Positions 1-64,000 of a stretch of DNA of 64,000 nucleotides are shown here, piece by piece. A program made the translations under genes and the position numbers. The notes beneath the pieces are model-generated. The model made no database searches. It was not told the DNA's origin and worked only from the letters and a program-made list of their open reading frames with translations. Source of the stretch: Polaromonas sp. Its GTDB lineage: Bacteria; Pseudomonadota; Gammaproteobacteria; Burkholderiales; Burkholderiaceae_C. Position 1 is the first letter of the stretch, and every line of letters starts with the position of its first letter. The stretch spans positions 1 through 64,000 of the forward strand of contig NZ_JAQSDN010000009.1 of the NCBI RefSeq assembly GCF_029945925.1. The letters run 5' to 3'.

Positions 1-125
1 TCAGGGCTCGCGATTGTTTGAGCCGAAGGCGAGTTCGAGCGAGACCCCGCTTTTGCCGAGCACCACAGGTCGCCCCGAAGCGAAGCGCAGGGGACCCAGA
101 CCATCGGGTCGCCTTTCTTTTGGGT

Positions 126-153
126 ACTTTTCTTTGGCGACGCAAAGAAAAGT
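126..153. repeat. Perfect 11-bp inverted repeat (hairpin)
   Basis: The arms acttttctttg (126-136) and caaagaaaagt (143-153) are exact reverse complements around a 6-nt loop. A second stem, ctcgccc/gggcgag (156-162 and 167-173), follows directly. The pair looks like the core of a mobile intergenic repeat rather than a terminator, because no U-tract follows on either strand. Confidence 0.6.
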
Positions 154-302
154 GCCTCGCCCGCCGGGGCGAGACCCGGCTTGCTGGCGAACCCCGAACG
201 GTGGACGCAACGACGGCTTCGACAGGTTTAGCCAGAACGGAGTCGGAGGAACGCCCACATGGATCCCGGATCAAGTCCAGGATGACAGCCTGAAAGATGG
301 GT

Positions 303-360
303 TGCTATAAACTCAATAGCTGTCTGCGCACACTGGACAAGGGCTACAGGCCGATTTGAT
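303..360 (+). repeat. Dispersed 55-bp repeat, copy R1
   Basis: It matches the family pattern 'aatagctgc-tgcgc ... aagggct-aggcc-attttg' shared by ten sites in this window. This copy is intergenic, just downstream (3') of the leftward universal stress protein. Confidence 0.75.
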
Positions 361-401
361 GTAGAAACCGGATGGATCAGGCAAGCGCCCGAGTGAAGAA
401 C

Positions 402-839
402 TCAATCCCGCACCACCAGAATCGGCAGGTGGGCATGTGACAGCACCTGAGCAGCGACGCTGCCGAGCACGAGCTTTTCCAGTCCGCGGCGCCCGTGCGA
501 ACCCAGCACGATCAGGTCGGCACCGACAGCACTGGCGGTCTCCAGAATGCCGCGGTAAATCGCGTGGCCTTCGATGATGGAGGCCTTGACCGTCACACCT
601 GCCGCTTCCAGCACCTCCGTGGCGCCCTTGAGGGCTTCGCTGGCTTCCGCCGTGGCCGCCCCGAGGTATTGCGCCTGGCCATAGGCGAAATCGGTGCCGA
701 CCCCGCTGAAGGCGTAGGGATCGATCACGTAGATCACCGTCACCGTGCTTTTGAAGGCTTGGGCCAGCCCGCAGGCCTTGTCGACCGCCATCATCGAAGT
801 GGACGAGCCGTCAACCGGCAGCAGGATGTGTTTGAACAT
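402..839 (-). CDS. Universal stress protein, single UspA domain
   Basis: A cytoplasmic UspA-fold protein of 145 aa, the usual single-domain length. It begins MFKHILLPVDGS and ends with the nucleotide-binding signature GSHGRRGLEKLVLGS followed by a hydrophobic strand (PILVV), matching the ATP-binding G-x2-G-x9-G-S pattern. The ORF track starts nine codons earlier, but ATG at 839 has a good ribosome site (aaggaag) about 8 nt upstream and gives the canonical N-terminus. The gene stands alone. Its specific stress role cannot be told from sequence. Confidence 0.93.
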   Translation of the reverse strand: MFKHILLPVDGSSTSMMAVDKACGLAQAFKSTVTVIYVIDPYAFSGVGTDFAYGQAQYLGAATAEASEALKGATEVLEAAGVTVKASIIEGHAIYRGILETASAVGADLIVLGSHGRRGLEKLVLGSVAAQVLSHAHLPILVVRD

Positions 840-879
840 GATCAGGCTTCCTTCATAAAAACTCACTCGGGCCGGGACA

Positions 880-1161
880 TCAGGGTTCGATCTTCACACC
901 CTTCCAGAAAGCCACATGGCCCTTGATGTTGTCGGCCTCGGGTTTCGGGTCGGGGTAATACCAGGCGGCGTCGGTGTTCATCTCGCCATTGACCAGCAGC
1001 GAGTAGTAGCTGGCCTGTCCTTTCCACGCGCACATGGTGTGGTGGTTGCTGAACGTGATGTAGTCGCGGTTGAGCGAACTTTCGGGAAAGTAGTGGTTGC
1101 CTTCGAGCACCACGGTGTCGTCGCTTTGCGCAATCACTGCGCCGTTCCAGATGGCCTTCAT
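880..1161 (-). CDS. DUF427 family protein
   Basis: A 93-aa protein starting MKAIWNGAVIAQSDDTVVLEGNHYFP and containing the conserved 'CAWKGxAxYYSL' and 'AAWYYPDPK' blocks of DUF427, a small beta-rich fold of unknown biochemical role. The track extends the ORF upstream through a hexamer repeat, giving an implausible AFAFAF run. ATG at 1161, preceded by gaaagaag, is the better start. It is co-directional with the stress protein, with a 40-nt gap. Confidence 0.85.
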   Translation of the reverse strand: MKAIWNGAVIAQSDDTVVLEGNHYFPESSLNRDYITFSNHHTMCAWKGQASYYSLLVNGEMNTDAAWYYPDPKPEADNIKGHVAFWKGVKIEP

Positions 1162-1271
1162 ATCGCTTCTTTCATGGGTTGCCGGGGTCCGCCGTGGGCG
1201 GAGGGAAAAGAAAAAAAGGGGGTTGCCTGCCAACAATCTTCGCACACTCTGCAGTGACCGCAAGACCGGCC

Positions 1272-1304
1272 GGCAAAAGGCAAAGGCAAAGGCAAAGGCA
1301 AAAA
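1272..1304. repeat. Hexamer tandem repeat (ggcaaa)n
   Basis: About five imperfect copies of ggcaaa lie between the DUF427 start and the terminator of the upstream glycine-zipper gene. A simple-sequence tract like this can vary in length. It is non-coding with the start chosen here. Confidence 0.7.
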
Positions 1305-1334
1305 GAAAAGCGTGATGGGTGACCATCACGCTTT
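1300..1334 (-). terminator. Rho-independent terminator of the glycine-zipper gene
   Basis: The arms aaagcgtgatgg (1307-1318) and ccatcacgcttt (1323-1334) form a perfect 12-bp stem with a 4-nt loop. Read leftward, the stem is followed by ttttcttttt, a classic U-tract. It sits 44 nt past the stop of the leftward gene at 1378. Confidence 0.88.
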
Positions 1335-1377
1335 GACGTGGTTTTGTGCGGGATTGCGCCGCCGCAGCGGCGACCCA

Positions 1378-2106
1378 TCAGGCCATGCGCAGGTTGTTGC
1401 CTTCAACAATCACGCGGGAGCCGACGGGAATCGAGCTGGACACTTCCACGGTGCGGACCGAACCGTCGTTCATGCGCACGCGCACCTGGTAGACGGTGAC
1501 CTTCTTCATGTTTTTCTCGACCTGGTTGCCGGCAAACGCGCCGCCGGCGGCGCCCAGCACCGTCATGGCGGTCTTGCCGCTGCCGCCGCCGACCTGGTTG
1601 CCCAGCAGGCCGCCGATGACGCCACCGGCCACCGTGCCCAGGCCCACCGTGGTGTTGCCCACGGCCACGCCGTTGACCTCGCCCTGGCGCTGCACGGCAG
1701 TCACGGCTTCCACCGTGCCGCAGTCGGCGCAGACCACGGGCCTGGGTGCCGGAATCGGTGCCGGTGCCTGGGCCACGACTACAGGCCGGGGCTGGACCAC
1801 CGGTTTGGCCGGCGCCGGCCTGGTAGCGGTTGTGCTGGTCGTGCTGTTGCTGGCAAGCGTGGCGGGGGTGCTGGGCGTGCTGTTGCTGGCCAGCTTGGCG
1901 GCGGTGCTGGACTGTGTTGTGGGGGCCAGGGCCTCGGTGCCGCCCGGCTGCGCATCGGAGCGGTTGACCACCAGTGCGGCGGCAAGCGCCATCACGGTGA
2001 CCCCGAGCACGGCCACAATCGCGATCAGCGATTTGCTGTGCTGCATGCGTTGCGAGAAGGCGGGCTGGCTGCCGGGGGCGGCTGGTGTCTGGTTGTTTGT
2101 ATCCAT
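1378..2106 (-). CDS. Glycine-zipper 2TM outer-membrane-type protein (SlyB-like)
   Basis: A 242-aa protein with one N-terminal membrane segment (about residues 28-48, IAIVAVLGVTVMALAAALVV), a long Thr/Ala/Pro-rich linker with repeated 'ASNSTxST' units, a CxxC pair (VCADCG), and a glycine-zipper module (GGVIGGLLGNQVGGGSGK... GGAFAGNQVEKN) typical of the SlyB/17-kDa antigen group. A C-terminal beta strand region follows. The start at 2106 is favoured by aaggagt 8 nt upstream; the track's longer start has no such site. The family is envelope-associated and often stress-induced. No metal or export partner is adjacent. Confidence 0.85.
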   Translation of the reverse strand: MDTNNQTPAAPGSQPAFSQRMQHSKSLIAIVAVLGVTVMALAAALVVNRSDAQPGGTEALAPTTQSSTAAKLASNSTPSTPATLASNSTTSTTATRPAPAKPVVQPRPVVVAQAPAPIPAPRPVVCADCGTVEAVTAVQRQGEVNGVAVGNTTVGLGTVAGGVIGGLLGNQVGGGSGKTAMTVLGAAGGAFAGNQVEKNMKKVTVYQVRVRMNDGSVRTVEVSSSIPVGSRVIVEGNNLRMA

Positions 2107-2170
2107 GTTGGGTACTCCTTGGTTGTGCCCCAGTTGTAACCAACTCAAGTCAACGCAGATGTAGGACGAC

Positions 2171-2194
2171 GTGACATTCGTAAGGGAACGTCAC
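2171..2194. promoter_or_regulatory. Imperfect palindrome upstream of the glycine-zipper gene
   Basis: gtgacattcg-taag-ggaacgtcac is a 24-bp imperfect dyad with 8 of 10 arm positions pairing. It lies about 65 nt upstream of the ATG at 2106 in a gene-free gap. It could be an operator; no regulator can be named. Confidence 0.35.
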
Positions 2195-2273
2195 CGCGAC
2201 CTGTTTGAAAGTGTGCGTTATTGCTCACTTGTGAACAGCTTCACCCGCCGCTCACCGCGGCTTGACGCGTGCT

Positions 2274-2789
2274 TTACACGCCGCCGTGCGGGTGGGTCGG
2301 ATCAATCCACAACACCTGCTCGGGCTTTTCGGCCGGCGCGATATCGAGGTTGATGGCCACCGCTTCGCCGTCGCTGCGGCAGAGCACACACTCGAGCAGC
2401 TCGGTGGGACTCGCGTTGATTTCCTGGTGCGGCACATAGGGCGGCACATAGATGAAGTCTCCCGGGCCGGCCTCGGCGGTGAACTCAAGGTGTTCGCCCC
2501 AGCGCATGCGGGCACGGCCCCTGACGACATAAATCACACTTTCCAGATGGCCGTGGTGGTGTGCGCCGGTCTTGGCGTTGGCATGGATGGTGACGGTCCC
2601 GGCCCAGAGTTTTTGCGCACCGACGCGGGCGAAATTGATCGCCGCCTTGCGATCCATGCCGGGCGTGGACGGCACATTGCCGTCCAGCTGGCCCCCGGGG
2701 ATCACGCGCACACCGTCGTGTTTCCAGTCGGTGCCTTCGGGCGCGTGGGGGTGCCCGTGGGAATGGCTGTGGCCGGTGTCGTGGCTCAT
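2274..2789 (-). CDS. Cupin-domain protein with His-rich N-terminus
   Basis: A 171-aa single-domain cupin. The N-terminus is unusually His-rich (HDTGHSHSHGHPHAPEG). Cupin motif 1 is seen around 'GAHHHGHLESVIYVVRG' and motif 2 around 'PGDFIYVPPYVPHQ', giving a plausible metal-binding His set. The start ATG at 2789 has a ggaga element upstream. Cupins of this kind act as small-molecule oxygenases, isomerases or sensors; the substrate cannot be inferred. It is followed by a serine hydrolase on the same strand. Confidence 0.88.
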   Translation of the reverse strand: MSHDTGHSHSHGHPHAPEGTDWKHDGVRVIPGGQLDGNVPSTPGMDRKAAINFARVGAQKLWAGTVTIHANAKTGAHHHGHLESVIYVVRGRARMRWGEHLEFTAEAGPGDFIYVPPYVPHQEINASPTELLECVLCRSDGEAVAINLDIAPAEKPEQVLWIDPTHPHGGV

Positions 2790-2818
2790 GGTATGTCTCC
2801 GAAGAAAAAAACTGCTTT

Positions 2819-4000
2819 CTAGTCCAGCAGGGCAGCGTACACCAGGCTGCGAAACAGCGGCCGGTAGTGGTCGCGCTGGTTGGGCGCCTGGATCATCAGC
2901 ACGGCATACAAGTCTTCGGCCGGGTCCACAAAAAACGTGGTGCCTGCGATGCCGCCCCAGTAGTACAGCCCCTTTGAGCCGGGCACGGACGCAATGCCGG
3001 TGGCGCTGCGCACGGCAAAGCCGAGGCCGAAGCCATAACCGGGCGGCAAGACGTCCCCGGTGACGGGGATGGCGCCCAGGTGGTCGGCGGTCATGAAGTC
3101 CACCGTGCGCGAACCCAGCAGGCGCACGCCATCGAGTTCACCCCGGTTGCGCATGAACTGCAGAAACCGCGCGTAGTCCATGGCCGTGGACAACAGCCCG
3201 CCACCGCCGCTTTCCATGGCCGCCACGCGGCGCGGCTCCAGCACGCGCATCGGCACGCCGCCGTCCGGGTCGTGTGCAAAGGGCTCGGCAATACGCGGGT
3301 GATCGGCCGGCTCCACCGAAAACCCGGTGTCGTGCATGCCCAGGGGAATGAAGATGTCGCGGCGCAGGTACTCGCCCAGGGTCTGGCCGCTGAGCATTTC
3401 GACCAGCCGGCCCAGCACGTCCGTCGCGCGGCTGTATTCCCAGACGCTGCCGGGCTGGTACATCAGGGGCAAACCGGCCAGCACGCTGGAAAACTCCGCG
3501 TTGCTGCGCTCGCGCGAGCCCATCTGCAGCTTGCCGTACTGGCGCTGCACGTCGGCAGTCCCCAAAAATTCATAGGTCAGGCCGGCCGTGTGGCGCAGCA
3601 GGTCCTGCACGGTGGCAGGCCGATGCAGGTCTTCCAGTTCGACCCTGCCCTCCCGCTCCACGGCGACCTTCTGGTTGGCAAATTCCGGCAGGTGCCTGGC
3701 CACCGGATCACTGAGCAGCAGCCTGCCCTGCTCCACAAGCATCATCACCGCCACCGACACCACGGGTTTGGTCATGGAGTAGATGCGAAAAATCGAATCG
3801 CGGGCCATCGCGCTGCCTGCGGCCGGGTCCTGTTGGCCCAGGCTTTCGAACAGGGCGATCTTGCCGCGGCGCGCCACCAGCGCCACCGCCCCGGGCAGTC
3901 GCCCACGGTCAATGTCGGCCTGCAGCACGGCCAGCAGGCGCTGCAGGTGGTCAGGGCACAGGCCGACTTCGGCCGGCGTTGCAAAAGCCAGTTCGGTCAT
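2819..4000 (-). CDS. Beta-lactamase-fold serine hydrolase (class C / EstB type)
   Basis: A 393-aa protein of the beta-lactamase/transpeptidase superfamily. The nucleophile motif SMTK (S-x-x-K) lies near residue 75. A 'YSRATD' tyrosine motif and a C-terminal 'YYWGGIAGT' block complete the fold. No signal peptide is seen, so a cytoplasmic esterase or amidase role is more likely than antibiotic resistance. It starts 11 nt after the stop of the methionine synthase gene and is probably co-transcribed. An alternative start at 4015 would overlap that stop. Confidence 0.88.
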   Translation of the reverse strand: MTELAFATPAEVGLCPDHLQRLLAVLQADIDRGRLPGAVALVARRGKIALFESLGQQDPAAGSAMARDSIFRIYSMTKPVVSVAVMMLVEQGRLLLSDPVARHLPEFANQKVAVEREGRVELEDLHRPATVQDLLRHTAGLTYEFLGTADVQRQYGKLQMGSRERSNAEFSSVLAGLPLMYQPGSVWEYSRATDVLGRLVEMLSGQTLGEYLRRDIFIPLGMHDTGFSVEPADHPRIAEPFAHDPDGGVPMRVLEPRRVAAMESGGGGLLSTAMDYARFLQFMRNRGELDGVRLLGSRTVDFMTADHLGAIPVTGDVLPPGYGFGLGFAVRSATGIASVPGSKGLYYWGGIAGTTFFVDPAEDLYAVLMIQAPNQRDHYRPLFRSLVYAALLD

Positions 4001-4011
4001 GGCTGCCCGCC

Positions 4012-5046
4012 TCACGCGCCGTAACGCGCACGCGCCAGCGCCGCACCCTGGGCCAGTGCCTGCAGCTTCTTCAAAGCCACCTCGCGGTCCATGGGCGCCA
4101 GGCCGCAGTTGGTGCAGGGCAGCAGGCGGTTCTTCGGCACGTACTTGAGGGCTTCGCCAATGGTGTCGGCCACCTGCTCGGGGGTTTCAATCTCGTCGCT
4201 CGCCACATCGATCACACCGACCATCACGTCCTTGCCTTCGAGCAAGGCCATCAGGTGCGGCGGCACATGCGAGTGGTAACACTCGAGGCTGACCTGCTGG
4301 ATGCTGCTTTTGGCCAGCGCGGGAAACACGGCCTCGTACTGGCGCCATTCCTGGCCCAGCGTTTCCTTCCAGTCGGTGTTGGCCTTGATGCCGTAGCCGT
4401 AGCAGATGTGAACCGCCGTCGTGCAGGTCAGGCCCTGCGCGGCACGCTCGAGCGCCTTCACGCCCCAGTCGGCGGCGTCTTTCATGTAGACGTTGAAGGC
4501 CGGTTCGTCGAACTGGATGATGTCCACGCCGTCGGCCTGCAGCGCCAGCGCCTCCTGGTTCAGCAACTCGGCAAACGCCATGGCCATCTTCACGCGGTCG
4601 CCGTAAAACTGGTCGGCCACGGTATCGACAATCGTCATCGGGCCGGGCAAGGTGAACTTGATCTTTCTGGTCGTGTGCGCGCGCAGCAACTGCGCCTCGG
4701 CCGCATGCACACGCCCCTTGAGTTTGAGCGCGGACACGACCTGCGGCACCATGGCGTCGTAGCGGTTGTTGCGTATGCCCATCTTGACCTTGTGCTCGAA
4801 GTCGATGCCTTCGACCTGCTCGAGAAAACCGTGCACAAAATGCTGGCGCGACTGCTCACCGTCACCAATCACGTCCAGGCCGGCGTCCTCCTGCGCCTTG
4901 ATCCACAGCAGCGTAGCGTCAGCTTTGGCCTGGGCCAGTTCGGCGCCTTCGGCCTTCCACCGCGGCCAGAGTTTTTGGGTTTCCGACAGCCAGGCGGGTT
5001 TGGGCAGGCTGCCCGCAATGGTGCTGCTGAAAAGTGGTCGTGTCAT
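4012..5046 (-). CDS. Core-MetE cobalamin-independent methionine synthase (MesD-like)
   Basis: A 344-aa protein equal to the C-terminal catalytic half of MetE, with no N-terminal folate domain. It starts MTRPLFSSTIAGSLPKP, carries 'DGEQSRQHFVHGF', 'IQFDEPAFN', the zinc-ligand segment 'VHICYGYG' and a late Cys in 'LPCTNCG'. The track ORF is falsely extended across the upstream gene; ATG at 5046 with aggaga is the real start. The motifs recall the folate-independent MesD group. The DUF1852 partner (MesX) usually found beside MesD is absent here; the upstream neighbour is an LLM flavin oxidoreductase. Confidence 0.82.
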   Translation of the reverse strand: MTRPLFSSTIAGSLPKPAWLSETQKLWPRWKAEGAELAQAKADATLLWIKAQEDAGLDVIGDGEQSRQHFVHGFLEQVEGIDFEHKVKMGIRNNRYDAMVPQVVSALKLKGRVHAAEAQLLRAHTTRKIKFTLPGPMTIVDTVADQFYGDRVKMAMAFAELLNQEALALQADGVDIIQFDEPAFNVYMKDAADWGVKALERAAQGLTCTTAVHICYGYGIKANTDWKETLGQEWRQYEAVFPALAKSSIQQVSLECYHSHVPPHLMALLEGKDVMVGVIDVASDEIETPEQVADTIGEALKYVPKNRLLPCTNCGLAPMDREVALKKLQALAQGAALARARYGA

Positions 5047-5089
5047 GAAAGGTCTCCTGTTGTTCTGTGCATGTCTTTTTTCTGTAATG

Positions 5090-6097
5090 TCAGCCCGCGG
5101 GAAATTGGGCCGCCAGCAATTCATAAGAGCGGCGGCGCGCCACCGGGTCGTGCGTCCAGGTGATAACCACCAGTTCCTCGACCTGCAGGGCGTCGGAGAG
5201 TGCACGCAGCTTGTCAGCCACCTGCGCGGCACTGCCGACCAGCGCCGTGCGCCGCAGCCGGTCGGCCTCGCCCTGCTCGGCCGCGCTGTAGGGCCGCTGC
5301 GCGACTTCGGCCGGTGACTGCAGCGGCCCCAGCGCGCCCTGGTTGCGGTCGATTTTCCAGCGCTCGCGGCTGGCGAAAAGCTGCCAGGCTTCGGCCTCGG
5401 TGTCAGCGGCCAGCGCCCATACACACAGCGCGGGTTGCGGTTCGGGATGTTGCGCACTGGGCCGGTACAGCTCGCGGTAAATGGCCAGCGCCTCTTCGAC
5501 TCCCTGGCCGTCGGTGATGAAGTACGCAAACGCATAAGGCAGGCCATAATGCGCCGCCAGCTGCGCGCCGTAATTCGAGCTGCCCAGCATCCACAGCGTG
5601 GGGGTGCCCGGCCCGGTCGGGTTGGCGGTCACGCCGCGGCCCGGGTGGCCTTCGGGCAAGTCGACGCCGCTGACCCAGGCCTGCAGTTCACGCACCTGCC
5701 GGGGAAAGTCATCGGCCGCGTGACGCGCGTTCGGGTTGAGCAGCTGGGCGGTGCGCCCGTCCGAGCCAGGCGCACGTCCGACACCGAGGTCGATGCGACC
5801 CGGGGCCAGCGCCTCCAGCACGCGGAACTGCTCGGCGACCTTGAGCGCCGAATAATGCGGCAGCATCACGCCGGCACTGCCGATGCGGATGCGCTGCGTG
5901 GTGGCGGCGATGGCGGCCATCAGCACCTCGGGCGCGCTGCCGACAATCGTCGGGTGGCTGTGGTGCTCGCTGACCCAGAAACGGTCGTAACCGAGCGCCT
6001 CACAGTGCTGCGCAAGCGCAAGCGTTTCGCGGATGGAAGCGTCTTCGCTGCGGCCGGTGACGGCGACGGACTGGTCTAGAACGGACAATCGGATCAT
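5090..6097 (-). CDS. LLM-class flavin-dependent oxidoreductase
   Basis: A 335-aa luciferase-like monooxygenase of the MsnO1-type subgroup. The N-terminus MIRLSVLDQSVAVTGRS and the blocks 'GYDRFWVSEHHS', 'RIRIGSAGVMLPHYS' and 'DLGVGRAPGSDGRT' are typical of F420/FMN-binding TIM barrels of this superfamily. The partner flavin reductase is not nearby. It sits just upstream of the core-MetE gene on the same strand (43-nt gap), so a shared transcript is likely. The substrate is unknown. Confidence 0.88.
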   Translation of the reverse strand: MIRLSVLDQSVAVTGRSEDASIRETLALAQHCEALGYDRFWVSEHHSHPTIVGSAPEVLMAAIAATTQRIRIGSAGVMLPHYSALKVAEQFRVLEALAPGRIDLGVGRAPGSDGRTAQLLNPNARHAADDFPRQVRELQAWVSGVDLPEGHPGRGVTANPTGPGTPTLWMLGSSNYGAQLAAHYGLPYAFAYFITDGQGVEEALAIYRELYRPSAQHPEPQPALCVWALAADTEAEAWQLFASRERWKIDRNQGALGPLQSPAEVAQRPYSAAEQGEADRLRRTALVGSAAQVADKLRALSDALQVEELVVITWTHDPVARRRSYELLAAQFPAG

Positions 6098-6199
6098 GCG
6101 CTAACTATAGCCAGCCTGAGGCGCCCGGACACGCGGCCGCACAAAGGTCTGTTCCAATAGGGGGTTACCGCCCGCCCCTCACCCAACCAGCAGACCTCC

Positions 6200-6757
6200 A
6201 TGGCACTCAAAGCCACCATCTACAAAGCACAACTGGCCATTGCCGACATGGACCGCGGCGTCTATGCCGACCACAACGTCACGATCGCGCGCCACCCGTC
6301 CGAGGCCGACGAACGCATGATGATCCGCCTGCTGGCTTTTGCCCTGAACGTGACAGCCGACGACAACAAAGGCAAGCTGGAGTTCGCCAAGGACCTGTGG
6401 GATGTCGACGAGGCGGCCCTGTGGCACAAGGACTACACCGACCAGATCCTGCACTGGATCGACGTCGGCCAGCCCGACGACAAGCGCCTGATGCGCGCCG
6501 CCGGGCGCGCCGAACGTGTCACCGTCTACAGCTTTGCCAGCAGCACGCCGGTGTGGTGGAAGGCCATCGAAAGCAAGCTCACGCGCGCGGCCAACCTGGT
6601 GGTCTGGCAGATCGAGGCGGCGCAAAGCCAGGCGCTGGCCAAACTGGCCAACCGCACCATACAACTGCAGGTAACGATCCAGGACGGCACGGTCTGGATG
6701 AGCACCGGCAGCGAGTCGGTCGAGATCACGCCGATCCGGCTCACGGCCGGCGGCTAG
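6200..6757 (+). CDS. yaeQ: YaeQ family protein
   Basis: A 185-aa protein matching YaeQ from end to end: MALKATIYKAQLAIADMDR, 'HPSEADERMMIRLLAFAL', 'KDLWDVDEAALWH' and the late 'VTVYSFASSTPVWW' block. YaeQ has a PD-(D/E)XK-like nuclease fold but its cellular role is unsettled. The gene is divergent from the LLM gene with about 100 nt between them. Confidence 0.93.
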   Translation: MALKATIYKAQLAIADMDRGVYADHNVTIARHPSEADERMMIRLLAFALNVTADDNKGKLEFAKDLWDVDEAALWHKDYTDQILHWIDVGQPDDKRLMRAAGRAERVTVYSFASSTPVWWKAIESKLTRAANLVVWQIEAAQSQALAKLANRTIQLQVTIQDGTVWMSTGSESVEITPIRLTAGG

Positions 6758-6777
6758 TTCCAATGCTGTTCGCTTGA

Positions 6778-6870
6778 CCGTTCGCCCTGAGCTCGGCCTG
6801 TCCTGAACTTGTCGAAGGGTCGAAGCCTGTTTGCACTGTGACCACCCTTCGACAAGCTCCGGGCGAACGG
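6778..6870. repeat. REP-like inverted repeat (cgaagggt family)
   Basis: The left arm 'ccgttcgccctgagct...cttgtcgaaggg' (6778-6819, with a 14-nt insertion) pairs with the right arm 'cccttcgacaagctccgggc...' (6845-6870). This is the widespread 'cttcgacaagctcagggcgaac' intergenic repeat. It lies between the convergent yaeQ and channel genes, where it may act as a bidirectional transcription or RNA-stability element. Confidence 0.8.
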
Positions 6871-6916
6871 GGTTGTAGCGCTGGAATGCACCACATTGCG
6901 GCCAGAACGTCTCCCG

Positions 6917-7810
6917 TCACGACGCCTTGCCGGCCTGCTGCTGGTAAGGCGGCAGCCGGGCGCCGCAGTTGAAGCAGAAATTCGCATCGGCGGCATGGCC
7001 TTCGGTCAGGCATTCGTGGCAGGTGCGCGTGGTCGGCGCCTGGCCCGAATGCGTGCGGCGCTGCGCTGCCATCTCCGCCGTCACGATGCCGGTCGGCACC
7101 GCCAGGATGCCCCAGCCCATCAGCATCATGAAGGACGCGATCAGCCGACCCAGGTCGGTCTTGGGCGTGATATCACCGAAACCGACGGTGGTGACGGTGC
7201 TGATGGCCCAGTAAACCGAGGTCGGAATGCTGGTGAAACCGTTGGTCTGCCCCTCCACCACATACATCATCGTGCCCATGACCAGCACCACCATCAGCAC
7301 GGCCGACAGAAACACCAGGATCTTGCGCCCGCTGGCGGCGAGGGCACTCACCAGGAACTGGTATTCCGCGACATAAGCCGCGAGCTTGAACACCCGGAAT
7401 ACCCGCAGCAGCCGCAGCACACGCACATCAATGAGGGCATGCAGTTCGGGGACAAACAGCGCCAGGTAGGTCGGCAACACCGCCAGCAGATCAATGATGC
7501 CGAAAAAGCTGGTCGCGTACCTCAGCGGCCGGCGCACACACAGCAGGCGCGCGATGTATTCGACGGTGAACAGCAGCGTGAAAACCCACTCCGCGTAGGT
7601 CAGTGCGTGGCCATAAACCAGGCGCACGGCCTGCACGCTGTCGGCCATCACCACGGCAATGCTGAGCAGGATGACGGCAATCAGCGCCTGGTCGAACAGG
7701 CGTCCGGCGCGGGTGTCCGCTTCAAAAATGATGGTGTACAGGCGCAGCCGCCAGCCGGCCAGCGGCTTGTCGAGCAAGGGGTCAGAGATGGGCGGTGAAG
7801 GTTTTTCCAT
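6917..7810 (-). CDS. Voltage-gated-type potassium channel with C-terminal zinc ribbon
   Basis: A 297-aa six-TM ion channel of the inner membrane. An S4-like segment (RVLRLLRVFRVFKL) supplies regularly spaced Arg, and the pore loop carries the K+ selectivity filter TTVGFGD. After S6 there is a short soluble tail with two CxxC pairs (CHECLTEG... FCFNCGARL), a zinc-ribbon-like module. The track start at 7903 runs into non-conserved sequence; ATG at 7810 gives MEKPSPPISDPL, more typical. The ribosome site is weak. The tail may be regulatory (inference). Confidence 0.88.
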   Translation of the reverse strand: MEKPSPPISDPLLDKPLAGWRLRLYTIIFEADTRAGRLFDQALIAVILLSIAVVMADSVQAVRLVYGHALTYAEWVFTLLFTVEYIARLLCVRRPLRYATSFFGIIDLLAVLPTYLALFVPELHALIDVRVLRLLRVFRVFKLAAYVAEYQFLVSALAASGRKILVFLSAVLMVVLVMGTMMYVVEGQTNGFTSIPTSVYWAISTVTTVGFGDITPKTDLGRLIASFMMLMGWGILAVPTGIVTAEMAAQRRTHSGQAPTTRTCHECLTEGHAADANFCFNCGARLPPYQQQAGKAS

Positions 7811-7910
7811 GAGCGCAAGCAACGCCTCTGGAGCGTCGCACCTGTTCGAAGTCCGGGAGACGAACCTTAACCGATGTGGCCGGCCGCGGGCCGATGCCTC
7901 CAAAACACTC

Positions 7911-7962
7911 TTCTTTTAATAGCTGCCTGCGCCCGCCAGGCAAGGGCTACAGGCACTTTTTA
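7911..7962 (+). repeat. Dispersed 55-bp repeat, copy R2
   Basis: 'ttttaatagctgcctgcgcc...aagggctacaggcactttt' matches the family. It sits between the channel start and the acyl-CoA ligase stop. Confidence 0.75.
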
Positions 7963-7972
7963 TTCAACAACC

Positions 7973-9721
7973 TCAGGCGGTGGCGCCTTCCGCCTCCTGC
8001 AGGGTCCGCCACATCACCTTGCCCGAGCCACTTTTCGGCAGGGCATCGACAAACTGCACAACACGCGGGTACTTGTAGGCTGCCATGTTCTCCTTGCACC
8101 AGTCGATGATGTCCGCCTCGCTGACCTGCCCCTTGTGGCTTTGCCGCAGCACCACCACGGCCTTGACGGTCTCGCCGCGGTAGGCGTCGCGCGTGGAGAT
8201 GATGCAGGCCTCCTGGATGGCCGGGTGCCTGAACATCAGCGCCTCCACCTCGGCCGGCCAGACCTTGAAGCCCGATGCGTTGATCATGCGTTTGAGCCGG
8301 TCGGTGATGAAGAAGTAGCCCTCTTCGTCGACCCGCCCGAGGTCGCCCGAACGAAAGAAAGACTTGCCGTCGATCTCGATGAACGCGGCGGCGGTGGCCT
8401 CGGGCCGCTTCCAGTAGCCCGAAAAATTCTGCGGCCCGCACATGATGATTTCGCCCTGCTCGCCCAGCGGCATTTCCTCCAGCGTCAAGGGGTCGATCAC
8501 GCGTGCATCGACATTGAGAAAAGGCACACCCAGGCATTGCTGCTTGGTGGCGTCGGGCGGGTTGCTGTGCGAGGGTGCGGCGGTTTCGGTCAGGCCGTAA
8601 CCTTCGGCAAAACGCAGGCCGTACTGCTCCCACAGGCGCTGGGCCACAGCCTGCGGCATGGCCGCGCCGCCGCCGCCGATGTAGACCAGGCTGCTCAGAT
8701 CAAACTCCGCAAAGTTCGGGCTGGCCAGCAGGTCGATCACCATGGTCGGGATGTTGGTCCAGTGCGTCACGCGCCATCTGGAGATCAGCCGGCCCGCCAG
8801 TTCGCGGTCCCAGCGCGGCATGATGACCAGCGTCGCGCCGCCGTAGATCGAGGCATGCATGACCGACACCATGCCGGTGATGTGGAACATGGGCACCACC
8901 GACAACACCGTGTTTTCCGGTGTGCTGTTGCCCCACAGGCCGCTGGCCACCGCGTTGTGCATGATGCTCGCGTGTGTGTGCATGCAGCCCTTGGGCAGGC
9001 CGGTGGTGCCGCTGGTGTAGGGCAGCACCGCCAGGTCCTGCGGCGTCGCGGTGTGGTCGGGCAGCCGGCCCTGCGCGCCCTGCACCAGCGCCTCGGCCCA
9101 GGACGTGACCCGGCAATCACCGGCCGCGGGCGCCGGGTGCTGCGTGCCCAGCCACTCCTGCCAGGCTGGCGGCAGCCCGGCCGTTTCGGCCTGCACATCA
9201 AAAGCATCGCTGTAATGCGTGACGATCAGGTGTTGCAGCTGCTGCCCGGGCGGCAGCTGGACATTGGCCTTGACCAGCTCGGGCGCCAGATCCGCCGCGG
9301 TGATGGCCACCCGGGCGTCCGGGTCGATGATGTAGTGTTTGAGCTCTTCCGCGCGGTTCATCGGGTTGACCGGCACCACCACGGCGTCGGCCCGCAGGAT
9401 GGCAAAGTGGGCAATCACCCATTGCGGGCAGTTCTGCATGTCCAGCACCACCCGGTCGCCTTTTTTGACGCCCATCTCATGCAGCGTGGCCGCCAGGCGC
9501 TCGGCTTTGTCCAGCACCTCGGCATAGGTGAAGACACGTCCAAAAAACACCAGTGCCGCCTTGTTCGGGTAACGCAGCGCGCTGACCGCCAGGTTGTGCC
9601 ACAGCGAGGTGGCCGGTGCCGAAATGCGGTGCGGCAGGCGCCGGGGCCAGACCTTGTAATGCAGGTCATGGGGAGGGGCTGGGTGAGTCGCTGCCGGTGC
9701 AGCGGTGGGGTGATCGGACAA
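7973..9721 (-). CDS. AMP-forming acyl-CoA synthetase (long-chain fatty acid CoA ligase type)
   Basis: A 582-aa adenylate-forming enzyme. The P-loop-like A3 motif YTSGTTGLPKG, the A5 motif GYGLTET, the A7/A8 region 'FFRSGDLGRVDEEGYFFITDRLKRMI' and the catalytic lysine motif KSGSGKVMWR are all intact. It would activate a carboxylic acid to its CoA thioester. The start is TTG at 9721, supported by ggag 8 nt upstream; no in-frame ATG occurs until well into the fold. The adjacent Bug binding protein is divergent, suggesting a carboxylate substrate (inference only). Confidence 0.9.
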   Translation of the reverse strand: MSDHPTAAPAATHPAPPHDLHYKVWPRRLPHRISAPATSLWHNLAVSALRYPNKAALVFFGRVFTYAEVLDKAERLAATLHEMGVKKGDRVVLDMQNCPQWVIAHFAILRADAVVVPVNPMNRAEELKHYIIDPDARVAITAADLAPELVKANVQLPPGQQLQHLIVTHYSDAFDVQAETAGLPPAWQEWLGTQHPAPAAGDCRVTSWAEALVQGAQGRLPDHTATPQDLAVLPYTSGTTGLPKGCMHTHASIMHNAVASGLWGNSTPENTVLSVVPMFHITGMVSVMHASIYGGATLVIMPRWDRELAGRLISRWRVTHWTNIPTMVIDLLASPNFAEFDLSSLVYIGGGGAAMPQAVAQRLWEQYGLRFAEGYGLTETAAPSHSNPPDATKQQCLGVPFLNVDARVIDPLTLEEMPLGEQGEIIMCGPQNFSGYWKRPEATAAAFIEIDGKSFFRSGDLGRVDEEGYFFITDRLKRMINASGFKVWPAEVEALMFRHPAIQEACIISTRDAYRGETVKAVVVLRQSHKGQVSEADIIDWCKENMAAYKYPRVVQFVDALPKSGSGKVMWRTLQEAEGATA

Positions 9722-9900
9722 GTCGGGGCTCCAGTTTCACTTCAGGCGGGCCTCCAGCCTACCCCGGCTGCGCCGTCATCGCATCGGGGAAGCTCCGTAT
9801 AAAAAGCTGTCGCCTCAGCGACCGCGCCTGACTATGATGAAGCTGGAGACCTTTCCCCGAGGGGACCGCCAGAAAAACACAACAGCAACACGGAAACACC

Positions 9901-10959
9901 GTGTCACGTCTTCCCTTCTTTCCTGTCTCTTCCCATTCTTCCCAGTGCTCCCATTGTTCCGATTCTTTCCGCTGGCTGGTAGCGCCCCGGCCGCGTCGGG
10001 CGTGGCTGGTCGCCTGCCTGCTGGCTGCCGCCACCCTGACAACGTCACCGGCGTTTGCCGCCTTTCCCGACAAGCCCATCCGCGTGGTGATCGGTTTCCC
10101 GGCCGGCGGACCGCTGGACCAGCATGCGCGCCTGCTGACCGAGCGGCTGCAGGCCGTGCTGGGTCAGCCCGTCATCATCGACTACAAGTCGGGCGCGGGC
10201 GGCACGGTCGGGGCGCAGGACGTGATGAAGGCCCCGCCCGACGGCTGCACCCTGATGCTGGCCAACACCGGCGTGATGGTCATCAACCCGGCGCTGTACA
10301 CGCGGCTGCCCTACAACACGCTGCGCGACTTCACGCCGATCGCCCGCACCGCCATGCAGCCGCTGGCCCTGCTGGTCAAACCCAAGCTGCCGGTGACTAC
10401 GCTGAAAGAATTTGTCGACTACGCCCGCGCGCGGCCCGGCCAGATCAACTACGGCTCGGCCGGCAATGGCGGCATCAGCCACCTGGTGCCCGAGATGTTC
10501 AAGAACGCCACCGGGCTGTTCATGGTGCACATTCCCTACCGCGGCAGCGCCCCGGCCTTCACCGACCTGATGGGGGGCCAGGTGCAGTTCATGGGCGAGT
10601 CGATTCCGCAGGCTGCCGCGTACCACAAGCAGGGCAAGGTGCGGGCCCTGGCCGTCACCAGCAAGGCGCGCAACCCCGCGTTGCCTGACGTGCCGACCGT
10701 CATGGAGTCCGGCATCAAGAATTTCGAAGTGGTCGGCTTCTACGGCTTCCTGGCGCCTGCCGGCTTGCCGGCGGACGTCACGGCAAAACTGAGCGATGCG
10801 TTCAAACAGGTCATGACCAGCGCCGAGATCCGCAACCGCATGATCACGCAGGGCGCCGACCCGGCCTTCATGGGCAGCGACGAGTTTGGCAAATTCCTCG
10901 CCGCGGAAATGCCGCGCTGGGCCCAGGCGGTCAAGGCGTCGGGGGCCAAGCTCGATTGA
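9901..10959 (+). CDS. Bug/TctC family periplasmic substrate-binding protein
   Basis: A 352-aa tripartite tricarboxylate-type binding protein. After a signal peptide ending in TTSPAFA the mature protein starts 'AFPDKPIRVVIGFPAGGPLDQHAR', the Bug hallmark, followed by 'GAGGTVGAQDVMKAPPDG' and 'PYRGSAPAFTDLMGGQVQ'. No TctA/TctB permease is nearby, which is common for this expanded family. The start GTG at 9901 is uncertain: it adds about 30 residues before the hydrophobic core, encoded by a degenerate nonamer repeat, and the ribosome site is weak. No later ATG/GTG/TTG precedes the signal peptide. Confidence 0.88.
   Translation: MSRLPFFPVSSHSSQCSHCSDSFRWLVAPRPRRAWLVACLLAAATLTTSPAFAAFPDKPIRVVIGFPAGGPLDQHARLLTERLQAVLGQPVIIDYKSGAGGTVGAQDVMKAPPDGCTLMLANTGVMVINPALYTRLPYNTLRDFTPIARTAMQPLALLVKPKLPVTTLKEFVDYARARPGQINYGSAGNGGISHLVPEMFKNATGLFMVHIPYRGSAPAFTDLMGGQVQFMGESIPQAAAYHKQGKVRALAVTSKARNPALPDVPTVMESGIKNFEVVGFYGFLAPAGLPADVTAKLSDAFKQVMTSAEIRNRMITQGADPAFMGSDEFGKFLAAEMPRWAQAVKASGAKLD
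9911..9963. repeat. Degenerate polypyrimidine nonamer array
   Basis: Read on the minus strand, the tract is a run of about six 9-mers resembling ggaacaatg, ggagcactg, ggaagaatg. It falls within the unusual N-terminal extension of the Bug protein, so part of that extension may be untranslated. Confidence 0.5.
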
Positions 10960-11129
10960 CGGCCGCTCGCCCCGCGCGACTGTGGGCGGGGTTGGGGTCG
11001 GTGAATCCTGTGGCCGCGTCAGCCGGTGTGTGGCCGCGCTGAAGCAGCGCCCGGCGGCGACGGACGCCGCGCGCGTTTCGCGCCATCCGGGCACAATCAG
11101 CAAATGGCCGGACGGCAGTCACTCTGTTT

Positions 11130-11183
11130 TTGATAGCATTCTGCGCACGGTTGTATTGGGCTGAGGCCCTGTTTTATTGAATA
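11130..11183 (+). repeat. Dispersed 55-bp repeat, copy R3
   Basis: 'ttgatagcattctgcgcac...attgggctgaggccctgtttt' matches the family but lacks a few bases in the first half. It lies in the 284-nt gap between the Bug and MFS genes; no other feature is seen in that gap. Confidence 0.65.
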
Positions 11184-11243
11184 TTTCCAGCACCTGCCCT
11201 GTGCACGTCAAACGCCCGGGTACTGGGTGCCCACCTGCCTCCC

Positions 11244-12410
11244 ATGCCGCCCGTCCTTTATTTCTTCGCCCTCTGCAACCTGGTCATCGGCAGCGGCGCC
11301 TTTGTGCTGGGCGGCATCCTGGTGCCGCTGAGCGAGTCGCTCCACATCAGCCTGGCTGCGGCCGGGCAGGCCATGACGGCCTATGCGGTGTCCACCGCGC
11401 TGCTGGCGCCGGTGCTGATCATTGCCACCGCACGCTGGCCGCGCAAACGTGCCGTGCAGCTGGCACTGGCCCTGTTCGCCGCCGGCTGCCTGGTGTGTGC
11501 GCTGTCGGGCAACCTCGTCATGCTGCTGCTGGGCCGGGTGCTGATGGGCGCAGGCGCCATGTTCAGCGCCGCGGCTTCGGCGCTGGCCGTCAGCCTGGTG
11601 GCGCCGGCACTGCGCGGCCGGGCCCTGTCCATCACCTTTCTGGGCATGAGCATCAGCCACGCAGTGGGTGTGCCGGTCGGTGCCTGGCTCGGCTTTGAAT
11701 ACGGCTGGCGCGTGCCGGTCTGGCTCTCGGCAGGCACCAGCCTGGCGGCTTTGATGGCGGCGAGCTGGTTGCTGCCCGCCAACATGGCCTCGGCCGGCGC
11801 CAACTTTTCCGGCTTCGGCGCGGCCGCGCGGCAACCCGCTGTGCTGCGCACCTGGCTGCGCACGCTGCTTTATTTCGTGGCAATTTTCAGCGTGTTTGCC
11901 TACATCGGCCCGGTGCTGCAGGCGCTCAACACCATGAGCTCGACGCAGCTGTCCCTCACGCTGGCGGTGTTCGGCCTGGCCGGCGTTGCCGGCACACTGT
12001 CGGGCGGCTGGGCCAACGACCGCTTCGGCGCGTTGCCCACCATGCGCGTGCAACTGGCCGTGCTGGTGACCACCATGGCCTTGCTGCCGCTCACGCGCGG
12101 CCACCTCTACGCCACCATGGCCACACTCATCGTCTGGGGCATCGCGGGTTTCGGCGTGATGGCGCCGCAGCAAAGCCGCCTGGCCGGCATGGCGCCGGCC
12201 CAGGCGCCGCTGCTGCTGAGCCTGAACGGCTCCATGCTGTATGTTGGCACGGCACTGGGCGCCGTCATCAGCGGCGCCATGCTGGACCACCTTCACCTGT
12301 CGCAACTCGGCTGGGTGGGCGTGCCCTTCGGCCTGCTGGCGCTGCTGACGCTGGCGTTTGAACCCGCGCATGTCCGGCCCGTGGCCGACGCCACCGCAAA
12401 CTCCGCCTGA
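11244..12410 (+). CDS. MFS transporter
   Basis: A 388-aa major facilitator with about twelve predicted membrane helices and the loop 2-3 basic signature in shortened form (ATARWPRKRAVQL). The sequence 'GRVLMGAGAMFSAAASALAVSLV' corresponds to the TM4 'R-x-x-x-G-x-G' antiporter-like region, suggesting a drug/H+ antiporter-1 type (AraJ/YdhP-like). The substrate is unknown. It ends 11 nt before the DsbA-like gene and is probably co-transcribed with it. Confidence 0.88.
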   Translation: MPPVLYFFALCNLVIGSGAFVLGGILVPLSESLHISLAAAGQAMTAYAVSTALLAPVLIIATARWPRKRAVQLALALFAAGCLVCALSGNLVMLLLGRVLMGAGAMFSAAASALAVSLVAPALRGRALSITFLGMSISHAVGVPVGAWLGFEYGWRVPVWLSAGTSLAALMAASWLLPANMASAGANFSGFGAAARQPAVLRTWLRTLLYFVAIFSVFAYIGPVLQALNTMSSTQLSLTLAVFGLAGVAGTLSGGWANDRFGALPTMRVQLAVLVTTMALLPLTRGHLYATMATLIVWGIAGFGVMAPQQSRLAGMAPAQAPLLLSLNGSMLYVGTALGAVISGAMLDHLHLSQLGWVGVPFGLLALLTLAFEPAHVRPVADATANSA

Positions 12411-12421
12411 AAGAACACGCC

Positions 12422-13111
12422 ATGACCACGCCAACCCCCGCACTCTCCCTGATCTACGTCGGCGACCCGATGTGCTCCTGGTGTTACGGCTTTGGCGTGC
12501 CGCTGGGGCAGTTGCTCGAACGTTTCCCCGAGGTGCCGGTGCAGCTGGTGCTGGGCGGCCTGCGCGCCTACAACACGCAGGTGATGGACGCCGCGCTGAA
12601 GGACAAGCTGCGCAACGCCTGGGCCGGCGTGGCGCAGCGCTCCGGCCAGCCGTTTTCACAGGCGCTGTTCGAACGCGCGGATTTCATCTACGACACCGAG
12701 CCGGCCTGCCGCGCGGTCGTCACGGTGCGCCAGCACGCGCCGGCGCTGGCCCTGCACATGTACCACGCGATCCAGCAGGCCTTTTATGCGCAGGGACGCG
12801 ACGTCACCAAGGCGGCGGTGCTCGCTGAAATCTGGGACGAGGTGCATGGCCGCACCAAGGAAGCCTGGGGCCACATTGATTTTCTGCGCGACTTCGAGAG
12901 TGAAGACATGCGCCAGCAGACACGTGACGATTTTTTGCAGGCGCAGCGCTGGGGCATACGCGGCTTTCCCGCGCTGCTGGCGGCCCGTGATGGCCAGGCC
13001 CAGCTGCTGACCAGCGGCTACTCCGAGGCCGAGGTGCTCATCGAGCGGCTGGCAGCGCTGGAAGGCCAGCGGGACGTAGTGCCCCAGGAGACTGTGCGCC
13101 AGACGTCCTAG
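12422..13111 (+). CDS. DsbA-family (FrnE-like) thioredoxin-fold protein
   Basis: A 229-aa cytoplasmic DsbA-fold protein (no signal peptide) with the active site CSWC in 'YVGDPMCSWCYGFG' near residue 18. A helical insertion and the cis-Pro loop region 'WGIRGFPALLAA' near residue 180 complete the fold. Proteins with this layout act as disulfide isomerases or 2-hydroxychromene-type isomerases. It directly follows the MFS gene. Confidence 0.9.
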   Translation: MTTPTPALSLIYVGDPMCSWCYGFGVPLGQLLERFPEVPVQLVLGGLRAYNTQVMDAALKDKLRNAWAGVAQRSGQPFSQALFERADFIYDTEPACRAVVTVRQHAPALALHMYHAIQQAFYAQGRDVTKAAVLAEIWDEVHGRTKEAWGHIDFLRDFESEDMRQQTRDDFLQAQRWGIRGFPALLAARDGQAQLLTSGYSEAEVLIERLAALEGQRDVVPQETVRQTS

Positions 13112-13146
13112 ACGCGGCGTTTATTGGTGCCGGATCCGCCTGGCCC

Positions 13147-13175
13147 GAGGCTTGCGCGTCGGCCAGCTCGTGCAG
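13147..13175 (-). pseudogene. Short remnant matching the 3' end of cadR
   Basis: These 29 bp match 27 of 29 bases of 20298-20326, the segment of the downstream cadR gene encoding LHELADAQA near its C-terminus, in the same orientation. Similarity stops abruptly on both sides. It may be debris of a second CadR-type regulator lost from in front of the efflux operon, or the product of a local rearrangement. Confidence 0.45.
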
Positions 13176-13266
13176 AGGAATTGCGCTGAGACCAGCACGC
13201 ACGAACAGCAGTTCGCCGGACTTGGATCATCCCTTACGCGCCGCGGGGACTTTGCCGGCTGTTAGC

Positions 13267-13650
13267 ATGACGCCCGTGAAGCGTTTTATCTGTCAACTCC
13301 TGATTGTCTGGCTGGCGCTGCTGTCGGGCGGCGCCTATGCGCACGCCGCAGCCGACGCCGCGCGGGAACTCGGCCACATCGCCGCCCACGCCGTCGAGGC
13401 CCAACTGACCGGCGCAGAGGCCACAGATCAATCCGGTATGACCCAGGAACACGGCCACACCGATTCCTGTAGCCATAGCCACTGCGGCCATGGTCACGCG
13501 ACCGGCATGCTGGCTGCCGAGTTCCGTTCCACCGATGCGAGCGTCGGCGCCCCGCTGCCGACGCCGCAAGCCTGGGCCAGCCGCGAACAGCCCAACAACA
13601 TCGAACGCCCCAAATGGAGCTTCACCACCTCATCGGTGGTGAACCTTTGA
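13267..13650 (+). CDS. CzcI-like secreted His-rich protein
   Basis: A 127-aa exported protein. Signal peptide MTPVKRFICQLLIVWLALLSGGAYAHA is followed by a His-rich mature region ('HGHTDSCSHSHCGHGHATG') and a C-terminal 'IERPKWSFTTSSVVNL'. Position in front of an OMF-adaptor-RND operon and composition match the loosely conserved CzcI/CopI-type proteins that modulate metal efflux. The start at 13267 (ATG) is preferred to the track's TTG at 13222 because it places the hydrophobic core correctly. Biochemistry is unknown; periplasmic metal buffering is a guess from His content. Confidence 0.7.
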   Translation: MTPVKRFICQLLIVWLALLSGGAYAHAAADAARELGHIAAHAVEAQLTGAEATDQSGMTQEHGHTDSCSHSHCGHGHATGMLAAEFRSTDASVGAPLPTPQAWASREQPNNIERPKWSFTTSSVVNL

Positions 13651-13736
13651 CCTGACGGGCGCCTCAAAAGTCTTTCTTTTCCAGTGGCCTAAGTGCAAAG
13701 GTTCGCCGAAGTCTTGATTTGCTTCGGAGAACGCTC

Positions 13737-15017
13737 TTGCTTGATCTTTCCCCTTTCCGTTTGTCGCGGCTTGCCTGCACATCGTTATTGCTGCCGGCCG
13801 CCCTCACGCTTGCCAGTGCGCAGACCGTGCCGCCGCGACCCCTGCCATCCCTGGCCGAAGCCGCAGCGCCCACGGGCGCCACCAGCCTGCGCGAAGCGCT
13901 GGATGCGGCCTGGGCCCTGAGCCCGGCAGCCCGCAGCGCCGACAGCCGCCGCGCCCAATTGCAAGCCAGGGAACGCGCGGCATCGTCCTGGATCAACGGC
14001 TCGCCCAGCGCCCTGCTGGCGCAGCGCAGCGACCGCTTCAACAACAACAGCGGCTTGCGGGAATACGAAGCCGAGCTGGAACTGCCGATCTGGAGCCCCG
14101 GCGTGCGCGGCGCCACCCAGCGTGAGCTGGCAGCGCTGCGCCTGGGTTTCGAGCCGCAGCAACAGGTGGCGCGGCTGAAACTCGCTGCCGAGGTGCGCGA
14201 AGCTGCCGCCAGCGTGGCCGTGGCGCGCACCGAACGCGACCTGGCGCAACGCAAACACAGCGAAGCACAAACACTGGCGCAGGACGTGGAACGCCGCGTG
14301 AAAGCCGGTGACAGCGCCCGTGTGGACGGCTTGCAGGCGCAGTCCCTGGTCCAACAGGCCGCCAGCGGACAGGAACAGGCGCAGCAGGCCTTGGCCCGTC
14401 TGCAAAACCAGTGGCGGGCACTGACCGGCCTGACCGCAGTGCCGTTGCTGGACGAGCCGCCGCCGTCCGCGAGCCCGGTCATGGGTCCAGACCACCCGGT
14501 GCTACAGGCCGCGCAGACACGGGTCCAGGCGGCGCAAGCTGCGCTCGAACTGAGCGAAACCGACAAGCGCGACCCGATGTCCGTCGGTGTGGGCATCACG
14601 CGCGAACGTTCGGCCTTTGGCGCCGCGAGCGAGAACAGCTTGCGCCTGGCACTGAAAATTCCCTTCGGCACCGACAGCCGCAATGCCCCGCGCATCGCTG
14701 CGGCACGCGCAGAACTCGACGCCGCGCAGGCCGAACTGGATGCCACCCAGCGGCAGGTACAGACCGAACTGGCATCGGCACTGGCCGAGCTCGACGCCGC
14801 CCGCCGCACGCAGGCCAGCATGGCCGAACGCGCGCGCCTGGGCACCGAGGTGCAAGCCCTGGTGGCCAAGGCGTACCGCCTTGGCGAGTCCGACCTGCCA
14901 ACCCGGTTGCGCGCCGACAGCGAAAAGTTTGAGGCCGATCTGTCCCTGGCGCGCGCCCGTGTGGGCCTGCAACGCGCCGTTTCCCAATTAAACCAAGCTC
15001 TTGGATTGCTCCCATGA
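13737..15017 (+). CDS. CzcC-like outer-membrane efflux protein (TolC family)
   Basis: A TolC-family outer-membrane factor of about 426 aa with a signal peptide ending near TLASAQ, then two long alpha-helical repeats rich in Ala, Gln and Glu (for example 'SLREALDAAWALSPAARSADSRRAQLQARE'). No lipobox is present. I chose TTG at 13737, which has ggag 7 nt upstream; the track's TTG at 13719 has none. The stop overlaps the next start (ATGA), indicating translational coupling to the adaptor gene. Confidence 0.85.
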   Translation: MLDLSPFRLSRLACTSLLLPAALTLASAQTVPPRPLPSLAEAAAPTGATSLREALDAAWALSPAARSADSRRAQLQARERAASSWINGSPSALLAQRSDRFNNNSGLREYEAELELPIWSPGVRGATQRELAALRLGFEPQQQVARLKLAAEVREAAASVAVARTERDLAQRKHSEAQTLAQDVERRVKAGDSARVDGLQAQSLVQQAASGQEQAQQALARLQNQWRALTGLTAVPLLDEPPPSASPVMGPDHPVLQAAQTRVQAAQAALELSETDKRDPMSVGVGITRERSAFGAASENSLRLALKIPFGTDSRNAPRIAAARAELDAAQAELDATQRQVQTELASALAELDAARRTQASMAERARLGTEVQALVAKAYRLGESDLPTRLRADSEKFEADLSLARARVGLQRAVSQLNQALGLLP

Positions 15018-16693
15018 ACCTCATTTACAAGCCAAATACGCCACCAGCCCATATCCAGAAAGCGCTGGCAGCTATTTTTTTTATAGCGTCTGGTTTGTTT
15101 GCCACGGCCTGGGCTGGGGGAGACCACGGTGCAGAAGCGCCAGCGGCGGCAGGTGTGGTCACCTCCCCGCGCATCAGCAGCCATTCCGACCTGTTCGAGC
15201 TGGTCGGCGTGGTCGACAACGGCGAGATGAAAATTTACCTGGATCGTTACGAGAGCAACGAGCCGGTCATCGATGCAAAGATCGAGGTCGAGGCCGGCGC
15301 AGCCAAAGGGACAGCCGCGCCCCAGCCGGACGGCAGCTACAGCTTCAAACATGACTTGCTTGGCCAGCCGGGCACGCTGGCTGTCAGTTTTGTCGTCGCC
15401 GCAGGTAAAGATACCGACCTGCTGGCTGGTGACCTGGTCATCACCGACCCCCACGCCGCGGACGAGCACCTTGACGCAAACCGGCCCTGGCTGCGCTGGG
15501 CAGCGTACGCGGGAGCTGCCCTGCTGCTGGCGGCGCTCGCCGGTGCGGCATGGCGAAAGCGCCGCCGCAAAGGCCTGGCCGGCATGTTGATTGCCGCCTG
15601 CGCCTTGGGCCTGGGCGCAACCGCCACCCTGGACGCTCAGGCGGGGCCGGGTCACGACCCCGGTGACGAGTCCGCTCCTGCTGCGGGTGGCAACGCGCCG
15701 CGGCGCCTGGCCGATGGTGGCGTGTTTTTGCCCAAGGCCAGCCAGCGTCAACTCAGCGTCCGAACCATCAGCATCGAAGAAGCGTCCCTGCCGACAACGG
15801 TCGAGCTGACAGGCCGGGTGGTGCTGGACAGCAACGCCGGCGGCAAGGTGCAGCCGACGCAAGCCGGCCGCATCGAAGCCGGTCCTCGCGGCCTGCCGCA
15901 ACTGGGCCAGGCTGTTCGCAAGGGAGAAGTCCTCGCAGTAGTGCGCGCCTCCACCAGCGCGATTGAACGCGCCAACCAGCAGGCGCAAAGCGCTGAGCTC
16001 AATGCCAGCCTCGCCCTGGTGCGACGGCGCGTGGAACGCCTGCAGCAACTTGAAGGCACGGTGCCGCAAAAAGACATTGAAGCCGCGCAGTCCGATGTTT
16101 CCAGTCTGCGGCAGCGCGCCGCCGCCGTGGCCGGCAGCGTGTCGGCCACCGAAGCTCTGGTGGCACCGGTCTCGGGGGTGATCGCCGCCGCCGGCGTGGT
16201 GGCCGGACAGGTGGTCAATGCCGGCGACCTGCTGTTCGAAATTGTTGATCCTTCTCGCATGGGTGTGGAGGCCAGCGCCTTTGATGCCGCGCTGGCCGCC
16301 AACATCGCCTCGGCCAGCGCCAGCCCCGCGCCCGGCGCCAACGTGCCACTGCAATTTGTCGGTGCCGGGAGCAGCCTGCGCGAAGGCGCGATCCCGCTGG
16401 TCTTCCGCACCCTGCCGGGCAAAAACACCATACCCCTGTCCATCCACCAGCCGGTCAAAGTGACGGTGCAGACCAAGAGCCAGGTCAAGGGCTTTGCCGT
16501 GCCGATGGGTGCGGTGGTCAAAAATGCCAGCAACCAGGACATGGTGTGGATCCACACCGATGCCGAGGTGTTCCAGCCGCGCACCGTGCGCCAGGTGCCG
16601 CTGGACGGCAGCACCGCTGCGATTGTGGATGGCCTGAAAACCGGTGACCGGGTGGTGACGCAGGGCGCGCCGCTGGTCAACCAGGTTCGCTGA
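15014..16693 (+). CDS. RND periplasmic adaptor (CzcB/HlyD type) with extra N-terminal domain
   Basis: A 559-aa membrane-fusion protein, longer than the usual 350-420. Residues 1-32 form a signal or anchor partly encoded by a dispersed-repeat copy. Residues 45-150 form an extra beta-rich domain. A membrane segment at about 159-180 (WLRWAAYAGAALLLAALAGA) is followed by a basic patch and a second signal-like helix at 187-205. From about 230 the classic adaptor follows: barrel-sandwich halves ('TQAGRIEAG', 'LVAPVSGVIAAAGVVAGQVV'), a coiled-coil hairpin, and a membrane-proximal beta domain. It would link the inner-membrane pump to the OMF. The architecture suggests an ancient gene fusion. Confidence 0.85.
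   Translation: MNLIYKPNTPPAHIQKALAAIFFIASGLFATAWAGGDHGAEAPAAAGVVTSPRISSHSDLFELVGVVDNGEMKIYLDRYESNEPVIDAKIEVEAGAAKGTAAPQPDGSYSFKHDLLGQPGTLAVSFVVAAGKDTDLLAGDLVITDPHAADEHLDANRPWLRWAAYAGAALLLAALAGAAWRKRRRKGLAGMLIAACALGLGATATLDAQAGPGHDPGDESAPAAGGNAPRRLADGGVFLPKASQRQLSVRTISIEEASLPTTVELTGRVVLDSNAGGKVQPTQAGRIEAGPRGLPQLGQAVRKGEVLAVVRASTSAIERANQQAQSAELNASLALVRRRVERLQQLEGTVPQKDIEAAQSDVSSLRQRAAAVAGSVSATEALVAPVSGVIAAAGVVAGQVVNAGDLLFEIVDPSRMGVEASAFDAALAANIASASASPAPGANVPLQFVGAGSSLREGAIPLVFRTLPGKNTIPLSIHQPVKVTVQTKSQVKGFAVPMGAVVKNASNQDMVWIHTDAEVFQPRTVRQVPLDGSTAAIVDGLKTGDRVVTQGAPLVNQVR
15032..15084 (-). repeat. Dispersed repeat copy R4, inside the adaptor signal region
   Basis: On the minus strand it reads 'aaaaaatagctgccagcgct...atgggctggtggcgtatttgg', matching the family. 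On the plus strand it encodes PNTPPAHIQKALAAIFFIA, the N-terminal hydrophobic segment of the adaptor. Confidence 0.75.
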
Positions 16694-16709
16694 AACAGGG
16701 CCGCACACC

Positions 16710-19700
16710 ATGTTTGAAAAACTCATACACGCCTCCCTCGCCAACCGCCTGATGGTGGTGGTGCTGTCGGTGGTGCTGCTGCTGACCGGTGCGCTGACGC
16801 TGGTGAAGATGCCGGTGGACGTATTCCCCGACCTGAACAAACCAACGGTCACGCTGCAGGCCGAAGCCGGCGGCATGGCGCCCGAGGAGGTCGAGCAACT
16901 GATCACCGCGCCGCTGGAAATCGCCATGGGCGGCATCCCGGGCGTGGAAAGCATTCGCTCGATCTCCAGCGTCGGCCTGTCCTTCGTCTACGTCACCTTC
17001 GACTGGAAGACCGACATCTACCGCGCCCGCCAGATGGTCGGGGAACGGCTGCAATTGGCGCGTGAGCAATTGCCCCAAGGTGTGACCCATGTCGGCATGG
17101 GGCCGATCAGCTCCATCATGGGCGAGATCATGCTGCTGGCCCTGCCCATCGACACCAGCAAGATCAGCCCGATGGCGGTGCGCGAGTACGCCGACTTCGT
17201 GATGCGCCCGCGCCTGCTCACCCTGCCCGGCGTGGCCCAGGTGGTGCCGATTGGCGGCGAGGTGCGCCAGTACCAGGTGCAACCCGACACCGCCCTCATG
17301 GCAGCGCTGAAGATTGACCTCGAAAGCATCGAAGCGGCGCTCAAGGGTTTTTCAGGCAACTCCAGCGGCGGTTTTCTCGAACTCAATTCACGCGAGTACC
17401 TGATACGCAACATCGGCCGCACCACCCGACTGCAGGACCTGGAGCGCCTGCCGGTAGCCTTTCAAAACGGCAAACCGATCCAGCTCAACCAGGTGGCCAA
17501 GGTCACGTTTGCGCCAGCCATCAAGCGCGGCGATGCGGGCTTGAACGGCCAGCCCGCCGTGATTCTCAGCATCCAGAAACAGCCTGCCGCTGACACCGTG
17601 GTACTGACGGAAAAAATCGAAGCCGCCATCGAAGAGCTGAAAAAAGGAATGCCGCCGGGCATGGGCGAGCCTAAAGTCACCATGCGCCAGGCTACCTTTA
17701 TTGAATCGTCGGTGAACACACTCAAAGGCAAGTTGATGCTGGCATTTGCCGTTGTGGCGGTGGTACTGTATTTATTTCTGCTGAACGTTCGTACCACCGT
17801 GATTTCGCTGGTGGCTATACCGATTTCGTTCATGGCGACCGTGCTGGTTTTCAAGTATTTCGGTTTTTCCATCAACACCATGACGTTGGGCGGTCTGACG
17901 ATTGCCATCGGCGAGTTGGTCGACGATGCCGTGGTGGGCGTGGAAAATGTGCTGCGCCGCCTGAAGATGGACCGCGCCGCGCATCCCACCAAGCGGCTCG
18001 ACCCCTTGAAGTTGATTGCCAAGGCCACACTGGAAGTGCGCTCGGGCATCGTGATTGCCACCTTGATTGTTGTGCTGGTGTTGGTGCCGCTGTTCTTTTT
18101 GCCGGGTGTCGAGGGGCGCTTGATGCAGCCGCTGGCTGTTGCCTACATCGTCGCCATGCTTGCCTCAATGCTCGTCTCGGTGACGCTCACGCCGGTGATG
18201 GCGTATTACCTGCTGCCGGGAATGAAAGGGCTGGACCATGGAGATACGCGGGCCCAGCTATGGCTGAAAGCACGCTACGTGAAAGCACTGGCATATGTGC
18301 TGGGGCGTCCTCGCACCTGGGTGCTGGCCGGCGCGGCGGCAGCGCTGCTGGCCATGGCGGCCGTGCCGTTTTTTCCTACCACCTTTTTACCTCCGTTTAA
18401 CGAAGGCGTGGCGCTGGTCGGCCTGCGCCTGAACCCCGGCACCACGCTTACTGAGTCGGCCCGCATCAGCACGATTGCCGAAAAGGCTCTGGCGAATGTG
18501 CCTGAGGTCGAACATGTGGGCCGCCGTTCGGGCCGAGCCGAGCTGGACGAACATGCCGAGGGTGTGCATGCATCGGAGCTCGACCTGAAACTCAAGCGCA
18601 GCGAGCGCAGCCTGGAAGAGGTGTTTGCCGACATCCGCAGCCGTATCGCCACCTTGCCAGCGGCCATCGGCATTGGCCAGCCGATCAGCCACCGCATCGA
18701 CCACATGTTGTCGGGCGTGCGTTCGCAGATCGCCATCAAGATTTTTGGTGATGATCTGGACACCCTGCGCACACAGGCCGAGGCGCTGCGGCAAAAGCTT
18801 GCCGGCATCAACGGTGTGGTGGACCTGGAAATCGAAAAGCAGGTGCTGACGCCCCAAATCAGAATCCAGGTGGACTACGACCGTGCCCTGGGTCTGGGCC
18901 TGCCACCCGCCAAGCTGCTGCAGGAGCTGCAGGTGTTGATAGACGGCGAAAGCGTGACGCAAATCGTTGAAGGCAGCCGCCGCTTCAACCTGGTGCTGCG
19001 CCTCCCGGAGGCCTCGCGCGGCATCGAGGGCTTGCGCAATCTGATGATAGACACCCCGGGCGGCCGGGTACCCCTGAGCCAGTTGGCCAACGTGGAAGAG
19101 GGTGACGGGCCCAATCAGGTCAGTCGAGATGACGGGCGCAGGCGCATCGTACTGGCGGCCAATACGCAAGGACGGGCGCTCAGCGACGTGGTAGCCGACA
19201 TACGGGGGGCAATTGCCGCCACTGCACTGCCCGAGGGTTACTTCATCACGATCGGCGGTCAGTTCCAGGCGCAGGAAGACGCCTCGCGCCTGATCGGGCT
19301 GCTTTCGCTGGGCTCGGTGGCCTTGATCTTTTTAATTCTTTACTCGCGCTACCGCTCCGGGATACTGGCCGCCATCATCATGGCCAACATACCGCTGGCT
19401 TTGGTCGGCGCGGTGGTGGGGCTGTGGTTGTCGGGTCAGCCACTGTCGGTGGCTGCACTGGTGGGATTTATCACTTTGGCTGGCATCGCGATTCGCAACG
19501 GTATTTTGAAGGTCTCGCACTACATCAACCTGTGCGCGTTTGAAGGGGAAAATTTTGGCCACACCATGCTGCTACGCGGTTCGCAGGAGCGCTTGACGCC
19601 GGTGCTGATGACCGCGCTGGTGGCAGCGCTGGCATTGGCCCCGCTGCTGTTTGAGGCGGATATGCCGGGCACAGAAATTTTGCACCCGGTGGCGGTGGTG

Positions 19701-19823
19701 ATTTTCTCCGGCCTGATCACCTCGACCCTGCTCGACTCGTTTTTGACGCCGGCGATGGTCGCGCTGTTTGGCCGCAAGCCCATTGAAGCGCTTGTCGCCG
19801 ATTCCGGTTCTGAAACGTTTTAA
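16710..19823 (+). CDS. Heavy-metal efflux RND permease (CzcA/CusA superfamily)
   Basis: A 1037-aa inner-membrane proton/metal antiporter with the RND plan: TM1, a large periplasmic loop, TM2-6, a second loop and TM8-12. The TM4 proton-relay motif reads 'AIGELVDDAVVGVENV' (residues 399-414), not the 'DFG..VDGAVV' of true CzcA nor the CusA variant. From memory this fits the group Nies called HME5, whose substrate is not settled. It is last of the core tripartite genes, 16 nt after the adaptor. Zn, Cd, Pb, Ni or Cu are all possible; the nearby CadR favours Cd/Pb/Zn. Confidence 0.92.
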   Translation: MFEKLIHASLANRLMVVVLSVVLLLTGALTLVKMPVDVFPDLNKPTVTLQAEAGGMAPEEVEQLITAPLEIAMGGIPGVESIRSISSVGLSFVYVTFDWKTDIYRARQMVGERLQLAREQLPQGVTHVGMGPISSIMGEIMLLALPIDTSKISPMAVREYADFVMRPRLLTLPGVAQVVPIGGEVRQYQVQPDTALMAALKIDLESIEAALKGFSGNSSGGFLELNSREYLIRNIGRTTRLQDLERLPVAFQNGKPIQLNQVAKVTFAPAIKRGDAGLNGQPAVILSIQKQPAADTVVLTEKIEAAIEELKKGMPPGMGEPKVTMRQATFIESSVNTLKGKLMLAFAVVAVVLYLFLLNVRTTVISLVAIPISFMATVLVFKYFGFSINTMTLGGLTIAIGELVDDAVVGVENVLRRLKMDRAAHPTKRLDPLKLIAKATLEVRSGIVIATLIVVLVLVPLFFLPGVEGRLMQPLAVAYIVAMLASMLVSVTLTPVMAYYLLPGMKGLDHGDTRAQLWLKARYVKALAYVLGRPRTWVLAGAAAALLAMAAVPFFPTTFLPPFNEGVALVGLRLNPGTTLTESARISTIAEKALANVPEVEHVGRRSGRAELDEHAEGVHASELDLKLKRSERSLEEVFADIRSRIATLPAAIGIGQPISHRIDHMLSGVRSQIAIKIFGDDLDTLRTQAEALRQKLAGINGVVDLEIEKQVLTPQIRIQVDYDRALGLGLPPAKLLQELQVLIDGESVTQIVEGSRRFNLVLRLPEASRGIEGLRNLMIDTPGGRVPLSQLANVEEGDGPNQVSRDDGRRRIVLAANTQGRALSDVVADIRGAIAATALPEGYFITIGGQFQAQEDASRLIGLLSLGSVALIFLILYSRYRSGILAAIIMANIPLALVGAVVGLWLSGQPLSVAALVGFITLAGIAIRNGILKVSHYINLCAFEGENFGHTMLLRGSQERLTPVLMTALVAALALAPLLFEADMPGTEILHPVAVVIFSGLITSTLLDSFLTPAMVALFGRKPIEALVADSGSETF

Positions 19824-19867
19824 CCTCACCCGTTCATTTTTTATCCACCACCTGAAAGGTAACTTCA

Positions 19868-20245
19868 ATGAAACTCCATCCCCTCGGTCTGGCCATCTGC
19901 ATTGCACTTTCCAGCACAGCCGCCCTGGCTGCAGGCAACCACGGCCACGACCCCAAATTCGGCGGCGTGGCGGTCGAAACCAAAGCGGGCGATCTGGAAA
20001 TCGTCGCCAAGCCGGATGCCATCGTGATTTACGTCAGCGACCACGGAAAACCCATGAAGCTGGACGGCGCGAAGGCCAAGGTCACGCTGCTCAATGGCAC
20101 CGACAAATCCGAAATCGAGCTCCTGCCTGCCGGCGACAAGCTGCAAGCCAAAGGCGCCTTCAAGGTCGCCAAAGGCACCAAAGGTGTTGCGGTGGTCACG
20201 TTGGCAGGCAAGCCTCCGGCCACGGCGCGTTTTGAGATCAAGTAA
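19868..20245 (+). CDS. Small secreted protein of the RND efflux operon
   Basis: A 125-aa exported protein with signal peptide MKLHPLGLAICIALSSTAALAA, a short 'GNHGHDPKFGG' His motif at the mature N-terminus, then a compact beta-rich domain ('DLEIVAKPDAIVIYVSDHGKPM...'). I do not recognise a named family. It resembles the small beta-sandwich proteins that accompany HME-RND pumps and may bind metal through the N-terminal His cluster. It lies 44 nt after the pump gene, with a ribosome site (aaggtaac) just upstream. Confidence 0.75.
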   Translation: MKLHPLGLAICIALSSTAALAAGNHGHDPKFGGVAVETKAGDLEIVAKPDAIVIYVSDHGKPMKLDGAKAKVTLLNGTDKSEIELLPAGDKLQAKGAFKVAKGTKGVAVVTLAGKPPATARFEIK

Positions 20246-20257
20246 CGCCAAGCGTTC

Positions 20258-20731
20258 TTAAACGTGGCGCTTCTTCGGCACCGCGCGAGATGGGGCTGAG
20301 GCCTGCGCATCGGCCAGCTCGTGCAGCGCTTCAATGATGTGGCAATGGGCGTCCCGGCCGTCGCAGCGGCTGCGCAGGGCCTTGAGGTCTTTTTCCAGCG
20401 CCTTCAGTTCCGCCAGCCGCGCGCGCACATGGCCCAGGTGCCCGTCGAGCGCGTCGCGTGCGGCCGCGCAATCCGTCTTGTTGTTCAGGTCCAGCCCCAG
20501 CAGGGTGCGCACCTCGGCCAGCGACATGTCCATGGCCCGGCACAGGCGGATAAAACGCAGCTGGTGCACATCGCCTTCGCTATACAAACGATAGCTGTTC
20601 TCACCCCGTCCATGCGGGCTGAGCAGGCTTTCCTTTTCATAAAACCGGATGTTCGCGGGGCTGACGCCGCTTTGCCGCGCGGCCTCGCCGATCTGGTAAG
20701 CCCTGGGGGCAGAGAGACTTGACACAGGCAT
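20258..20731 (-). CDS. cadR: MerR-family Cd(II)/Pb(II)-responsive regulator (CadR/PbrR type)
   Basis: A 157-aa MerR regulator with an N-terminal winged helix (AYQIGEAARQSGVSPANIRFYEKE), a dimerisation helix, and a metal-binding tail. The three Cys diagnostic of CadR/PbrR are present: Cys88 (TDC), Cys123 and Cys130 (SRCDGRDAHCHIIEAL). The tail ends in a basic PKKRHV. ATG at 20731 is chosen over the track's TTG at 20764. It is divergent from the CDF gene and presumably controls it through the operator between them. Confidence 0.9.
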   Translation of the reverse strand: MPVSSLSAPRAYQIGEAARQSGVSPANIRFYEKESLLSPHGRGENSYRLYSEGDVHQLRFIRLCRAMDMSLAEVRTLLGLDLNNKTDCAAARDALDGHLGHVRARLAELKALEKDLKALRSRCDGRDAHCHIIEALHELADAQASAPSRAVPKKRHV

Positions 20732-20734
20732 CGC

Positions 20735-20758
20735 TTGACCTTGAAGTGACTTGAGGGT
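20735..20758 (+). promoter_or_regulatory. MerR-type (CadR) operator/promoter
   Basis: The -35 hexamer ttgacc (20735-20740) leads into the dyad accttgaag-tga-cttgagggt with 7 of 9 arm positions matched. Both features are typical of CadR/PbrR-controlled promoters with a lengthened spacer. The -10 element is unclear. It drives the CDF gene to the right and overlaps the cadR start region, as expected for autoregulation. Confidence 0.65.
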
Positions 20759-20801
20759 TTCCAATCATGCCATCAACACTATGCTTCCGGAGAACCCCTC
20801 G

Positions 20802-21446
20802 ATGTCTGCCCACTGCTGCGACCACGACCACGACGCCACCGCCGCCCAGGCCAACAGCCCGCGCTACCGGAAAATCCTCTGGATCGCACTGCTCATCAAC
20901 TTCACCATGTTTGCGCTGGAAATCGCGGCGGGTTTTCGCTCCGGCTCGGTGTCGCTGCTGGCCGATGCCATCGATTTCTTCGGCGATGCCGCCAACTACG
21001 GCGTGAGCCTGGCGGTGTTGTCCCTGGGCGTGGTCTGGCGTGCCCGTGCCGCACTTCTGAAGGCTTCCAGCATGCTGGCCTTCGGCGTGTTTGTGCTGGC
21101 GCGGGCATGGTGGGTGGCCACCCAGGGCGGTACGCCCGAGGCCTTGACCATGGGCGCGATCGGGCTGCTCGCGCTGATCGCCAACGTGTCGGTTGCGGCC
21201 ATGCTGTATGCCTGGCGCGAAGGCGACGCCAACATGCGCAGCGTCTGGCTGTGCTCGCGCAACGACGCCATCGGCAACCTCGCGGTGATGCTGGCCGCGT
21301 TCGGCGTGTTCGGGACCAGGAGCGCCTGGCCGGACCTGGCCGTGGCGGCGGTCATGGCCAGCCTGGCCATCTGGGGCGGCTGGTCGGTGATGCAGCAGGC
21401 ACGGCGCGAGTTGCGGGCCGGCCGCTTGGCGCAAAAGGCTGCGTGA
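20802..21446 (+). CDS. Short CDF-type cation transporter
   Basis: A 214-aa membrane protein of the cation diffusion facilitator superfamily, lacking the usual C-terminal cytoplasmic domain. It starts MSAHCCDHDHD, a Cys/His-rich tail that could capture metal. TM2 carries DxxxD in 'LLADAIDFFGDAANY'; the TM5 counterpart is 'CSRNDAIGN', so Cys replaces the usual His of HxxxD. Start 20802 has ggagaa upstream. It would export a divalent metal (Cd, Pb or Zn) under CadR control. The Cys variant seems, from memory, to be a trait of this short subfamily. Confidence 0.82.
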   Translation: MSAHCCDHDHDATAAQANSPRYRKILWIALLINFTMFALEIAAGFRSGSVSLLADAIDFFGDAANYGVSLAVLSLGVVWRARAALLKASSMLAFGVFVLARAWWVATQGGTPEALTMGAIGLLALIANVSVAAMLYAWREGDANMRSVWLCSRNDAIGNLAVMLAAFGVFGTRSAWPDLAVAAVMASLAIWGGWSVMQQARRELRAGRLAQKAA

Positions 21447-21550
21447 ACAGCTTCACGCCCGCGCAGCGCCGCCAGGTGTTCACGCAGCGGATGCGCAGTT
21501 TCAGCCGGCTGATCCGGCAGGCTGCTGCGGTAACCGAATCACCTTGCTTT

Positions 21551-21578
21551 TTGAACTTTCCGCCCGCCACCGTATCAT
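21551..21578 (+). promoter_or_regulatory. Sigma-70-like promoter abutting a start codon
   Basis: ttgaac (21551-21556), a 16-bp spacer and tatcat (21573-21578) form a good promoter. The expected transcription start falls at or next to the ATG at 21585, so the mRNA may be leaderless or the true start may be further downstream. Confidence 0.4.
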
Positions 21579-21584
21579 CTACTT

Positions 21585-22034
21585 ATGCGACGCCCCCTGT
21601 TCATCGCCATGATCTTCCTGCTGCTCCTGCGCGGGATGGTGGGCGATGCCATGGCTACCGGCATGGCCGCCGGTCATCTGCAACAGGTGGCTTCCGCTAC
21701 AGAATTCGTAGCTGCTTACGCCCATGAATCAAGGGCAGACGGTCATTTTGACCATGACATGGCGATGGAGCCGGCAGCATCCATGACTCATTCGGCGGCA
21801 ATTCCTCCGGATTGCGCAGGACACGCCTCTGGCCAGACTTCCGACCCCATGACCCAGGGCGCCACCGGGCACTGCGACTCCTGCGCCGCCTGCCAGTCCT
21901 GCAACACGGTCGCGCTGTCGCCGGTAACAGCCAGCACCGATTCCCTCGCCATTCCCCCTGCGCGGGCGCATTCGCCGACCGCGCGATTTGCCAGCGCCGT
22001 CGCCGCGCTGGGCCAAAAACCACCCATTTCCTGA
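21585..22034 (+). CDS. Secreted His/Cys/Met-rich protein (CzcI-like, second copy)
   Basis: A 149-aa exported protein heading the copper operon. Signal peptide MRRPLFIAMIFLLLLRGMVGDAMA is followed by a His/Met region ('GHFDHDMAMEPAASMTHS') and a Cys cluster ('GHCDSCAACQSC'). The first part of the mature chain (ATEFVAAYAHESRADG) is encoded by a dispersed-repeat copy. Composition and position parallel the CzcI-like gene at 13267. It may buffer or sense periplasmic copper; no family name is certain. Confidence 0.68.
   Translation: MRRPLFIAMIFLLLLRGMVGDAMATGMAAGHLQQVASATEFVAAYAHESRADGHFDHDMAMEPAASMTHSAAIPPDCAGHASGQTSDPMTQGATGHCDSCAACQSCNTVALSPVTASTDSLAIPPARAHSPTARFASAVAALGQKPPIS
21696..21749 (+). 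repeat. Dispersed repeat copy R5, inside a secreted protein gene
   Basis: 'gctacagaattcgtagctgcttacgcc...aagggcagacggtcatttt' is the most complete copy, alignable over its whole length with R9 and R10. It is in frame and encodes ATEFVAAYAHESRADGHF. Confidence 0.8.
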
Positions 22035-22145
22035 CTTCCAGGCCCGTACTGGGTCTGTACTTGCCATCCGGCACGGGCAACCTGCCCTTTTTGCCGGATT
22101 CGCGCGATTTTTACGATCGCCCCGCTTGTCCGTCAGGAGATTTTT

Positions 22146-22460
22146 GTGACCTTCCGTATCCTTTTTTGCATGCTGCTCCTGCCGCTGGGCAGCGTCCATG
22201 CGCAAGACGCACCGGCCCCGCAGGCCGCCGACCCCGCGGCGCCCGTGTCGGCGGTGAGCTACCGCTCCGTGTTTGCCGACTTGCCCACCGGCGTGGAAGT
22301 CGGTCGCGAGGACTGGAAAAAAGCCAATGCCGACGTTGGCCGATTCACGCGCGGCCATGTCGACATCCTCAAATCGGAGCAGCAGCAGGCAGCGCCAGCG
22401 GCCCCTGCGGCCACGCCGGATACCGCCCCACCTGCGGCAGCCCATCCCCACACACATTGA
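22146..22460 (+). CDS. Small secreted protein of copper-oxidase clusters
   Basis: A 104-aa protein with signal peptide ending SVHAQ, an Ala/Pro-rich spacer, a conserved core 'YRSVFADLPTGVEVGREDWKKANADVGRF' and a His-ending tail (HPHTH). I recognise the core as recurring before OMF/multicopper-oxidase gene pairs, but no function is known. GTG at 22146 has a strong aggaga site. It lies 8 nt before the OMF gene. Confidence 0.75.
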   Translation: MTFRILFCMLLLPLGSVHAQDAPAPQAADPAAPVSAVSYRSVFADLPTGVEVGREDWKKANADVGRFTRGHVDILKSEQQQAAPAAPAATPDTAPPAAAHPHTH

Positions 22461-22468
22461 GCCTCACC

Positions 22469-23887
22469 ATGTTTTCATTCCAAAAATCCGCAACGGCCCT
22501 GCTGGCGGTCGCGACACTGGCCGGCTGTGCCAGCCTGTCGCCCGACGGCAACCAGACGGACATCAACACCCTGACCGCCGGCAAAACAGCGGGCATCAAC
22601 GCGCCGGTCGGGCGCGGCGACAGCGCGGAGACCCGCGACGCGGTGACGCGGCTGCTGGCCGGGCCGCTGACCGCCGAGTCGGCCGTGCGTATTGCGCTGC
22701 TGAACAACCCGGGCATCCACGCCTCCATGGCCTCACTGGGTATCAGTGATGCCGACCGCGTGCGCGCCGGCACGCTGCCGAACCCGCATTTCTCGATTGG
22801 CCGTTTCGTCGAAGGCAGCAAGGTGGAGATCGAGCGCGGCATCGGCTTCAACGTCATCGGCCTGCTGACCCTGCCCTGGCGCGCCAGATACCAGAACCAG
22901 CAGCATGAGGTGGCCAAACTGCAGGCCGCGCAGGAGGTCGTCAAACTCGCCTCTGACACGCGCAAGGCCTGGATCAACGCCGTCGCCGCCCAGCAGACCG
23001 CCAGCTACATGAAGGACGCGAAGGAGGCGGCCGAGGCCAGCGGTGAACTGGCGCGGCGCCTGGCACGTGTGGGCAACTGGAGCAAGCTGAACCAGGCGCG
23101 CGAGCAGGCTTTTGTCGCGGATGCTGCGGCACAACTGGCACGCAGCCAGAACGCAGCTTATGCCGCACGCGAAAAACTCACACGACTGATGGGCCTGTGG
23201 GGCGCGCAGACGCAGTTCACGCTCAGTGATCGCCTGCCGGAGCTGCCGAAAACCATCGCCGACATGCCGGACATCGAGGCCCGCGCGCTGCGCGACCGCC
23301 TCGACGTGCGCGCCAGCATGGCGCAGGCAGGCTACGTCGCCGACAACATGGGCTTGACGCGCAGCACCGGCTTCATCAATGCCCTCGACGCCAAGTATTC
23401 ACGCAACACCACCTTTGACAATGCCTCGGGCGACAAGGAGATCAAGCGCGGCTGGGAGCTGGAGCTGCCACTGCCGATTTTTGACTGGGGCGGCGCCAGC
23501 AACGCGCGCGCGCAGGGCCAGTACATGCAGTCGGTGGCGCGTGTGCGCGAAACAGCCATCCAGGCCCGCTCCGAGGCGCGCGAAAGTTACCACGCCTGGC
23601 GCACCGCGCATGACCTGGCGCTGCATTACCGCGACGAGGTGGTGCCGCTGCGCAAGTTCATCAACAACGAACTGCTGCTGCGTTACAACGGCATGCTCAG
23701 CAGCGTGTTCGAGTTGCTGGCCGATACACGCACCAGCATCACGGCGGTCAACGCCAGCATCGAAGCGCAGCGCGACTTCTGGCTGGCCGACACCGACCTG
23801 CAAACCACACTGACAGGGACCTCCGCCGGCATGGCGCCCCTGGCCGCCGGCGCTGCTGCCAGCGGCAGCGACGCCAAAGGACATTGA
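22469..23887 (+). CDS. TolC-family outer-membrane lipoprotein
   Basis: A 472-aa outer-membrane factor. The lipobox LAGC near residue 20 (LLAVATLAGCASLSPDG) marks a lipoprotein, unlike the CzcC-like protein of the other operon. Two TolC repeats follow ('TAESAVRIALLNNPGIHASMASLGISDADRVRAG' is the first helix region). The track ORF is fused to upstream out-of-frame sequence; ATG at 22469 is the real start. There is no adaptor or pump in this operon, so the protein may serve the RND system 6 kb upstream or act with the multicopper oxidase one nucleotide downstream. Confidence 0.9.
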   Translation: MFSFQKSATALLAVATLAGCASLSPDGNQTDINTLTAGKTAGINAPVGRGDSAETRDAVTRLLAGPLTAESAVRIALLNNPGIHASMASLGISDADRVRAGTLPNPHFSIGRFVEGSKVEIERGIGFNVIGLLTLPWRARYQNQQHEVAKLQAAQEVVKLASDTRKAWINAVAAQQTASYMKDAKEAAEASGELARRLARVGNWSKLNQAREQAFVADAAAQLARSQNAAYAAREKLTRLMGLWGAQTQFTLSDRLPELPKTIADMPDIEARALRDRLDVRASMAQAGYVADNMGLTRSTGFINALDAKYSRNTTFDNASGDKEIKRGWELELPLPIFDWGGASNARAQGQYMQSVARVRETAIQARSEARESYHAWRTAHDLALHYRDEVVPLRKFINNELLLRYNGMLSSVFELLADTRTSITAVNASIEAQRDFWLADTDLQTTLTGTSAGMAPLAAGAAASGSDAKGH

Positions 23888-23888
23888 C

Positions 23889-25307
23889 ATGAACATCAAC
23901 AACGAACGCAGACGATTTTTTGCCGGTGCAGCCGCTGCCACGGTGACCGCGGTGGCCGCCAGCGCGGTGAGCCGCGTCGCCATGGCCGCCCTGCCCGAGC
24001 CGGTGTTGCAGGACAAGCCCGACACCATGCCGCCGCTGGTCCCCGGCACGGGCCGGCCCTACAACCCGGTGGTCACGCTCAACGGCTGGACCCTGCCCTG
24101 GCGCATGAACAACGGTGTGAAGGAATTTCACCTGGTGGCCGAGCCGGTGGTGCGCGAGATGGCGCCAGGCTTCAAGGCCAACATGTGGGGCTACAACGGG
24201 CAAAGCCCCGGCCCGACCATCGAGGTGGTGGAAGGCGACCGCGTGCGCATTTTTGTCACCAACAAGCTGCCCGAACACACCAGCGTGCACTGGCACGGCC
24301 AGCGCCTGCCCAACGGCATGGATGGTGTGTCGGGCCTGACCCAGCCGGCCATTCCGGTCGGCAAGACTTTTGTGTATGAGTTTGTCGCGCGGCGGCCCGG
24401 CACCTTCATGTACCACCCGCACGCCGACGAGATGACGCAGATGGCCATGGGCATGATGGGTTTCTGGATCACCCACCCGAGAGCGAAACACCCGCTGATC
24501 GACGAGGTGGACCGCGACTTCGTGTTCCTGCTCAACGCCTACGACATCGACCCCGGCAGCATGACACCCAAAATCATGACCATGCTGGACTTCAACCTGT
24601 GGTCGTGGAACAGCCGGGTCTTCCCGGGCATCGACACGCTCAACGTGCGCCAGGGCGACAAGGTGCGCATACGCATGGGCAACCTGACCATGACCAACCA
24701 CCCGATCCACCTGCACGGCCATGAATTTTTGGTGACCGGCACCGACGGCGGCCCCACGCCGAAATCGACGCGCTGGTACGAGGTGACCACCGATGTCGCG
24801 GTGGGCCAGATGCGGCAGATCGAATTTCTGGCCGACGAGGAAGGCGACTGGGCCTTCCACTGCCACAAGAGCCACCACACCATGAATGCGATGGGCCACG
24901 ACGTGCCAACCATGATAGGTGTGGACCACCGCGGCCTGATCAAAAAGCTGCAGAAGGCCGTGCCCGACTACATGGTCATGGGCGAACGCGGCATGGCCGA
25001 CATGGGCGAGATGGAAATGGAAATCCCCGAGAACACCGCCCCCATGATGACCGGCACCGGCCCGTTCGGCTCGGTCGAAATGGGCGGCATGTTCAGCATG
25101 CTCAAGGTGCGCAAAAACCAGAAGCCCGGCGACTACAAGGACCCGGGCTGGTACAAGCACCCGGCCGGCACAGTCGCCTACGAATGGACCGGCGCACTGC
25201 CCGACCCGGCGCGCCCGCGCGCGGGCAGCAAGGCCATGCCGGCCGCCTCACCGGGCCCCGTGACACAGGTCCAGATCCGAAAACCTTCCGGCCATGCCGG
25301 CCACTGA
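23889..25307 (+). CDS. Tat-exported multicopper oxidase
   Basis: A 472-aa periplasmic multicopper oxidase. The leader has a twin-arginine motif (NERRRFFAGAA) and ends MAALPEP. All four copper-ligand blocks are present: HWHG, YHPHAD, HPIHLHGHEF and WAFHCHKSHHTMNAM; the last carries the Cys-His pair of the type 1/type 3 centres. A Met/Glu-rich stretch (GERGMADMGEMEMEIPE) resembles the Cu(I)-binding loops of CueO/PcoA-type enzymes. It would oxidise toxic Cu(I) in the periplasm. It is immediately after the OMF gene and before the Spy-like gene. Confidence 0.93.
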   Translation: MNINNERRRFFAGAAAATVTAVAASAVSRVAMAALPEPVLQDKPDTMPPLVPGTGRPYNPVVTLNGWTLPWRMNNGVKEFHLVAEPVVREMAPGFKANMWGYNGQSPGPTIEVVEGDRVRIFVTNKLPEHTSVHWHGQRLPNGMDGVSGLTQPAIPVGKTFVYEFVARRPGTFMYHPHADEMTQMAMGMMGFWITHPRAKHPLIDEVDRDFVFLLNAYDIDPGSMTPKIMTMLDFNLWSWNSRVFPGIDTLNVRQGDKVRIRMGNLTMTNHPIHLHGHEFLVTGTDGGPTPKSTRWYEVTTDVAVGQMRQIEFLADEEGDWAFHCHKSHHTMNAMGHDVPTMIGVDHRGLIKKLQKAVPDYMVMGERGMADMGEMEMEIPENTAPMMTGTGPFGSVEMGGMFSMLKVRKNQKPGDYKDPGWYKHPAGTVAYEWTGALPDPARPRAGSKAMPAASPGPVTQVQIRKPSGHAGH

Positions 25308-25321
25308 TTCAATGGACACCC

Positions 25322-25909
25322 ATGACAACCCGATTTACTCTCAAATTAATAGCTGCCGGCGCTTTACTGATGGGGGCTGGAGGCACATTTGGCCAACATT
25401 CGCACCAGCCGTCACATAACGCCAGCCCTTATGCAGGTCAGCAAATACGCGAGATCAAGGCCCTCTCGTCCACCCAGACCGCCGACCTGCTGGCCGGCCA
25501 GGGCATGGAACTGGCCAAGGCCGCCGAACTCAACGGCTACCCCGGGCCCATGCACACGCTGGAGCTGGCCGCGCAACTCGAACTGAGCGCGGAACAGAAG
25601 CAGGCCAGCGAAACGCTGATGAACCGCCACAAGGCGGAGGCTCGGGACCTGGGCACCCAGCTGGTGGAAGCCGAACGTGCGCTGGATCAGGCTTTTGCGT
25701 CGCGCCAGATCGATGCAACCCGGCTGGCGGCCCACACCGAAAGCATAGGCCGGCTGCAGGCCCTGCTGCGCAAGTCGCATCTGGACACCCATCTGCAGCA
25801 AGCCGCGCTGCTGACACCTGCGCAGATCACCCGTTATGCGCAGCTGCGCGCTTATGCCGGGCCCGCCGCTGGCGCAGCACCAGCCACCGCTCCCATTCAC
25901 AAGCACTGA
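25322..25909 (+). CDS. Periplasmic Spy/CpxP-like helical protein
   Basis: A 195-aa exported, largely helical protein. The mature part has the paired helices 'LNGYPGPMHTLELAAQLELSAEQKQASETLM' and 'LLTPAQITRYAQLR' that recall the LTxxQ-type motifs of Spy/CpxP and heavy-metal sensor-associated proteins. It begins GQHSHQPSHN and ends IHKH, so both ends carry His. The signal peptide KLIAAGALLMGAGGTFG is encoded almost entirely by a dispersed-repeat copy. It probably acts as a chaperone or metal sponge in the copper operon (inference). Confidence 0.75.
   Translation: MTTRFTLKLIAAGALLMGAGGTFGQHSHQPSHNASPYAGQQIREIKALSSTQTADLLAGQGMELAKAAELNGYPGPMHTLELAAQLELSAEQKQASETLMNRHKAEARDLGTQLVEAERALDQAFASRQIDATRLAAHTESIGRLQALLRKSHLDTHLQQAALLTPAQITRYAQLRAYAGPAAGAAPATAPIHKH
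25337..25394 (+). repeat. Dispersed repeat copy R6, encoding a signal peptide
   Basis: 'ctctcaaattaatagctgcc...ggggctggaggcacatttgg' matches the family. It is in frame and supplies the hydrophobic core TLKLIAAGALLMGAGGTFG of the Spy-like protein. Confidence 0.8.
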
Positions 25910-25926
25910 TCCGAAAGAAACACTTC

Positions 25927-26427
25927 ATGAAAAAACTTCACCCTTTCCTCGCCGCGCTGCTGCTCGCAGGCGCCACCACCTTGAGCCTTGCCCACGGAGA
26001 CGATCCGAAAACCGGCAAGGCCGCCGTGGTTGCCAAAGAGCAAAAGGAATGGGGCATCGCCGGCGACGCCAAATCCGTCACCCGCACCGTGACCCTGACC
26101 ATGGACGACAACATGCGTTTCACGCCCGACAAGCTGAGCTTCAAGCAGGGGGAGACCGTGCGCTTTGTCATCCGCAACCAGGGCAAGATGCTGCACGAGC
26201 TGGTCATCGGCACGAAAAAGGAGCTCGATGAACATGCCGCCCTGATGCTGAAGTTCCCCACCATGCAGCACGACGAACCCTACATGGCCCACGTCGGCGC
26301 CGGCAAACGCGGCGGCCTGATCTGGACTTTCAACCGCCCCGGCGAATTTGACTTTGCCTGCCTGATCGCCGGCCACTACCAGGCGGGCATGGTTGGCAAG
26401 ATCAGCGTCGCCGCGGCAACCCACTAA
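25927..26427 (+). CDS. Periplasmic cupredoxin-domain protein
   Basis: A 166-aa exported cupredoxin. Signal peptide ends TLSLAHG. The type 1 copper ligands appear as His in 'GKMLHELVIG' and the Cys...His...Met cluster in 'FDFACLIAGHYQAGM'. Such proteins shuttle electrons or copper and accompany multicopper oxidases. Its start is 17 nt after the Spy-like gene, with a gaaagaaac region upstream. The stop codon falls in the first unit of an octamer array. Confidence 0.88.
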   Translation: MKKLHPFLAALLLAGATTLSLAHGDDPKTGKAAVVAKEQKEWGIAGDAKSVTRTVTLTMDDNMRFTPDKLSFKQGETVRFVIRNQGKMLHELVIGTKKELDEHAALMLKFPTMQHDEPYMAHVGAGKRGGLIWTFNRPGEFDFACLIAGHYQAGMVGKISVAAATH

Positions 26428-26469
26428 CCCATTAACCCGCTAACGCGTTAACCCGATAGCCCGATAACC
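26422..26469 (+). repeat. Six tandem degenerate octamers (CnnTAACC)
   Basis: The units are cactaacc, cattaacc, cgctaacg, cgttaacc, cgatagcc and cgataacc, head to tail with no gaps. The first unit contains the cupredoxin stop. Because the period is 8, stop codons fall in all three forward frames. The function is unknown. Confidence 0.7.
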
Positions 26470-26502
26470 CCCGACGACACCCAATCCCTCAAGGAGCATC
26501 TC

Positions 26503-26970
26503 ATGCAAAGACGATTTTTTGTACAAGCCATGGCCAGCCTCACCGGGACCGCTCTGCTGGCACCCACGCTGATGGCACAGACCCGGCCGCAGGTCGAAGT
26601 CTGGAAAGACCCCAACTGCGGTTGCTGCAAGGACTGGGTGGTCCACATGGAAGCCAACGGTTTCGATGTCAAGGTGCACGATAGCGGCAACACTGCCGCC
26701 CGGAAACGGCTGGGCGTGCCCGACAAGCTCGGCTCCTGCCACACCGCGCTGGTCGGCGGCTACGCCATCGAAGGCCATGTGCCGGCCCGCGAGGTGCATC
26801 GCCTGCTCAAGGAACGTCCGGCCGCTGTCGGCCTGTCGGTGCCTGGCATGCCGGTTGGCTCGCCCGGCATGGATGGCCCCGAGTACGGCACGCGCAAGGA
26901 CCCGTATGACGTGGTGCTCATCAGCCGCAGCGGGACGACCCGCGTTTATCAAAGTTATCACCGCGCCTGA
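26503..26970 (+). CDS. DUF411 metal-binding protein
   Basis: A 155-aa exported protein with a Tat-like or Sec signal (MQRRFFVQAMASLTGTALLAPTLMAQ). The DUF411 signature is complete: 'VEVWKDPNCGCCKDWVVHM', 'LGSCHTALVGGYAIEGHVPA' and 'GLSVPGMPVGSPGM'. The CxCC motif and SCH suggest thiol-based metal binding. DUF411 proteins (CopG type) are regular members of copper and silver resistance operons. aaggag lies upstream of the ATG. Confidence 0.9.
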   Translation: MQRRFFVQAMASLTGTALLAPTLMAQTRPQVEVWKDPNCGCCKDWVVHMEANGFDVKVHDSGNTAARKRLGVPDKLGSCHTALVGGYAIEGHVPAREVHRLLKERPAAVGLSVPGMPVGSPGMDGPEYGTRKDPYDVVLISRSGTTRVYQSYHRA

Positions 26971-26990
26971 GCGCATTCAAGGGAATTGAC

Positions 26991-27278
26991 ATGAAATACT
27001 TCACCACACTGATCGCCACCCTCGTGACGTCGGCCGCGTTCGCGCAGGCTGCCCTGCCCGTCTCTGAAGCCGAGGTCCGCAAGGTCGACAAGGACGCCGG
27101 CAAGATCACCCTCAAACACGGCGAAATCAAGAACCTGGACATGCCGCCCATGAGCATGGTGTTCCAGGTCAAGGACAAGGCCCTGCTCGACAAGGTCCAG
27201 GCCGGTGACAAGATCAGCTTCACGGCCGACAAGGTCAACGGCGCCTATACGGTGATGTCGATCGAGCCGGCCAAATAA
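26991..27278 (+). CDS. CusF-like periplasmic copper chaperone
   Basis: A 95-aa exported OB-fold protein; signal peptide ends SAAFAQA. It matches CusF in layout: 'KITLKHGEIKNLDMPPMSMVFQV' carries the His and the two Met ligands. The Trp that caps Cu(I) in E. coli CusF is replaced by Met (DMPPMSM), a variant frequent in environmental homologues. It is the last clear gene of the copper operon, 20 nt after DUF411. Confidence 0.88.
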   Translation: MKYFTTLIATLVTSAAFAQAALPVSEAEVRKVDKDAGKITLKHGEIKNLDMPPMSMVFQVKDKALLDKVQAGDKISFTADKVNGAYTVMSIEPAK

Positions 27279-27582
27279 ACATGAGCCGCGGCCAGCGAGT
27301 GCAAGAAAGCCGTATTCGCATTGGCTGGATTGATGCTGGCGTTCAGTGGCGTGCTGCAATGGCGCAACCGGTCTGCTTCCCGCGCGCTCGATCCGGCACT
27401 GCGCCAGGCCTGCCTGCGCACCCGGAAAACTTCAACCCGGGTGTGCGGTGTGAGCGCGGTGATCTACCTCCCGGGCGGCTGGTTTGCATTCAATCAGCAG
27501 TGGCTGGACACGTTCTGACCGTGCTACCTGCGAGGCGCTTTCTCACAGGTCACGCATCGCCCTGAAATCCGGCCGAAGCTTG
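27279..27582. other. Gap after the copper operon with a doubtful small ORF
   Basis: This 304-nt region separates the rightward copper operon from the leftward beta-propeller gene. It contains one plausible but poorly supported small membrane-protein reading frame (27321-27518) and otherwise no recognisable gene or strong terminator. Confidence 0.5.
27321..27518 (+). pseudogene. Possible small membrane protein, start damaged
   Basis: The 65-aa frame MAGLMLAFSGVLQWRNRSAS... YLPGGWFAFNQQWL has one or two membrane-like segments and natural composition. The frame is open upstream to 27285 but only TTG is available as start. An ATG at 27281, just after cusF, is one frame off; a one-base shift would join it to give a normal N-terminus. 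A degraded or frameshifted gene is therefore likely. Confidence 0.35.
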
Positions 27583-28623
27583 TCACGGTCTCACGCTGAC
27601 GCCGTTGGGCCCTTTGCCAACGGGTACGGTTGCCGCCACACTGCGCTTCCTGATATCGAGCACCGACAGCGTGCCGGCGTAGGTGTTCGTGATGTAGGCG
27701 TATCGTCCGTCCCGGTCAATGGCCACGCCGTGAGCGCCGGCGCCGGTTTCAACGGTCTTGATTACCTTGAAAGTACCGAGATCGATCATGCTGACGGTCT
27801 TGCCTGGTTTTTTTCGCGTGCCCTGGTTGGCAACAAGCAAGGTGGTGGAATCCGGCGTCGCGAACAACTGAATGGGAACCGTTCCGACAGCAATCCTGTG
27901 CAAGATCTTGCGGGTCGCAGGATCGATCACCGCAACAGCGTTTTCTCCGGACAGTGAAACGAACGCCAGACGCCCGTCGGGCGTAAAGCCAACCTGGGCT
28001 GGCCCTTTGCCCACCGGTATTTGCGCCACTTCCTTTTGACTGGCTGTATCCACCACGGATACCGTGCCCCCCTTGAGGTTGGCAACATAGGCCTGCGTGC
28101 CGCCCGGGCTGAATCGAATGCCGTGGGGAAATTTTCCAACCGCTATCGTTGACACCCGGCGTTGCGTCGAGGCATTTATCACGCTCAATGTGTTGTCGCC
28201 GCCGTTGGTGACGTAGGCAAAGCGACCATCCGGAGTCAGCACAACATGCGCTGGATGCAAACCTACCCCTACTTTCGCAACCACCGCATGGGTCGTGGTG
28301 TCAATCACCCAGACGGCACCAGCATCGCCCATGGCCTGATGCTCGTCCTTGCCCATGCCTTGATGAGCAGAAGCATCTGCGGTAGCCGGCTCTCCATTGT
28401 TGGTCACCCACACCCGCGTGCCATCCGGTGAGACTTGCACGTTGTGCGGCTTTGCGCCTACACGCACGTTGGCAAGCGTCTTGAACGACTCAGCATCCAG
28501 CACGCTGACCGTGTCGGCCTCCTCGTTCGCTACATACACCTTGTCTGCCGCCAGGCCGACACCCGCGACACCCCATCCTGACAGCATTGCCACCATCACC
28601 AGCCAGTTCCTGATTCCAGACAT
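27583..28623 (-). CDS. Secreted YVTN-type beta-propeller protein
   Basis: A 346-aa exported protein with signal peptide ending GVGLAAD and about seven YVTN repeats ('DKVYVANEEADTVSVLDAESFKTLANVRVG' is the first; later copies contain 'AYVTNGGDNTLSVI' and 'AYITNTYAGTLSVLD'). A His/Met-containing insertion (AHQGMGKDEHQAMGD) lies in the second blade. ATG at 28623 has aaggag upstream. Such propellers occur in surface layers, cytochrome-associated proteins and metal clusters. Its role here is unknown. Confidence 0.88.
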   Translation of the reverse strand: MSGIRNWLVMVAMLSGWGVAGVGLAADKVYVANEEADTVSVLDAESFKTLANVRVGAKPHNVQVSPDGTRVWVTNNGEPATADASAHQGMGKDEHQAMGDAGAVWVIDTTTHAVVAKVGVGLHPAHVVLTPDGRFAYVTNGGDNTLSVINASTQRRVSTIAVGKFPHGIRFSPGGTQAYVANLKGGTVSVVDTASQKEVAQIPVGKGPAQVGFTPDGRLAFVSLSGENAVAVIDPATRKILHRIAVGTVPIQLFATPDSTTLLVANQGTRKKPGKTVSMIDLGTFKVIKTVETGAGAHGVAIDRDGRYAYITNTYAGTLSVLDIRKRSVAATVPVGKGPNGVSVRP

Positions 28624-29122
28624 GATTACTCCTTGTTAAAAAATTCATTGCATCCCGGGCCATGCGTGTCACGCACCACTCTGCGTAAGCCTGGCCCAGG
28701 AGTTTTCCCAGCCAGCGCCCGGCCAGGCCGGTTGGAGAGCTGTAGTCAATCCAGACACGCAAGCGGGTACCGGTGGCTGCCGGGGAAAGTTCGAATCCCA
28801 TGCGGTACCGGCCGATCACCAGCAAGCGCGGCTGACCGCGCGTTTCCCAGGTTTTCCGGACAGGAGGCTCATAGCGGGTAACAACTTCCTCCACATGCAA
28901 AGACACACCGAGAACTCGGCCTTTCATGCGTATCACTGATCCGACCGCCTGACCCCGCTGGCTGTCGAGCTCTGTTTTCATCGTTGCGCCCGCCATCATG
29001 AGAGACCGCTTCTCCATGTGCGCGGACAGCCGTCTGTGATCGTCCAGCCATGCGAAGATGGCTGTGGAATCTGCGGCAATCCCGACCAGCGCTTCCCGAT
29101 GAAGCTGGAACGGCGCATTCAT
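28490..29122 (-). CDS. SRPBCC-family protein overlapping the beta-propeller gene
   Basis: A 210-aa protein whose first ~155 residues match the SRPBCC (START/polyketide-cyclase) fold: 'MNAPFQLHREALVGIAADSTAIFAWLDDHRRLSAHM' and 'GFELSPAATGTRLRVWIDYSSP'. The last ~45 residues, read through the start of the downstream gene in another frame, are Gly/Arg/Cys-rich and look non-native. The natural end was probably near NFLTRSNHV; the original stop appears lost. It binds a hydrophobic ligand or quinone in other family members; here unknown. Confidence 0.78.
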   Translation of the reverse strand: MNAPFQLHREALVGIAADSTAIFAWLDDHRRLSAHMEKRSLMMAGATMKTELDSQRGQAVGSVIRMKGRVLGVSLHVEEVVTRYEPPVRKTWETRGQPRLLVIGRYRMGFELSPAATGTRLRVWIDYSSPTGLAGRWLGKLLGQAYAEWCVTRMARDAMNFLTRSNHVWNQELAGDGGNAVRMGCRGCRPGGRQGVCSERGGRHGQRAGC

Positions 29123-29167
29123 GCACGGTTCCGCCGCGGGCCGTGGTGAAGGGTTTTCAGTTCCATC

Positions 29168-29419
29168 TCATGACCCCTTCCCGTGGCTCGTGTGCTCCGG
29201 CTCCTGTCGCCGATGCCCATGGCCGCCATGGCCGTGCCCATGCATCAGGTGCATCAACGGACAGGCCAGCAAAAGCAGGTACGGCCAGTAGCCCAGAACA
29301 TGGCCCCAGTGCTCACGCAGAAGGTAGAAGCCGGCGATCAGGGCGGCCGTTGCGACCGCCATGCCGGCAGGCCGGCGCCAGAACGATGGCACCTGTCGAT
29401 CATTGTCAAACGGGTCCAT
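29168..29419 (-). CDS. DUF2933 small membrane protein
   Basis: An 83-aa protein with two hydrophobic stretches ('GMAVATAALIAGFYLLREHWGHVLGYWPYLLLLACPLMHL') and a His/Gly tail (MHGHGHGGHGHRR). This is the DUF2933 pattern, a family often encoded in copper and mercury resistance regions. A strong aaggag site precedes ATG 29419. It lies 12 nt after the Tat-like secreted gene. Confidence 0.88.
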   Translation of the reverse strand: MDPFDNDRQVPSFWRRPAGMAVATAALIAGFYLLREHWGHVLGYWPYLLLLACPLMHLMHGHGHGGHGHRRQEPEHTSHGKGS

Positions 29420-29431
29420 GATGACTCTCCT

Positions 29432-29881
29432 TCAAAGCTGCCAGCGAAAAATCCGGGGGGCGGATTCACCCGGTCGCGCAATCCTGAGTTCAATCACGCC
29501 CGGTCGTGGCGCCGGAACATCGAAGGCCAACACCCCTTCCCGGTGATGGCCGCCGGGTGGCGCGCCCTGCCAGCTCACAGGCCTGAATGTGCGCCCCTCG
29601 TCGGTCACCAGGGTGGCGCTCCGGGTCAGGTCATCGCTCAGGTCCGCACTGTGTGTGTCCAGCACGACCATGAACTCCCACCGGCTGTCCGGGTTTCCGA
29701 TCGACTTCGGTGTCACCCTGACCGTTACCCCTTGATCGCTCGTCGACTGCGTGGCGATCGCATCAGGACTTGCCTGAGCCATCACACCCCAGGGCACTGT
29801 CGCCAGCACAAGGCCGGCGCAGGCCACCCCGCCAGCGAACAAGCAGCGCCGACTCAATTTGTAGCCTCTTGTGTCAAGCAT
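29432..29881 (-). CDS. Secreted protein of unknown family
   Basis: A 149-aa exported protein. The leader YKLSRRCLFAGGVACAGLVLATVPWGVMAQ has a twin-arginine-like SRR and a hydrophobic core. The mature chain is a single beta-rich domain ('QGVTVRVTPKSIGNPDSRWEFMVVLDTHS... GVLAFDVPAPRPGVIELRIARPGE'), reminiscent of Ig-like or CopC-type sandwiches but without recognisable copper ligands. The start at 29881 has gaggaga. It is co-directional with DUF2933 and probably in the same operon. Confidence 0.78.
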   Translation of the reverse strand: MLDTRGYKLSRRCLFAGGVACAGLVLATVPWGVMAQASPDAIATQSTSDQGVTVRVTPKSIGNPDSRWEFMVVLDTHSADLSDDLTRSATLVTDEGRTFRPVSWQGAPPGGHHREGVLAFDVPAPRPGVIELRIARPGESAPRIFRWQL

Positions 29882-30027
29882 GCCGATCTCCTCGAAAAAC
29901 AATCTGTACTGAAATCCAGCCTGCGGCCAGCGTCCCGAGGCACGACGACATCGCACGGCAACGGCAGGCCGATGCCAGGTTCAGCCGCCAGCGCGTGGTC
30001 CATCTCGGCGCCAAGGCTGGCAACTCC

Positions 30028-30450
30028 TCACCTGGCGGGCGCAGGCGGCATGCGGTCCATCATCATTTTCATCATGGTCTGCATCATCTCCATGCGTTTT
30101 TCCATCATCTGCTGGCGCGCGTCCAGGTCGCCGGCCATACCCGGCATGCCTTTCATGCCGCCCATGCCAGCGCCGGACATACGGTCCATCATGGCCATGC
30201 CGTCCTGCATCGTTTTCATGTGTTCGGCCATCAGTTTGTTGCGCTCTTCTGCGGTCTTGGCGTTCATCATTTTTTCGTGCAAGCCCTGCATGGTCTTCAT
30301 CTGCGCATCCATCCTGGTCATCTGGTCAGATGCAGCCATGCTGGGGGTGCTTGTGCTGCCCATGCGCATGGCAGGGGCTGTATTGCAGGCAGTCAATGCG
30401 CCGACAGCGGTGAGCGCTACGGCAAGGGGAATAAATCGGAATTGGGTCAT
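30028..30450 (-). CDS. Met-rich lipoprotein, paralogue of the one at 57 kb
   Basis: A 140-aa lipoprotein (lipobox LTAC near residue 20) whose mature part is extremely Met-rich, with motifs such as 'MDAQMKTMQGLHEKMMNAKTAEERNKLMAEHMKTMQDGM' and '[28 protein letters not shown]'. The same motifs occur in the protein at 57141. Dense Met suggests Cu(I)/Ag(I) binding in the periplasm (inference). Start 30450 has aggag; the track's longer start lacks support. Confidence 0.8.
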   Translation of the reverse strand: MTQFRFIPLAVALTAVGALTACNTAPAMRMGSTSTPSMAASDQMTRMDAQMKTMQGLHEKMMNAKTAEERNKLMAEHMKTMQDGMAMMDRMSGAGMGGMKGMPGMAGDLDARQQMMEKRMEMMQTMMKMMMDRMPPAPAR

Positions 30451-30625
30451 GACAGACTCCTGGTGGGTTGAAGAAAGAACGGGGAATGCATCGTATGTGG
30501 GTAAACACAGGCGCTGGCGCGATGCCTGACGCCCCCCTCTTTCACCTGGGCACAACGCCCTTTGGACCGGGAAATGGACGCAGGTCTGCGGAACGCGAGG
30601 TTCCGGGCCAGCCGTCAGAAGGCGG

Positions 30626-31069
30626 CTAAAGTGCCAGCCGCGAGTAGCGAACCCGAATGGGCCGCTCAGGTAAGGTGGGCTGGACGTCGTCCATCCGCCG
30701 AGACGTCGGAGCAGCAGGCGTCACCGCTGTCCAGAGAATTGACATGAGAGGCGCCGGACCAGGATCGGCCTGGGTCGCCTTCAAGTCTTGTTTGGGTAGA
30801 GAGTGCGCGCCATCGTCGCAGACCTTCAGGCACGGCGCCTTGGAGGGATGCGAGTCACCATCGTGACCAGCAACAACTCCCGCATGACCCGGGGAGACAA
30901 GGGGCGTCTGCGCTGTTTCGGACGATTCGACGGGTGCTGCGTGGGCGTGCGTGATGCGCGCTTCCAGCAAGCAGGCATTGGCGACCCCTGAAGCCAGCGC
31001 AAACAGCCACCCCAGCAACACCAGAAATGCGGTGTGGCGTTTGCTACGGGTGCTGAAAGAAAGCTTCAT
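30626..31069 (-). CDS. Secreted His/Cys-containing protein (CzcI/DUF2946-like)
   Basis: A 147-aa protein with signal peptide 'HTAFLVLLGWLFALASGVANACLL'. The mature part has scattered His and a 'PSKAPCLKVCDDGAHSL' Cys motif and ends IRVRYSRLAL. General design is like the other two metal-island secreted proteins (13267, 21585): signal, His region, Cys pair, short hydrophobic tail. Family assignment is loose. The start at 31069 is the only Met placing the signal peptide properly, though its ribosome site is weak. Confidence 0.6.
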   Translation of the reverse strand: MKLSFSTRSKRHTAFLVLLGWLFALASGVANACLLEARITHAHAAPVESSETAQTPLVSPGHAGVVAGHDGDSHPSKAPCLKVCDDGAHSLPKQDLKATQADPGPAPLMSILWTAVTPAAPTSRRMDDVQPTLPERPIRVRYSRLAL

Positions 31070-31118
31070 GGAAGTACAGGTTCTGAGGTCGATGCTAACG
31101 GGGCTCCGCAACGGCTAA

Positions 31119-31132
31119 TTGATATGTATCAA
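31119..31132. promoter_or_regulatory. Perfect FNR/Anr box
   Basis: ttgat-atgt-atcaa is an exact match to the FNR/Anr/Dnr consensus TTGAT-N4-ATCAA. A -10-like ttatgc at 31156-31161 places a start about 41.5 bp from the box centre, the class II activator geometry, driving the ATPase operon to the right. A second -10-like element (tagcat on the minus strand, 31092-31097) has similar spacing leftward, so the site could serve both directions. Confidence 0.75.
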
Positions 31133-31352
31133 AGGGAGTGGTGCCTGTGGGTACCTTATGCAGGTGGCACCTTACCAACGGTCACGAACTCCTTGTGCGC
31201 AGCCTCGGCCCCTGAAGAGCGGCGTGATCGCCGCGATGGCAACGGGCTTGATGTAACGCAAGCGGCAGGGCATCCCGTTCGCTGAGGCTGCGGCATGCGG
31301 ACCGGGGTGGCCGATTTTTGCGCTACCCTGACGGCAACAACCTGCCCTGCCC

Positions 31353-34048
<2,696 letters not shown>

Positions 34049-34052
<4 letters not shown>

Positions 34053-35056
34053 GCCTGATCGTACTCGTCCCGCAGTTCCTGCTGTGCGCGGTGTTGATCG
34101 CCGGCGCGGGGTATGTGTTGTGCCAGAGTGCCGACCAGATCGCCAAAGCAACCGGACTCACGGGCGGCTGGATGGGCCTGGCGCTGCTGGCCACGGTGAC
34201 CTCGCTGCCCGAGCTGGCCTCGGGCATCAGCGCCGTCACCCTCATCAATGCGCCCAATCTGGCCGTGGGCAACGCGCTCGGCGCCTGCGTGTTCAACCTC
34301 GTGTTCCTGGTGGTGATCGACGCGTTGCAGCCACACCAGCCGATCTACCGCCGTGCCAGCGCGGCGCACCTGCTGTCCGCCGCCTTCGGCGTGGTGATGC
34401 TGGGCTTTGTCGCCATGAGCCTGCTGCTGCCCGCGGCCACACCGGCCATGCTGCATCTGGGGCTGTACAGCCCGGTACTGCTGGTGCTTTACCTGCTGGC
34501 GCTACGCAGCGTCTTCGCACACGAGCAGTCGCTGCGTACCCCTCCTGAACCCGATTCCGCCGCCGCGCCGCCGCAGCAGCTGAGGCGGCAGTGGCGCCGC
34601 TTCGGGCTTGCAGCGCTGGTGGTGCTGGCGGCCGGCAGCTGGCTGCCCGCCATTGCCGACCAGCTGGCCCAGGCCATGGGCTGGAGCCGCAGCTTTGTCG
34701 GCACGCTGTTCATGGCGCTGGTGACCACGTTGCCCGAAATCGCGGTCACGCTGTCGGCCCTGCGCCTGCGCGCGCTCGACATGGCCATCGGCAACCTGCT
34801 CGGCAGCAACCTGTTCAACGTGACCATTCTGGCAATCGACGACCTCTTTTACACCCGCGGGCCGCTGCTCGCCGACGCCGCGCCCGTGCATGCGGGCACG
34901 GCAATCGCCGCCGTGGTCATGAGCGGGCTGGTGATGATCGGGCTGGTGATGCGGCCCCAGGGTCGCGTGTTGCGTTTTGTCAGCTGGGTCAGCGTGGGCC
35001 TGCTGGCCACCTACCTGCTCAATGCGGTGCTGGTGTTCCTGCACGGTGGTGCTTGA
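34049..35056 (+). CDS. CaCA-family cation/Ca2+ exchanger
   Basis: A 335-aa membrane exchanger with two inverted alpha repeats: 'ATVTSLPELASGISAVTLINAPNLAVGNALGACVFNL' and 'ALVTTLPEIAVTLSALRLRALDMAIGNLLGSNLFNV'. The Glu of each 'LPE' motif is the expected ion ligand. The start ATG at 34049 overlaps the ATPase stop (ATGA), so the track's 90-residue upstream extension is rejected. It probably exchanges Ca2+ or Na+ against protons or sodium. Confidence 0.9.
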
Positions 35057-35086
35057 GAATAAACTGCTGAACAGGCAGCTGACATC

Positions 35087-36754
35087 ATGGACTTTCTGCA
35101 AAATCCTTTCTCCGAGCTTGCACTGCTGCTGCTGGTCTGCGCCTTTGTCGGCGCGCTGTTTGTGCGGCTGCGCCAGCCGGTGCTGATCGCCTACATCGTG
35201 GTTGGCATCGCCGTGGGCCCGGCGGGTTTCGGATTCGTGGCCGCACACGACCAGATCGACCTGCTGGCGCAGATTGGCGTCACGGTCCTGCTGTTTGTGG
35301 TCGGGCTCAAGCTTGACCTGAAGCACATACGCCACATTGGCGCGGTGGCGCTAGCCACCGGTCTGGGGCAACTGGCATTCACGATCGTGTTTGGCTTTGC
35401 CCTGATCCTGCTGCTGGGCAGGGCTCCCATGGAGGCGCTGTACGTGGCCGTGGCGCTGACGTTTTCCAGCACCATCATCATCGTCAAGCTGCTGAGCGAC
35501 AAGCGCGAGCTCGACAGCCTGCACGGCCGCATCGCGGTCGGTTTCCTGATCGTTCAGGACGTGGCGGTCGTCATCGCGATGATGGCCATGAGCGCGCTCG
35601 GCGGACCCGATGGCACGGCCACCTGGGTGGAGGTCCTGTTTTCGCTCGCCTGGCGCCTGGGCGCCGTCACCGCGGTGATGTATGTGCTGATGCGCTGGCC
35701 GCTGCCGAAACTGGTGGCCGCGATGGCGCGCTCACAGGAGCTGCTGCTGGTGTTCGCGGTCGCCTGGGGGGTGGCGTTTGCAGCGCTGGGCGAATGGGCT
35801 GGTTTCAGCAAGGAGGCCGGGGCCTTTCTGGCGGGCTTCTCGCTGGCCTCGACGCCCTACCGCGAGGCCGTGAACGCACGGCTGACCGGCCTGCGCGATT
35901 TCCTGCTGCTGTTTTTCTTCATCGACCTGGGCGCCAAGCTGGACTTCTCGACGCTGGGTGCGGAACTCGCACCTGCCGTCGTGCTGTCGCTCTTTGTGCT
36001 GATTGGCAACCCGCTGATCGTGATGGCTATCATGGGCTACATGGGTTATCGCAAGCGAACCGGCTTCATGGCGGGGCTGACGGTGGCCCAGATCAGCGAG
36101 TTCTCCATCGTGTTTGTAGCCATGGGCATCTCGCTCGGGCACGTGGGTGTGCAGGCGCTGGGCCTGACCACGCTGGTGGGACTGGTGACCATCACCGTAT
36201 CGACCTACATGATTCTTTACTCACAGCCGCTGTACACACGCCTTGCGCCATGGCTGACGGTGTTTGAACGCAAGCACCCGTTTCGCGAGCTGGCGGTCGA
36301 GCGCCAGCCCGGCGGCAACGAACAGGCCGAGGCCATCGTTTTCGGCCTGGGCCGCTACGGCAGCCGCTTGCTGGCGCAGCTGCGCGCGGCCGGTGTGGAG
36401 GCCATTGGCGTGGACTTTGATCCCGAGGCGGTGCGCACCCTGCGCCGCCAGCGGCTGCCCGTTCGCTTCGGCGACGGCGAGGACCCCGACTTCGTCGAAA
36501 CGTTGCCCCTGGCGCAGGTGCACTGGGTGATCACGACCTTTCCGCAGTGGGAGTCCAACCGGGCCCTGCTGCACGCGCTCCACACCGCGAAATTCAGGGG
36601 CACCATCGTCGGTGCGGTGCGCGACGCGGCGCACGGACGTGCCCTGAAGACCGCAGGTGCCGACTACATATTGAACCCCTTCGACGATGCCGCCGACCAT
36701 GCAGCGCAATACCTGGCCACCCACATCCACGCCCCCAAGGAGGACCTGTCATGA
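35087..36754 (+). CDS. CPA2 cation:proton antiporter with RCK domain (Kef-like)
   Basis: A 555-aa protein. Residues 1-385 form the CPA2 transporter core with 'FSSTIIIVKLLSDK' and 'SKEAGAFLAGFSLA' and 'DLGAKLDFSTLG' blocks. Residues about 405-540 form a TrkA-N/RCK domain with Rossmann motif 'AIVFGLGRYGSRLLAQLRAAG' for nucleotide binding. It would be a regulated K+/H+ or Na+/H+ antiporter. It lies 30 nt after the exchanger and its stop overlaps the Usp start. Confidence 0.92.
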   Translation: MDFLQNPFSELALLLLVCAFVGALFVRLRQPVLIAYIVVGIAVGPAGFGFVAAHDQIDLLAQIGVTVLLFVVGLKLDLKHIRHIGAVALATGLGQLAFTIVFGFALILLLGRAPMEALYVAVALTFSSTIIIVKLLSDKRELDSLHGRIAVGFLIVQDVAVVIAMMAMSALGGPDGTATWVEVLFSLAWRLGAVTAVMYVLMRWPLPKLVAAMARSQELLLVFAVAWGVAFAALGEWAGFSKEAGAFLAGFSLASTPYREAVNARLTGLRDFLLLFFFIDLGAKLDFSTLGAELAPAVVLSLFVLIGNPLIVMAIMGYMGYRKRTGFMAGLTVAQISEFSIVFVAMGISLGHVGVQALGLTTLVGLVTITVSTYMILYSQPLYTRLAPWLTVFERKHPFRELAVERQPGGNEQAEAIVFGLGRYGSRLLAQLRAAGVEAIGVDFDPEAVRTLRRQRLPVRFGDGEDPDFVETLPLAQVHWVITTFPQWESNRALLHALHTAKFRGTIVGAVRDAAHGRALKTAGADYILNPFDDAADHAAQYLATHIHAPKEDLS

Positions 36755-37644
36755 ACCCGATGAATTCCATACTGGCAGCTACCGATTTCTCGGCACCGGC
36801 GCGTCACGCCGCTGACCGCGCGGCACGCCTGGCCCACGAAACCGGCGCGCAGCTCACCCTGATGCATACGGTTTCCGGCCGCGCGCTGGACGAACTGCGG
36901 CAGTGGCTGGGTGCCGGCCATGCCGCAGAAGCACAATTGCTCGAAGATGCGGAACAACAGTTGCGCAAGCTGGCCGAGGAGCTTGCCAGCACCCGGCGCG
37001 TGAAAACGCAGACACACCTGGCCACCGGCCCCGTGGTGACCGAGATCGAGCGCGAGGCCGATGCCGTGCAGGCCTCTCTGGTGGTGCTCGGTGCCCGGGG
37101 CGCGGGCTTTCTACGCCGGCTGGTGCTGGGCAGCACATCGGAGCGGCTGCTCAAACACACCCACCGGCCCGTGCTGGTCGTCAAACAAACACCGCACGAG
37201 CCTTATCGCCGCGTGCTGGTGGCGCTGGACTTCTCGCCCTGGTCGGTGCACGCGATTGCACTGGCCCGCCGCGTGGCGCCGAATGCCCGGCTGGTGCTGC
37301 TTCACGCCTTCGAGGTGCCGTTTGAAGGCAAGCTGCGCGTCGCCGGGGTGGACACCGCCACGATAGAACATTACCGCCGGCAGGCCGGCGCACTCGCCAC
37401 ACAGCAGTTGCACCATATCGCCCAGCAGGCCGGCCTGGCGCCGAGTCACTGGGACGCCCGCGTGATCGAAGGCGATCCGTGGCAGCGCATCGTCGAGCAG
37501 GAACAGGAGTGCGACTGCGACCTCGTGGTGCTGGGCAAACATGGCCGCTCCGCCGCCGAGGAGCTGTTTCTCGGCAGCGTGACCCGCTCGGTGCTGACCG
37601 AGGGAAGCGGCGACGTGCTGGTGTCCATGGCCGGCGCTGCCTGA
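36751..37644 (+). CDS. Tandem universal stress protein (two UspA domains)
   Basis: A 297-aa protein of two UspA domains. Domain 1 begins MNSILAATDFSAPARHAADRA and ends with 'GARGAGFLRRLVLGSTSERLL'; domain 2 begins 'RRVLVALDFSPWSVHAIALA' and ends 'GKHGRSAAEELFLGSVTRSVL'. Both carry the G-x2-G-x9-G-S nucleotide motif or a close variant. ATG 36751 overlaps the antiporter stop and has a strong aaggagg site. Tandem Usp proteins are frequent members of FNR/Anr regulons, fitting the box upstream of the operon. Confidence 0.93.
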   Translation: MNPMNSILAATDFSAPARHAADRAARLAHETGAQLTLMHTVSGRALDELRQWLGAGHAAEAQLLEDAEQQLRKLAEELASTRRVKTQTHLATGPVVTEIEREADAVQASLVVLGARGAGFLRRLVLGSTSERLLKHTHRPVLVVKQTPHEPYRRVLVALDFSPWSVHAIALARRVAPNARLVLLHAFEVPFEGKLRVAGVDTATIEHYRRQAGALATQQLHHIAQQAGLAPSHWDARVIEGDPWQRIVEQEQECDCDLVVLGKHGRSAAEELFLGSVTRSVLTEGSGDVLVSMAGAA

Positions 37645-37687
37645 CGCGAGGCCTTCTCCGCCTGCACTTCTGGAAGAAGCCGCTTTT

Positions 37688-37748
37688 TGCTATGATATTC
37701 ATAGCTGCTGGCGCACGTCAATCAGGGGCTTGAGGCCGTTTTTATCAA
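37688..37748 (+). repeat. Dispersed 55-bp repeat, copy R7
   Basis: 'tgatattcatagctgctggcg...ggggcttgaggccgttttta' matches the family. It lies between the Usp operon end and the TAXI gene. With its T-rich end it could assist termination. Confidence 0.78.
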
Positions 37749-37800
37749 TAATCCAGCGTCGTACGCCCGGCCGATTCATGCCGCATGTTAAGGTGCCGGC

Positions 37801-39177
37801 ATGCCCAAAACCATACGCTACACACTGCTGTCGCTGCGCGATCTGGCCGTCTCCGCCGGCCCCTTTGTGGTGCTGGCCGCCACGCTGCTGGTGCTGGCCT
37901 ACTGGTGGCTGGACCCCAACCCGCCCAAACGCGTCACGCTGGCCACCGGTCCCGCACAAAGTGCGTACGAGGAATTCGGCAAGCGTTACGCGCGCATCCT
38001 GGCCAAGGACGGCATCGCCGTTGAACTGCTGCCCTCCGAAGGCTCGGCAGCCAACCTGCAGCTGCTGCGCGAAGGCAAGGCCGATCTCGGTTTTGTGCAG
38101 GGCGGCACCAGCGCCACCGATGTGGACACCGACGAGGAACTCGAATCGCTGGGCAGCCTGTTTCTGGAGCCGGTGTGGCTGTTCTATCGCGAAGAGGCCG
38201 CACGGAAAGTCGCGGCGGCAACCTCCGGCAACAGCAGCCAGGGCGCGGACGCCGGCGCGGTGCTGGCCTCGCTGACGCAATTGCAGGGCCTGCGCGTCAA
38301 CGTCGGCACGCCCGGCAGCGGTGTGCCCAACCTGATGAACAAGCTGCTGGAGAGCAACCGCATCGAGCCCGGCGCACTGAAGATTTCCCAGCTCGAACAG
38401 ACCCCCGCCACCGTCGCCTTCCTGCAAGGTGAGCTGGACGCGATCGTGTTTGCTTCGGCGCCCGAGTCGCTGATGGTGCAGATGCTGCTGCAGACCCCGG
38501 GCATCAAGCTGATGGACTTTGCCCAGAGCGAAGCCTACTCCCGGCGCTTCGCCTTCCTGAGCCCGGCCGTGCTGCCGCGCGGGGTGGTGGATCTGGCCGG
38601 CAACATTCCGCCGCAGGACGTGCGCCTGGTCGCGCCCACCACCACCTTGCTCACGCGCACCAGCACCCATCCGGCGCTGCTGCAGCTGTTTGCGCTGGCC
38701 GGCAATGAGATCCACGGCAGCGCCGGCTGGTTCAAGCACGCCCGCGAATACCCCAATGTCAAGAACAACGAACGGCCAGTGGCCAAGGAAGCCGAGCGCA
38801 GCATCCAGGCCGGCGCGCCGCTGCTGCAGCGCTACCTGCCGTTCTGGGTGGCCAACCTGGTCGAGCGCATGTGGCTGGTGATGGGCATCATCATTGCGGT
38901 ACTGCTGCCGCTGTCACGCATCGTGCCGCCGCTTTACGAGTTCCGCGTGCGCTCACGCATCTTCCGCTGGTACGGACAACTCAGGGACATCGAAAACCGC
39001 ATTGACGGCGTTGACGAAGCCGGCGCCCTCCACGAGGAGCTCAACAGCCTGGAGCACCGCGCCGAGAAAATCAGCGTGCCCCTGTCCTATACCGACGAAC
39101 TCTATGCGCTGCGCGCCAACATCCAGCTGGTGCGCAAGAAGCTGCTTCGGCGCCAGACACCTCAGAAAGAACCGTAA
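37801..39177 (+). CDS. TAXI-family solute-binding protein with two membrane anchors
   Basis: A 458-aa protein. An N-terminal helix (LAVSAGPFVVLAATLLVLAYWWL) leads to the TAXI binding domain ('RVTLATGPAQSAYEEFGKRYARIL', 'GKADLGFVQGG', 'LRVNVGTPGSGVPNLMNKLLE'). A second helix (RMWLVMGIIIAVLLPLSRIV) is followed by a ~75-residue cytoplasmic tail with coiled-coil character. No TRAP permease is adjacent. The double anchor suggests sensing or partner recruitment rather than free binding (inference). Its 3' end overlaps the convergent permease by 16 nt. Confidence 0.85.
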   Translation: MPKTIRYTLLSLRDLAVSAGPFVVLAATLLVLAYWWLDPNPPKRVTLATGPAQSAYEEFGKRYARILAKDGIAVELLPSEGSAANLQLLREGKADLGFVQGGTSATDVDTDEELESLGSLFLEPVWLFYREEAARKVAAATSGNSSQGADAGAVLASLTQLQGLRVNVGTPGSGVPNLMNKLLESNRIEPGALKISQLEQTPATVAFLQGELDAIVFASAPESLMVQMLLQTPGIKLMDFAQSEAYSRRFAFLSPAVLPRGVVDLAGNIPPQDVRLVAPTTTLLTRTSTHPALLQLFALAGNEIHGSAGWFKHAREYPNVKNNERPVAKEAERSIQAGAPLLQRYLPFWVANLVERMWLVMGIIIAVLLPLSRIVPPLYEFRVRSRIFRWYGQLRDIENRIDGVDEAGALHEELNSLEHRAEKISVPLSYTDELYALRANIQLVRKKLLRRQTPQKEP

Positions 39178-40586
39178 GCACTGCCCAGCCACACGACGGC
39201 CACCAGCACAACCACCGGCACGACCACCGCGACCACAAAGATGTCCAGGTAGGACTGGCGGTGTGTCAGCCCGCAGATGGACAGCAGCGTGATGACCGCG
39301 CCGTTGTGCGGCAAGGCGTCCAGCCCGCCGGTGGCGATGGCGGTCACGCGGTGCAGCAGGTCCGGGTGGATGCCTGCGGCATGCGCCATGGCCAGGTAGG
39401 TGCTTCCCAGGGTTTGCAGCGCAATGCTCATGCCGCCCGACGCCGAGCCGGTGATGCCGGCCAGCACATTGACGGAGATGGACAGCGACACCAGCGGGTT
39501 GCCTGGCGCAATGCCCAGCACGGCGTCACGGATCAGCGTAAAACCCGCCAGCGAAGCGATCACGGCGCCGTAACCCACCTGCGAGGCGGTGTTGAAAATA
39601 GGCGCCACCGCCGATGTTGCCCCGGCGTCCAGCGTGTCTCCCAGCGCGGGCAGACGGCGCCAGGCCAGCACGATCAGCAGCAGCACACCCGCCGTCAGCG
39701 CCACGATGATGGACCAGACGCCGCGCACCGCATCCATGCCGACGGCCCCATACAGCGCCTGTGCCAGGTAGCCGGCATCCACGCGCGGCGACACGATTTC
39801 GGCCATCAGGTAGTTCAGCGCCACCACCGTGACAATGGGCGCCAGCGCCAGCGTGACAGGCAGGGGCGGCACATCCGTGCTGGCGCTGCTGGACGCGACC
39901 GCCTCGCCGACCGCAGCCTGCGCCGGCCCGTCCTCGCCATAGGTCTCGCCCCGGGCCGCTGCATGCCGCGCACGATGCGAGAGCCACACCAGGCCCAGCA
40001 CCAGCATCAGCAGGCCGGCCAGCAGCCCCAGGCCGGGCGCGGCAAAGGGCGTGGTCCCGAAGTAGGGCATGGGGATGGCATTCTGGATCGCCGGCGTGCC
40101 CGGCAACGCGGTCATGGTGAAGGTGAAGGCGCCGAGCGCGATGGTTGCCGGAATCAGGCGCTTGGGCAGGTTCGCGGCGCGAAACAGTTCAACCGAAATC
40201 GGGTACACGGCAAAAGCCACGACAAACAATGAAACGCCGCCATAGGTCAGCAAGGCGCAAGCCAGAACCACTGCGGACACGGCGCGGCGCGCACCCAGCC
40301 GTTCAACAATGGCCAGGGCCAGCACGCGCGCTGCGCCCGAAGCCTGCATCAGCTTGCCGAACAGCGCGCCGAGCAGGAAAAGCGGAAAAAATGCGATCAC
40401 AAAACCGCCCAGCGCCTTCATGAAAACCTGGGTGTAGCTCGCCAGCAAGGGCGCGTCGGGGCTGAGCAGCACCGCCAGCAATGCCAGCACCGGGGCGAGA
40501 ATCAGCACGCTGATGCCGCGGTAAGCCAGCCACATCAACAAGACCAGCGACAGCAAGATGCCGGCGATGCTGCTGCCCGCCGTCAT
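39162..40586 (-). CDS. GntP-family permease
   Basis: A 474-aa inner-membrane permease with about twelve helices. Blocks 'YGGVSLFVVAFAVYPISVELF', 'TFTMTALPGTPAIQNAIPMPYFGTTPFAAPGLG' and 'SASGGMSIALQTLG' are typical of the GntP/citrate-type ion transporter superfamily. The substrate may be gluconate, hydroxy acid or a carboxylate. It stands alone and is convergent with the TAXI gene. Confidence 0.87.
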   Translation of the reverse strand: MTAGSSIAGILLSLVLLMWLAYRGISVLILAPVLALLAVLLSPDAPLLASYTQVFMKALGGFVIAFFPLFLLGALFGKLMQASGAARVLALAIVERLGARRAVSAVVLACALLTYGGVSLFVVAFAVYPISVELFRAANLPKRLIPATIALGAFTFTMTALPGTPAIQNAIPMPYFGTTPFAAPGLGLLAGLLMLVLGLVWLSHRARHAAARGETYGEDGPAQAAVGEAVASSSASTDVPPLPVTLALAPIVTVVALNYLMAEIVSPRVDAGYLAQALYGAVGMDAVRGVWSIIVALTAGVLLLIVLAWRRLPALGDTLDAGATSAVAPIFNTASQVGYGAVIASLAGFTLIRDAVLGIAPGNPLVSLSISVNVLAGITGSASGGMSIALQTLGSTYLAMAHAAGIHPDLLHRVTAIATGGLDALPHNGAVITLLSICGLTHRQSYLDIFVVAVVVPVVVLVAVVWLGSAYGSF

Positions 40587-40687
40587 GCGCGCGGCGCCTT
40601 TTGGTCAGAAAAAAACAAACTCTTTTCCTCTGTTCAAGTTCTGGCCCGGCCGGGGTCAGGGGCAAGGGAGGGATGGCGCCGCGCCCC

Positions 40688-41230
40688 TCAGGGCTTGCTC
40701 AGCAACGCCTGCCAGCCTGCGTGGCCCAGCTTTTCCAGCGTCTGGATGTTGACGTCAAAGATGGCATCAGCCTCGGGAAAGGCCTCGACCGCTCGCTCCA
40801 CGCTGTCTTCGCGCAGAAGGTGCAGGATGGCAAACGGTGCGCGGTTGGTGAAGTTGCCGATGTCGTCGGGCTCGGTACCGTCAAACTGGAACTTCGGGTG
40901 AAAACTGGCCAGCTGGATCACCCCTTCAAGCTCGTGCTCGGCCACCACGCCTTCGGCTATTTCCAGGAAGTCATTGAAGTCCAGGAAGTCATCGAACAGC
41001 GTGGGATGGATCAGCAGCGTGGTGTCGATCTGCTCTGCCGGCGTGGCCACCAGCAGGTCGAGCTCCCTGTCGAGGTCTTCGAGCAGATCGTCAGCATGAC
41101 GCGCATGGCTGACCACCAGACGCACCTGGTTCTTGACATACACCGCCTTGGCAAACGGGCACAGGTTCAGCCCGATCACGGCTTTTTCCAGCCAGTGCCG
41201 GGTTTGATTGAGGACTTCGTCGTCGGTCAT
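40688..41230 (-). CDS. DUF1415 family protein
   Basis: A 180-aa protein matching DUF1415 end to end: 'WLEKAVIGLNLCPFAKAVY', 'DTTLLIHPTLFDDFLDFNDFL' and 'APFAILHLLREDSVERAV'. The invariant 'NLCPFA' Cys suggests a metal or redox role, but none is established. ATG at 41230 has ggag six nt upstream; the track's Met two codons earlier overlaps that site. Confidence 0.92.
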   Translation of the reverse strand: MTDDEVLNQTRHWLEKAVIGLNLCPFAKAVYVKNQVRLVVSHARHADDLLEDLDRELDLLVATPAEQIDTTLLIHPTLFDDFLDFNDFLEIAEGVVAEHELEGVIQLASFHPKFQFDGTEPDDIGNFTNRAPFAILHLLREDSVERAVEAFPEADAIFDVNIQTLEKLGHAGWQALLSKP

Positions 41231-41283
41231 AACCATCTCCAGAGAGCTACCGCAATGAGCGATCAGAGGGCTCTTAAACCCAG

Positions 41284-41370
41284 CAAGGGCCGCGGAACCG
41301 GCTTCGCCGGGCCGCAGGCGCAGCGCCCCCTCGGGGGCAGCGCATTACACGAAGTGAAAAGCGTGGGGGC
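41284..41370. repeat. Comamonadaceae-type GC repeat downstream of ettA
   Basis: 'gcgccccctcgggggcagcgc' includes the hairpin gccccc-tc-gggggc and continues to 'cacgaagtg...gcgtgggggc'. From memory, similar segments recur between genes in this bacterial family. It begins right after the ettA stop and could act as its terminator, though no U-tract is seen. Confidence 0.55.
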
Positions 41371-43032
<1,662 letters not shown>

Positions 43033-43371
43033 CGGGATTCAACTTCTAATAAGGGAAAAAACAACGCAGGGTACCTGACCGGGCCGGCCTGCAAAGCAGG
43101 CTGGCCGGCGGTGATGCTGCAAACAAAAACCACACACTTTAGCTGGGGGGCAGGCACCCTGAATCAAGGCGCGTTTCTGGCGTGAACCCCCCGATTATCG
43201 TTCCATGCGACAATACACGGGTTGCTGGCTCCAGTTGCCTGCAGCAATTAGGCACACCTTCGGTGACAGTTTGGGTGCCCAGCCTGACTTTTTTACCCGT
43301 CTGCCTTTCACTGGCGGAGGCTTCAACAGCCCCCGACTGGCCGATCTTTGGCACCTCCGCGTGCACCATCA
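43033..43371. other. Divergent intergenic region between ettA and rhlE
   Basis: No gene is seen. It holds an 11-bp hairpin (ggccggcctgc / gcaggctggcc, loop aaa, one G-U pair) at 43082-43106, 50 nt upstream of ettA, and presumably both promoters. A pyrimidine-rich, low-structure tract precedes rhlE. No certain -35/-10 pair was identified. Confidence 0.5.
43082..43106. promoter_or_regulatory. Stable hairpin in the ettA upstream region
   Basis: The arms 43082-43092 and 43096-43106 pair over 11 positions with an aaa loop. If transcribed it would lie in the ettA leader and might modulate expression; no U-tract follows leftward. Confidence 0.4.
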
Positions 43372-45084
43372 ATGACTTTTGAAAATCTGAACTTGGCCCC
43401 GGCCATTCTTAAAGCCGTGCTTGAGCAGGGCTATACCGTTCCCACGCCCATCCAGGCCCAGGCCATTCCTGCCGTCCTGGCAGGCGGCGACCTGCTCGGC
43501 GGCGCCCAGACCGGCACCGGCAAAACCGCGGCCTTCGTGCTGCCCATGCTGCAGCGCCTGTCCTCCGAGCCGTCCCTGAAAAACAAGCGCGGCGTCAACG
43601 CCGTGCGCGCCCTGATCATGACCCCGACGCGCGAACTCGCCGCGCAGGTTGAGGAAAGCGTTCGCCTCTACGGCAAATACCTCGAACTCTCCTCCATGGT
43701 GATGTTCGGCGGTGTCGGCATGGGCGCGCAGCTTGAAAAGCTCCGCCGCGGCGTCGACATCCTGGTGGCCACCCCCGGCCGCCTGCTGGACCACGCCAGC
43801 CAGGGCACGCTGGACCTGAGCCAGGTGCAGATCCTGGTGCTCGACGAGGCCGACCGCATGCTGGACATGGGCTTCATCCACGACATCAAGAAGGTGCTGG
43901 CCCTGGTGCCCAAGCAGAAGCAGACGCTGCTGTTTTCCGCCACCTTCAGCGACGAGATCCGAGACCTGGCCAACGGCCTGCTGCGCGACCCGCTGCACAT
44001 CCAGGTGACGCCGCGCAACACCACGGTGCAGCGCATCACGCAGACGATCCACCCGGTCGGCCGCGGCAAGAAAAAAGCGCTGCTCACGCACATCATCAAC
44101 GAGCACAACTGGAGCCAGGTGCTGGTGTTCACACGCACCAAGTTCGGCGCCAACAATGTGGCCGAACACCTGACGAAAAACGGCATCCCCGCGATGGCGC
44201 TGCACGGCAACAAGAGCCAGACCGCCCGTACCCAGGCGCTGGCCGACTTCAAGAGCGGCAGCATCCGCGCGCTGGTGGCCACCGACATTGCCGCCCGCGG
44301 CATCGACATCGACGAGCTGCCACATGTCGTGAACTATGAAATCCCCAATGTCAGCGAAGACTATGTGCACCGCATCGGCCGCACCGGCCGCGCCGGCAAC
44401 AGCGGCGAGGCGGTGAGCCTGGTCTGCCTGGACGAGGAAGGCTTCATGCAGGACATCGAGCGTTTCACCAAGCAGAACATCGAAAAAGTCATCGTGCCCG
44501 GTTTTGAAGCCGAACCCGGCGAAAAAGCCGAGCCGCTGGCCATGGGCCGCCAGACCATCTGGGGCGGCCTGGGCAAGCCGCCCAGCCGTGACGTGATGCA
44601 GGCAGCCGCCAAGGCGGCACGCAGCGAAATGATGACGCGCATCCGCGAGAACAAGCCCCAGGCGGGCCGCGGCGCCGGCAATGGCGGCGGCGGCAACGGT
44701 GGTGGCAATGGTGGTGGCCGCGGCCGCAGCGGTGGTGGTGGTGGTGGTGGTGGTGGCCGCAGCCAGCCCCAGGGTGGCCAGCCACGCCAGAACTCGGGTT
44801 ATTCTTCGCAAGGCGGCCAGCCACAGCAGCTGCAAGCGAGGAACTCCAATGCACAACCCCCACGCCAGCGCGAACCTGAAGAACGCGGCGACGCCCAACC
44901 GAGCAGCCATGTCTCTTCCGGCTTCCCGTCCTCCGGCCAGCCCACCGGCGGCAACCGCGGCAACTACCGCGGCGGCGGCCGGCCAGCCGGCGGTGGCGGT
45001 GGCGGCGGCCGCTCGGGTGGCCCTGGTGCTAGGGGCAACGGGTCTGGTCGGTCGGGAAATTCTGGCTCGTTTACTGGGCGATAA
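43372..45084 (+). CDS. rhlE: DEAD-box RNA helicase RhlE with Gly-rich tail
   Basis: A 570-aa helicase. Core motifs are all present: Q motif '[13 protein letters not shown]', motif [10 protein letters not shown], Ia [27 protein letters not shown], and [12 protein letters not shown]. After about residue 430 comes a disordered Gly/Arg/Gln-rich tail with a (GGT)n-coded polyglycine run, common in RhlE. It remodels RNA in ribosome assembly and cold response. ATG at 43372 ([13 protein letters not shown]) is preferred to the track's TTG. The tail overlaps the next gene by 176 nt at most. Confidence 0.95.
44731..44756 (+). repeat. (GGT)8 microsatellite in rhlE
   Basis: Eight perfect ggt units plus gg code for polyglycine in the RhlE tail. 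In the frame of the overlapping downstream ORF they read as polyvaline, which argues that the downstream gene starts later. Confidence 0.85.
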
Positions 45085-45655
45085 AACCTACTCGGCGGTC
45101 CACTGCGTGGGCCGCCGCAAGCCTGCTCCTGTGCACCCCGGACTGGTGGTGCATCTGACCGATTCGCTCCGTGATTTTCCAGCCCCGCCAGTGGACGATG
45201 TCTTCATCGCGCTGGGCACCACCATCAAGGTGGCGGGCAGCCAGCAGGCGTTCCGGGCGGTCGATTTCGACGCCGTCGTGGCCCTGGCCAGATCAGCGCG
45301 TGACGCCGGCGCGACCCGCCTGGGCATCGTCAGCGCCATGGGTGCCGACGCGAAGTCCCCTGTTTTTTACAACCGCGTCAAGGGCGAGATGGAAGACGCT
45401 GTCAGCCAGCTCGGCTACGACAGCGTGGTGTTCGCACGCCCGTCGGTACTGGCGGGCGACCGCGAGGCGCTGGCGCAAGCCACCCGCCCCGGCGAACAGC
45501 TCGCCCTGGTCGCCATGCGCCTGTTCAAGCCGCTGATTCCGCGCAACTACCGCGTGGTGGCAGCCGCCGACGTCGCCGCGGCCCTGGTGAGCGCGGTCCA
45601 TGCCGGCCAGCCGGGACGCCGCGTGTTGCTCTCGGGCGAGTTGCAAGCCGCCTGA
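44909..45655 (+). CDS. NAD(P)-binding Rossmann protein (HTATIP2/epimerase-like)
   Basis: A Rossmann-fold protein with nucleotide motif '[20 protein letters not shown]' and blocks '[32 protein letters not shown]' and '[12 protein letters not shown]'. The length from the motif fits the ~215-aa oxidoreductase group. The start is uncertain: ATG 44909 gives a low-complexity Ala-rich extension inside the rhlE tail, whereas GTG 44993 or 44999 would start just before the fold. The substrate is unknown. Co-directional overlap suggests co-expression with rhlE. Confidence 0.75.
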
Positions 45656-45661
45656 TCATTT

Positions 45662-45724
45662 CAAGCCATTTTGGCCACCAGCCCTTGACAGACGGGCGCC
45701 ACCAGCTACTGATTCAATAGCAAT
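45662..45724 (-). repeat. Dispersed 55-bp repeat, copy R8
   Basis: On the minus strand, 'tgaatcagtagctggtggcg...aagggctggtggccaaaatgg' matches the family. It lies between two convergent genes. Confidence 0.78.
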
Positions 45725-45745
45725 GGGTCCCTGCCCGTGCGGCTT

Positions 45746-46129
45746 TCAGCCCTGCACAAACAGCGTTACCAGCGGGTCCGGCCCGACTTGGCGGCTCCAG
45801 TGGCCGTGGATGGCCGCGTCAAACGAGGCGCCAGTCGGGAGCAGATCAGCCGAATAAAAATGCGCCCCGGGCTTGAACACGCGCGATGTGCCGTCCTGCA
45901 GGCCAATTTCCATCTGGCCGCCAAGAATGACCACCCATTGCGGTGTCACCGTGCAATGAAACTGGCTGCGAAACCCCACCGGGCTGTGGCGCAGCTGGTA
46001 ACCGGTAGACGGCAGCAAGGGCGACAACAGCGCTTGCGGCGACCCTTCGGTCAGCGCAACCGGCTCGTCGCGGAATCCGGCGCGACCGTCGGGGCCGGTG
46101 TAGAGCGTGGTTTTGGTGAAAACAGTCAT
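45746..46129 (-). CDS. Small cupin protein
   Basis: A 127-aa single cupin domain ('SQFHCTVTPQWVVILGGQMEIGLQDGTSRVFKPGAHFYSADL'). Metal-ligand His residues are few, so it may be a non-catalytic binding cupin. It is the distal gene of the leftward sugar-acid arm, 42 nt past gluconokinase, and may assist lactone or sugar-acid handling (inference from context). Confidence 0.82.
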   Translation of the reverse strand: MTVFTKTTLYTGPDGRAGFRDEPVALTEGSPQALLSPLLPSTGYQLRHSPVGFRSQFHCTVTPQWVVILGGQMEIGLQDGTSRVFKPGAHFYSADLLPTGASFDAAIHGHWSRQVGPDPLVTLFVQG

Positions 46130-46171
46130 GGCAAGTCCGAGAAAAGTGTGAAGAGTAAATATAGGTTGGGT

Positions 46172-46684
46172 TCAGGCACCGGTGGTTCGCCGCCAGGCCA
46201 GCACGGCAGCCACGATCTCTTCGGGCCGGCTGGACAGGTCGAAGCTTTGTGCATTTTCCTCCGGGCCGGGCGCTTCCAGCGTGCTGAGCTGGCTGGCCAG
46301 CAGCGACAGCGGCATGTAATGGCCGGTTCGCGCGGCCATGCGGGCCGCGAGCAAGGCGTAGTCGCCCTGCAGATGGAGAAAACGGGCGTCGGGCGCACCG
46401 CGCCGCAGGATGTCGCGGTAGGCCCGCTTGAGCGCCGAGCACGACAGCACCAGGCCCCGCCCGGCCGCCTGCGCCTGCTGGAGCCGTCCGGCCAGCGTTT
46501 GCAGCCAGCCCTCGCGGTCCTCGTCGCTCAGCGCGACCCCGGCCGCCATGCGCGCCACGTTGCTGGCGGGATGCAGGCTGTCGCCCTCAAGGAACTCCAG
46601 GCCCAGGGCTGCCGCCAGCTGGGCGCCCACGGTGCTTTTGCCGCAGCCGCTGACCCCCATGACCACAAAAATATCGGAACTCAT
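46172..46684 (-). CDS. gntK: Gluconokinase
   Basis: A 170-aa P-loop kinase with Walker A 'VMGVSGCGKSTVGAQLA', the gluconokinase block 'EFLEGDSLHPASNVARMAAGVALSDEDREGWL' and 'VLSCSALKRAYRDILR'. It phosphorylates D-gluconate to 6-phosphogluconate. ATG at 46684 is preferred to the track's TTG. It lies 31 nt after the enolase-superfamily gene. Confidence 0.94.
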   Translation of the reverse strand: MSSDIFVVMGVSGCGKSTVGAQLAAALGLEFLEGDSLHPASNVARMAAGVALSDEDREGWLQTLAGRLQQAQAAGRGLVLSCSALKRAYRDILRRGAPDARFLHLQGDYALLAARMAARTGHYMPLSLLASQLSTLEAPGPEENAQSFDLSSRPEEIVAAVLAWRRTTGA

Positions 46685-46715
46685 TGGCGTCACATTCTGC
46701 CTTGCCAACCAACGC

Positions 46716-47921
46716 CTAGGCTGACCAGCGCACCGTGGCGTCGGCGCGTTGGTGCAGGTCGGGCAACAGCTCCAGCCCCAAGCCGGGTTTGCCGTTCAGG
46801 CTGAGCATGCCTTGGGTCACCGTGGGCAACTCGGTCACGAGTTCCCTGTACCAGCCGGTGTAGAAAGCGCGCACGCTTTCCTGGATCAGGGCATTGGGGG
46901 CATGCAGGGACAGGTGGCTGGACGCCGCCCAGACCACCGGCCCGGTGCAGTCGTGCGGCGCCACCGGCAGCTGCCAGGCGTCGGCCATGGCCGCAATCTT
47001 GCGGGCTTCGGTCAGGCCGCCGCACCAGCTCAGGTCCAGCATGGCCACACCGGCCACACCGGTCTGCAGGTAGTCCTTGAAGCCCCACTTGTAGCTCAGA
47101 GTCTCGCTGGCGCAGATCAGCGCGTCGCAGTCTTTCGAATATTGTTTGAGCAGGTCCAGCGAGTCCATGCGAATCGCGTCTTCGTGCCAGAAGGTGTTGA
47201 AGGGCTTGAGCGCGCGCGCGATTTTCTGGGCCATCGGCAGCCGCCACAGGCTGTGGAACTCCACCATGATGTCCATCTGCTCGCCGACCGCGGAGCGGAT
47301 CTTGCGAAACGGCTCCAGCGCGAGGTCCAGGTCCGCGTTGCTGATGTATTGCCCATCGCTTTTTTCGGCCGCTGGATCGAAGGGCCAGATCTTCATCGCC
47401 GTCACGCCTTCGGAGAGCAGCGATTCGGCGAGTTCGTCGGCCCGGTGCAAAAAACCTTCGAGATCTTCGTACGGCCCGGCGTTGGCCTTTTTCGCGTCAC
47501 CGATGCCCCAGTTGGCGCTGGTCTGGTTGACGGTGCTGCGCACATACTGGTAGCCGGCGCAGGTGTTGTAGATGCGTATGCTGTCGCGGCTCTTGCCGCC
47601 CAGCGCGGTGTACAGCGGCATGTTGGCCGCCTTGCCGAAAATGTCCCACAGCGCGATGTCAATGGCCGAGTTGCCGCGCGTTTCCACGCCGGAGCCGCGC
47701 CAGCCGAGGTAACCGGTGATGTCCTTGTTGCGCGCCTCGATGGCCAGCGGATCCTTGCCCAGCAGCTTGGGACCGGCCCACTCGTGGATATAGGCTTCCA
47801 CCGCTTGCGCGCCCATGAAGGTTTCGCCGAGGCCGACCAGGCCTTCGTCGGTGTGGATGCGGACCCAGATGATGTTGGGAAACTCGCCCAGGCGCAGGGT
47901 TTCGACTTTGGTGATTTTCAA
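46716..47921 (-). CDS. Enolase-superfamily sugar-acid dehydratase (MR/MLE type)
   Basis: A 401-aa protein. The N-terminal capping domain ('LKITKVETLRLGEFPNIIWVRI') precedes the TIM barrel. Candidate active-site residues are Lys in 'TAMKIWPFDP', the metal ligands in 'IMVEFHSLW', 'WHEDAI' and 'CASETL', and the base His in 'PVAPHDCTGPV', as in galactonate-type dehydratases of the mandelate racemase group. TTG at 47921 with ggag upstream corresponds to the normal MKITK start. It probably dehydrates an aldonic acid imported by the adjacent TRAP system. Confidence 0.85.
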   Translation of the reverse strand: MKITKVETLRLGEFPNIIWVRIHTDEGLVGLGETFMGAQAVEAYIHEWAGPKLLGKDPLAIEARNKDITGYLGWRGSGVETRGNSAIDIALWDIFGKAANMPLYTALGGKSRDSIRIYNTCAGYQYVRSTVNQTSANWGIGDAKKANAGPYEDLEGFLHRADELAESLLSEGVTAMKIWPFDPAAEKSDGQYISNADLDLALEPFRKIRSAVGEQMDIMVEFHSLWRLPMAQKIARALKPFNTFWHEDAIRMDSLDLLKQYSKDCDALICASETLSYKWGFKDYLQTGVAGVAMLDLSWCGGLTEARKIAAMADAWQLPVAPHDCTGPVVWAASSHLSLHAPNALIQESVRAFYTGWYRELVTELPTVTQGMLSLNGKPGLGLELLPDLHQRADATVRWSA

Positions 47922-47992
47922 GGAAGACTCCGAAAAAAAAGGCCGCAAGAGTGAACCCCTACGGCCTTGTCGCGATCCGGCCGAAGCGCCGT

Positions 47993-49003
47993 TTAGCCGC
48001 CGCGTGCCTTCTTCAGCGCGTCCATCACCATCTTGACAGGCTCGGCGCCAATCGTCGGGACGTTCTTGTCATAAACGGGCTTGACCTTGTCGAACATGCG
48101 TTTCTGCTCGGCCGCACTCACCTCGTTGACCGTCATGGTCTTCCTCAGATTGGCCAGCGACTTCTCGTTCAAGGCACGGTTGGCCGCGCGCTGGACCTTC
48201 TGGCCTTCCATCGCCGCTTCACGCAACACCGCCTGCTCCTGCGGGTTCAGCTGATCCCAGAGCTTCTTGCTGTACAGCACCAGGAACGGTGTGTAGGCAT
48301 GGCGCGTCACGCTCAGGTACTTCTGCACCTCGCTGAACTTCGAGGTCTCGATGGTCACGAAGGGATTTTCCTGGCCATCGATGGTTTTGGTTTCCAGCGC
48401 GGTGAACACCTCGCCAAACGCCATGGGCACGGCGTTGGTGCCAAGCGTCTTGAAGGTGTCCAGGAAGATGTTGTTCTGCATCACACGGACCTTGACGCCT
48501 TCAAAGTCTTCCGCTTTGGCGACCGGCCGCTTGCTGTTGGTCAGGTTGCGGAAACCGTTTTCCCAGTAGGCCAGGTTGATCAGGCCGGCTTCTTCCAGCT
48601 TTTTGTTGAAGTAGGCGCCGGCCGGGCCGTCGAGCACCGCGTCGGCTTCCTTCTCGTTGGCAAACAGGAAGGGCAGATCGAAGGCGCCGAGCTCCTTGAC
48701 GATGCCCACCAGCGGCGAGCTCGAGGTGCACACCATCTCCTGGGTGCCGGCGCGCAGCGCCTGTGTCGCGGGCAAATCACCACCGGCGGAGCCGCCCCAG
48801 AAAGCGTTGATTTTCATCTTGCCGCCGGTCTTGGCGGCCAGCACTTCCTGCATCTTCTTGACACCGACGCCGACCGGGTGGTCCTCGTTCACGCCATTGG
48901 TGAACTTGATGGTGCGCTCGGCATACTGCGCGAAACTTGAAGTGGCCACCAGCAAGGCGGCCGCGGCCAGGGCCGAAGCGAGGGTTCTGCGTTTGAAAAA
49001 CAT
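47993..49003 (-). CDS. TRAP transporter solute-binding protein (DctP)
   Basis: A 336-aa periplasmic binding protein. Signal peptide ends ATSSFAQ; the mature chain has 'IKFTNGVNEDHPVGVGVKKMQEVLAAKTGGKMKI' and the conserved Arg region 'FEGVKVRVMQNNIFLDTFKTLGTNAVPMAFGEVFTAL' that binds the substrate carboxylate. Sequence resembles sugar-acid (uronate/aldonate) binders. aaggagac precedes the ATG. First gene transcribed after the permease pair. Confidence 0.92.
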   Translation of the reverse strand: MFFKRRTLASALAAAALLVATSSFAQYAERTIKFTNGVNEDHPVGVGVKKMQEVLAAKTGGKMKINAFWGGSAGGDLPATQALRAGTQEMVCTSSSPLVGIVKELGAFDLPFLFANEKEADAVLDGPAGAYFNKKLEEAGLINLAYWENGFRNLTNSKRPVAKAEDFEGVKVRVMQNNIFLDTFKTLGTNAVPMAFGEVFTALETKTIDGQENPFVTIETSKFSEVQKYLSVTRHAYTPFLVLYSKKLWDQLNPQEQAVLREAAMEGQKVQRAANRALNEKSLANLRKTMTVNEVSAAEQKRMFDKVKPVYDKNVPTIGAEPVKMVMDALKKARGG

Positions 49004-49046
49004 GGTTGTCTCCTTTATATAAACGACAGGGGTTGGGAAAGGGAAA

Positions 49047-50345
49047 TCACCGCATCAGCCATTTGAGCGGCTCGGTGACGATGGCTGGAAAAACAATCAA
49101 CAGGGACAACACGGCCAGTTGCGCCAGCAGAAAGGGCAGAACGCCCTTGAACGCGGTGTCCATGCTGATCTTTGCAACGCCGCACACCACGTTGAGCACG
49201 GTACCCACCGGCGGCGTGATCAGGCCGATGGCGTTGTTCATGATGAACATGATGCCGAAATACACCGGGTCGATGCCGGCCTTGAGCACCACCGGCATCA
49301 GCACCGGCGTGAGGATCAGCACCGTCGGCGTGAAGTCGAGCGCGGTGCCAACAACCACGACAAGCACCATCATCACCACCATCAGCAGCATCTTGTTGTC
49401 CATGAAAGGTGCCATCAGGCCGGCAACTTCCGTGGGAATGTTGGCCACCGTGATCAGCCAGGCGCTGACCATGGCTGCGGCCACGAGGAACATCACCACG
49501 GCCGTGGTCTTGCCGGCCGCCAGGATGAGGCCATACAGCTCGGACCACTTGAGTTCGCGGTAGATGAACATGCCGACGACAAAGCTGTAGACCGCGGCCA
49601 CCACGGCCGCTTCGGTCGGCGTGAAGATGCCGAACTTCATGCCGCCAATGATGACGATGGGCAGGGTCAATGCAAAGCCGCCTTGAGCCGTGATGCGCAG
49701 CCGGTCAGGCATGGGCATCCTGGGGGCCGCAGGCACGTTTTCCTTCCTGGCCAACCACCACCAGGTCAGCCCGATCGCCGCGCCCATCAGGATGCCCGGC
49801 ACGATGCCGGCCAGAAACAGCTTGGTGATGGAGACGTTGCCGGCCACGCCGAAAATGATCAGGCCGATGGAAGGCGGTATCACCGGCGCAATGATGCCGC
49901 CAGACGCAATCAGCCCCGAGGCCCGGCCCACGTTGTAACCGGCAGCCCGCATCATGGGAATCAGCAGCGCGGCCAGCGCAGCGGTGTCCGCAATCGCCGA
50001 GCCCGACAGCGACGCCATGATCACCGCCGCAATCACCGTGACGTAACCGAGGCCGCCGCGAAAATGCCCGACCCAGGCCATCGCGAGGTTGACAATGCGG
50101 CGGCTGATGCCACCGGCATTCATGAACTCGCCGGCCAGCAGGAAAAACGGCACAGCCAGCAGGGGGAAGTTGTCGGCACCGTCGACAAAACGCTGGGCCA
50201 GGATCTGGCTGTCGAAAGTGACGAGGCCGCTGGTGGCGGCCAGGAAAGCCATCAGCGCGACACCGCAGACCAGCAGTGCATAGGCGATCGGCATGCCAAT
50301 CGCCATGGCGGCCAGCAGGCTGAGGATAAAAACGCTAACAGTCAT
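49047..50345 (-). CDS. TRAP transporter large permease (DctM)
   Basis: A 432-aa polytopic membrane protein of the DctM/IT superfamily, with signature 'GMPIAYALLVCGVALM', 'LAVPFFLLAGEFMNAGGISRRIVNLAMAWVGHFRGGLGYVTV' and 'IMASLSGSAIADTAALAALLIPMM'. It forms the Na+-coupled channel of the TRAP transporter. ATG 50345 is taken as the start (MTVSVFIL); the ribosome site is weak. Confidence 0.93.
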   Translation of the reverse strand: MTVSVFILSLLAAMAIGMPIAYALLVCGVALMAFLAATSGLVTFDSQILAQRFVDGADNFPLLAVPFFLLAGEFMNAGGISRRIVNLAMAWVGHFRGGLGYVTVIAAVIMASLSGSAIADTAALAALLIPMMRAAGYNVGRASGLIASGGIIAPVIPPSIGLIIFGVAGNVSITKLFLAGIVPGILMGAAIGLTWWWLARKENVPAAPRMPMPDRLRITAQGGFALTLPIVIIGGMKFGIFTPTEAAVVAAVYSFVVGMFIYRELKWSELYGLILAAGKTTAVVMFLVAAAMVSAWLITVANIPTEVAGLMAPFMDNKMLLMVVMMVLVVVVGTALDFTPTVLILTPVLMPVVLKAGIDPVYFGIMFIMNNAIGLITPPVGTVLNVVCGVAKISMDTAFKGVLPFLLAQLAVLSLLIVFPAIVTEPLKWLMR

Positions 50346-50370
50346 GTGTTGGCCTCGCGCCTGCACCGTA

Positions 50371-50399
50371 CCGTGCGTCCTGAGCTTGTCGAAAGATCA
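50371..50399. repeat. Half-site of the REP-like repeat between TRAP genes
   Basis: 'tcctgagcttgtcgaaagatca' matches one arm of the 6778-6870 element. It sits between the small and large permease genes and overlaps the small-permease stop. Confidence 0.65.
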
Positions 50400-50960
50400 T
50401 GCCTTGCTTCCCTGGATTTGTTTTTCGACGTCGGCCAGGCCTTCGGTTTCGATCACCTGCACCAGCTCTTCCTCGCTGATGCGCCCCGTCACCAGCCGGA
50501 ACAGCACGTTGAGATTGATGATGGCCATCACCACACTGACGACGTAGCCGATGCCGTAAATCCAGATCATGGAAATGCCGACCACCGGCGAAACATTGGT
50601 GACCTGCAGCTCGTGCATCTTGAAAGTGCCCATGAAAAAAAGCACATTGCAAAACAGCATCAGGGCTTCGCTCAGGAAGAGGCAGACTTTTTTGCCCAGC
50701 ACCGGCAGGTGCTTGATCAGCGTGTCCACGCCCAGATGCCCGCCTTCGTGCATGGCCAGCATCGCGCCGATGTAGGTCAGCCAGATGAAGAAATACCTCG
50801 ACATTTCGTCGGAGACGGAGATGCCGGAATTGAAGGCGTAACGCAGCACCACGTTGCCGAACACCATGATGACCATGGCCACCATGCAGACGACCACCAG
50901 CAGCTCCAGGAACTTGAAGAACCTGTAAATCGCCGCATCCATCATTTTTTGCAAATTCAT
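50397..50960 (-). CDS. TRAP transporter small permease (DctQ)
   Basis: A 187-aa four-helix membrane protein ('LELLVVVCMVAMVIMVFGNVVLRYAFNSGISVSDEMSRYFFIWLTYIGAMLAM') typical of DctQ. The C-terminal soluble tail (ISEEELVQVIETEGLADVEKQIQGSKA) is a little longer than usual. It pairs with DctM and DctP downstream. Confidence 0.92.
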   Translation of the reverse strand: MNLQKMMDAAIYRFFKFLELLVVVCMVAMVIMVFGNVVLRYAFNSGISVSDEMSRYFFIWLTYIGAMLAMHEGGHLGVDTLIKHLPVLGKKVCLFLSEALMLFCNVLFFMGTFKMHELQVTNVSPVVGISMIWIYGIGYVVSVVMAIINLNVLFRLVTGRISEEELVQVIETEGLADVEKQIQGSKA

Positions 50961-50987
50961 CTTTCGCCTGTTGTCGGGTGGGATGGC

Positions 50988-51731
50988 TCAGGCCGCCTTG
51001 AGCTGCCGTGCGGGGCTGCTCAGAATGGGCAGGCGGCGCCGCGAGGCCAGCACCTCTTCGATGTCTTCTTTCGCGCCGTCGATCAGCACGCGGATCGCGC
51101 GCTCGGCTTCGTCGGGCTGGTGCGCGATCACCGCGTCCAGCACGGCACGGTGCAGCGGCAGGGAGTGGGCCGGGCCGTCCTTGCGGCGTGTGGAAATTTC
51201 AAAGCTGGTGCGCAGCAGCGCGCCCAGCGCCTTGCTCATCTGCACCAGCATGCGGTTGCGGCTGGCGCGCAGCAGGCCCTGGTGAAAACGCAGGTCGTGC
51301 GTGACATAGTCGCCGCCCTCTTCGACGGCATGTTTCATACCTGCATAAGCGGCCTCGACCTCGGCAATGTCCTGCGCCGTGGCGCGCTCTGCCGCCAGGC
51401 GCATCGCGGCGGGCTCCACCACACGGCGCAGGTCCTGCAGGTCGCGCAAGAATTCGGGGGTCAGTCCCGCCTTGGACTGCCAGATGATGACGTCGGGGTC
51501 GAACCAGTTCCAGTGGTCCTCCGACAACACGCGGGTGCCCACCTTGGGCCCGGTGGTCATCAGGCCCTTGGCGATCAGCGACTTGACCGCCTCGCGCACC
51601 ACCGTGCGGCTGACACCGAGTTCCTGGCACAACACCGGCTCGGGCGGGATCGACGCCCCCACGGCATACCGGCCCGCAACAATGGCTTCGCCAAGGTGGT
51701 CAACCGTGTTGCCGTGGACGTTTTTGATCAT
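50988..51731 (-). CDS. GntR/FadR-family regulator with FCD domain
   Basis: A 247-aa regulator: N-terminal winged helix ('LGEAIVAGRYAVGASIPPEPVLCQELGVSRTVVREAVKSLIAKGLM') and C-terminal all-helical FCD ligand domain with metal-binding His candidates ('DLRFHQGLLRAS', 'LHRAVLDAV'). Typical effectors are sugar acids. It sits at the centre of the divergent catabolic locus and most likely represses both arms through the operator at 51773. Confidence 0.93.
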   Translation of the reverse strand: MIKNVHGNTVDHLGEAIVAGRYAVGASIPPEPVLCQELGVSRTVVREAVKSLIAKGLMTTGPKVGTRVLSEDHWNWFDPDVIIWQSKAGLTPEFLRDLQDLRRVVEPAAMRLAAERATAQDIAEVEAAYAGMKHAVEEGGDYVTHDLRFHQGLLRASRNRMLVQMSKALGALLRTSFEISTRRKDGPAHSLPLHRAVLDAVIAHQPDEAERAIRVLIDGAKEDIEEVLASRRRLPILSSPARQLKAA

Positions 51732-51772
51732 TGCCGCCTGTTTAGTGGTTATTACTAGGAGTCGCGGCGCAA

Positions 51773-51783
51773 TGGTATGACGA
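51773..51783. promoter_or_regulatory. FadR-subfamily operator
   Basis: tggtatgacga fits the FadR-subfamily consensus TnGTnnnACnA exactly. A second related dyad, tagt...acta, lies nearby at 51742-51756. Both are in the gap between the GntR gene and the dehydratase gene, where a shared operator is expected. Confidence 0.55.
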
Positions 51784-51813
51784 TAATATGTTTATCAATT
51801 AAGGATTTTCCCT

Positions 51814-53556
51814 ATGACCGACCCCAAGACCCCCCGGAAGAAACCCGAAGAGCTGCGCAGCCAGCAATGGTTTGGCCGCCAGGACCGCGACGGCTTCGCC
51901 TACCGCAGCTGGGTCAAGGGCAAGGGTGTGCCGCACGACCAGTTCGACGGCCGGCCCGTCATCGGCATCTGCAACACCTTCAGCGAACTAACGCCCTGCA
52001 ACAGCCACTTCCGCACGATTGCCGAGCAGGTCAAGATCGGTGTGTATGAGGCCGGCGGTTTCCCGCTCGAGTTCCCGGTCATGTCCTTGGGCGAAACCCT
52101 GCTGCGCCCGACCGCCATGTTGTACCGCAACCTCGCCAGCATGGACGTGGAGGAAAGCATTCGCGGCAACCCGATCGACGGCGTGGTGCTCTTGATGGGC
52201 TGCGACAAGACCACACCTTCGCTGGTGATGGGTGCGGCCAGCGTGGACCTGCCCACCGTGGGCGTCAGCGGCGGCCCCATGCTCAGCGGCAAATGGCGCG
52301 GCCAGGAGCTCGGCTCGGGCACGGGCGTCTGGAGCATGAGTGAGCAGGTGCGTGCAGGCACCCTCAAGCTCGCCGACTTTTTTGAAGCTGAAAGCTGCAT
52401 GCACCGCAGCCACGGCCACTGCATGACCATGGGCACGGCCAGCACCATGGCCAGCATGGTCGAGGCGCTGGGCATCGGCCTGCCGGGCAACGCGGCCTAC
52501 CCGGCCGTCGATGGCCGGCGCAATGTGCTGGCGCGCATGGCCGGACGCCGCGCGGTCGAGATGGTGCATGAGGACCTGACACTCTCGAAAATCCTGACAC
52601 GCGAGGCCTTCGAAAACGCCATCAAGACCCTGGCGGCGATTGGCGGCTCCACCAACGCGGTGATCCACCTGATTGCCATGGCCGGGCGTATCGGCGTCAA
52701 GCTCACGGTGGACGACTTCGACCGCCTGGCCAGCGAGTTGCCCTGCCTGGTCAACCTGCAGCCTTCGGGAAAATTCCTGATGGAAGACTTCTGCTACGCC
52801 GGCGGCCTGCCGGTGGTCATGAAGGAAATCGCGCAGCACCTGCACACGGGCGCCATCACCGCCAACGGAAAAACCATCGGCGAGAACATTGCCGATGCGC
52901 AAAACTACAACACCGAAGTGATCATGCCGCTGGCCACGCCGTTCAAGGACAAGGCCGGCATTGCCGTGCTGCGCGGCAACCTGTCGCCGCGCGGCGCCGT
53001 CATCAAGCCGAGCGCTGCGACGCCCGCACTCATGGTGCACACCGGCCGCGCGGTGGTGTTTGAAAACATCGAGGATTTCCACAAGCGCATCGACGACGAA
53101 GACCTCGACATCGACGAGACCTGCGTGATGGTGCTGAAAAACTGCGGCCCCAAGGGTTACCCCGGCATGGCCGAGGTGGGCAACATGCCGCTGCCACCCA
53201 AGGTGCTGCGCAAGGGCATCACCGACATGGTGCGCATCAGCGACGCCCGCATGAGTGGCACCGCCTACGGCACCGTGGTGCTGCACACGGCGCCCGAAGC
53301 GGCGGCCGGCGGCCCGCTGGCGATTGTGCAGAACGGCGACCTGATCGAACTCAATGTGCCCGAGCGCAAGCTGCATCTGCACATCAGCGACGAGGAACTG
53401 GCGCGCCGCCTGGCCGAATGGAAGGCACCCCCGCCGCCGCTGTCTTCGGGTTACTGGAAGCTGTATGTCGACCATGTGCTGCAGGCCGACGAGGGTGTGG
53501 ACCTGGACTTCCTGGTCGGCAAACGCGGCTCCTTCGTGCCGCGCGACAACCACTGA
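51814..53556 (+). CDS. IlvD/Edd-family sugar-acid dehydratase
   Basis: A 580-aa Fe-S dehydratase. Cys residues of the [2Fe-2S] site appear in 'SELTPCNSHF', 'LLMGCDKTTPS' and 'SCMHRSHGHCMTMGTASTMA'. The C-terminal 'DARMSGTAYGTVVLH' block holds the catalytic Ser region. Length and N-terminus (KKPEELRSQQWFGRQDRDGFAYRSWVKGKG) match pentonate/hexonate dehydratases such as L-arabonate dehydratase rather than IlvD. It dehydrates an aldonate to a 2-keto-3-deoxy acid. First gene of the right arm. Confidence 0.93.
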   Translation: MTDPKTPRKKPEELRSQQWFGRQDRDGFAYRSWVKGKGVPHDQFDGRPVIGICNTFSELTPCNSHFRTIAEQVKIGVYEAGGFPLEFPVMSLGETLLRPTAMLYRNLASMDVEESIRGNPIDGVVLLMGCDKTTPSLVMGAASVDLPTVGVSGGPMLSGKWRGQELGSGTGVWSMSEQVRAGTLKLADFFEAESCMHRSHGHCMTMGTASTMASMVEALGIGLPGNAAYPAVDGRRNVLARMAGRRAVEMVHEDLTLSKILTREAFENAIKTLAAIGGSTNAVIHLIAMAGRIGVKLTVDDFDRLASELPCLVNLQPSGKFLMEDFCYAGGLPVVMKEIAQHLHTGAITANGKTIGENIADAQNYNTEVIMPLATPFKDKAGIAVLRGNLSPRGAVIKPSAATPALMVHTGRAVVFENIEDFHKRIDDEDLDIDETCVMVLKNCGPKGYPGMAEVGNMPLPPKVLRKGITDMVRISDARMSGTAYGTVVLHTAPEAAAGGPLAIVQNGDLIELNVPERKLHLHISDEELARRLAEWKAPPPPLSSGYWKLYVDHVLQADEGVDLDFLVGKRGSFVPRDNH

Positions 53557-53571
53557 TTCACAAGGCTTGAC

Positions 53572-54573
53572 ATGAAATTACTCATCACGGGCGGCGCCGG
53601 TTTTGTGGGCGCCAGGCTGGCCCGCGCGATTCTCCAGAAGGGCCGGCTCGATGGCCAGGCCATTGACGAGCTGCACATTGCCGACATGTTTGCACCGCCC
53701 GCCGATCTGGCGGCCGACAAGCGGGTGCGGGTGCACACCGGCCCGCTGCTCAATCAGTCGGCCCTGTTTGCCAGCGGCTTCGACGCCGTGTTCCACCTGG
53801 CCTCGGCCGTGTCGGGCGAGTGCGAGCTGGACTTCGACCTGGGCCTGCGTTCCAACCTCGACAGCACCCGCCTTCTGCTCGACGGCCTGCGCCAGGCCGG
53901 CAATGCCCCGCGCCTGGTGTTCGCCAGTTCGGTGGCGGTATTCGGCCCCGACGCGTCCAACCCCCTGCCCGACCTCGTGAGCGACCACACCCTGCCGTCG
54001 CCGCAGACCTCCTACGGCACCCACAAGCTGGTGTGCGAACACCTGATTGCCGACTACACCCGCAAGGGTTTTGTCGATGGCCGCTCGGCGCGCCTGATGA
54101 CGGTCACCGTGCGCCCGGGCAAGCCCAACGGCGCGGCGTCCTCGTTTTTTAGCGGCATCATCCGCGAGCCCCTGGCCGGCGAGGAAACCACCTGCCCGGT
54201 GGACGCCAACGTCACACATCCGGTGTCATCGCCGTCGAACACGGTGCATGGCCTGATCACCGTGTTCGAGGCCAGCCAGCAAGCCATGGGCGGGCGCCTG
54301 GCACTCAACCTGCCCGGCCTCAATGTCAGCGTCGGCGAGATGCTGCAGGCCCTGGAAGAGGTTGCCGGCCCCGAGGTCCGCCGGCGGGTGCGCTTCGAAC
54401 GCGACGAACGCATCGCCGGCATCGTGGCCAACTGGGCGCGCGGCGCCAGCGCCGGCCGGGCGCACGCCCTCGGCCTGAAGCCCGACGCGTCCTTCAAGGC
54501 CATCATTGAACAGTACATCGAGGATTGCCGCAGCCCCGCCTACCCGGCGGGTGCCCTGCAGGGCATGTCCTGA
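53572..54573 (+). CDS. denD: NAD-dependent dehydrogenase/epimerase of the DenD type
   Basis: A 333-aa extended SDR. Rossmann motif 'MKLLITGGAGFVGARLARAIL', catalytic 'SYGTHKLVCEHL' (YxxxK) and the family block 'MTVTVRPGKPNGAASSFFSGIIREPLAGEE' match D-erythronate 2-dehydrogenase (DenD) and related sugar-acid enzymes. In this locus it may oxidise a four- to six-carbon sugar acid. It is 15 nt after the dehydratase, so co-transcribed. Confidence 0.85.
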   Translation: MKLLITGGAGFVGARLARAILQKGRLDGQAIDELHIADMFAPPADLAADKRVRVHTGPLLNQSALFASGFDAVFHLASAVSGECELDFDLGLRSNLDSTRLLLDGLRQAGNAPRLVFASSVAVFGPDASNPLPDLVSDHTLPSPQTSYGTHKLVCEHLIADYTRKGFVDGRSARLMTVTVRPGKPNGAASSFFSGIIREPLAGEETTCPVDANVTHPVSSPSNTVHGLITVFEASQQAMGGRLALNLPGLNVSVGEMLQALEEVAGPEVRRRVRFERDERIAGIVANWARGASAGRAHALGLKPDASFKAIIEQYIEDCRSPAYPAGALQGMS

Positions 54574-54614
54574 ACCATGCCCACCGGCATGCCTGGCCCC
54601 ATCCCTGGTCCCGC

Positions 54615-55526
54615 ATGAACGGCCGACGACTGCTGGCCGTGGACTGGGGCACCTCGTCGCTGCGCGGGGCGCTGGTCGCGCCCGATGGCCAGGTGCTGGA
54701 AGAACGTGCCCTGGCGCGCGGCATCCTCAGCGTGGCGGCCGGCGAATTTCCGGCAGTTTTTGAAAACGCGTTTGGCGACTGGATGACGGCCGGCACGCTG
54801 TGCCTGATTTCGGGCATGGCCGGCAGCCAGCAGGGTTGGCGGGAAGCGCCCTACTGCGCCTGTCCGGCCGGTTTCAGCGACATCGCCGCGAGGCTTGAAT
54901 GGCTGGAGCCTGGCCGCATTGCCATCGTGCCCGGCCTCAGCATCAGCACGGACGGTGTCCCCGATGTCATGCGCGGCGAGGAAACGCAGATCGTCGGTGC
55001 CCTGCTGCTGCTGGGCATCGCCGATGCACGCCTGGTGCTGCCGGGGACCCACAGCAAATGGGTCACGGTCGCCGGCGGCCGCATCACGGATTTTTCGACC
55101 TGGATGACCGGCGAGTTTTACGCCCTGCTGCGCCAGCACTCGATTCTGGCGCGCACGCTGCCCGCGGGGGAGCCGCCGGCAGACACCGCCGCTTTCGGGC
55201 AGGGCGTGGCCCGCGCGCTGGCCGGCCCCGGCCTGCTGCACACGGCCTTCAGCACGCGCACCCTGTCCCTGTTCCAGCGCATGGCGCCCGATACCCTGCC
55301 CAGCTACCTGTCAGGGCTGGTCATCGGCGAAGAACTCAAGGGCCAGAACCTGCAGCGCGGCGAGTCCGTGGTGCTCATGGGTGCAGAGGCGTTGACCGCG
55401 CGTTATGAACAGGCGCTGGCGCAGCTGGACGTGACGGTCCGGCGCGTGGGCGCCAGTGCCACCTGGCGCGGCCTGCGCGCCATTGCCGATACCTTGCCTA
55501 CACCCCCCTCTTCCATGAACCCATGA
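54615..55526 (+). CDS. dgoK: 2-dehydro-3-deoxygalactonokinase
   Basis: A 303-aa kinase beginning MNGRRLLAVDWGTSSLRGAL, the actin-like phosphate-1 motif of DgoK, with 'GMAGSQQGWREAPYCACPAG', 'VPGLS' and 'DVMRGEETQIVGAL' characteristic of the family. It phosphorylates 2-keto-3-deoxygalactonate. ATG 54615 is chosen over the track's earlier start. Its stop overlaps the dgoA start. Confidence 0.93.
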   Translation: MNGRRLLAVDWGTSSLRGALVAPDGQVLEERALARGILSVAAGEFPAVFENAFGDWMTAGTLCLISGMAGSQQGWREAPYCACPAGFSDIAARLEWLEPGRIAIVPGLSISTDGVPDVMRGEETQIVGALLLLGIADARLVLPGTHSKWVTVAGGRITDFSTWMTGEFYALLRQHSILARTLPAGEPPADTAAFGQGVARALAGPGLLHTAFSTRTLSLFQRMAPDTLPSYLSGLVIGEELKGQNLQRGESVVLMGAEALTARYEQALAQLDVTVRRVGASATWRGLRAIADTLPTPPSSMNP

Positions 55527-56161
55527 ACGCCTCCCCAAAATTTGCCGCTGCCCTGCAGACCCTGCCGCTGGTCGCCATCCTGCGCGGCCTGCGCCCTGCC
55601 GAGGCCGTCCCGGTGGGCCAGGCGCTGCTGTCAACCGGCTGGACGCTGATCGAAGTCCCGCTCAATTCACCGCAACCGCTGGACAGCATTGCGGCCCTGG
55701 CCGCCGCCTGTCCCCAGGCCCTGGTCGGCGCCGGCACGGTGCTGAGTGTGGAGGACGTGCGCGATGTACAGGCCGCGGGCGGCCAGCTGATTGTGTCGCC
55801 GAACTTCAACCCGGCCGTCGTGCGCGAAGCCGTGCGGCTGGGTCTGGTCTGCCTGCCCGGCGTGATGACGGCCAGCGAGGCCTTTGCCGCGCTTGAATGC
55901 GGCGCCACCGGCCTGAAAATTTTCCCGGCGGAGATGATCACACCCGCCGTGCTGAAAGCGCTGCGCGCGGTACTGCCGGCCGCAACCAAGGTGCTGCCGG
56001 TGGGCGGCATCATGCCGGACAACATGGCGGCTTATTTCGCAGCGGGCGCCAGCGGCTTCGGCATCGGGTCGGCGCTCTACAGGCCCGGCATGGCGGCCGC
56101 AGAAGTCGCCGCAAACGCTACAAAATTCATAGCTGCTTGCGCTGGTACCATAAGGACATGA
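55523..56161 (+). CDS. dgoA: 2-dehydro-3-deoxy-6-phosphogalactonate aldolase
   Basis: A 212-aa class I KDPG/KDPGal aldolase. 'LVAILRGLRPAEAV' carries the catalytic Glu region, 'GAGTV' and the Schiff-base Lys in 'ATGLKIFPAE' are present. It cleaves KDPGal to pyruvate and glyceraldehyde 3-phosphate. The last ~15 residues (ATKFIAACAGTIRT) are encoded by a truncated dispersed-repeat copy, so the native C-terminus has been replaced or extended. Start and stop overlap both neighbours. Confidence 0.93.
   Translation: MNASPKFAAALQTLPLVAILRGLRPAEAVPVGQALLSTGWTLIEVPLNSPQPLDSIAALAAACPQALVGAGTVLSVEDVRDVQAAGGQLIVSPNFNPAVVREAVRLGLVCLPGVMTASEAFAALECGATGLKIFPAEMITPAVLKALRAVLPAATKVLPVGGIMPDNMAAYFAAGASGFGIGSALYRPGMAAAEVAANATKFIAACAGTIRT
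56117..56157 (+). repeat. Dispersed repeat copy R9, forming the 3' end of dgoA
   Basis: 'cgctacaaaattcatagctgcttgcgc' matches R5 closely. The copy is cut short at the start of the following SDR gene, lacking the 'gggct-gaggcc' half. It is in frame and supplies the C-terminal residues of DgoA. Confidence 0.8.
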
Positions 56162-56952
56162 GCACTATTTCATCCTCCAACTCATCATCCATCTCCTTTG
56201 GTCTCGCGGGCCGCGTCTGCATGGTCACGGGCGGCGCCCAGGGCATCGGCGAGGCGTGTTTAAGGCGCTTTGCGCGCGAAGGCGCCCAGGTCGTCATTGC
56301 CGACATTGACGACAGCCGCGGCGCGGCACTGGCCGCCGAGCTGGGCGGCCTGTACCTGCATTGCGACGTCGGCGACAAGGCCCAGGTCGATGCGCTGGTG
56401 GCGCAAACCATGGCCGCCCACGGCCGCATCGATGTGCTGGTCAACAACGCCGGCATTTTCCGGGCCGCCGATTTTCTGGAGGTCACCGAGGCCGACTTCG
56501 ACGCCGTGCTGCGCATCAACCTCAAGGGCTCGTTTCTGGTGGGCCAGGCCGTGGCGCGCGTGATGGCCGGCGCGGGCAGGGGCAGCATCATCAACATGAG
56601 TTCGGTCAACGCCGTGCTGACCATTCCGACCATTGCCAGCTACAACGTCAGCAAGGGCGGCATCAACCAGCTCACCCGCGTGATGGCGCTGGCGCTGGCC
56701 GACAAGGGCATTCGCGTGAACGCGGTCGCGCCCGGCACCATCGCCACCGAGCTGGCCGCCAAAGCGGTGCTGACCAGCGACGAAGCCAAAGCCAGAATCA
56801 TGAGCCGCACGCCCATGAAACGCCTGGGTGAACCCTCCGAGATCGCCGACACCGTGGCCTACCTGGCCAGCGACGCGGCGAGTTACATCACCGGCGAGAT
56901 CGTGGTGGTCGACGGTGGGCGCATGACGCTGAATTACACCGTGGCGGTCTAG
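56158..56952 (+). CDS. SDR-family oxidoreductase
   Basis: A 264-aa classical short-chain dehydrogenase: cofactor motif 'VCMVTGGAQGIGEACLRRF', 'NNAG', active-site Ser in 'IINMSSVNAV', and 'YNVSKGG' (YxxxK). An acidic 'DIDDS' after strand 2 favours NAD. A Ser-rich N-terminal tail (MSTISSSNSSSISF) precedes the fold. It is last of the sugar-acid operon, probably oxidising a sugar or sugar-acid intermediate; its start overlaps the dgoA stop. Confidence 0.9.
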   Translation: MSTISSSNSSSISFGLAGRVCMVTGGAQGIGEACLRRFAREGAQVVIADIDDSRGAALAAELGGLYLHCDVGDKAQVDALVAQTMAAHGRIDVLVNNAGIFRAADFLEVTEADFDAVLRINLKGSFLVGQAVARVMAGAGRGSIINMSSVNAVLTIPTIASYNVSKGGINQLTRVMALALADKGIRVNAVAPGTIATELAAKAVLTSDEAKARIMSRTPMKRLGEPSEIADTVAYLASDAASYITGEIVVVDGGRMTLNYTVAV

Positions 56953-57140
56953 ACGCACCACCGGTCGCCCAACCCGAACGGAGGTTGAGGCATGTCCATG
57001 ACCCGCTGACGCCCGCCACAGGCCGGCTGAAGGTGGCAAATTTCGGTTTCCGGTTGACATGGATCATGGACGCGCGCGGGCGAGCTGCCAAAAAATGACC
57101 AGAGTCCATAGACTGGCTGTTCAAACTTCTGGAGTTCGCC

Positions 57141-57605
57141 ATGACACCTCTTCGCCTGGTTTCGATCATCGCCGTCACCGCTACCTTGGGCCTGGCCGGT
57201 TGCGCCCAGACACGTTACGGTCACATGGCCCATCATGGCGGCGCAGCACCGGCATCCGGACAAGCCATGCCCATGGCCGGTCCCGGCGGCCCTATGGCGC
57301 GCATGGACGACCACATGACCGCCATGCGTTCCATGCACGACAGGATGTCACGCGCCAAAACGCCGGAGGAGCGCAATGCCCTGATGGCTGAACACCAAAA
57401 ACTCATGCAGGACGGCATGGGCATGATGGGCGGCATGGGACCCGGTGCCATGGGCGGCATGGGTGGCATGATGGGACCCGGTCCGGGCCCCATGGCTGGC
57501 GACCCGGCGGCACGCCAGCAATGGATGGAAAAACGCATGGAGATGATGCAGTCCATGATGCAGATGATGATGGACCGCCTGCCCCCGGCACCTGCCAAAC
57601 CCTGA
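57141..57605 (+). CDS. Met-rich lipoprotein, paralogue of the one at 30 kb
   Basis: A 154-aa lipoprotein (lipobox LAGC near residue 21). The mature chain is Met/Gly/Pro-rich, with '[40 protein letters not shown]' and '[28 protein letters not shown]'. These blocks align with the protein at 30028; a Gly/Met insertion ([15 protein letters not shown]) is unique here. Start ATG 57141 has ctggag upstream. It probably binds Cu(I)/Ag(I) in the envelope and heads a second copper locus. Confidence 0.8.
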
Positions 57606-57613
57606 AAGACACC

Positions 57614-58063
57614 ATGACCTCCAACACCACGTCCTCCGCCGGCGCAGCCTACGGCTTTTACTGCAAGCCGGACGACAACAGCTTTGCCCATGTGGTGAGC
57701 CGTGTCACCGACGCCCTCAAGGCCGAAGGCTTTGGCGTGCTGACCGATATCGACGTGCAGGCGACCATGAAAACCAAGCTGGGGGTCGATGTGCGGCCCT
57801 ACCGCATCCTGGGCGCCTGCAATCCACCGCTGGCGCATCGTGCCCTGACCGCCCAGCCCGATATCGGACTGCTGCTTCCCTGCAACGTCATCGTGCGTGA
57901 AGATGACGACGGCAGCTTCACGGTGGGTTTCATGGACCCGGTGGCGGTGATGCAGATGACCGACGACCCCGAGGTGGCCAGTGTGGCCGACGAGGTTCGC
58001 AGCCGCCTCGAGCGGGTTCGCTCGGCGCTGACGGTGGCGCCCGGCGGCGCCGTGACAACCTGA
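57614..58063 (+). CDS. DUF302 family protein
   Basis: A 149-aa protein with the DUF302 core: '[34 protein letters not shown]' and '[32 protein letters not shown]'. No signal peptide is seen. The conserved Cys in 'GACNPP' and 'LPCNV' could coordinate metal; DUF302 proteins recur beside copper and other stress genes but have no firm role. It lies 8 nt after the Met-rich lipoprotein gene. Confidence 0.88.
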
Positions 58064-58075
58064 GAAGGTCAGCGT

Positions 58076-58330
58076 ATGCCCGGCCTGTTTTATGACGGTG
58101 GCTACATGATGGGTATGCACGGGCTGGGGTGGCTCGTACTGCTGCTTCTGTTGGTCCTTCTCGCCGGGGTTTTTCTTTTCGGCCGGGGCCGCTACGCGGA
58201 CCGCGAAGATGACCGGCGTGAAACGCCGCATGAGATGTTGCGCAGGCGGCTGGCCAGTGGCGAAATCACCGTGGCGGAGTATGAAGAGCGCAAGGCCCTG
58301 CTCGACCGCGACGGCGGCCGGTCCGCCTGA
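58076..58330 (+). CDS. SHOCT-domain small membrane protein
   Basis: An 84-aa protein: Gly/Met-rich start, one membrane helix (GWLVLLLLLVLLAGVFLFG), then a SHOCT domain ('ETPHEMLRRRLASGEITVAEYEERKALLD'). Such proteins often lie beside copper ATPases. It follows DUF302 by 12 nt and shares its operon. Confidence 0.9.
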   Translation: MPGLFYDGGYMMGMHGLGWLVLLLLLVLLAGVFLFGRGRYADREDDRRETPHEMLRRRLASGEITVAEYEERKALLDRDGGRSA

Positions 58331-58384
58331 GGCACCATCCGCGGCGCCGCCCCTTCTGCGGGCAGGGTCAAGGTCCCCGGCGGC

Positions 58385-58415
58385 TTGACCTTTCCATCAT
58401 GGGGAGGTTTATCCT
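58385..58415 (+). promoter_or_regulatory. CueR-type copper-responsive promoter
   Basis: ttgacc (58385-58390) and tatcct (58410-58415) are separated by exactly 19 bp, with the dyad accttTCCAT-c-ATGGGgaggt between them (8 of 10 arm positions paired). This is the layout of MerR-family copper promoters such as that of copA. No cueR gene lies in the window. Confidence 0.82.
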
Positions 58416-58471
58416 TTTCATGAAGCTGTTCAGATCTTCTGTTCAGGTCTTCAAAAAAAAGGATGCTTTCC

Positions 58472-60886
58472 ATGAAACACACTCCTTACCCTCAACCTCA
58501 CCCCGATGGCGTGGCTGCCGGCCCCGCGCATGGCGCCGGACATGACCACAGTCATACCCACTCTGACGACCCAGCCGGTCTCAAGGACCCCGTCTGCGGC
58601 ATGACCGTCACCACCGCGTCAGGGCACCAGCTTGCGCACGAAGGCAGGTCCTGGTATTTCTGCAGCGCCGGTTGCCTAGCAAAATTCGCCGCCAATCCCT
58701 CGGCCTACCTCGACAAGCCGACGGCAGCTCCCGCCCCGGAAGCAAAAACCGCAGTTGCCGATGGCCAGGCCGGGTCCACCATCTACACCTGCCCCATGCA
58801 CCCGGAGATCCGGCAGGACCATCCCGGCAACTGCCCAATCTGCGGCATGACGCTGGAGCCGGTCATGCCCAGCCTCGACGAGGACGAGAACCCGGAACTC
58901 AAGTCCTTTACCCGCCGCTTCTGGTGGACGCTGCCGCTGACGGTGGTGGTCACCGTGCTGGCGATGTTCGGCCACCAGCTCGGCTGGTTCGACATGGCCA
59001 CCCAGAGCTGGATCGAGCTGGTGCTGACCCTGCCCGTGGTCCTGTGGGCGGGCTGGCCGTTTTTCGTGCGGGGTGCGCAGTCGGTCTTCCACCGCAGCCC
59101 CAACATGTGGACCCTGATCGGCCTGGGGACGGGCGCCGCTTTTGTTTACAGCGTGGTGGCAACCGTGGCGCCCGGCGTGTTCCCCGACTCGTTCATTTCC
59201 ATGGGACGCGTGGCCGTCTATTTTGAAGCGGCGGCAGTCATCATTTCACTGACACTGCTCGGCCAGATGCTGGAGCTGAAGGCGCGCTCGCAGACCTCGG
59301 CCGCGATCAAGTCCCTGCTTGGGCTGGCGCCCAGGACCGCGCGGCGCATCCAGGCCGACGGCACGGAAGAAGACGTGCCGCTGACCCATGTGCATGTGGG
59401 CGACAGCCTGCGGGTGCGCCCCGGCGAGAAAGTGCCGGTCGATGGCGTCGTCACCGAAGGCAGCAGCGCGGTCGATGAATCAATGCTGACCGGCGAACCT
59501 CTGCCCGTCAGCAAACGGGCGGGCGACAAACTCATAGGCGCCACACTCAACACCAGCGGCGCCCTGGTCATGCGCTCCGAACGTGTAGGCGCGCAGACCA
59601 TGTTGTCGCAGATCGTGCAGATGGTGGCGCAAGCCCAGCGCTCGAAGGCGCCCATGCAGCGCATGGCCGACCAGGTGGCGGGCTGGTTTGTCATGGCCGT
59701 GGTGGCCGTGGCCGTGCTGACCTTTTTCGGCTGGGGATTTTTCGGCCCGCAGCCGAGCTGGGTCTATGGCCTGATCAACGCGGTGGCCGTGCTGATCATC
59801 GCCTGCCCCTGCGCGCTGGGCCTGGCCACGCCGATGTCCATCATGGTGGCCACCGGCAAGGCGGCCGGCCAGGGCATTCTTTTCCGCGATGCGGCAGCGA
59901 TCGAACACTTGCGCACCGTCGATGTGCTGATCGTCGACAAGACCGGGACGCTGACGGCGGGCAAGCCGGCCTTTGACCGGGCAGTCCCGGCCGCCGGTTT
60001 CAGCGCCGACGAGGTATTGCGGCTGGCCGCCAGCCTGGACCAGGGCAGTGAACACCCGCTGGCAGACGCCATCGTGAATGCGGCGCGCGAGCGCGGCCTG
60101 GCGCTGGACAAACCCGAAAGTTTCGAGTCGGCCAGCGGCATCGGTGTCAGCGGGCGTGTGGCCGGCCGGACACTCGCGCTCGGCAACACGGCGCTGATGA
60201 CGCAGGCCGGTGTGGCGGTGGACACATTGCTGACGCAAGCAGAAGCGCTGCGTGCCGAGGGCGCCAGCGTGATGCACCTCGCCGTGGACGGCCAGCTCGC
60301 CGGCCTGCTGGCCGTGGCCGATCCGGTCAAGGCCAGCACGTCCGAGGCGCTGGCGACGCTGAAGGCCGCAGGCCTGCGCGTGATCATGGCCACCGGCGAT
60401 GGCCTGACCACCGCCAAGGCCGTTGCTGCACGCCTGGGCATCAACGAGGTCCATGGCGGCGTCCAGCCCGCTGACAAGCTGATTCTGGTCAAGCGCCTGC
60501 AGGAAGAAGGCCACATCGTGGCCATGGCAGGCGACGGCATCAATGACGCACCGGCCCTGGCCCAGGCCAATGTGGGCATCGCGATGGGCACGGGTACCGA
60601 CGTGGCCATGAACAGCGCCCAGGTGACGTTGGTCAAGGGCGACCTGCGCGGCATCGCACAGGCCCGGGCGATCTCGGAGGCCACCATCGCCAACATGAAG
60701 CAGAACCTCGGCTTTGCCTTTGTTTACAACGCCCTGGGCGTGCCGCTGGCCGCGGGCCTGCTCTACCCCTTCACCGGCTGGTTGCTGTCGCCGATGATTG
60801 CGGCCCTGGCGATGAGCCTGAGCTCGGTGTCCGTGATCAGCAACGCGCTGAGGCTGCGCAAGGCACGTCTATCCACCGCTGCGTGA
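58472..60886 (+). CDS. copA: Copper-exporting P1B-type ATPase with YHS domain
   Basis: An 804-aa heavy-metal ATPase. The N-terminus is His-rich ([12 protein letters not shown]), then a YHS domain ('[30 protein letters not shown]'), then a heavy-metal-binding module ('[26 protein letters not shown]') in place of HMA domains. Core motifs: TGEP, CPC ([11 protein letters not shown]), DKTGTLT, SEHPLA and GDGINDAP. This is the Cu+/Ag+ (P1B-1) pattern. ATG 58472 has aagga 8 nt upstream; the track's Met three codons earlier would sit on that site. A CueR-type promoter controls it. Confidence 0.93.
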
Positions 60887-60955
60887 TCGGTCTGCCCGCG
60901 ACACCCGCAGCCTGTCCGGCAGGGCCGGGCGCCCGCGCGCCCTTACACTGCCGCC

Positions 60956-62218
60956 ATGCCATCCCTGCCTGACTTCTCCACCCTGCTGGGCCTGAGCGTG
61001 GCGTTGGGCATCGGCCTGCTGGTCGGCGCTGAACGAGAACGCCGCAAAGGCCGCGGGCCGACGCGCGGCGCGGCCGGCATACGCACTTTTGCGGTGGCCT
61101 CGGTGCTGGGCGCCGTCGGGGTGTTGCTGGGCGGCGGCCTGCTGCTGGCGACGGTCGCCCTGGTCACAGGCGCACTGGCCGTCGTGGCCTACCAGCGCAC
61201 CCGGGAACAGGACCCGGGCATGACCACCGAGATCGCCCTGCTGCTGACCTGCCTGCTCGGCGGGCTGGCGATGCGCAACGCGGCCCTGGCCGCCGGCGTA
61301 GGCGCGGCGTTGACGGCGCTGCTGGCGGCACGCAACCGCCTTCACCATTTCGTGCGCAGCGTGCTGACCGAACGAGAGCTGCACGACGCCCTGCTGTTTT
61401 CAGCAGCGGCCCTGATCGCCCTGCCGCTGGCCCCGGACCGCTTCCTGGGCCCCTTCGGCGCCATCAACCCCCATGCCATCACCCAACTGGTCGTGCTGGT
61501 GATGGCTGTCAGCGCGCTCGGCTACGTGGCGACGCGCGCACTGGGTCCGCGTTACGGCCTGCCGCTGGCCGGGTTTGCGGCGGGTTTCATCTCGAGCACG
61601 GCCACCATTCATGCCATGGGCACACGCGCGGCCGGATCGGGCATCCAGGCGGACGGGGCCATCGCCGGTGCGGTGCTCTCCAGCCTGGCCACCATGGTGC
61701 AGCTGGCGGTCGTGGTGGCTGCGGTGCAACCGGCACTGCTCGACACGCTGAGGTGGCCGCTGGTTCTCGGCGGAGTGGCGGCATGCGCCTACAGCCTGCT
61801 GTTCTTCCTGCGCGGAGTACCTGCGGCCCATCCCGCAACCGGCCGCCCGGAACACCAGGACCTGGGCCGGGCCTTCGACCTCAAGACCGCGCTGGCGTTT
61901 GCCGCCATCGTCGGGGTGGTGCTGGTGGTGTCGGCAGCGCTCAGCGCCTGGCTGGGCGCGCGTGGCACCCTGCTGGCGGCCGCAGCCACCGGGCTGGTCG
62001 ATGCCCATGCCACCGCCGCCTCGGTCGCCTCGCTGGTGGCGGCAGGCAAGCTGCCGCCGGACGCTGCCCTGTGGCCCATCCTCGCCGGACTGAGCACCAA
62101 TTCGCTGATGAAGGCCGTGGTGGCCTTCCACGCCGGGGGTGCCGCCTACGCGGCGCGCATCGTGCCGGGGCTGGTGCTGATGATCGCGGCGGTCTGGCTG
62201 GGTGTGTGGCTCGGGTGA
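60956..62218 (+). CDS. MgtC/SapB-DUF4010 membrane protein
   Basis: A 420-aa polytopic protein. The N-terminal part has MgtC/SapB features ('LLGLSVALGIGLLVGAERERRKGRG... GIRTFAVASVLGAVGVLLGG'), and the C-terminal half matches DUF4010 ('GLPLAGFAAGFISSTATIHAMG', 'GLVDAHATAASVASLVAAG'). The family is thought to be membrane transport-related; the substrate is unknown. The Tag start lies 12 nt after its stop. Confidence 0.88.
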   Translation: MPSLPDFSTLLGLSVALGIGLLVGAERERRKGRGPTRGAAGIRTFAVASVLGAVGVLLGGGLLLATVALVTGALAVVAYQRTREQDPGMTTEIALLLTCLLGGLAMRNAALAAGVGAALTALLAARNRLHHFVRSVLTERELHDALLFSAAALIALPLAPDRFLGPFGAINPHAITQLVVLVMAVSALGYVATRALGPRYGLPLAGFAAGFISSTATIHAMGTRAAGSGIQADGAIAGAVLSSLATMVQLAVVVAAVQPALLDTLRWPLVLGGVAACAYSLLFFLRGVPAAHPATGRPEHQDLGRAFDLKTALAFAAIVGVVLVVSAALSAWLGARGTLLAAAATGLVDAHATAASVASLVAAGKLPPDAALWPILAGLSTNSLMKAVVAFHAGGAAYAARIVPGLVLMIAAVWLGVWLG

Positions 62219-62229
62219 AGGAATCGCGC

Positions 62230-62874
62230 ATGCCAGCTGATGTCACCGCCCCCGGGCTGTTTACCGACGAAACCTCCAGCACGCGCTGCGCCTGGTGCCA
62301 GGCCACGCCGCTGTACCGCCACTACCACGACACCGAATGGGGTTTCCCGGTGGCCGACGAACGCCGGCTGTTCGAGAAGATCTGCCTGGAAGGTTTTCAG
62401 GCCGGCCTGAGCTGGCTGACCATCCTGAACAAGCGCGAGGCCTTTCGCAGCGCGTTCGTCAACTTCGATGCCGAACAGGTGGCGCGTTTTGATGCCGCCG
62501 ATGTCCAGCGCCTGCTAGCCGATGCAGGCATCGTGCGCCACGCCGGCAAGATCGCATCAAGCATCAACAACGCACGGCGTGTGCTGGAGCTGCGCCGCGA
62601 GTTCGGCTCGCTGGCCGCCTATGTCTGGCGCCTCGAACCGGACGCCGCGAACCGGCCGGAACAAGTCACGCTGGAAGCCGTGCGCGCCCTGCCCCATTCG
62701 CCCGCCTCGGCGGCGCTGTCCAAAGACCTGAAAAAACGCGGCTGGACCTTTGTCGGGCCGACCACGATGTACGCCTTCATGCAGGCCATGGGCCTGGTCA
62801 ACGACCACCTTGAAGGTTGCACCGGCCGCGAGCTGGCGCTGGCGGCACGCGCGGCCTTCACGCCACCGGTTTGA
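62230..62874 (+). CDS. tag: DNA-3-methyladenine glycosylase I
   Basis: A 214-aa base-excision repair enzyme. 'RCAWCQATPLYRHYHDTEWGFPVADERRLFEKICLEGFQAGLSWLTIL' holds the zinc-snap Cys and the substrate pocket; 'GWTFVGPTTMYAFMQAMGLVNDHLEGC' holds the C-terminal zinc ligands. It removes 3-methyladenine from DNA. ATG 62230 has aaggaa upstream; an in-frame GTG at 62215 overlapping the previous stop is possible. Confidence 0.95.
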   Translation: MPADVTAPGLFTDETSSTRCAWCQATPLYRHYHDTEWGFPVADERRLFEKICLEGFQAGLSWLTILNKREAFRSAFVNFDAEQVARFDAADVQRLLADAGIVRHAGKIASSINNARRVLELRREFGSLAAYVWRLEPDAANRPEQVTLEAVRALPHSPASAALSKDLKKRGWTFVGPTTMYAFMQAMGLVNDHLEGCTGRELALAARAAFTPPV

Positions 62875-62886
62875 AGGCCGCAGCCA

Positions 62887-62948
62887 TTTGCTACTGAATA
62901 CATAGCTGCTTGCGTCCGTGGTTATTGGGCTGGAGGCCTTTTTTGCTT
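62887..62948 (+). repeat. Dispersed 55-bp repeat, copy R10
   Basis: 'gctactgaatacatagctgcttgcg...attgggctggaggcctttttt' is a full copy, lying between the convergent tag and MATE genes. Its T-run could help terminate tag transcription. Confidence 0.8.
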
Positions 62949-64000
62949 CAAACCCCGGCGCGTGGCATTCTTTTCAGCAGCCCCGCCGTGCTGCGCGGCC
63001 AGCCGATGCCGCCAAACCAGGCGCCGCTGGCAATCGTCCAGGCATTGAGCACGCCGTAGATCACCAGCGCCACCGCCTGCGCCAGAAAAACCCCGGCCAG
63101 GCCGCCGCCCCAGCGCAGGGCCAGCCAGCCGCCAACGAGGGCCACCGCCAGCCGCGCCAGATTTCCAAGCACCGGCCAAAGCAGCCGCCCGGCCCCCTGC
63201 GACGCAAAATAAAGCGCTAGGCCAAGCCCGAAAAAACCATACACCGGCCCCACCACCCGCAGGTAGGCGCTACCGGCTTCGATCATGGCCGGGTCGCTGT
63301 TGAACAGTGAGAGCCAGGCCTTGGGAAACGCCGCGGCCCACAGGCCGATGGCTTCGGTCATCACAAAGGCCATACCCGCACCTATCCAGGTCGCGTGCAG
63401 CGCGCGCTCACGCTGGCCGGCGCCCATGCAGGTGCCCACCATCGCGACCAGCGGCGCACCGAAACCGAAGACCAGCGGCACCAGCAGATACTCCAGCCGC
63501 GAGGCCGTGCCGTAACCGGCAATCGCCGCGGTGCCGAAGCCGCCGACCAGCGCGGTGGTGATGCCGATGGCCAGGTTGGTGGCGACCGTGGACACCGTGC
63601 CGACCAGGCCGACACGCAGGATGTCCTTGAACAAAACCCAGCGAAAACGGACGTGTTCGAGCGACGGGCGCAACAGGCTTTTCGGCGACCACAGGTAGAC
63701 CGCCAGCACCAGGCTGCCCACCAGGTAATAGGCCAGCAGCGCAATGGCCCCGCCGGCGATGCCCAGCGCGGGCAGCGGCCCCCAGCCGAAAATCAGCAAG
63801 GGCGACAGCGGCAGCAGCACCAGCGCGCCCAGTACGGTGACGTTGGCCGGCACCGCCATGTTGCCGGTGCCGCGTATCACCGCCGACAGTGTGTTGAAAA
63901 TCCAGACCAGCACCGCGCCGGCAAACACCCAGTTGGAATACACCATGGCCGCCTCCAGCGCGCCGCCGGTGCCGCCCATGCGGGCATACAGCCAGCGCCC
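62948..64000 (-). CDS. MATE-family efflux transporter, truncated by window edge
   Basis: At least 350 aa of a multidrug/Na+ MATE transporter. The frame stays open to the right edge (GRWLYARMGGTGGALEAAMVYSN), so the N-terminal part lies outside. Visible are about eight helices, including 'TLSAVIRGTGNMAVPANVTVLGALV' and 'GTASRLEYLLVPLVFGFGAPLVAMVGTCMGAGQRERAL', which match the second-half MATE signature. The substrate is unknown. Confidence 0.9.
   Translation of the reverse strand, partial: GRWLYARMGGTGGALEAAMVYSNWVFAGAVLVWIFNTLSAVIRGTGNMAVPANVTVLGALVLLPLSPLLIFGWGPLPALGIAGGAIALLAYYLVGSLVLAVYLWSPKSLLRPSLEHVRFRWVLFKDILRVGLVGTVSTVATNLAIGITTALVGGFGTAAIAGYGTASRLEYLLVPLVFGFGAPLVAMVGTCMGAGQRERALHATWIGAGMAFVMTEAIGLWAAAFPKAWLSLFNSDPAMIEAGSAYLRVVGPVYGFFGLGLALYFASQGAGRLLWPVLGNLARLAVALVGGWLALRWGGGLAGVFLAQAVALVIYGVLNAWTIASGAWFGGIGWPRSTAGLLKRMPRAGV

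Follow-up and report, generated by a model that had tools for sequence, protein, structure and literature searches.

A dispersed Comamonadaceae repeat as the probable source of the signal peptide of a Spy-like protein in Polaromonas

Can a dispersed repeat become the export signal of a protein, and does it then create that signal or replace an older one? The question is raised by a gene at 25322..25909 (+) in a 64,000-nucleotide stretch of DNA (the window) from a Polaromonas-like genome of 4.78 Mb (G000). Its reading frame is open from ATG 25322 to the stop at 25907-25909. The 195-aa product is a Metal_resist (Spy-like) periplasmic protein which, with 31.6 bits, exceeds the cut-off of PF13801 Metal_resist (29.2). 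The score for PF07813 LTXXQ (Spy/CpxP) was 22.4 bits, just under the cut-off of 24.3, so that the label 'Spy-like' is fair as a statement of resemblance. The gene is part of a copper cluster, with a multicopper oxidase on one side and a cupredoxin on the other.

The predicted signal peptide, MTTRFTLKLIAAGALLMGAGGTFG (25322..25393, +), ends before QHSH, with cleavage predicted as MTTRFTLKLIAAGALLMGAGGTFG|QH; the QH is conserved in many orthologues. Simple rules for Sec-type (SPase I) leaders ask for a basic n-region, an uncharged hydrophobic core and small residues at -3 and -1. The leader has all of these, as MTTRFTLK / LIAAGALLMGAGG / TFG, of which TFG is a passable, less than ideal cleavage motif. 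It presumably directs export and is cleaved. With a pN/pS ratio of 0.47, against 0.22 for the mature part of the protein, the repeat-encoded codons are constrained, though loosely. Loose constraint is usual for signal peptides.

Most of this leader is encoded by a repeat copy, R6. A profile HMM that drew on 216 other copies, R6 being masked, found R6 in sense orientation at 25338..25391 (+) with 41.9 bits (nhmmer, E 1.3e-10, 1.65 Mb searched), a significant match to the Comamonadaceae repeat; the top match in reversed sequence reached 15.0 bits. By eye, the resemblance spans 25334-25393, and the 37-nt repeat core is present with 0 mismatches. R6 covers codons 5-24 (FTLKLIAAGALLMGAGGTFG, by eye), about 20 of the 24 leader residues, in frame. 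The original prediction, that R6 at 25337-25394 belongs to a dispersed repeat and encodes nearly all of the signal peptide, was borne out on both counts, with a repeat-encoded part slightly longer than the KLIAAGALLMGAGGTFG given there.

The repeat has a high copy number. Its 37-nt core pattern occurred 365 times in the 4.78-Mb genome (≤3 mismatches), against 1 match of a backward-pattern control, and a similar pattern matched the window three times and none of 100 shuffles. The consensus of about 60 nt, TTGCTATnnATTtaATAGCTGCTtGCGCccGc...acAAGGGCTGGAGGCc.ATTTgaCtt, has an A+T-rich 5' end. A GCTAT/ATAGC hairpin is internal to the repeat, and about half of the intergenic copies in G000 pair it completely; the consensus ends have by eye no inverted-repeat relation to each other. 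Rfam 15 gave no match in the window at gathering score. Most copies are intergenic, single and dispersed. Further copies in the window, all on the plus strand, are located at 315..369, 7897..7961 (with an open frame through it, not counted as a leader), 37679..37743 and 62880..62944, and a degraded one at 21686..21750. The window also holds a 106-nt inverted repeat pair (30033-30138 and 57492-57597, 85% complementary) without relation to the leader repeat.

Most Polaromonas genomes tested have 179-427 copies, but several have only 1-40. Elsewhere, 544 copies were found in G036, the single genome that represents another genus, 295 in G263 and 65 in G015, and most other tested genomes of Comamonadaceae were near the control level. 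Among 66 loci (392 kb) from other taxa, the sole match was a Curvibacter (Comamonadaceae) locus. A plasmid collection held three copies, none established as a leader, and no Comamonadaceae relative of the Spy-like protein was found in it.

Orthologues of the Spy-like protein were compared for the presence of the repeat. The close ones in Polaromonas share the leader, in which the repeat scores 34-43 bits. In farther ones the repeat is degraded yet recognisable (L056 35.2, L133 34.0, L059 30.6, L138 28.9 and L058 22.0 bits), and the leader of L057 has only 7.5 bits to the repeat model. About a dozen distinct orthologues retain the repeat in frame as their leader, with an identical register to the mature protein. 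The same mature protein follows unrelated leaders in the orthologues of G358/JS666, G253, G116, G200 and beyond, several of which share QH after the cleavage site. The same leader was sought in distant taxa free of the repeat: the tested genomes with a repeat leader all hold 40-544 copies, those without it mostly 0-34, and the leaders of distant orthologues are unrelated. Exceptions are G263 and G015, repeat-rich genomes in which the leader of the Spy-like gene has no repeat. No near-identical strain pair with and without R6 was seen among the orthologues compared.

Because the repeat-free orthologues also carry signal peptides before the same mature protein, the repeat most likely replaced, rather than created, the export signal. 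The original prediction had left both possibilities standing; replacement fits better than creation. On the mature-domain tree, the repeat leader must have been gained or lost four times (4-5 in bootstraps), but the well-supported branches are compatible with a single origin. The leader of L137 (KATQLAAACTLAVWTSASFAQH) resembles a diverged form of the same repeat leader. Read in this way, it makes one old origin followed by decay as possible as several recruitments.

The Spy-like protein is not the only case in the window. A repeat copy at 15033..15087 (-; nhmmer 40.2 bits, E 4.4e-10) lies antisense to a CusB/HlyD_D23-like RND adaptor gene (15014..16693, +; Pfam PF16576, PF13437), whose leader MNLIYKPNTPPAHIQKALAAIFFIASGLFATAWA (15014-15115) is encoded across the antisense of the copy. 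The same kind of leader is present in the CusB orthologue of G036 (L265), and a second CusB copy in G000 (contig 10, 83% identical) has an antisense repeat leader, MNAIFKPNRPLSLVHKALAAIIFIAF.... The G301 CusB orthologue has the repeat at the same offset, 26 nt from the start.

A survey of 1.65 Mb of G000 and 1.17 Mb of G036, with predicted gene starts, revealed repeat leaders on 9 and 12 exported-protein genes, respectively. In G000 these are the Spy-like gene (25322), the CusB-like gene (15014), L168, TctC (L184), a BamB lipoprotein (L159), DUF2147 (L206), SBP_bac_5 (L211), SCO1 (L174) and DUF4136 (L154), the last two being weak cases with 23.0 and 21.8 bits. In G036 they comprise an M16 peptidase (L270), a SoxA-type cytochrome and a cytochrome c lipoprotein (L226), CusB (L265), a PBP (L255), L227, HMA and Spy-like proteins (both L223), FecR/LysM (L273), TctC (L246), a large protein with a sub-threshold Big_1 match (L279) and L274. 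Most of these genes fall in normally exported Pfam families; L168, L227 and L274 had no Pfam match. Both orientations of the repeat occur, and the sense cases share one frame, as do the antisense cases.

By simple prediction of genes and signal peptides, the repeat overlapped 14 of 563 signal-peptide N-termini, against 2 of 1895 others (odds ratio 24, p 7e-8). This enrichment is circular in part, as the hydrophobic core comes from the repeat. The exported Pfam families of the repeat-leader genes are an independent check. Of the two non-signal overlaps, one is a missed signal peptide (L255); among the 14, L233 uses a different frame and is doubtful. The automatic rule was strict; the leaders of CusB, TctC, BamB and some others were missed by it and taken in separately. 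Copy density per kb was highest between genes (0.57-0.95), intermediate in leaders (0.25-0.38) and lowest in other coding sequence (0.04-0.08).

Two of the six frames of the repeat are leader-like, sense ..KLIAACARPIRAGGRF and antisense ..NRPPALDGRAQAAIKF, and encode peptides that closely resemble a Sec leader. As they stand, intergenic copies would mostly not serve as leaders. Only 3% (G000) and 2% (G036) of them have an open, uncharged sense core in the frame of R6, and the antisense frame is open and uncharged in 5% and 16%. A stop interrupts the sense frame in 29% of the G000 copies and 84% of the G036 copies. Every sense leader has an open, uncharged core, and those of G036 all lack a stop in the sense frame.

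In G015 and Curvibacter, the repeat leader sits on the cupredoxin and not on the Spy-like protein (L034 ~950-1010, L062 ~2497-2551); the Spy-like domain is apparently fused behind the cupredoxin in one reading frame. Cupredoxin and CusF domains are apparently in one reading frame in G036 (L036/L223), where the start of the cupredoxin leader MKTLTTIKSIAAVALLAC resembles the repeat with 10.8 bits only. HMA leaders provide a natural comparison with and without the repeat across Polaromonas species.

The strongest alternative is that an ordinary old signal peptide with a short homology to the repeat was overwritten and kept similar by gene conversion, with no element insertion. We regard this as a real possibility that falls short of being the favoured explanation. 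In the two genomes compared, leaders fit the repeat subtype of their own genome: the G036 orthologue has 40.6 bits with the G036 model and 26.4 with the G000 model, and R6 drops from 41.9 bits with its own model to 13.8 with that of G036. This pattern could also stem from separate recruitments or vertical co-divergence. The HMA genes point in the same direction. Their leaders contain the repeat in L052:6421 (30.4 bits) and in G036 L223:5955 (44.3 bits), and three other relatives (L055, L051 and L054) have matching flanks on either side, with the core between them 12 nt shorter and the repeat undetectable; a degraded repeat with a 12-nt deletion would, however, look alike. The normal length of the leaders also agrees with gene conversion, which would have to span about 55 nt between copies as diverged as these. 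The exaptation foreseen in the original prediction is supported by the in-frame leader kept in about a dozen orthologues; the insertion event it suggested does not follow, as an older leader may instead have undergone gene conversion.

The copy could have been kept for a role in DNA or RNA, as a hairpin near the start codon, with the leader as a tolerated by-product. Predicted folding is about equal in leader and intergenic copies (-15.0 versus -16.2 kcal/mol in G000, -13.0 versus -13.2 in G036), as such a role would have it. Yet the 5' hairpin of R6 is paired at only 3 of 5 positions, and the sense leader cores differ from intergenic copies in being open and uncharged, which makes this explanation improbable.

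Still less probable is a location of the repeat in an untranslated leader, with the true start downstream and a meaningless frame overlap. Such cases exist elsewhere. A repeat copy ends at the likely start codon of gpsA (L235:15235-16287), touching the start and outside the protein-coding part, and the domain starts past the repeat. On a Diaphorobacter plasmid, the annotated TolC start (TTG) lies within a repeat copy in another frame (L283:2489-2544) and looks wrong. The reading is true for these two and is rejected for R6: no further in-frame ATG comes before residue 61, which is already within the conserved part, every repeat-leader orthologue has an open frame across the repeat with an unchanged register, and such families need a leader.

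It is very improbable that the family descended from a leader-coding sequence copied around the genome. The recurrence of one frame among the sense leaders would fit such a descent, but the copies are mostly intergenic, hairpin-bearing and interrupted in this frame, leaders are drawn from both strands, and G263 and G015 have the repeat and lack this leader. Chance or convergence, by which Ala-Ile-rich leaders in rare codons would mimic the repeat, may account in part for the low scorers L154 and L174 and is rejected for R6 as next to impossible, given its E value, the shuffled, backward and reversed controls and the restriction of matches in other taxa to the Curvibacter locus.

R6, one copy of an abundant and mostly intergenic Comamonadaceae repeat, has thus very probably turned into the signal peptide of the Spy-like protein and displaced an older leader, and about 20 surveyed genes appear alike. 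The comparison of sequences suggests the following course. A repeat copy would come to overlap the 5' end of a gene for an exported protein, with one of the two leader-like frames open. As both frames are near to a Sec leader, an in-frame copy at a gene start can serve as one. Stops and charged core residues would be lost through a few substitutions, and the copy would take the leader role. Selection would then retain the recruited leader, and the older one would be lost. The change itself is best described as a replacement, which may have proceeded by insertion or by gene conversion.

Repeats within genes are known from other bacteria. The Yersinia palindromic sequence RU-2 forms part of one predicted leader, that of YPO1552 (Delihas 2007, PMC2759123; reviewed in PMC2229807). 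Like the Comamonadaceae repeat, it is small, dispersed and palindromic and lies in frame in a predicted signal peptide, and the leaders of orthologues from other genera are unrelated (PMC2759123). RU-2 has 168 bp and contributes part of one leader to one putative exported protein, with further weaker cases mentioned (PMC2759123). In contrast, the Comamonadaceae repeat of about 60 nt provides most of the leader in about 20 genes of established exported families, from both strands and in two genera. Rickettsia palindromic elements sit in frame within genes (Ogata et al., reviewed in PMC2229807). By description, they resemble the Comamonadaceae repeat as mobile or formerly mobile elements with in-frame copies retained in coding genes. 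Their insertions are mostly neutral additions within proteins (PMC2229807), whereas the Comamonadaceae repeat yields a functional-looking N-terminal export signal.

The BRE element is likewise dispersed in Polaromonas and other Comamonadaceae, mostly intergenic and sometimes in ORFs (PMC3110155). It has about 90 bp, about 69% G+C in Bordetella and at most 29 copies, often in tandem (PMC3110155). With about 60 nt and hundreds of dispersed copies, the leader repeat is set apart from BRE by description. In Enterobacterales, signal peptides were gained through the full insertion of an N-terminal stretch, and an ISEScan search near the gained N-termini found no transposable elements (PMC5952966). 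No element source was found for these gains, in contrast to the Comamonadaceae leaders, for which a repeat is identified as the source. Repeated recruitment across many exported families and in both orientations was not described in the literature searched, that is, the literature accessible without subscription.

For annotators, the findings are a caution in two directions: such repeats can be coding, and annotated starts can lie within a repeat without a leader, as for the Diaphorobacter TolC. For the Comamonadaceae, we tentatively consider a wider role of the repeat as a genome-wide reservoir of signal peptides, recruited in both orientations by unrelated genes, with leaders exchanging by gene conversion; this is possible, but we would not yet count on it. 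Leaders in such an exchange with the family would evolve in concert with the repeat subtype of each genome. The origin of new or exchanged signal peptides is largely an open question, and the leaders described here have a defined source. As some orthologues have this source and others lack it, the recruitment, the mutations it needed and the fate of the old leader become traceable. The repeat offers two reading frames as nearly ready-made leaders. Since it forms the predicted export signals of the Spy-like protein and about twenty other exported proteins, it seems to have supplied such signals many times over in Polaromonas and a related genus.
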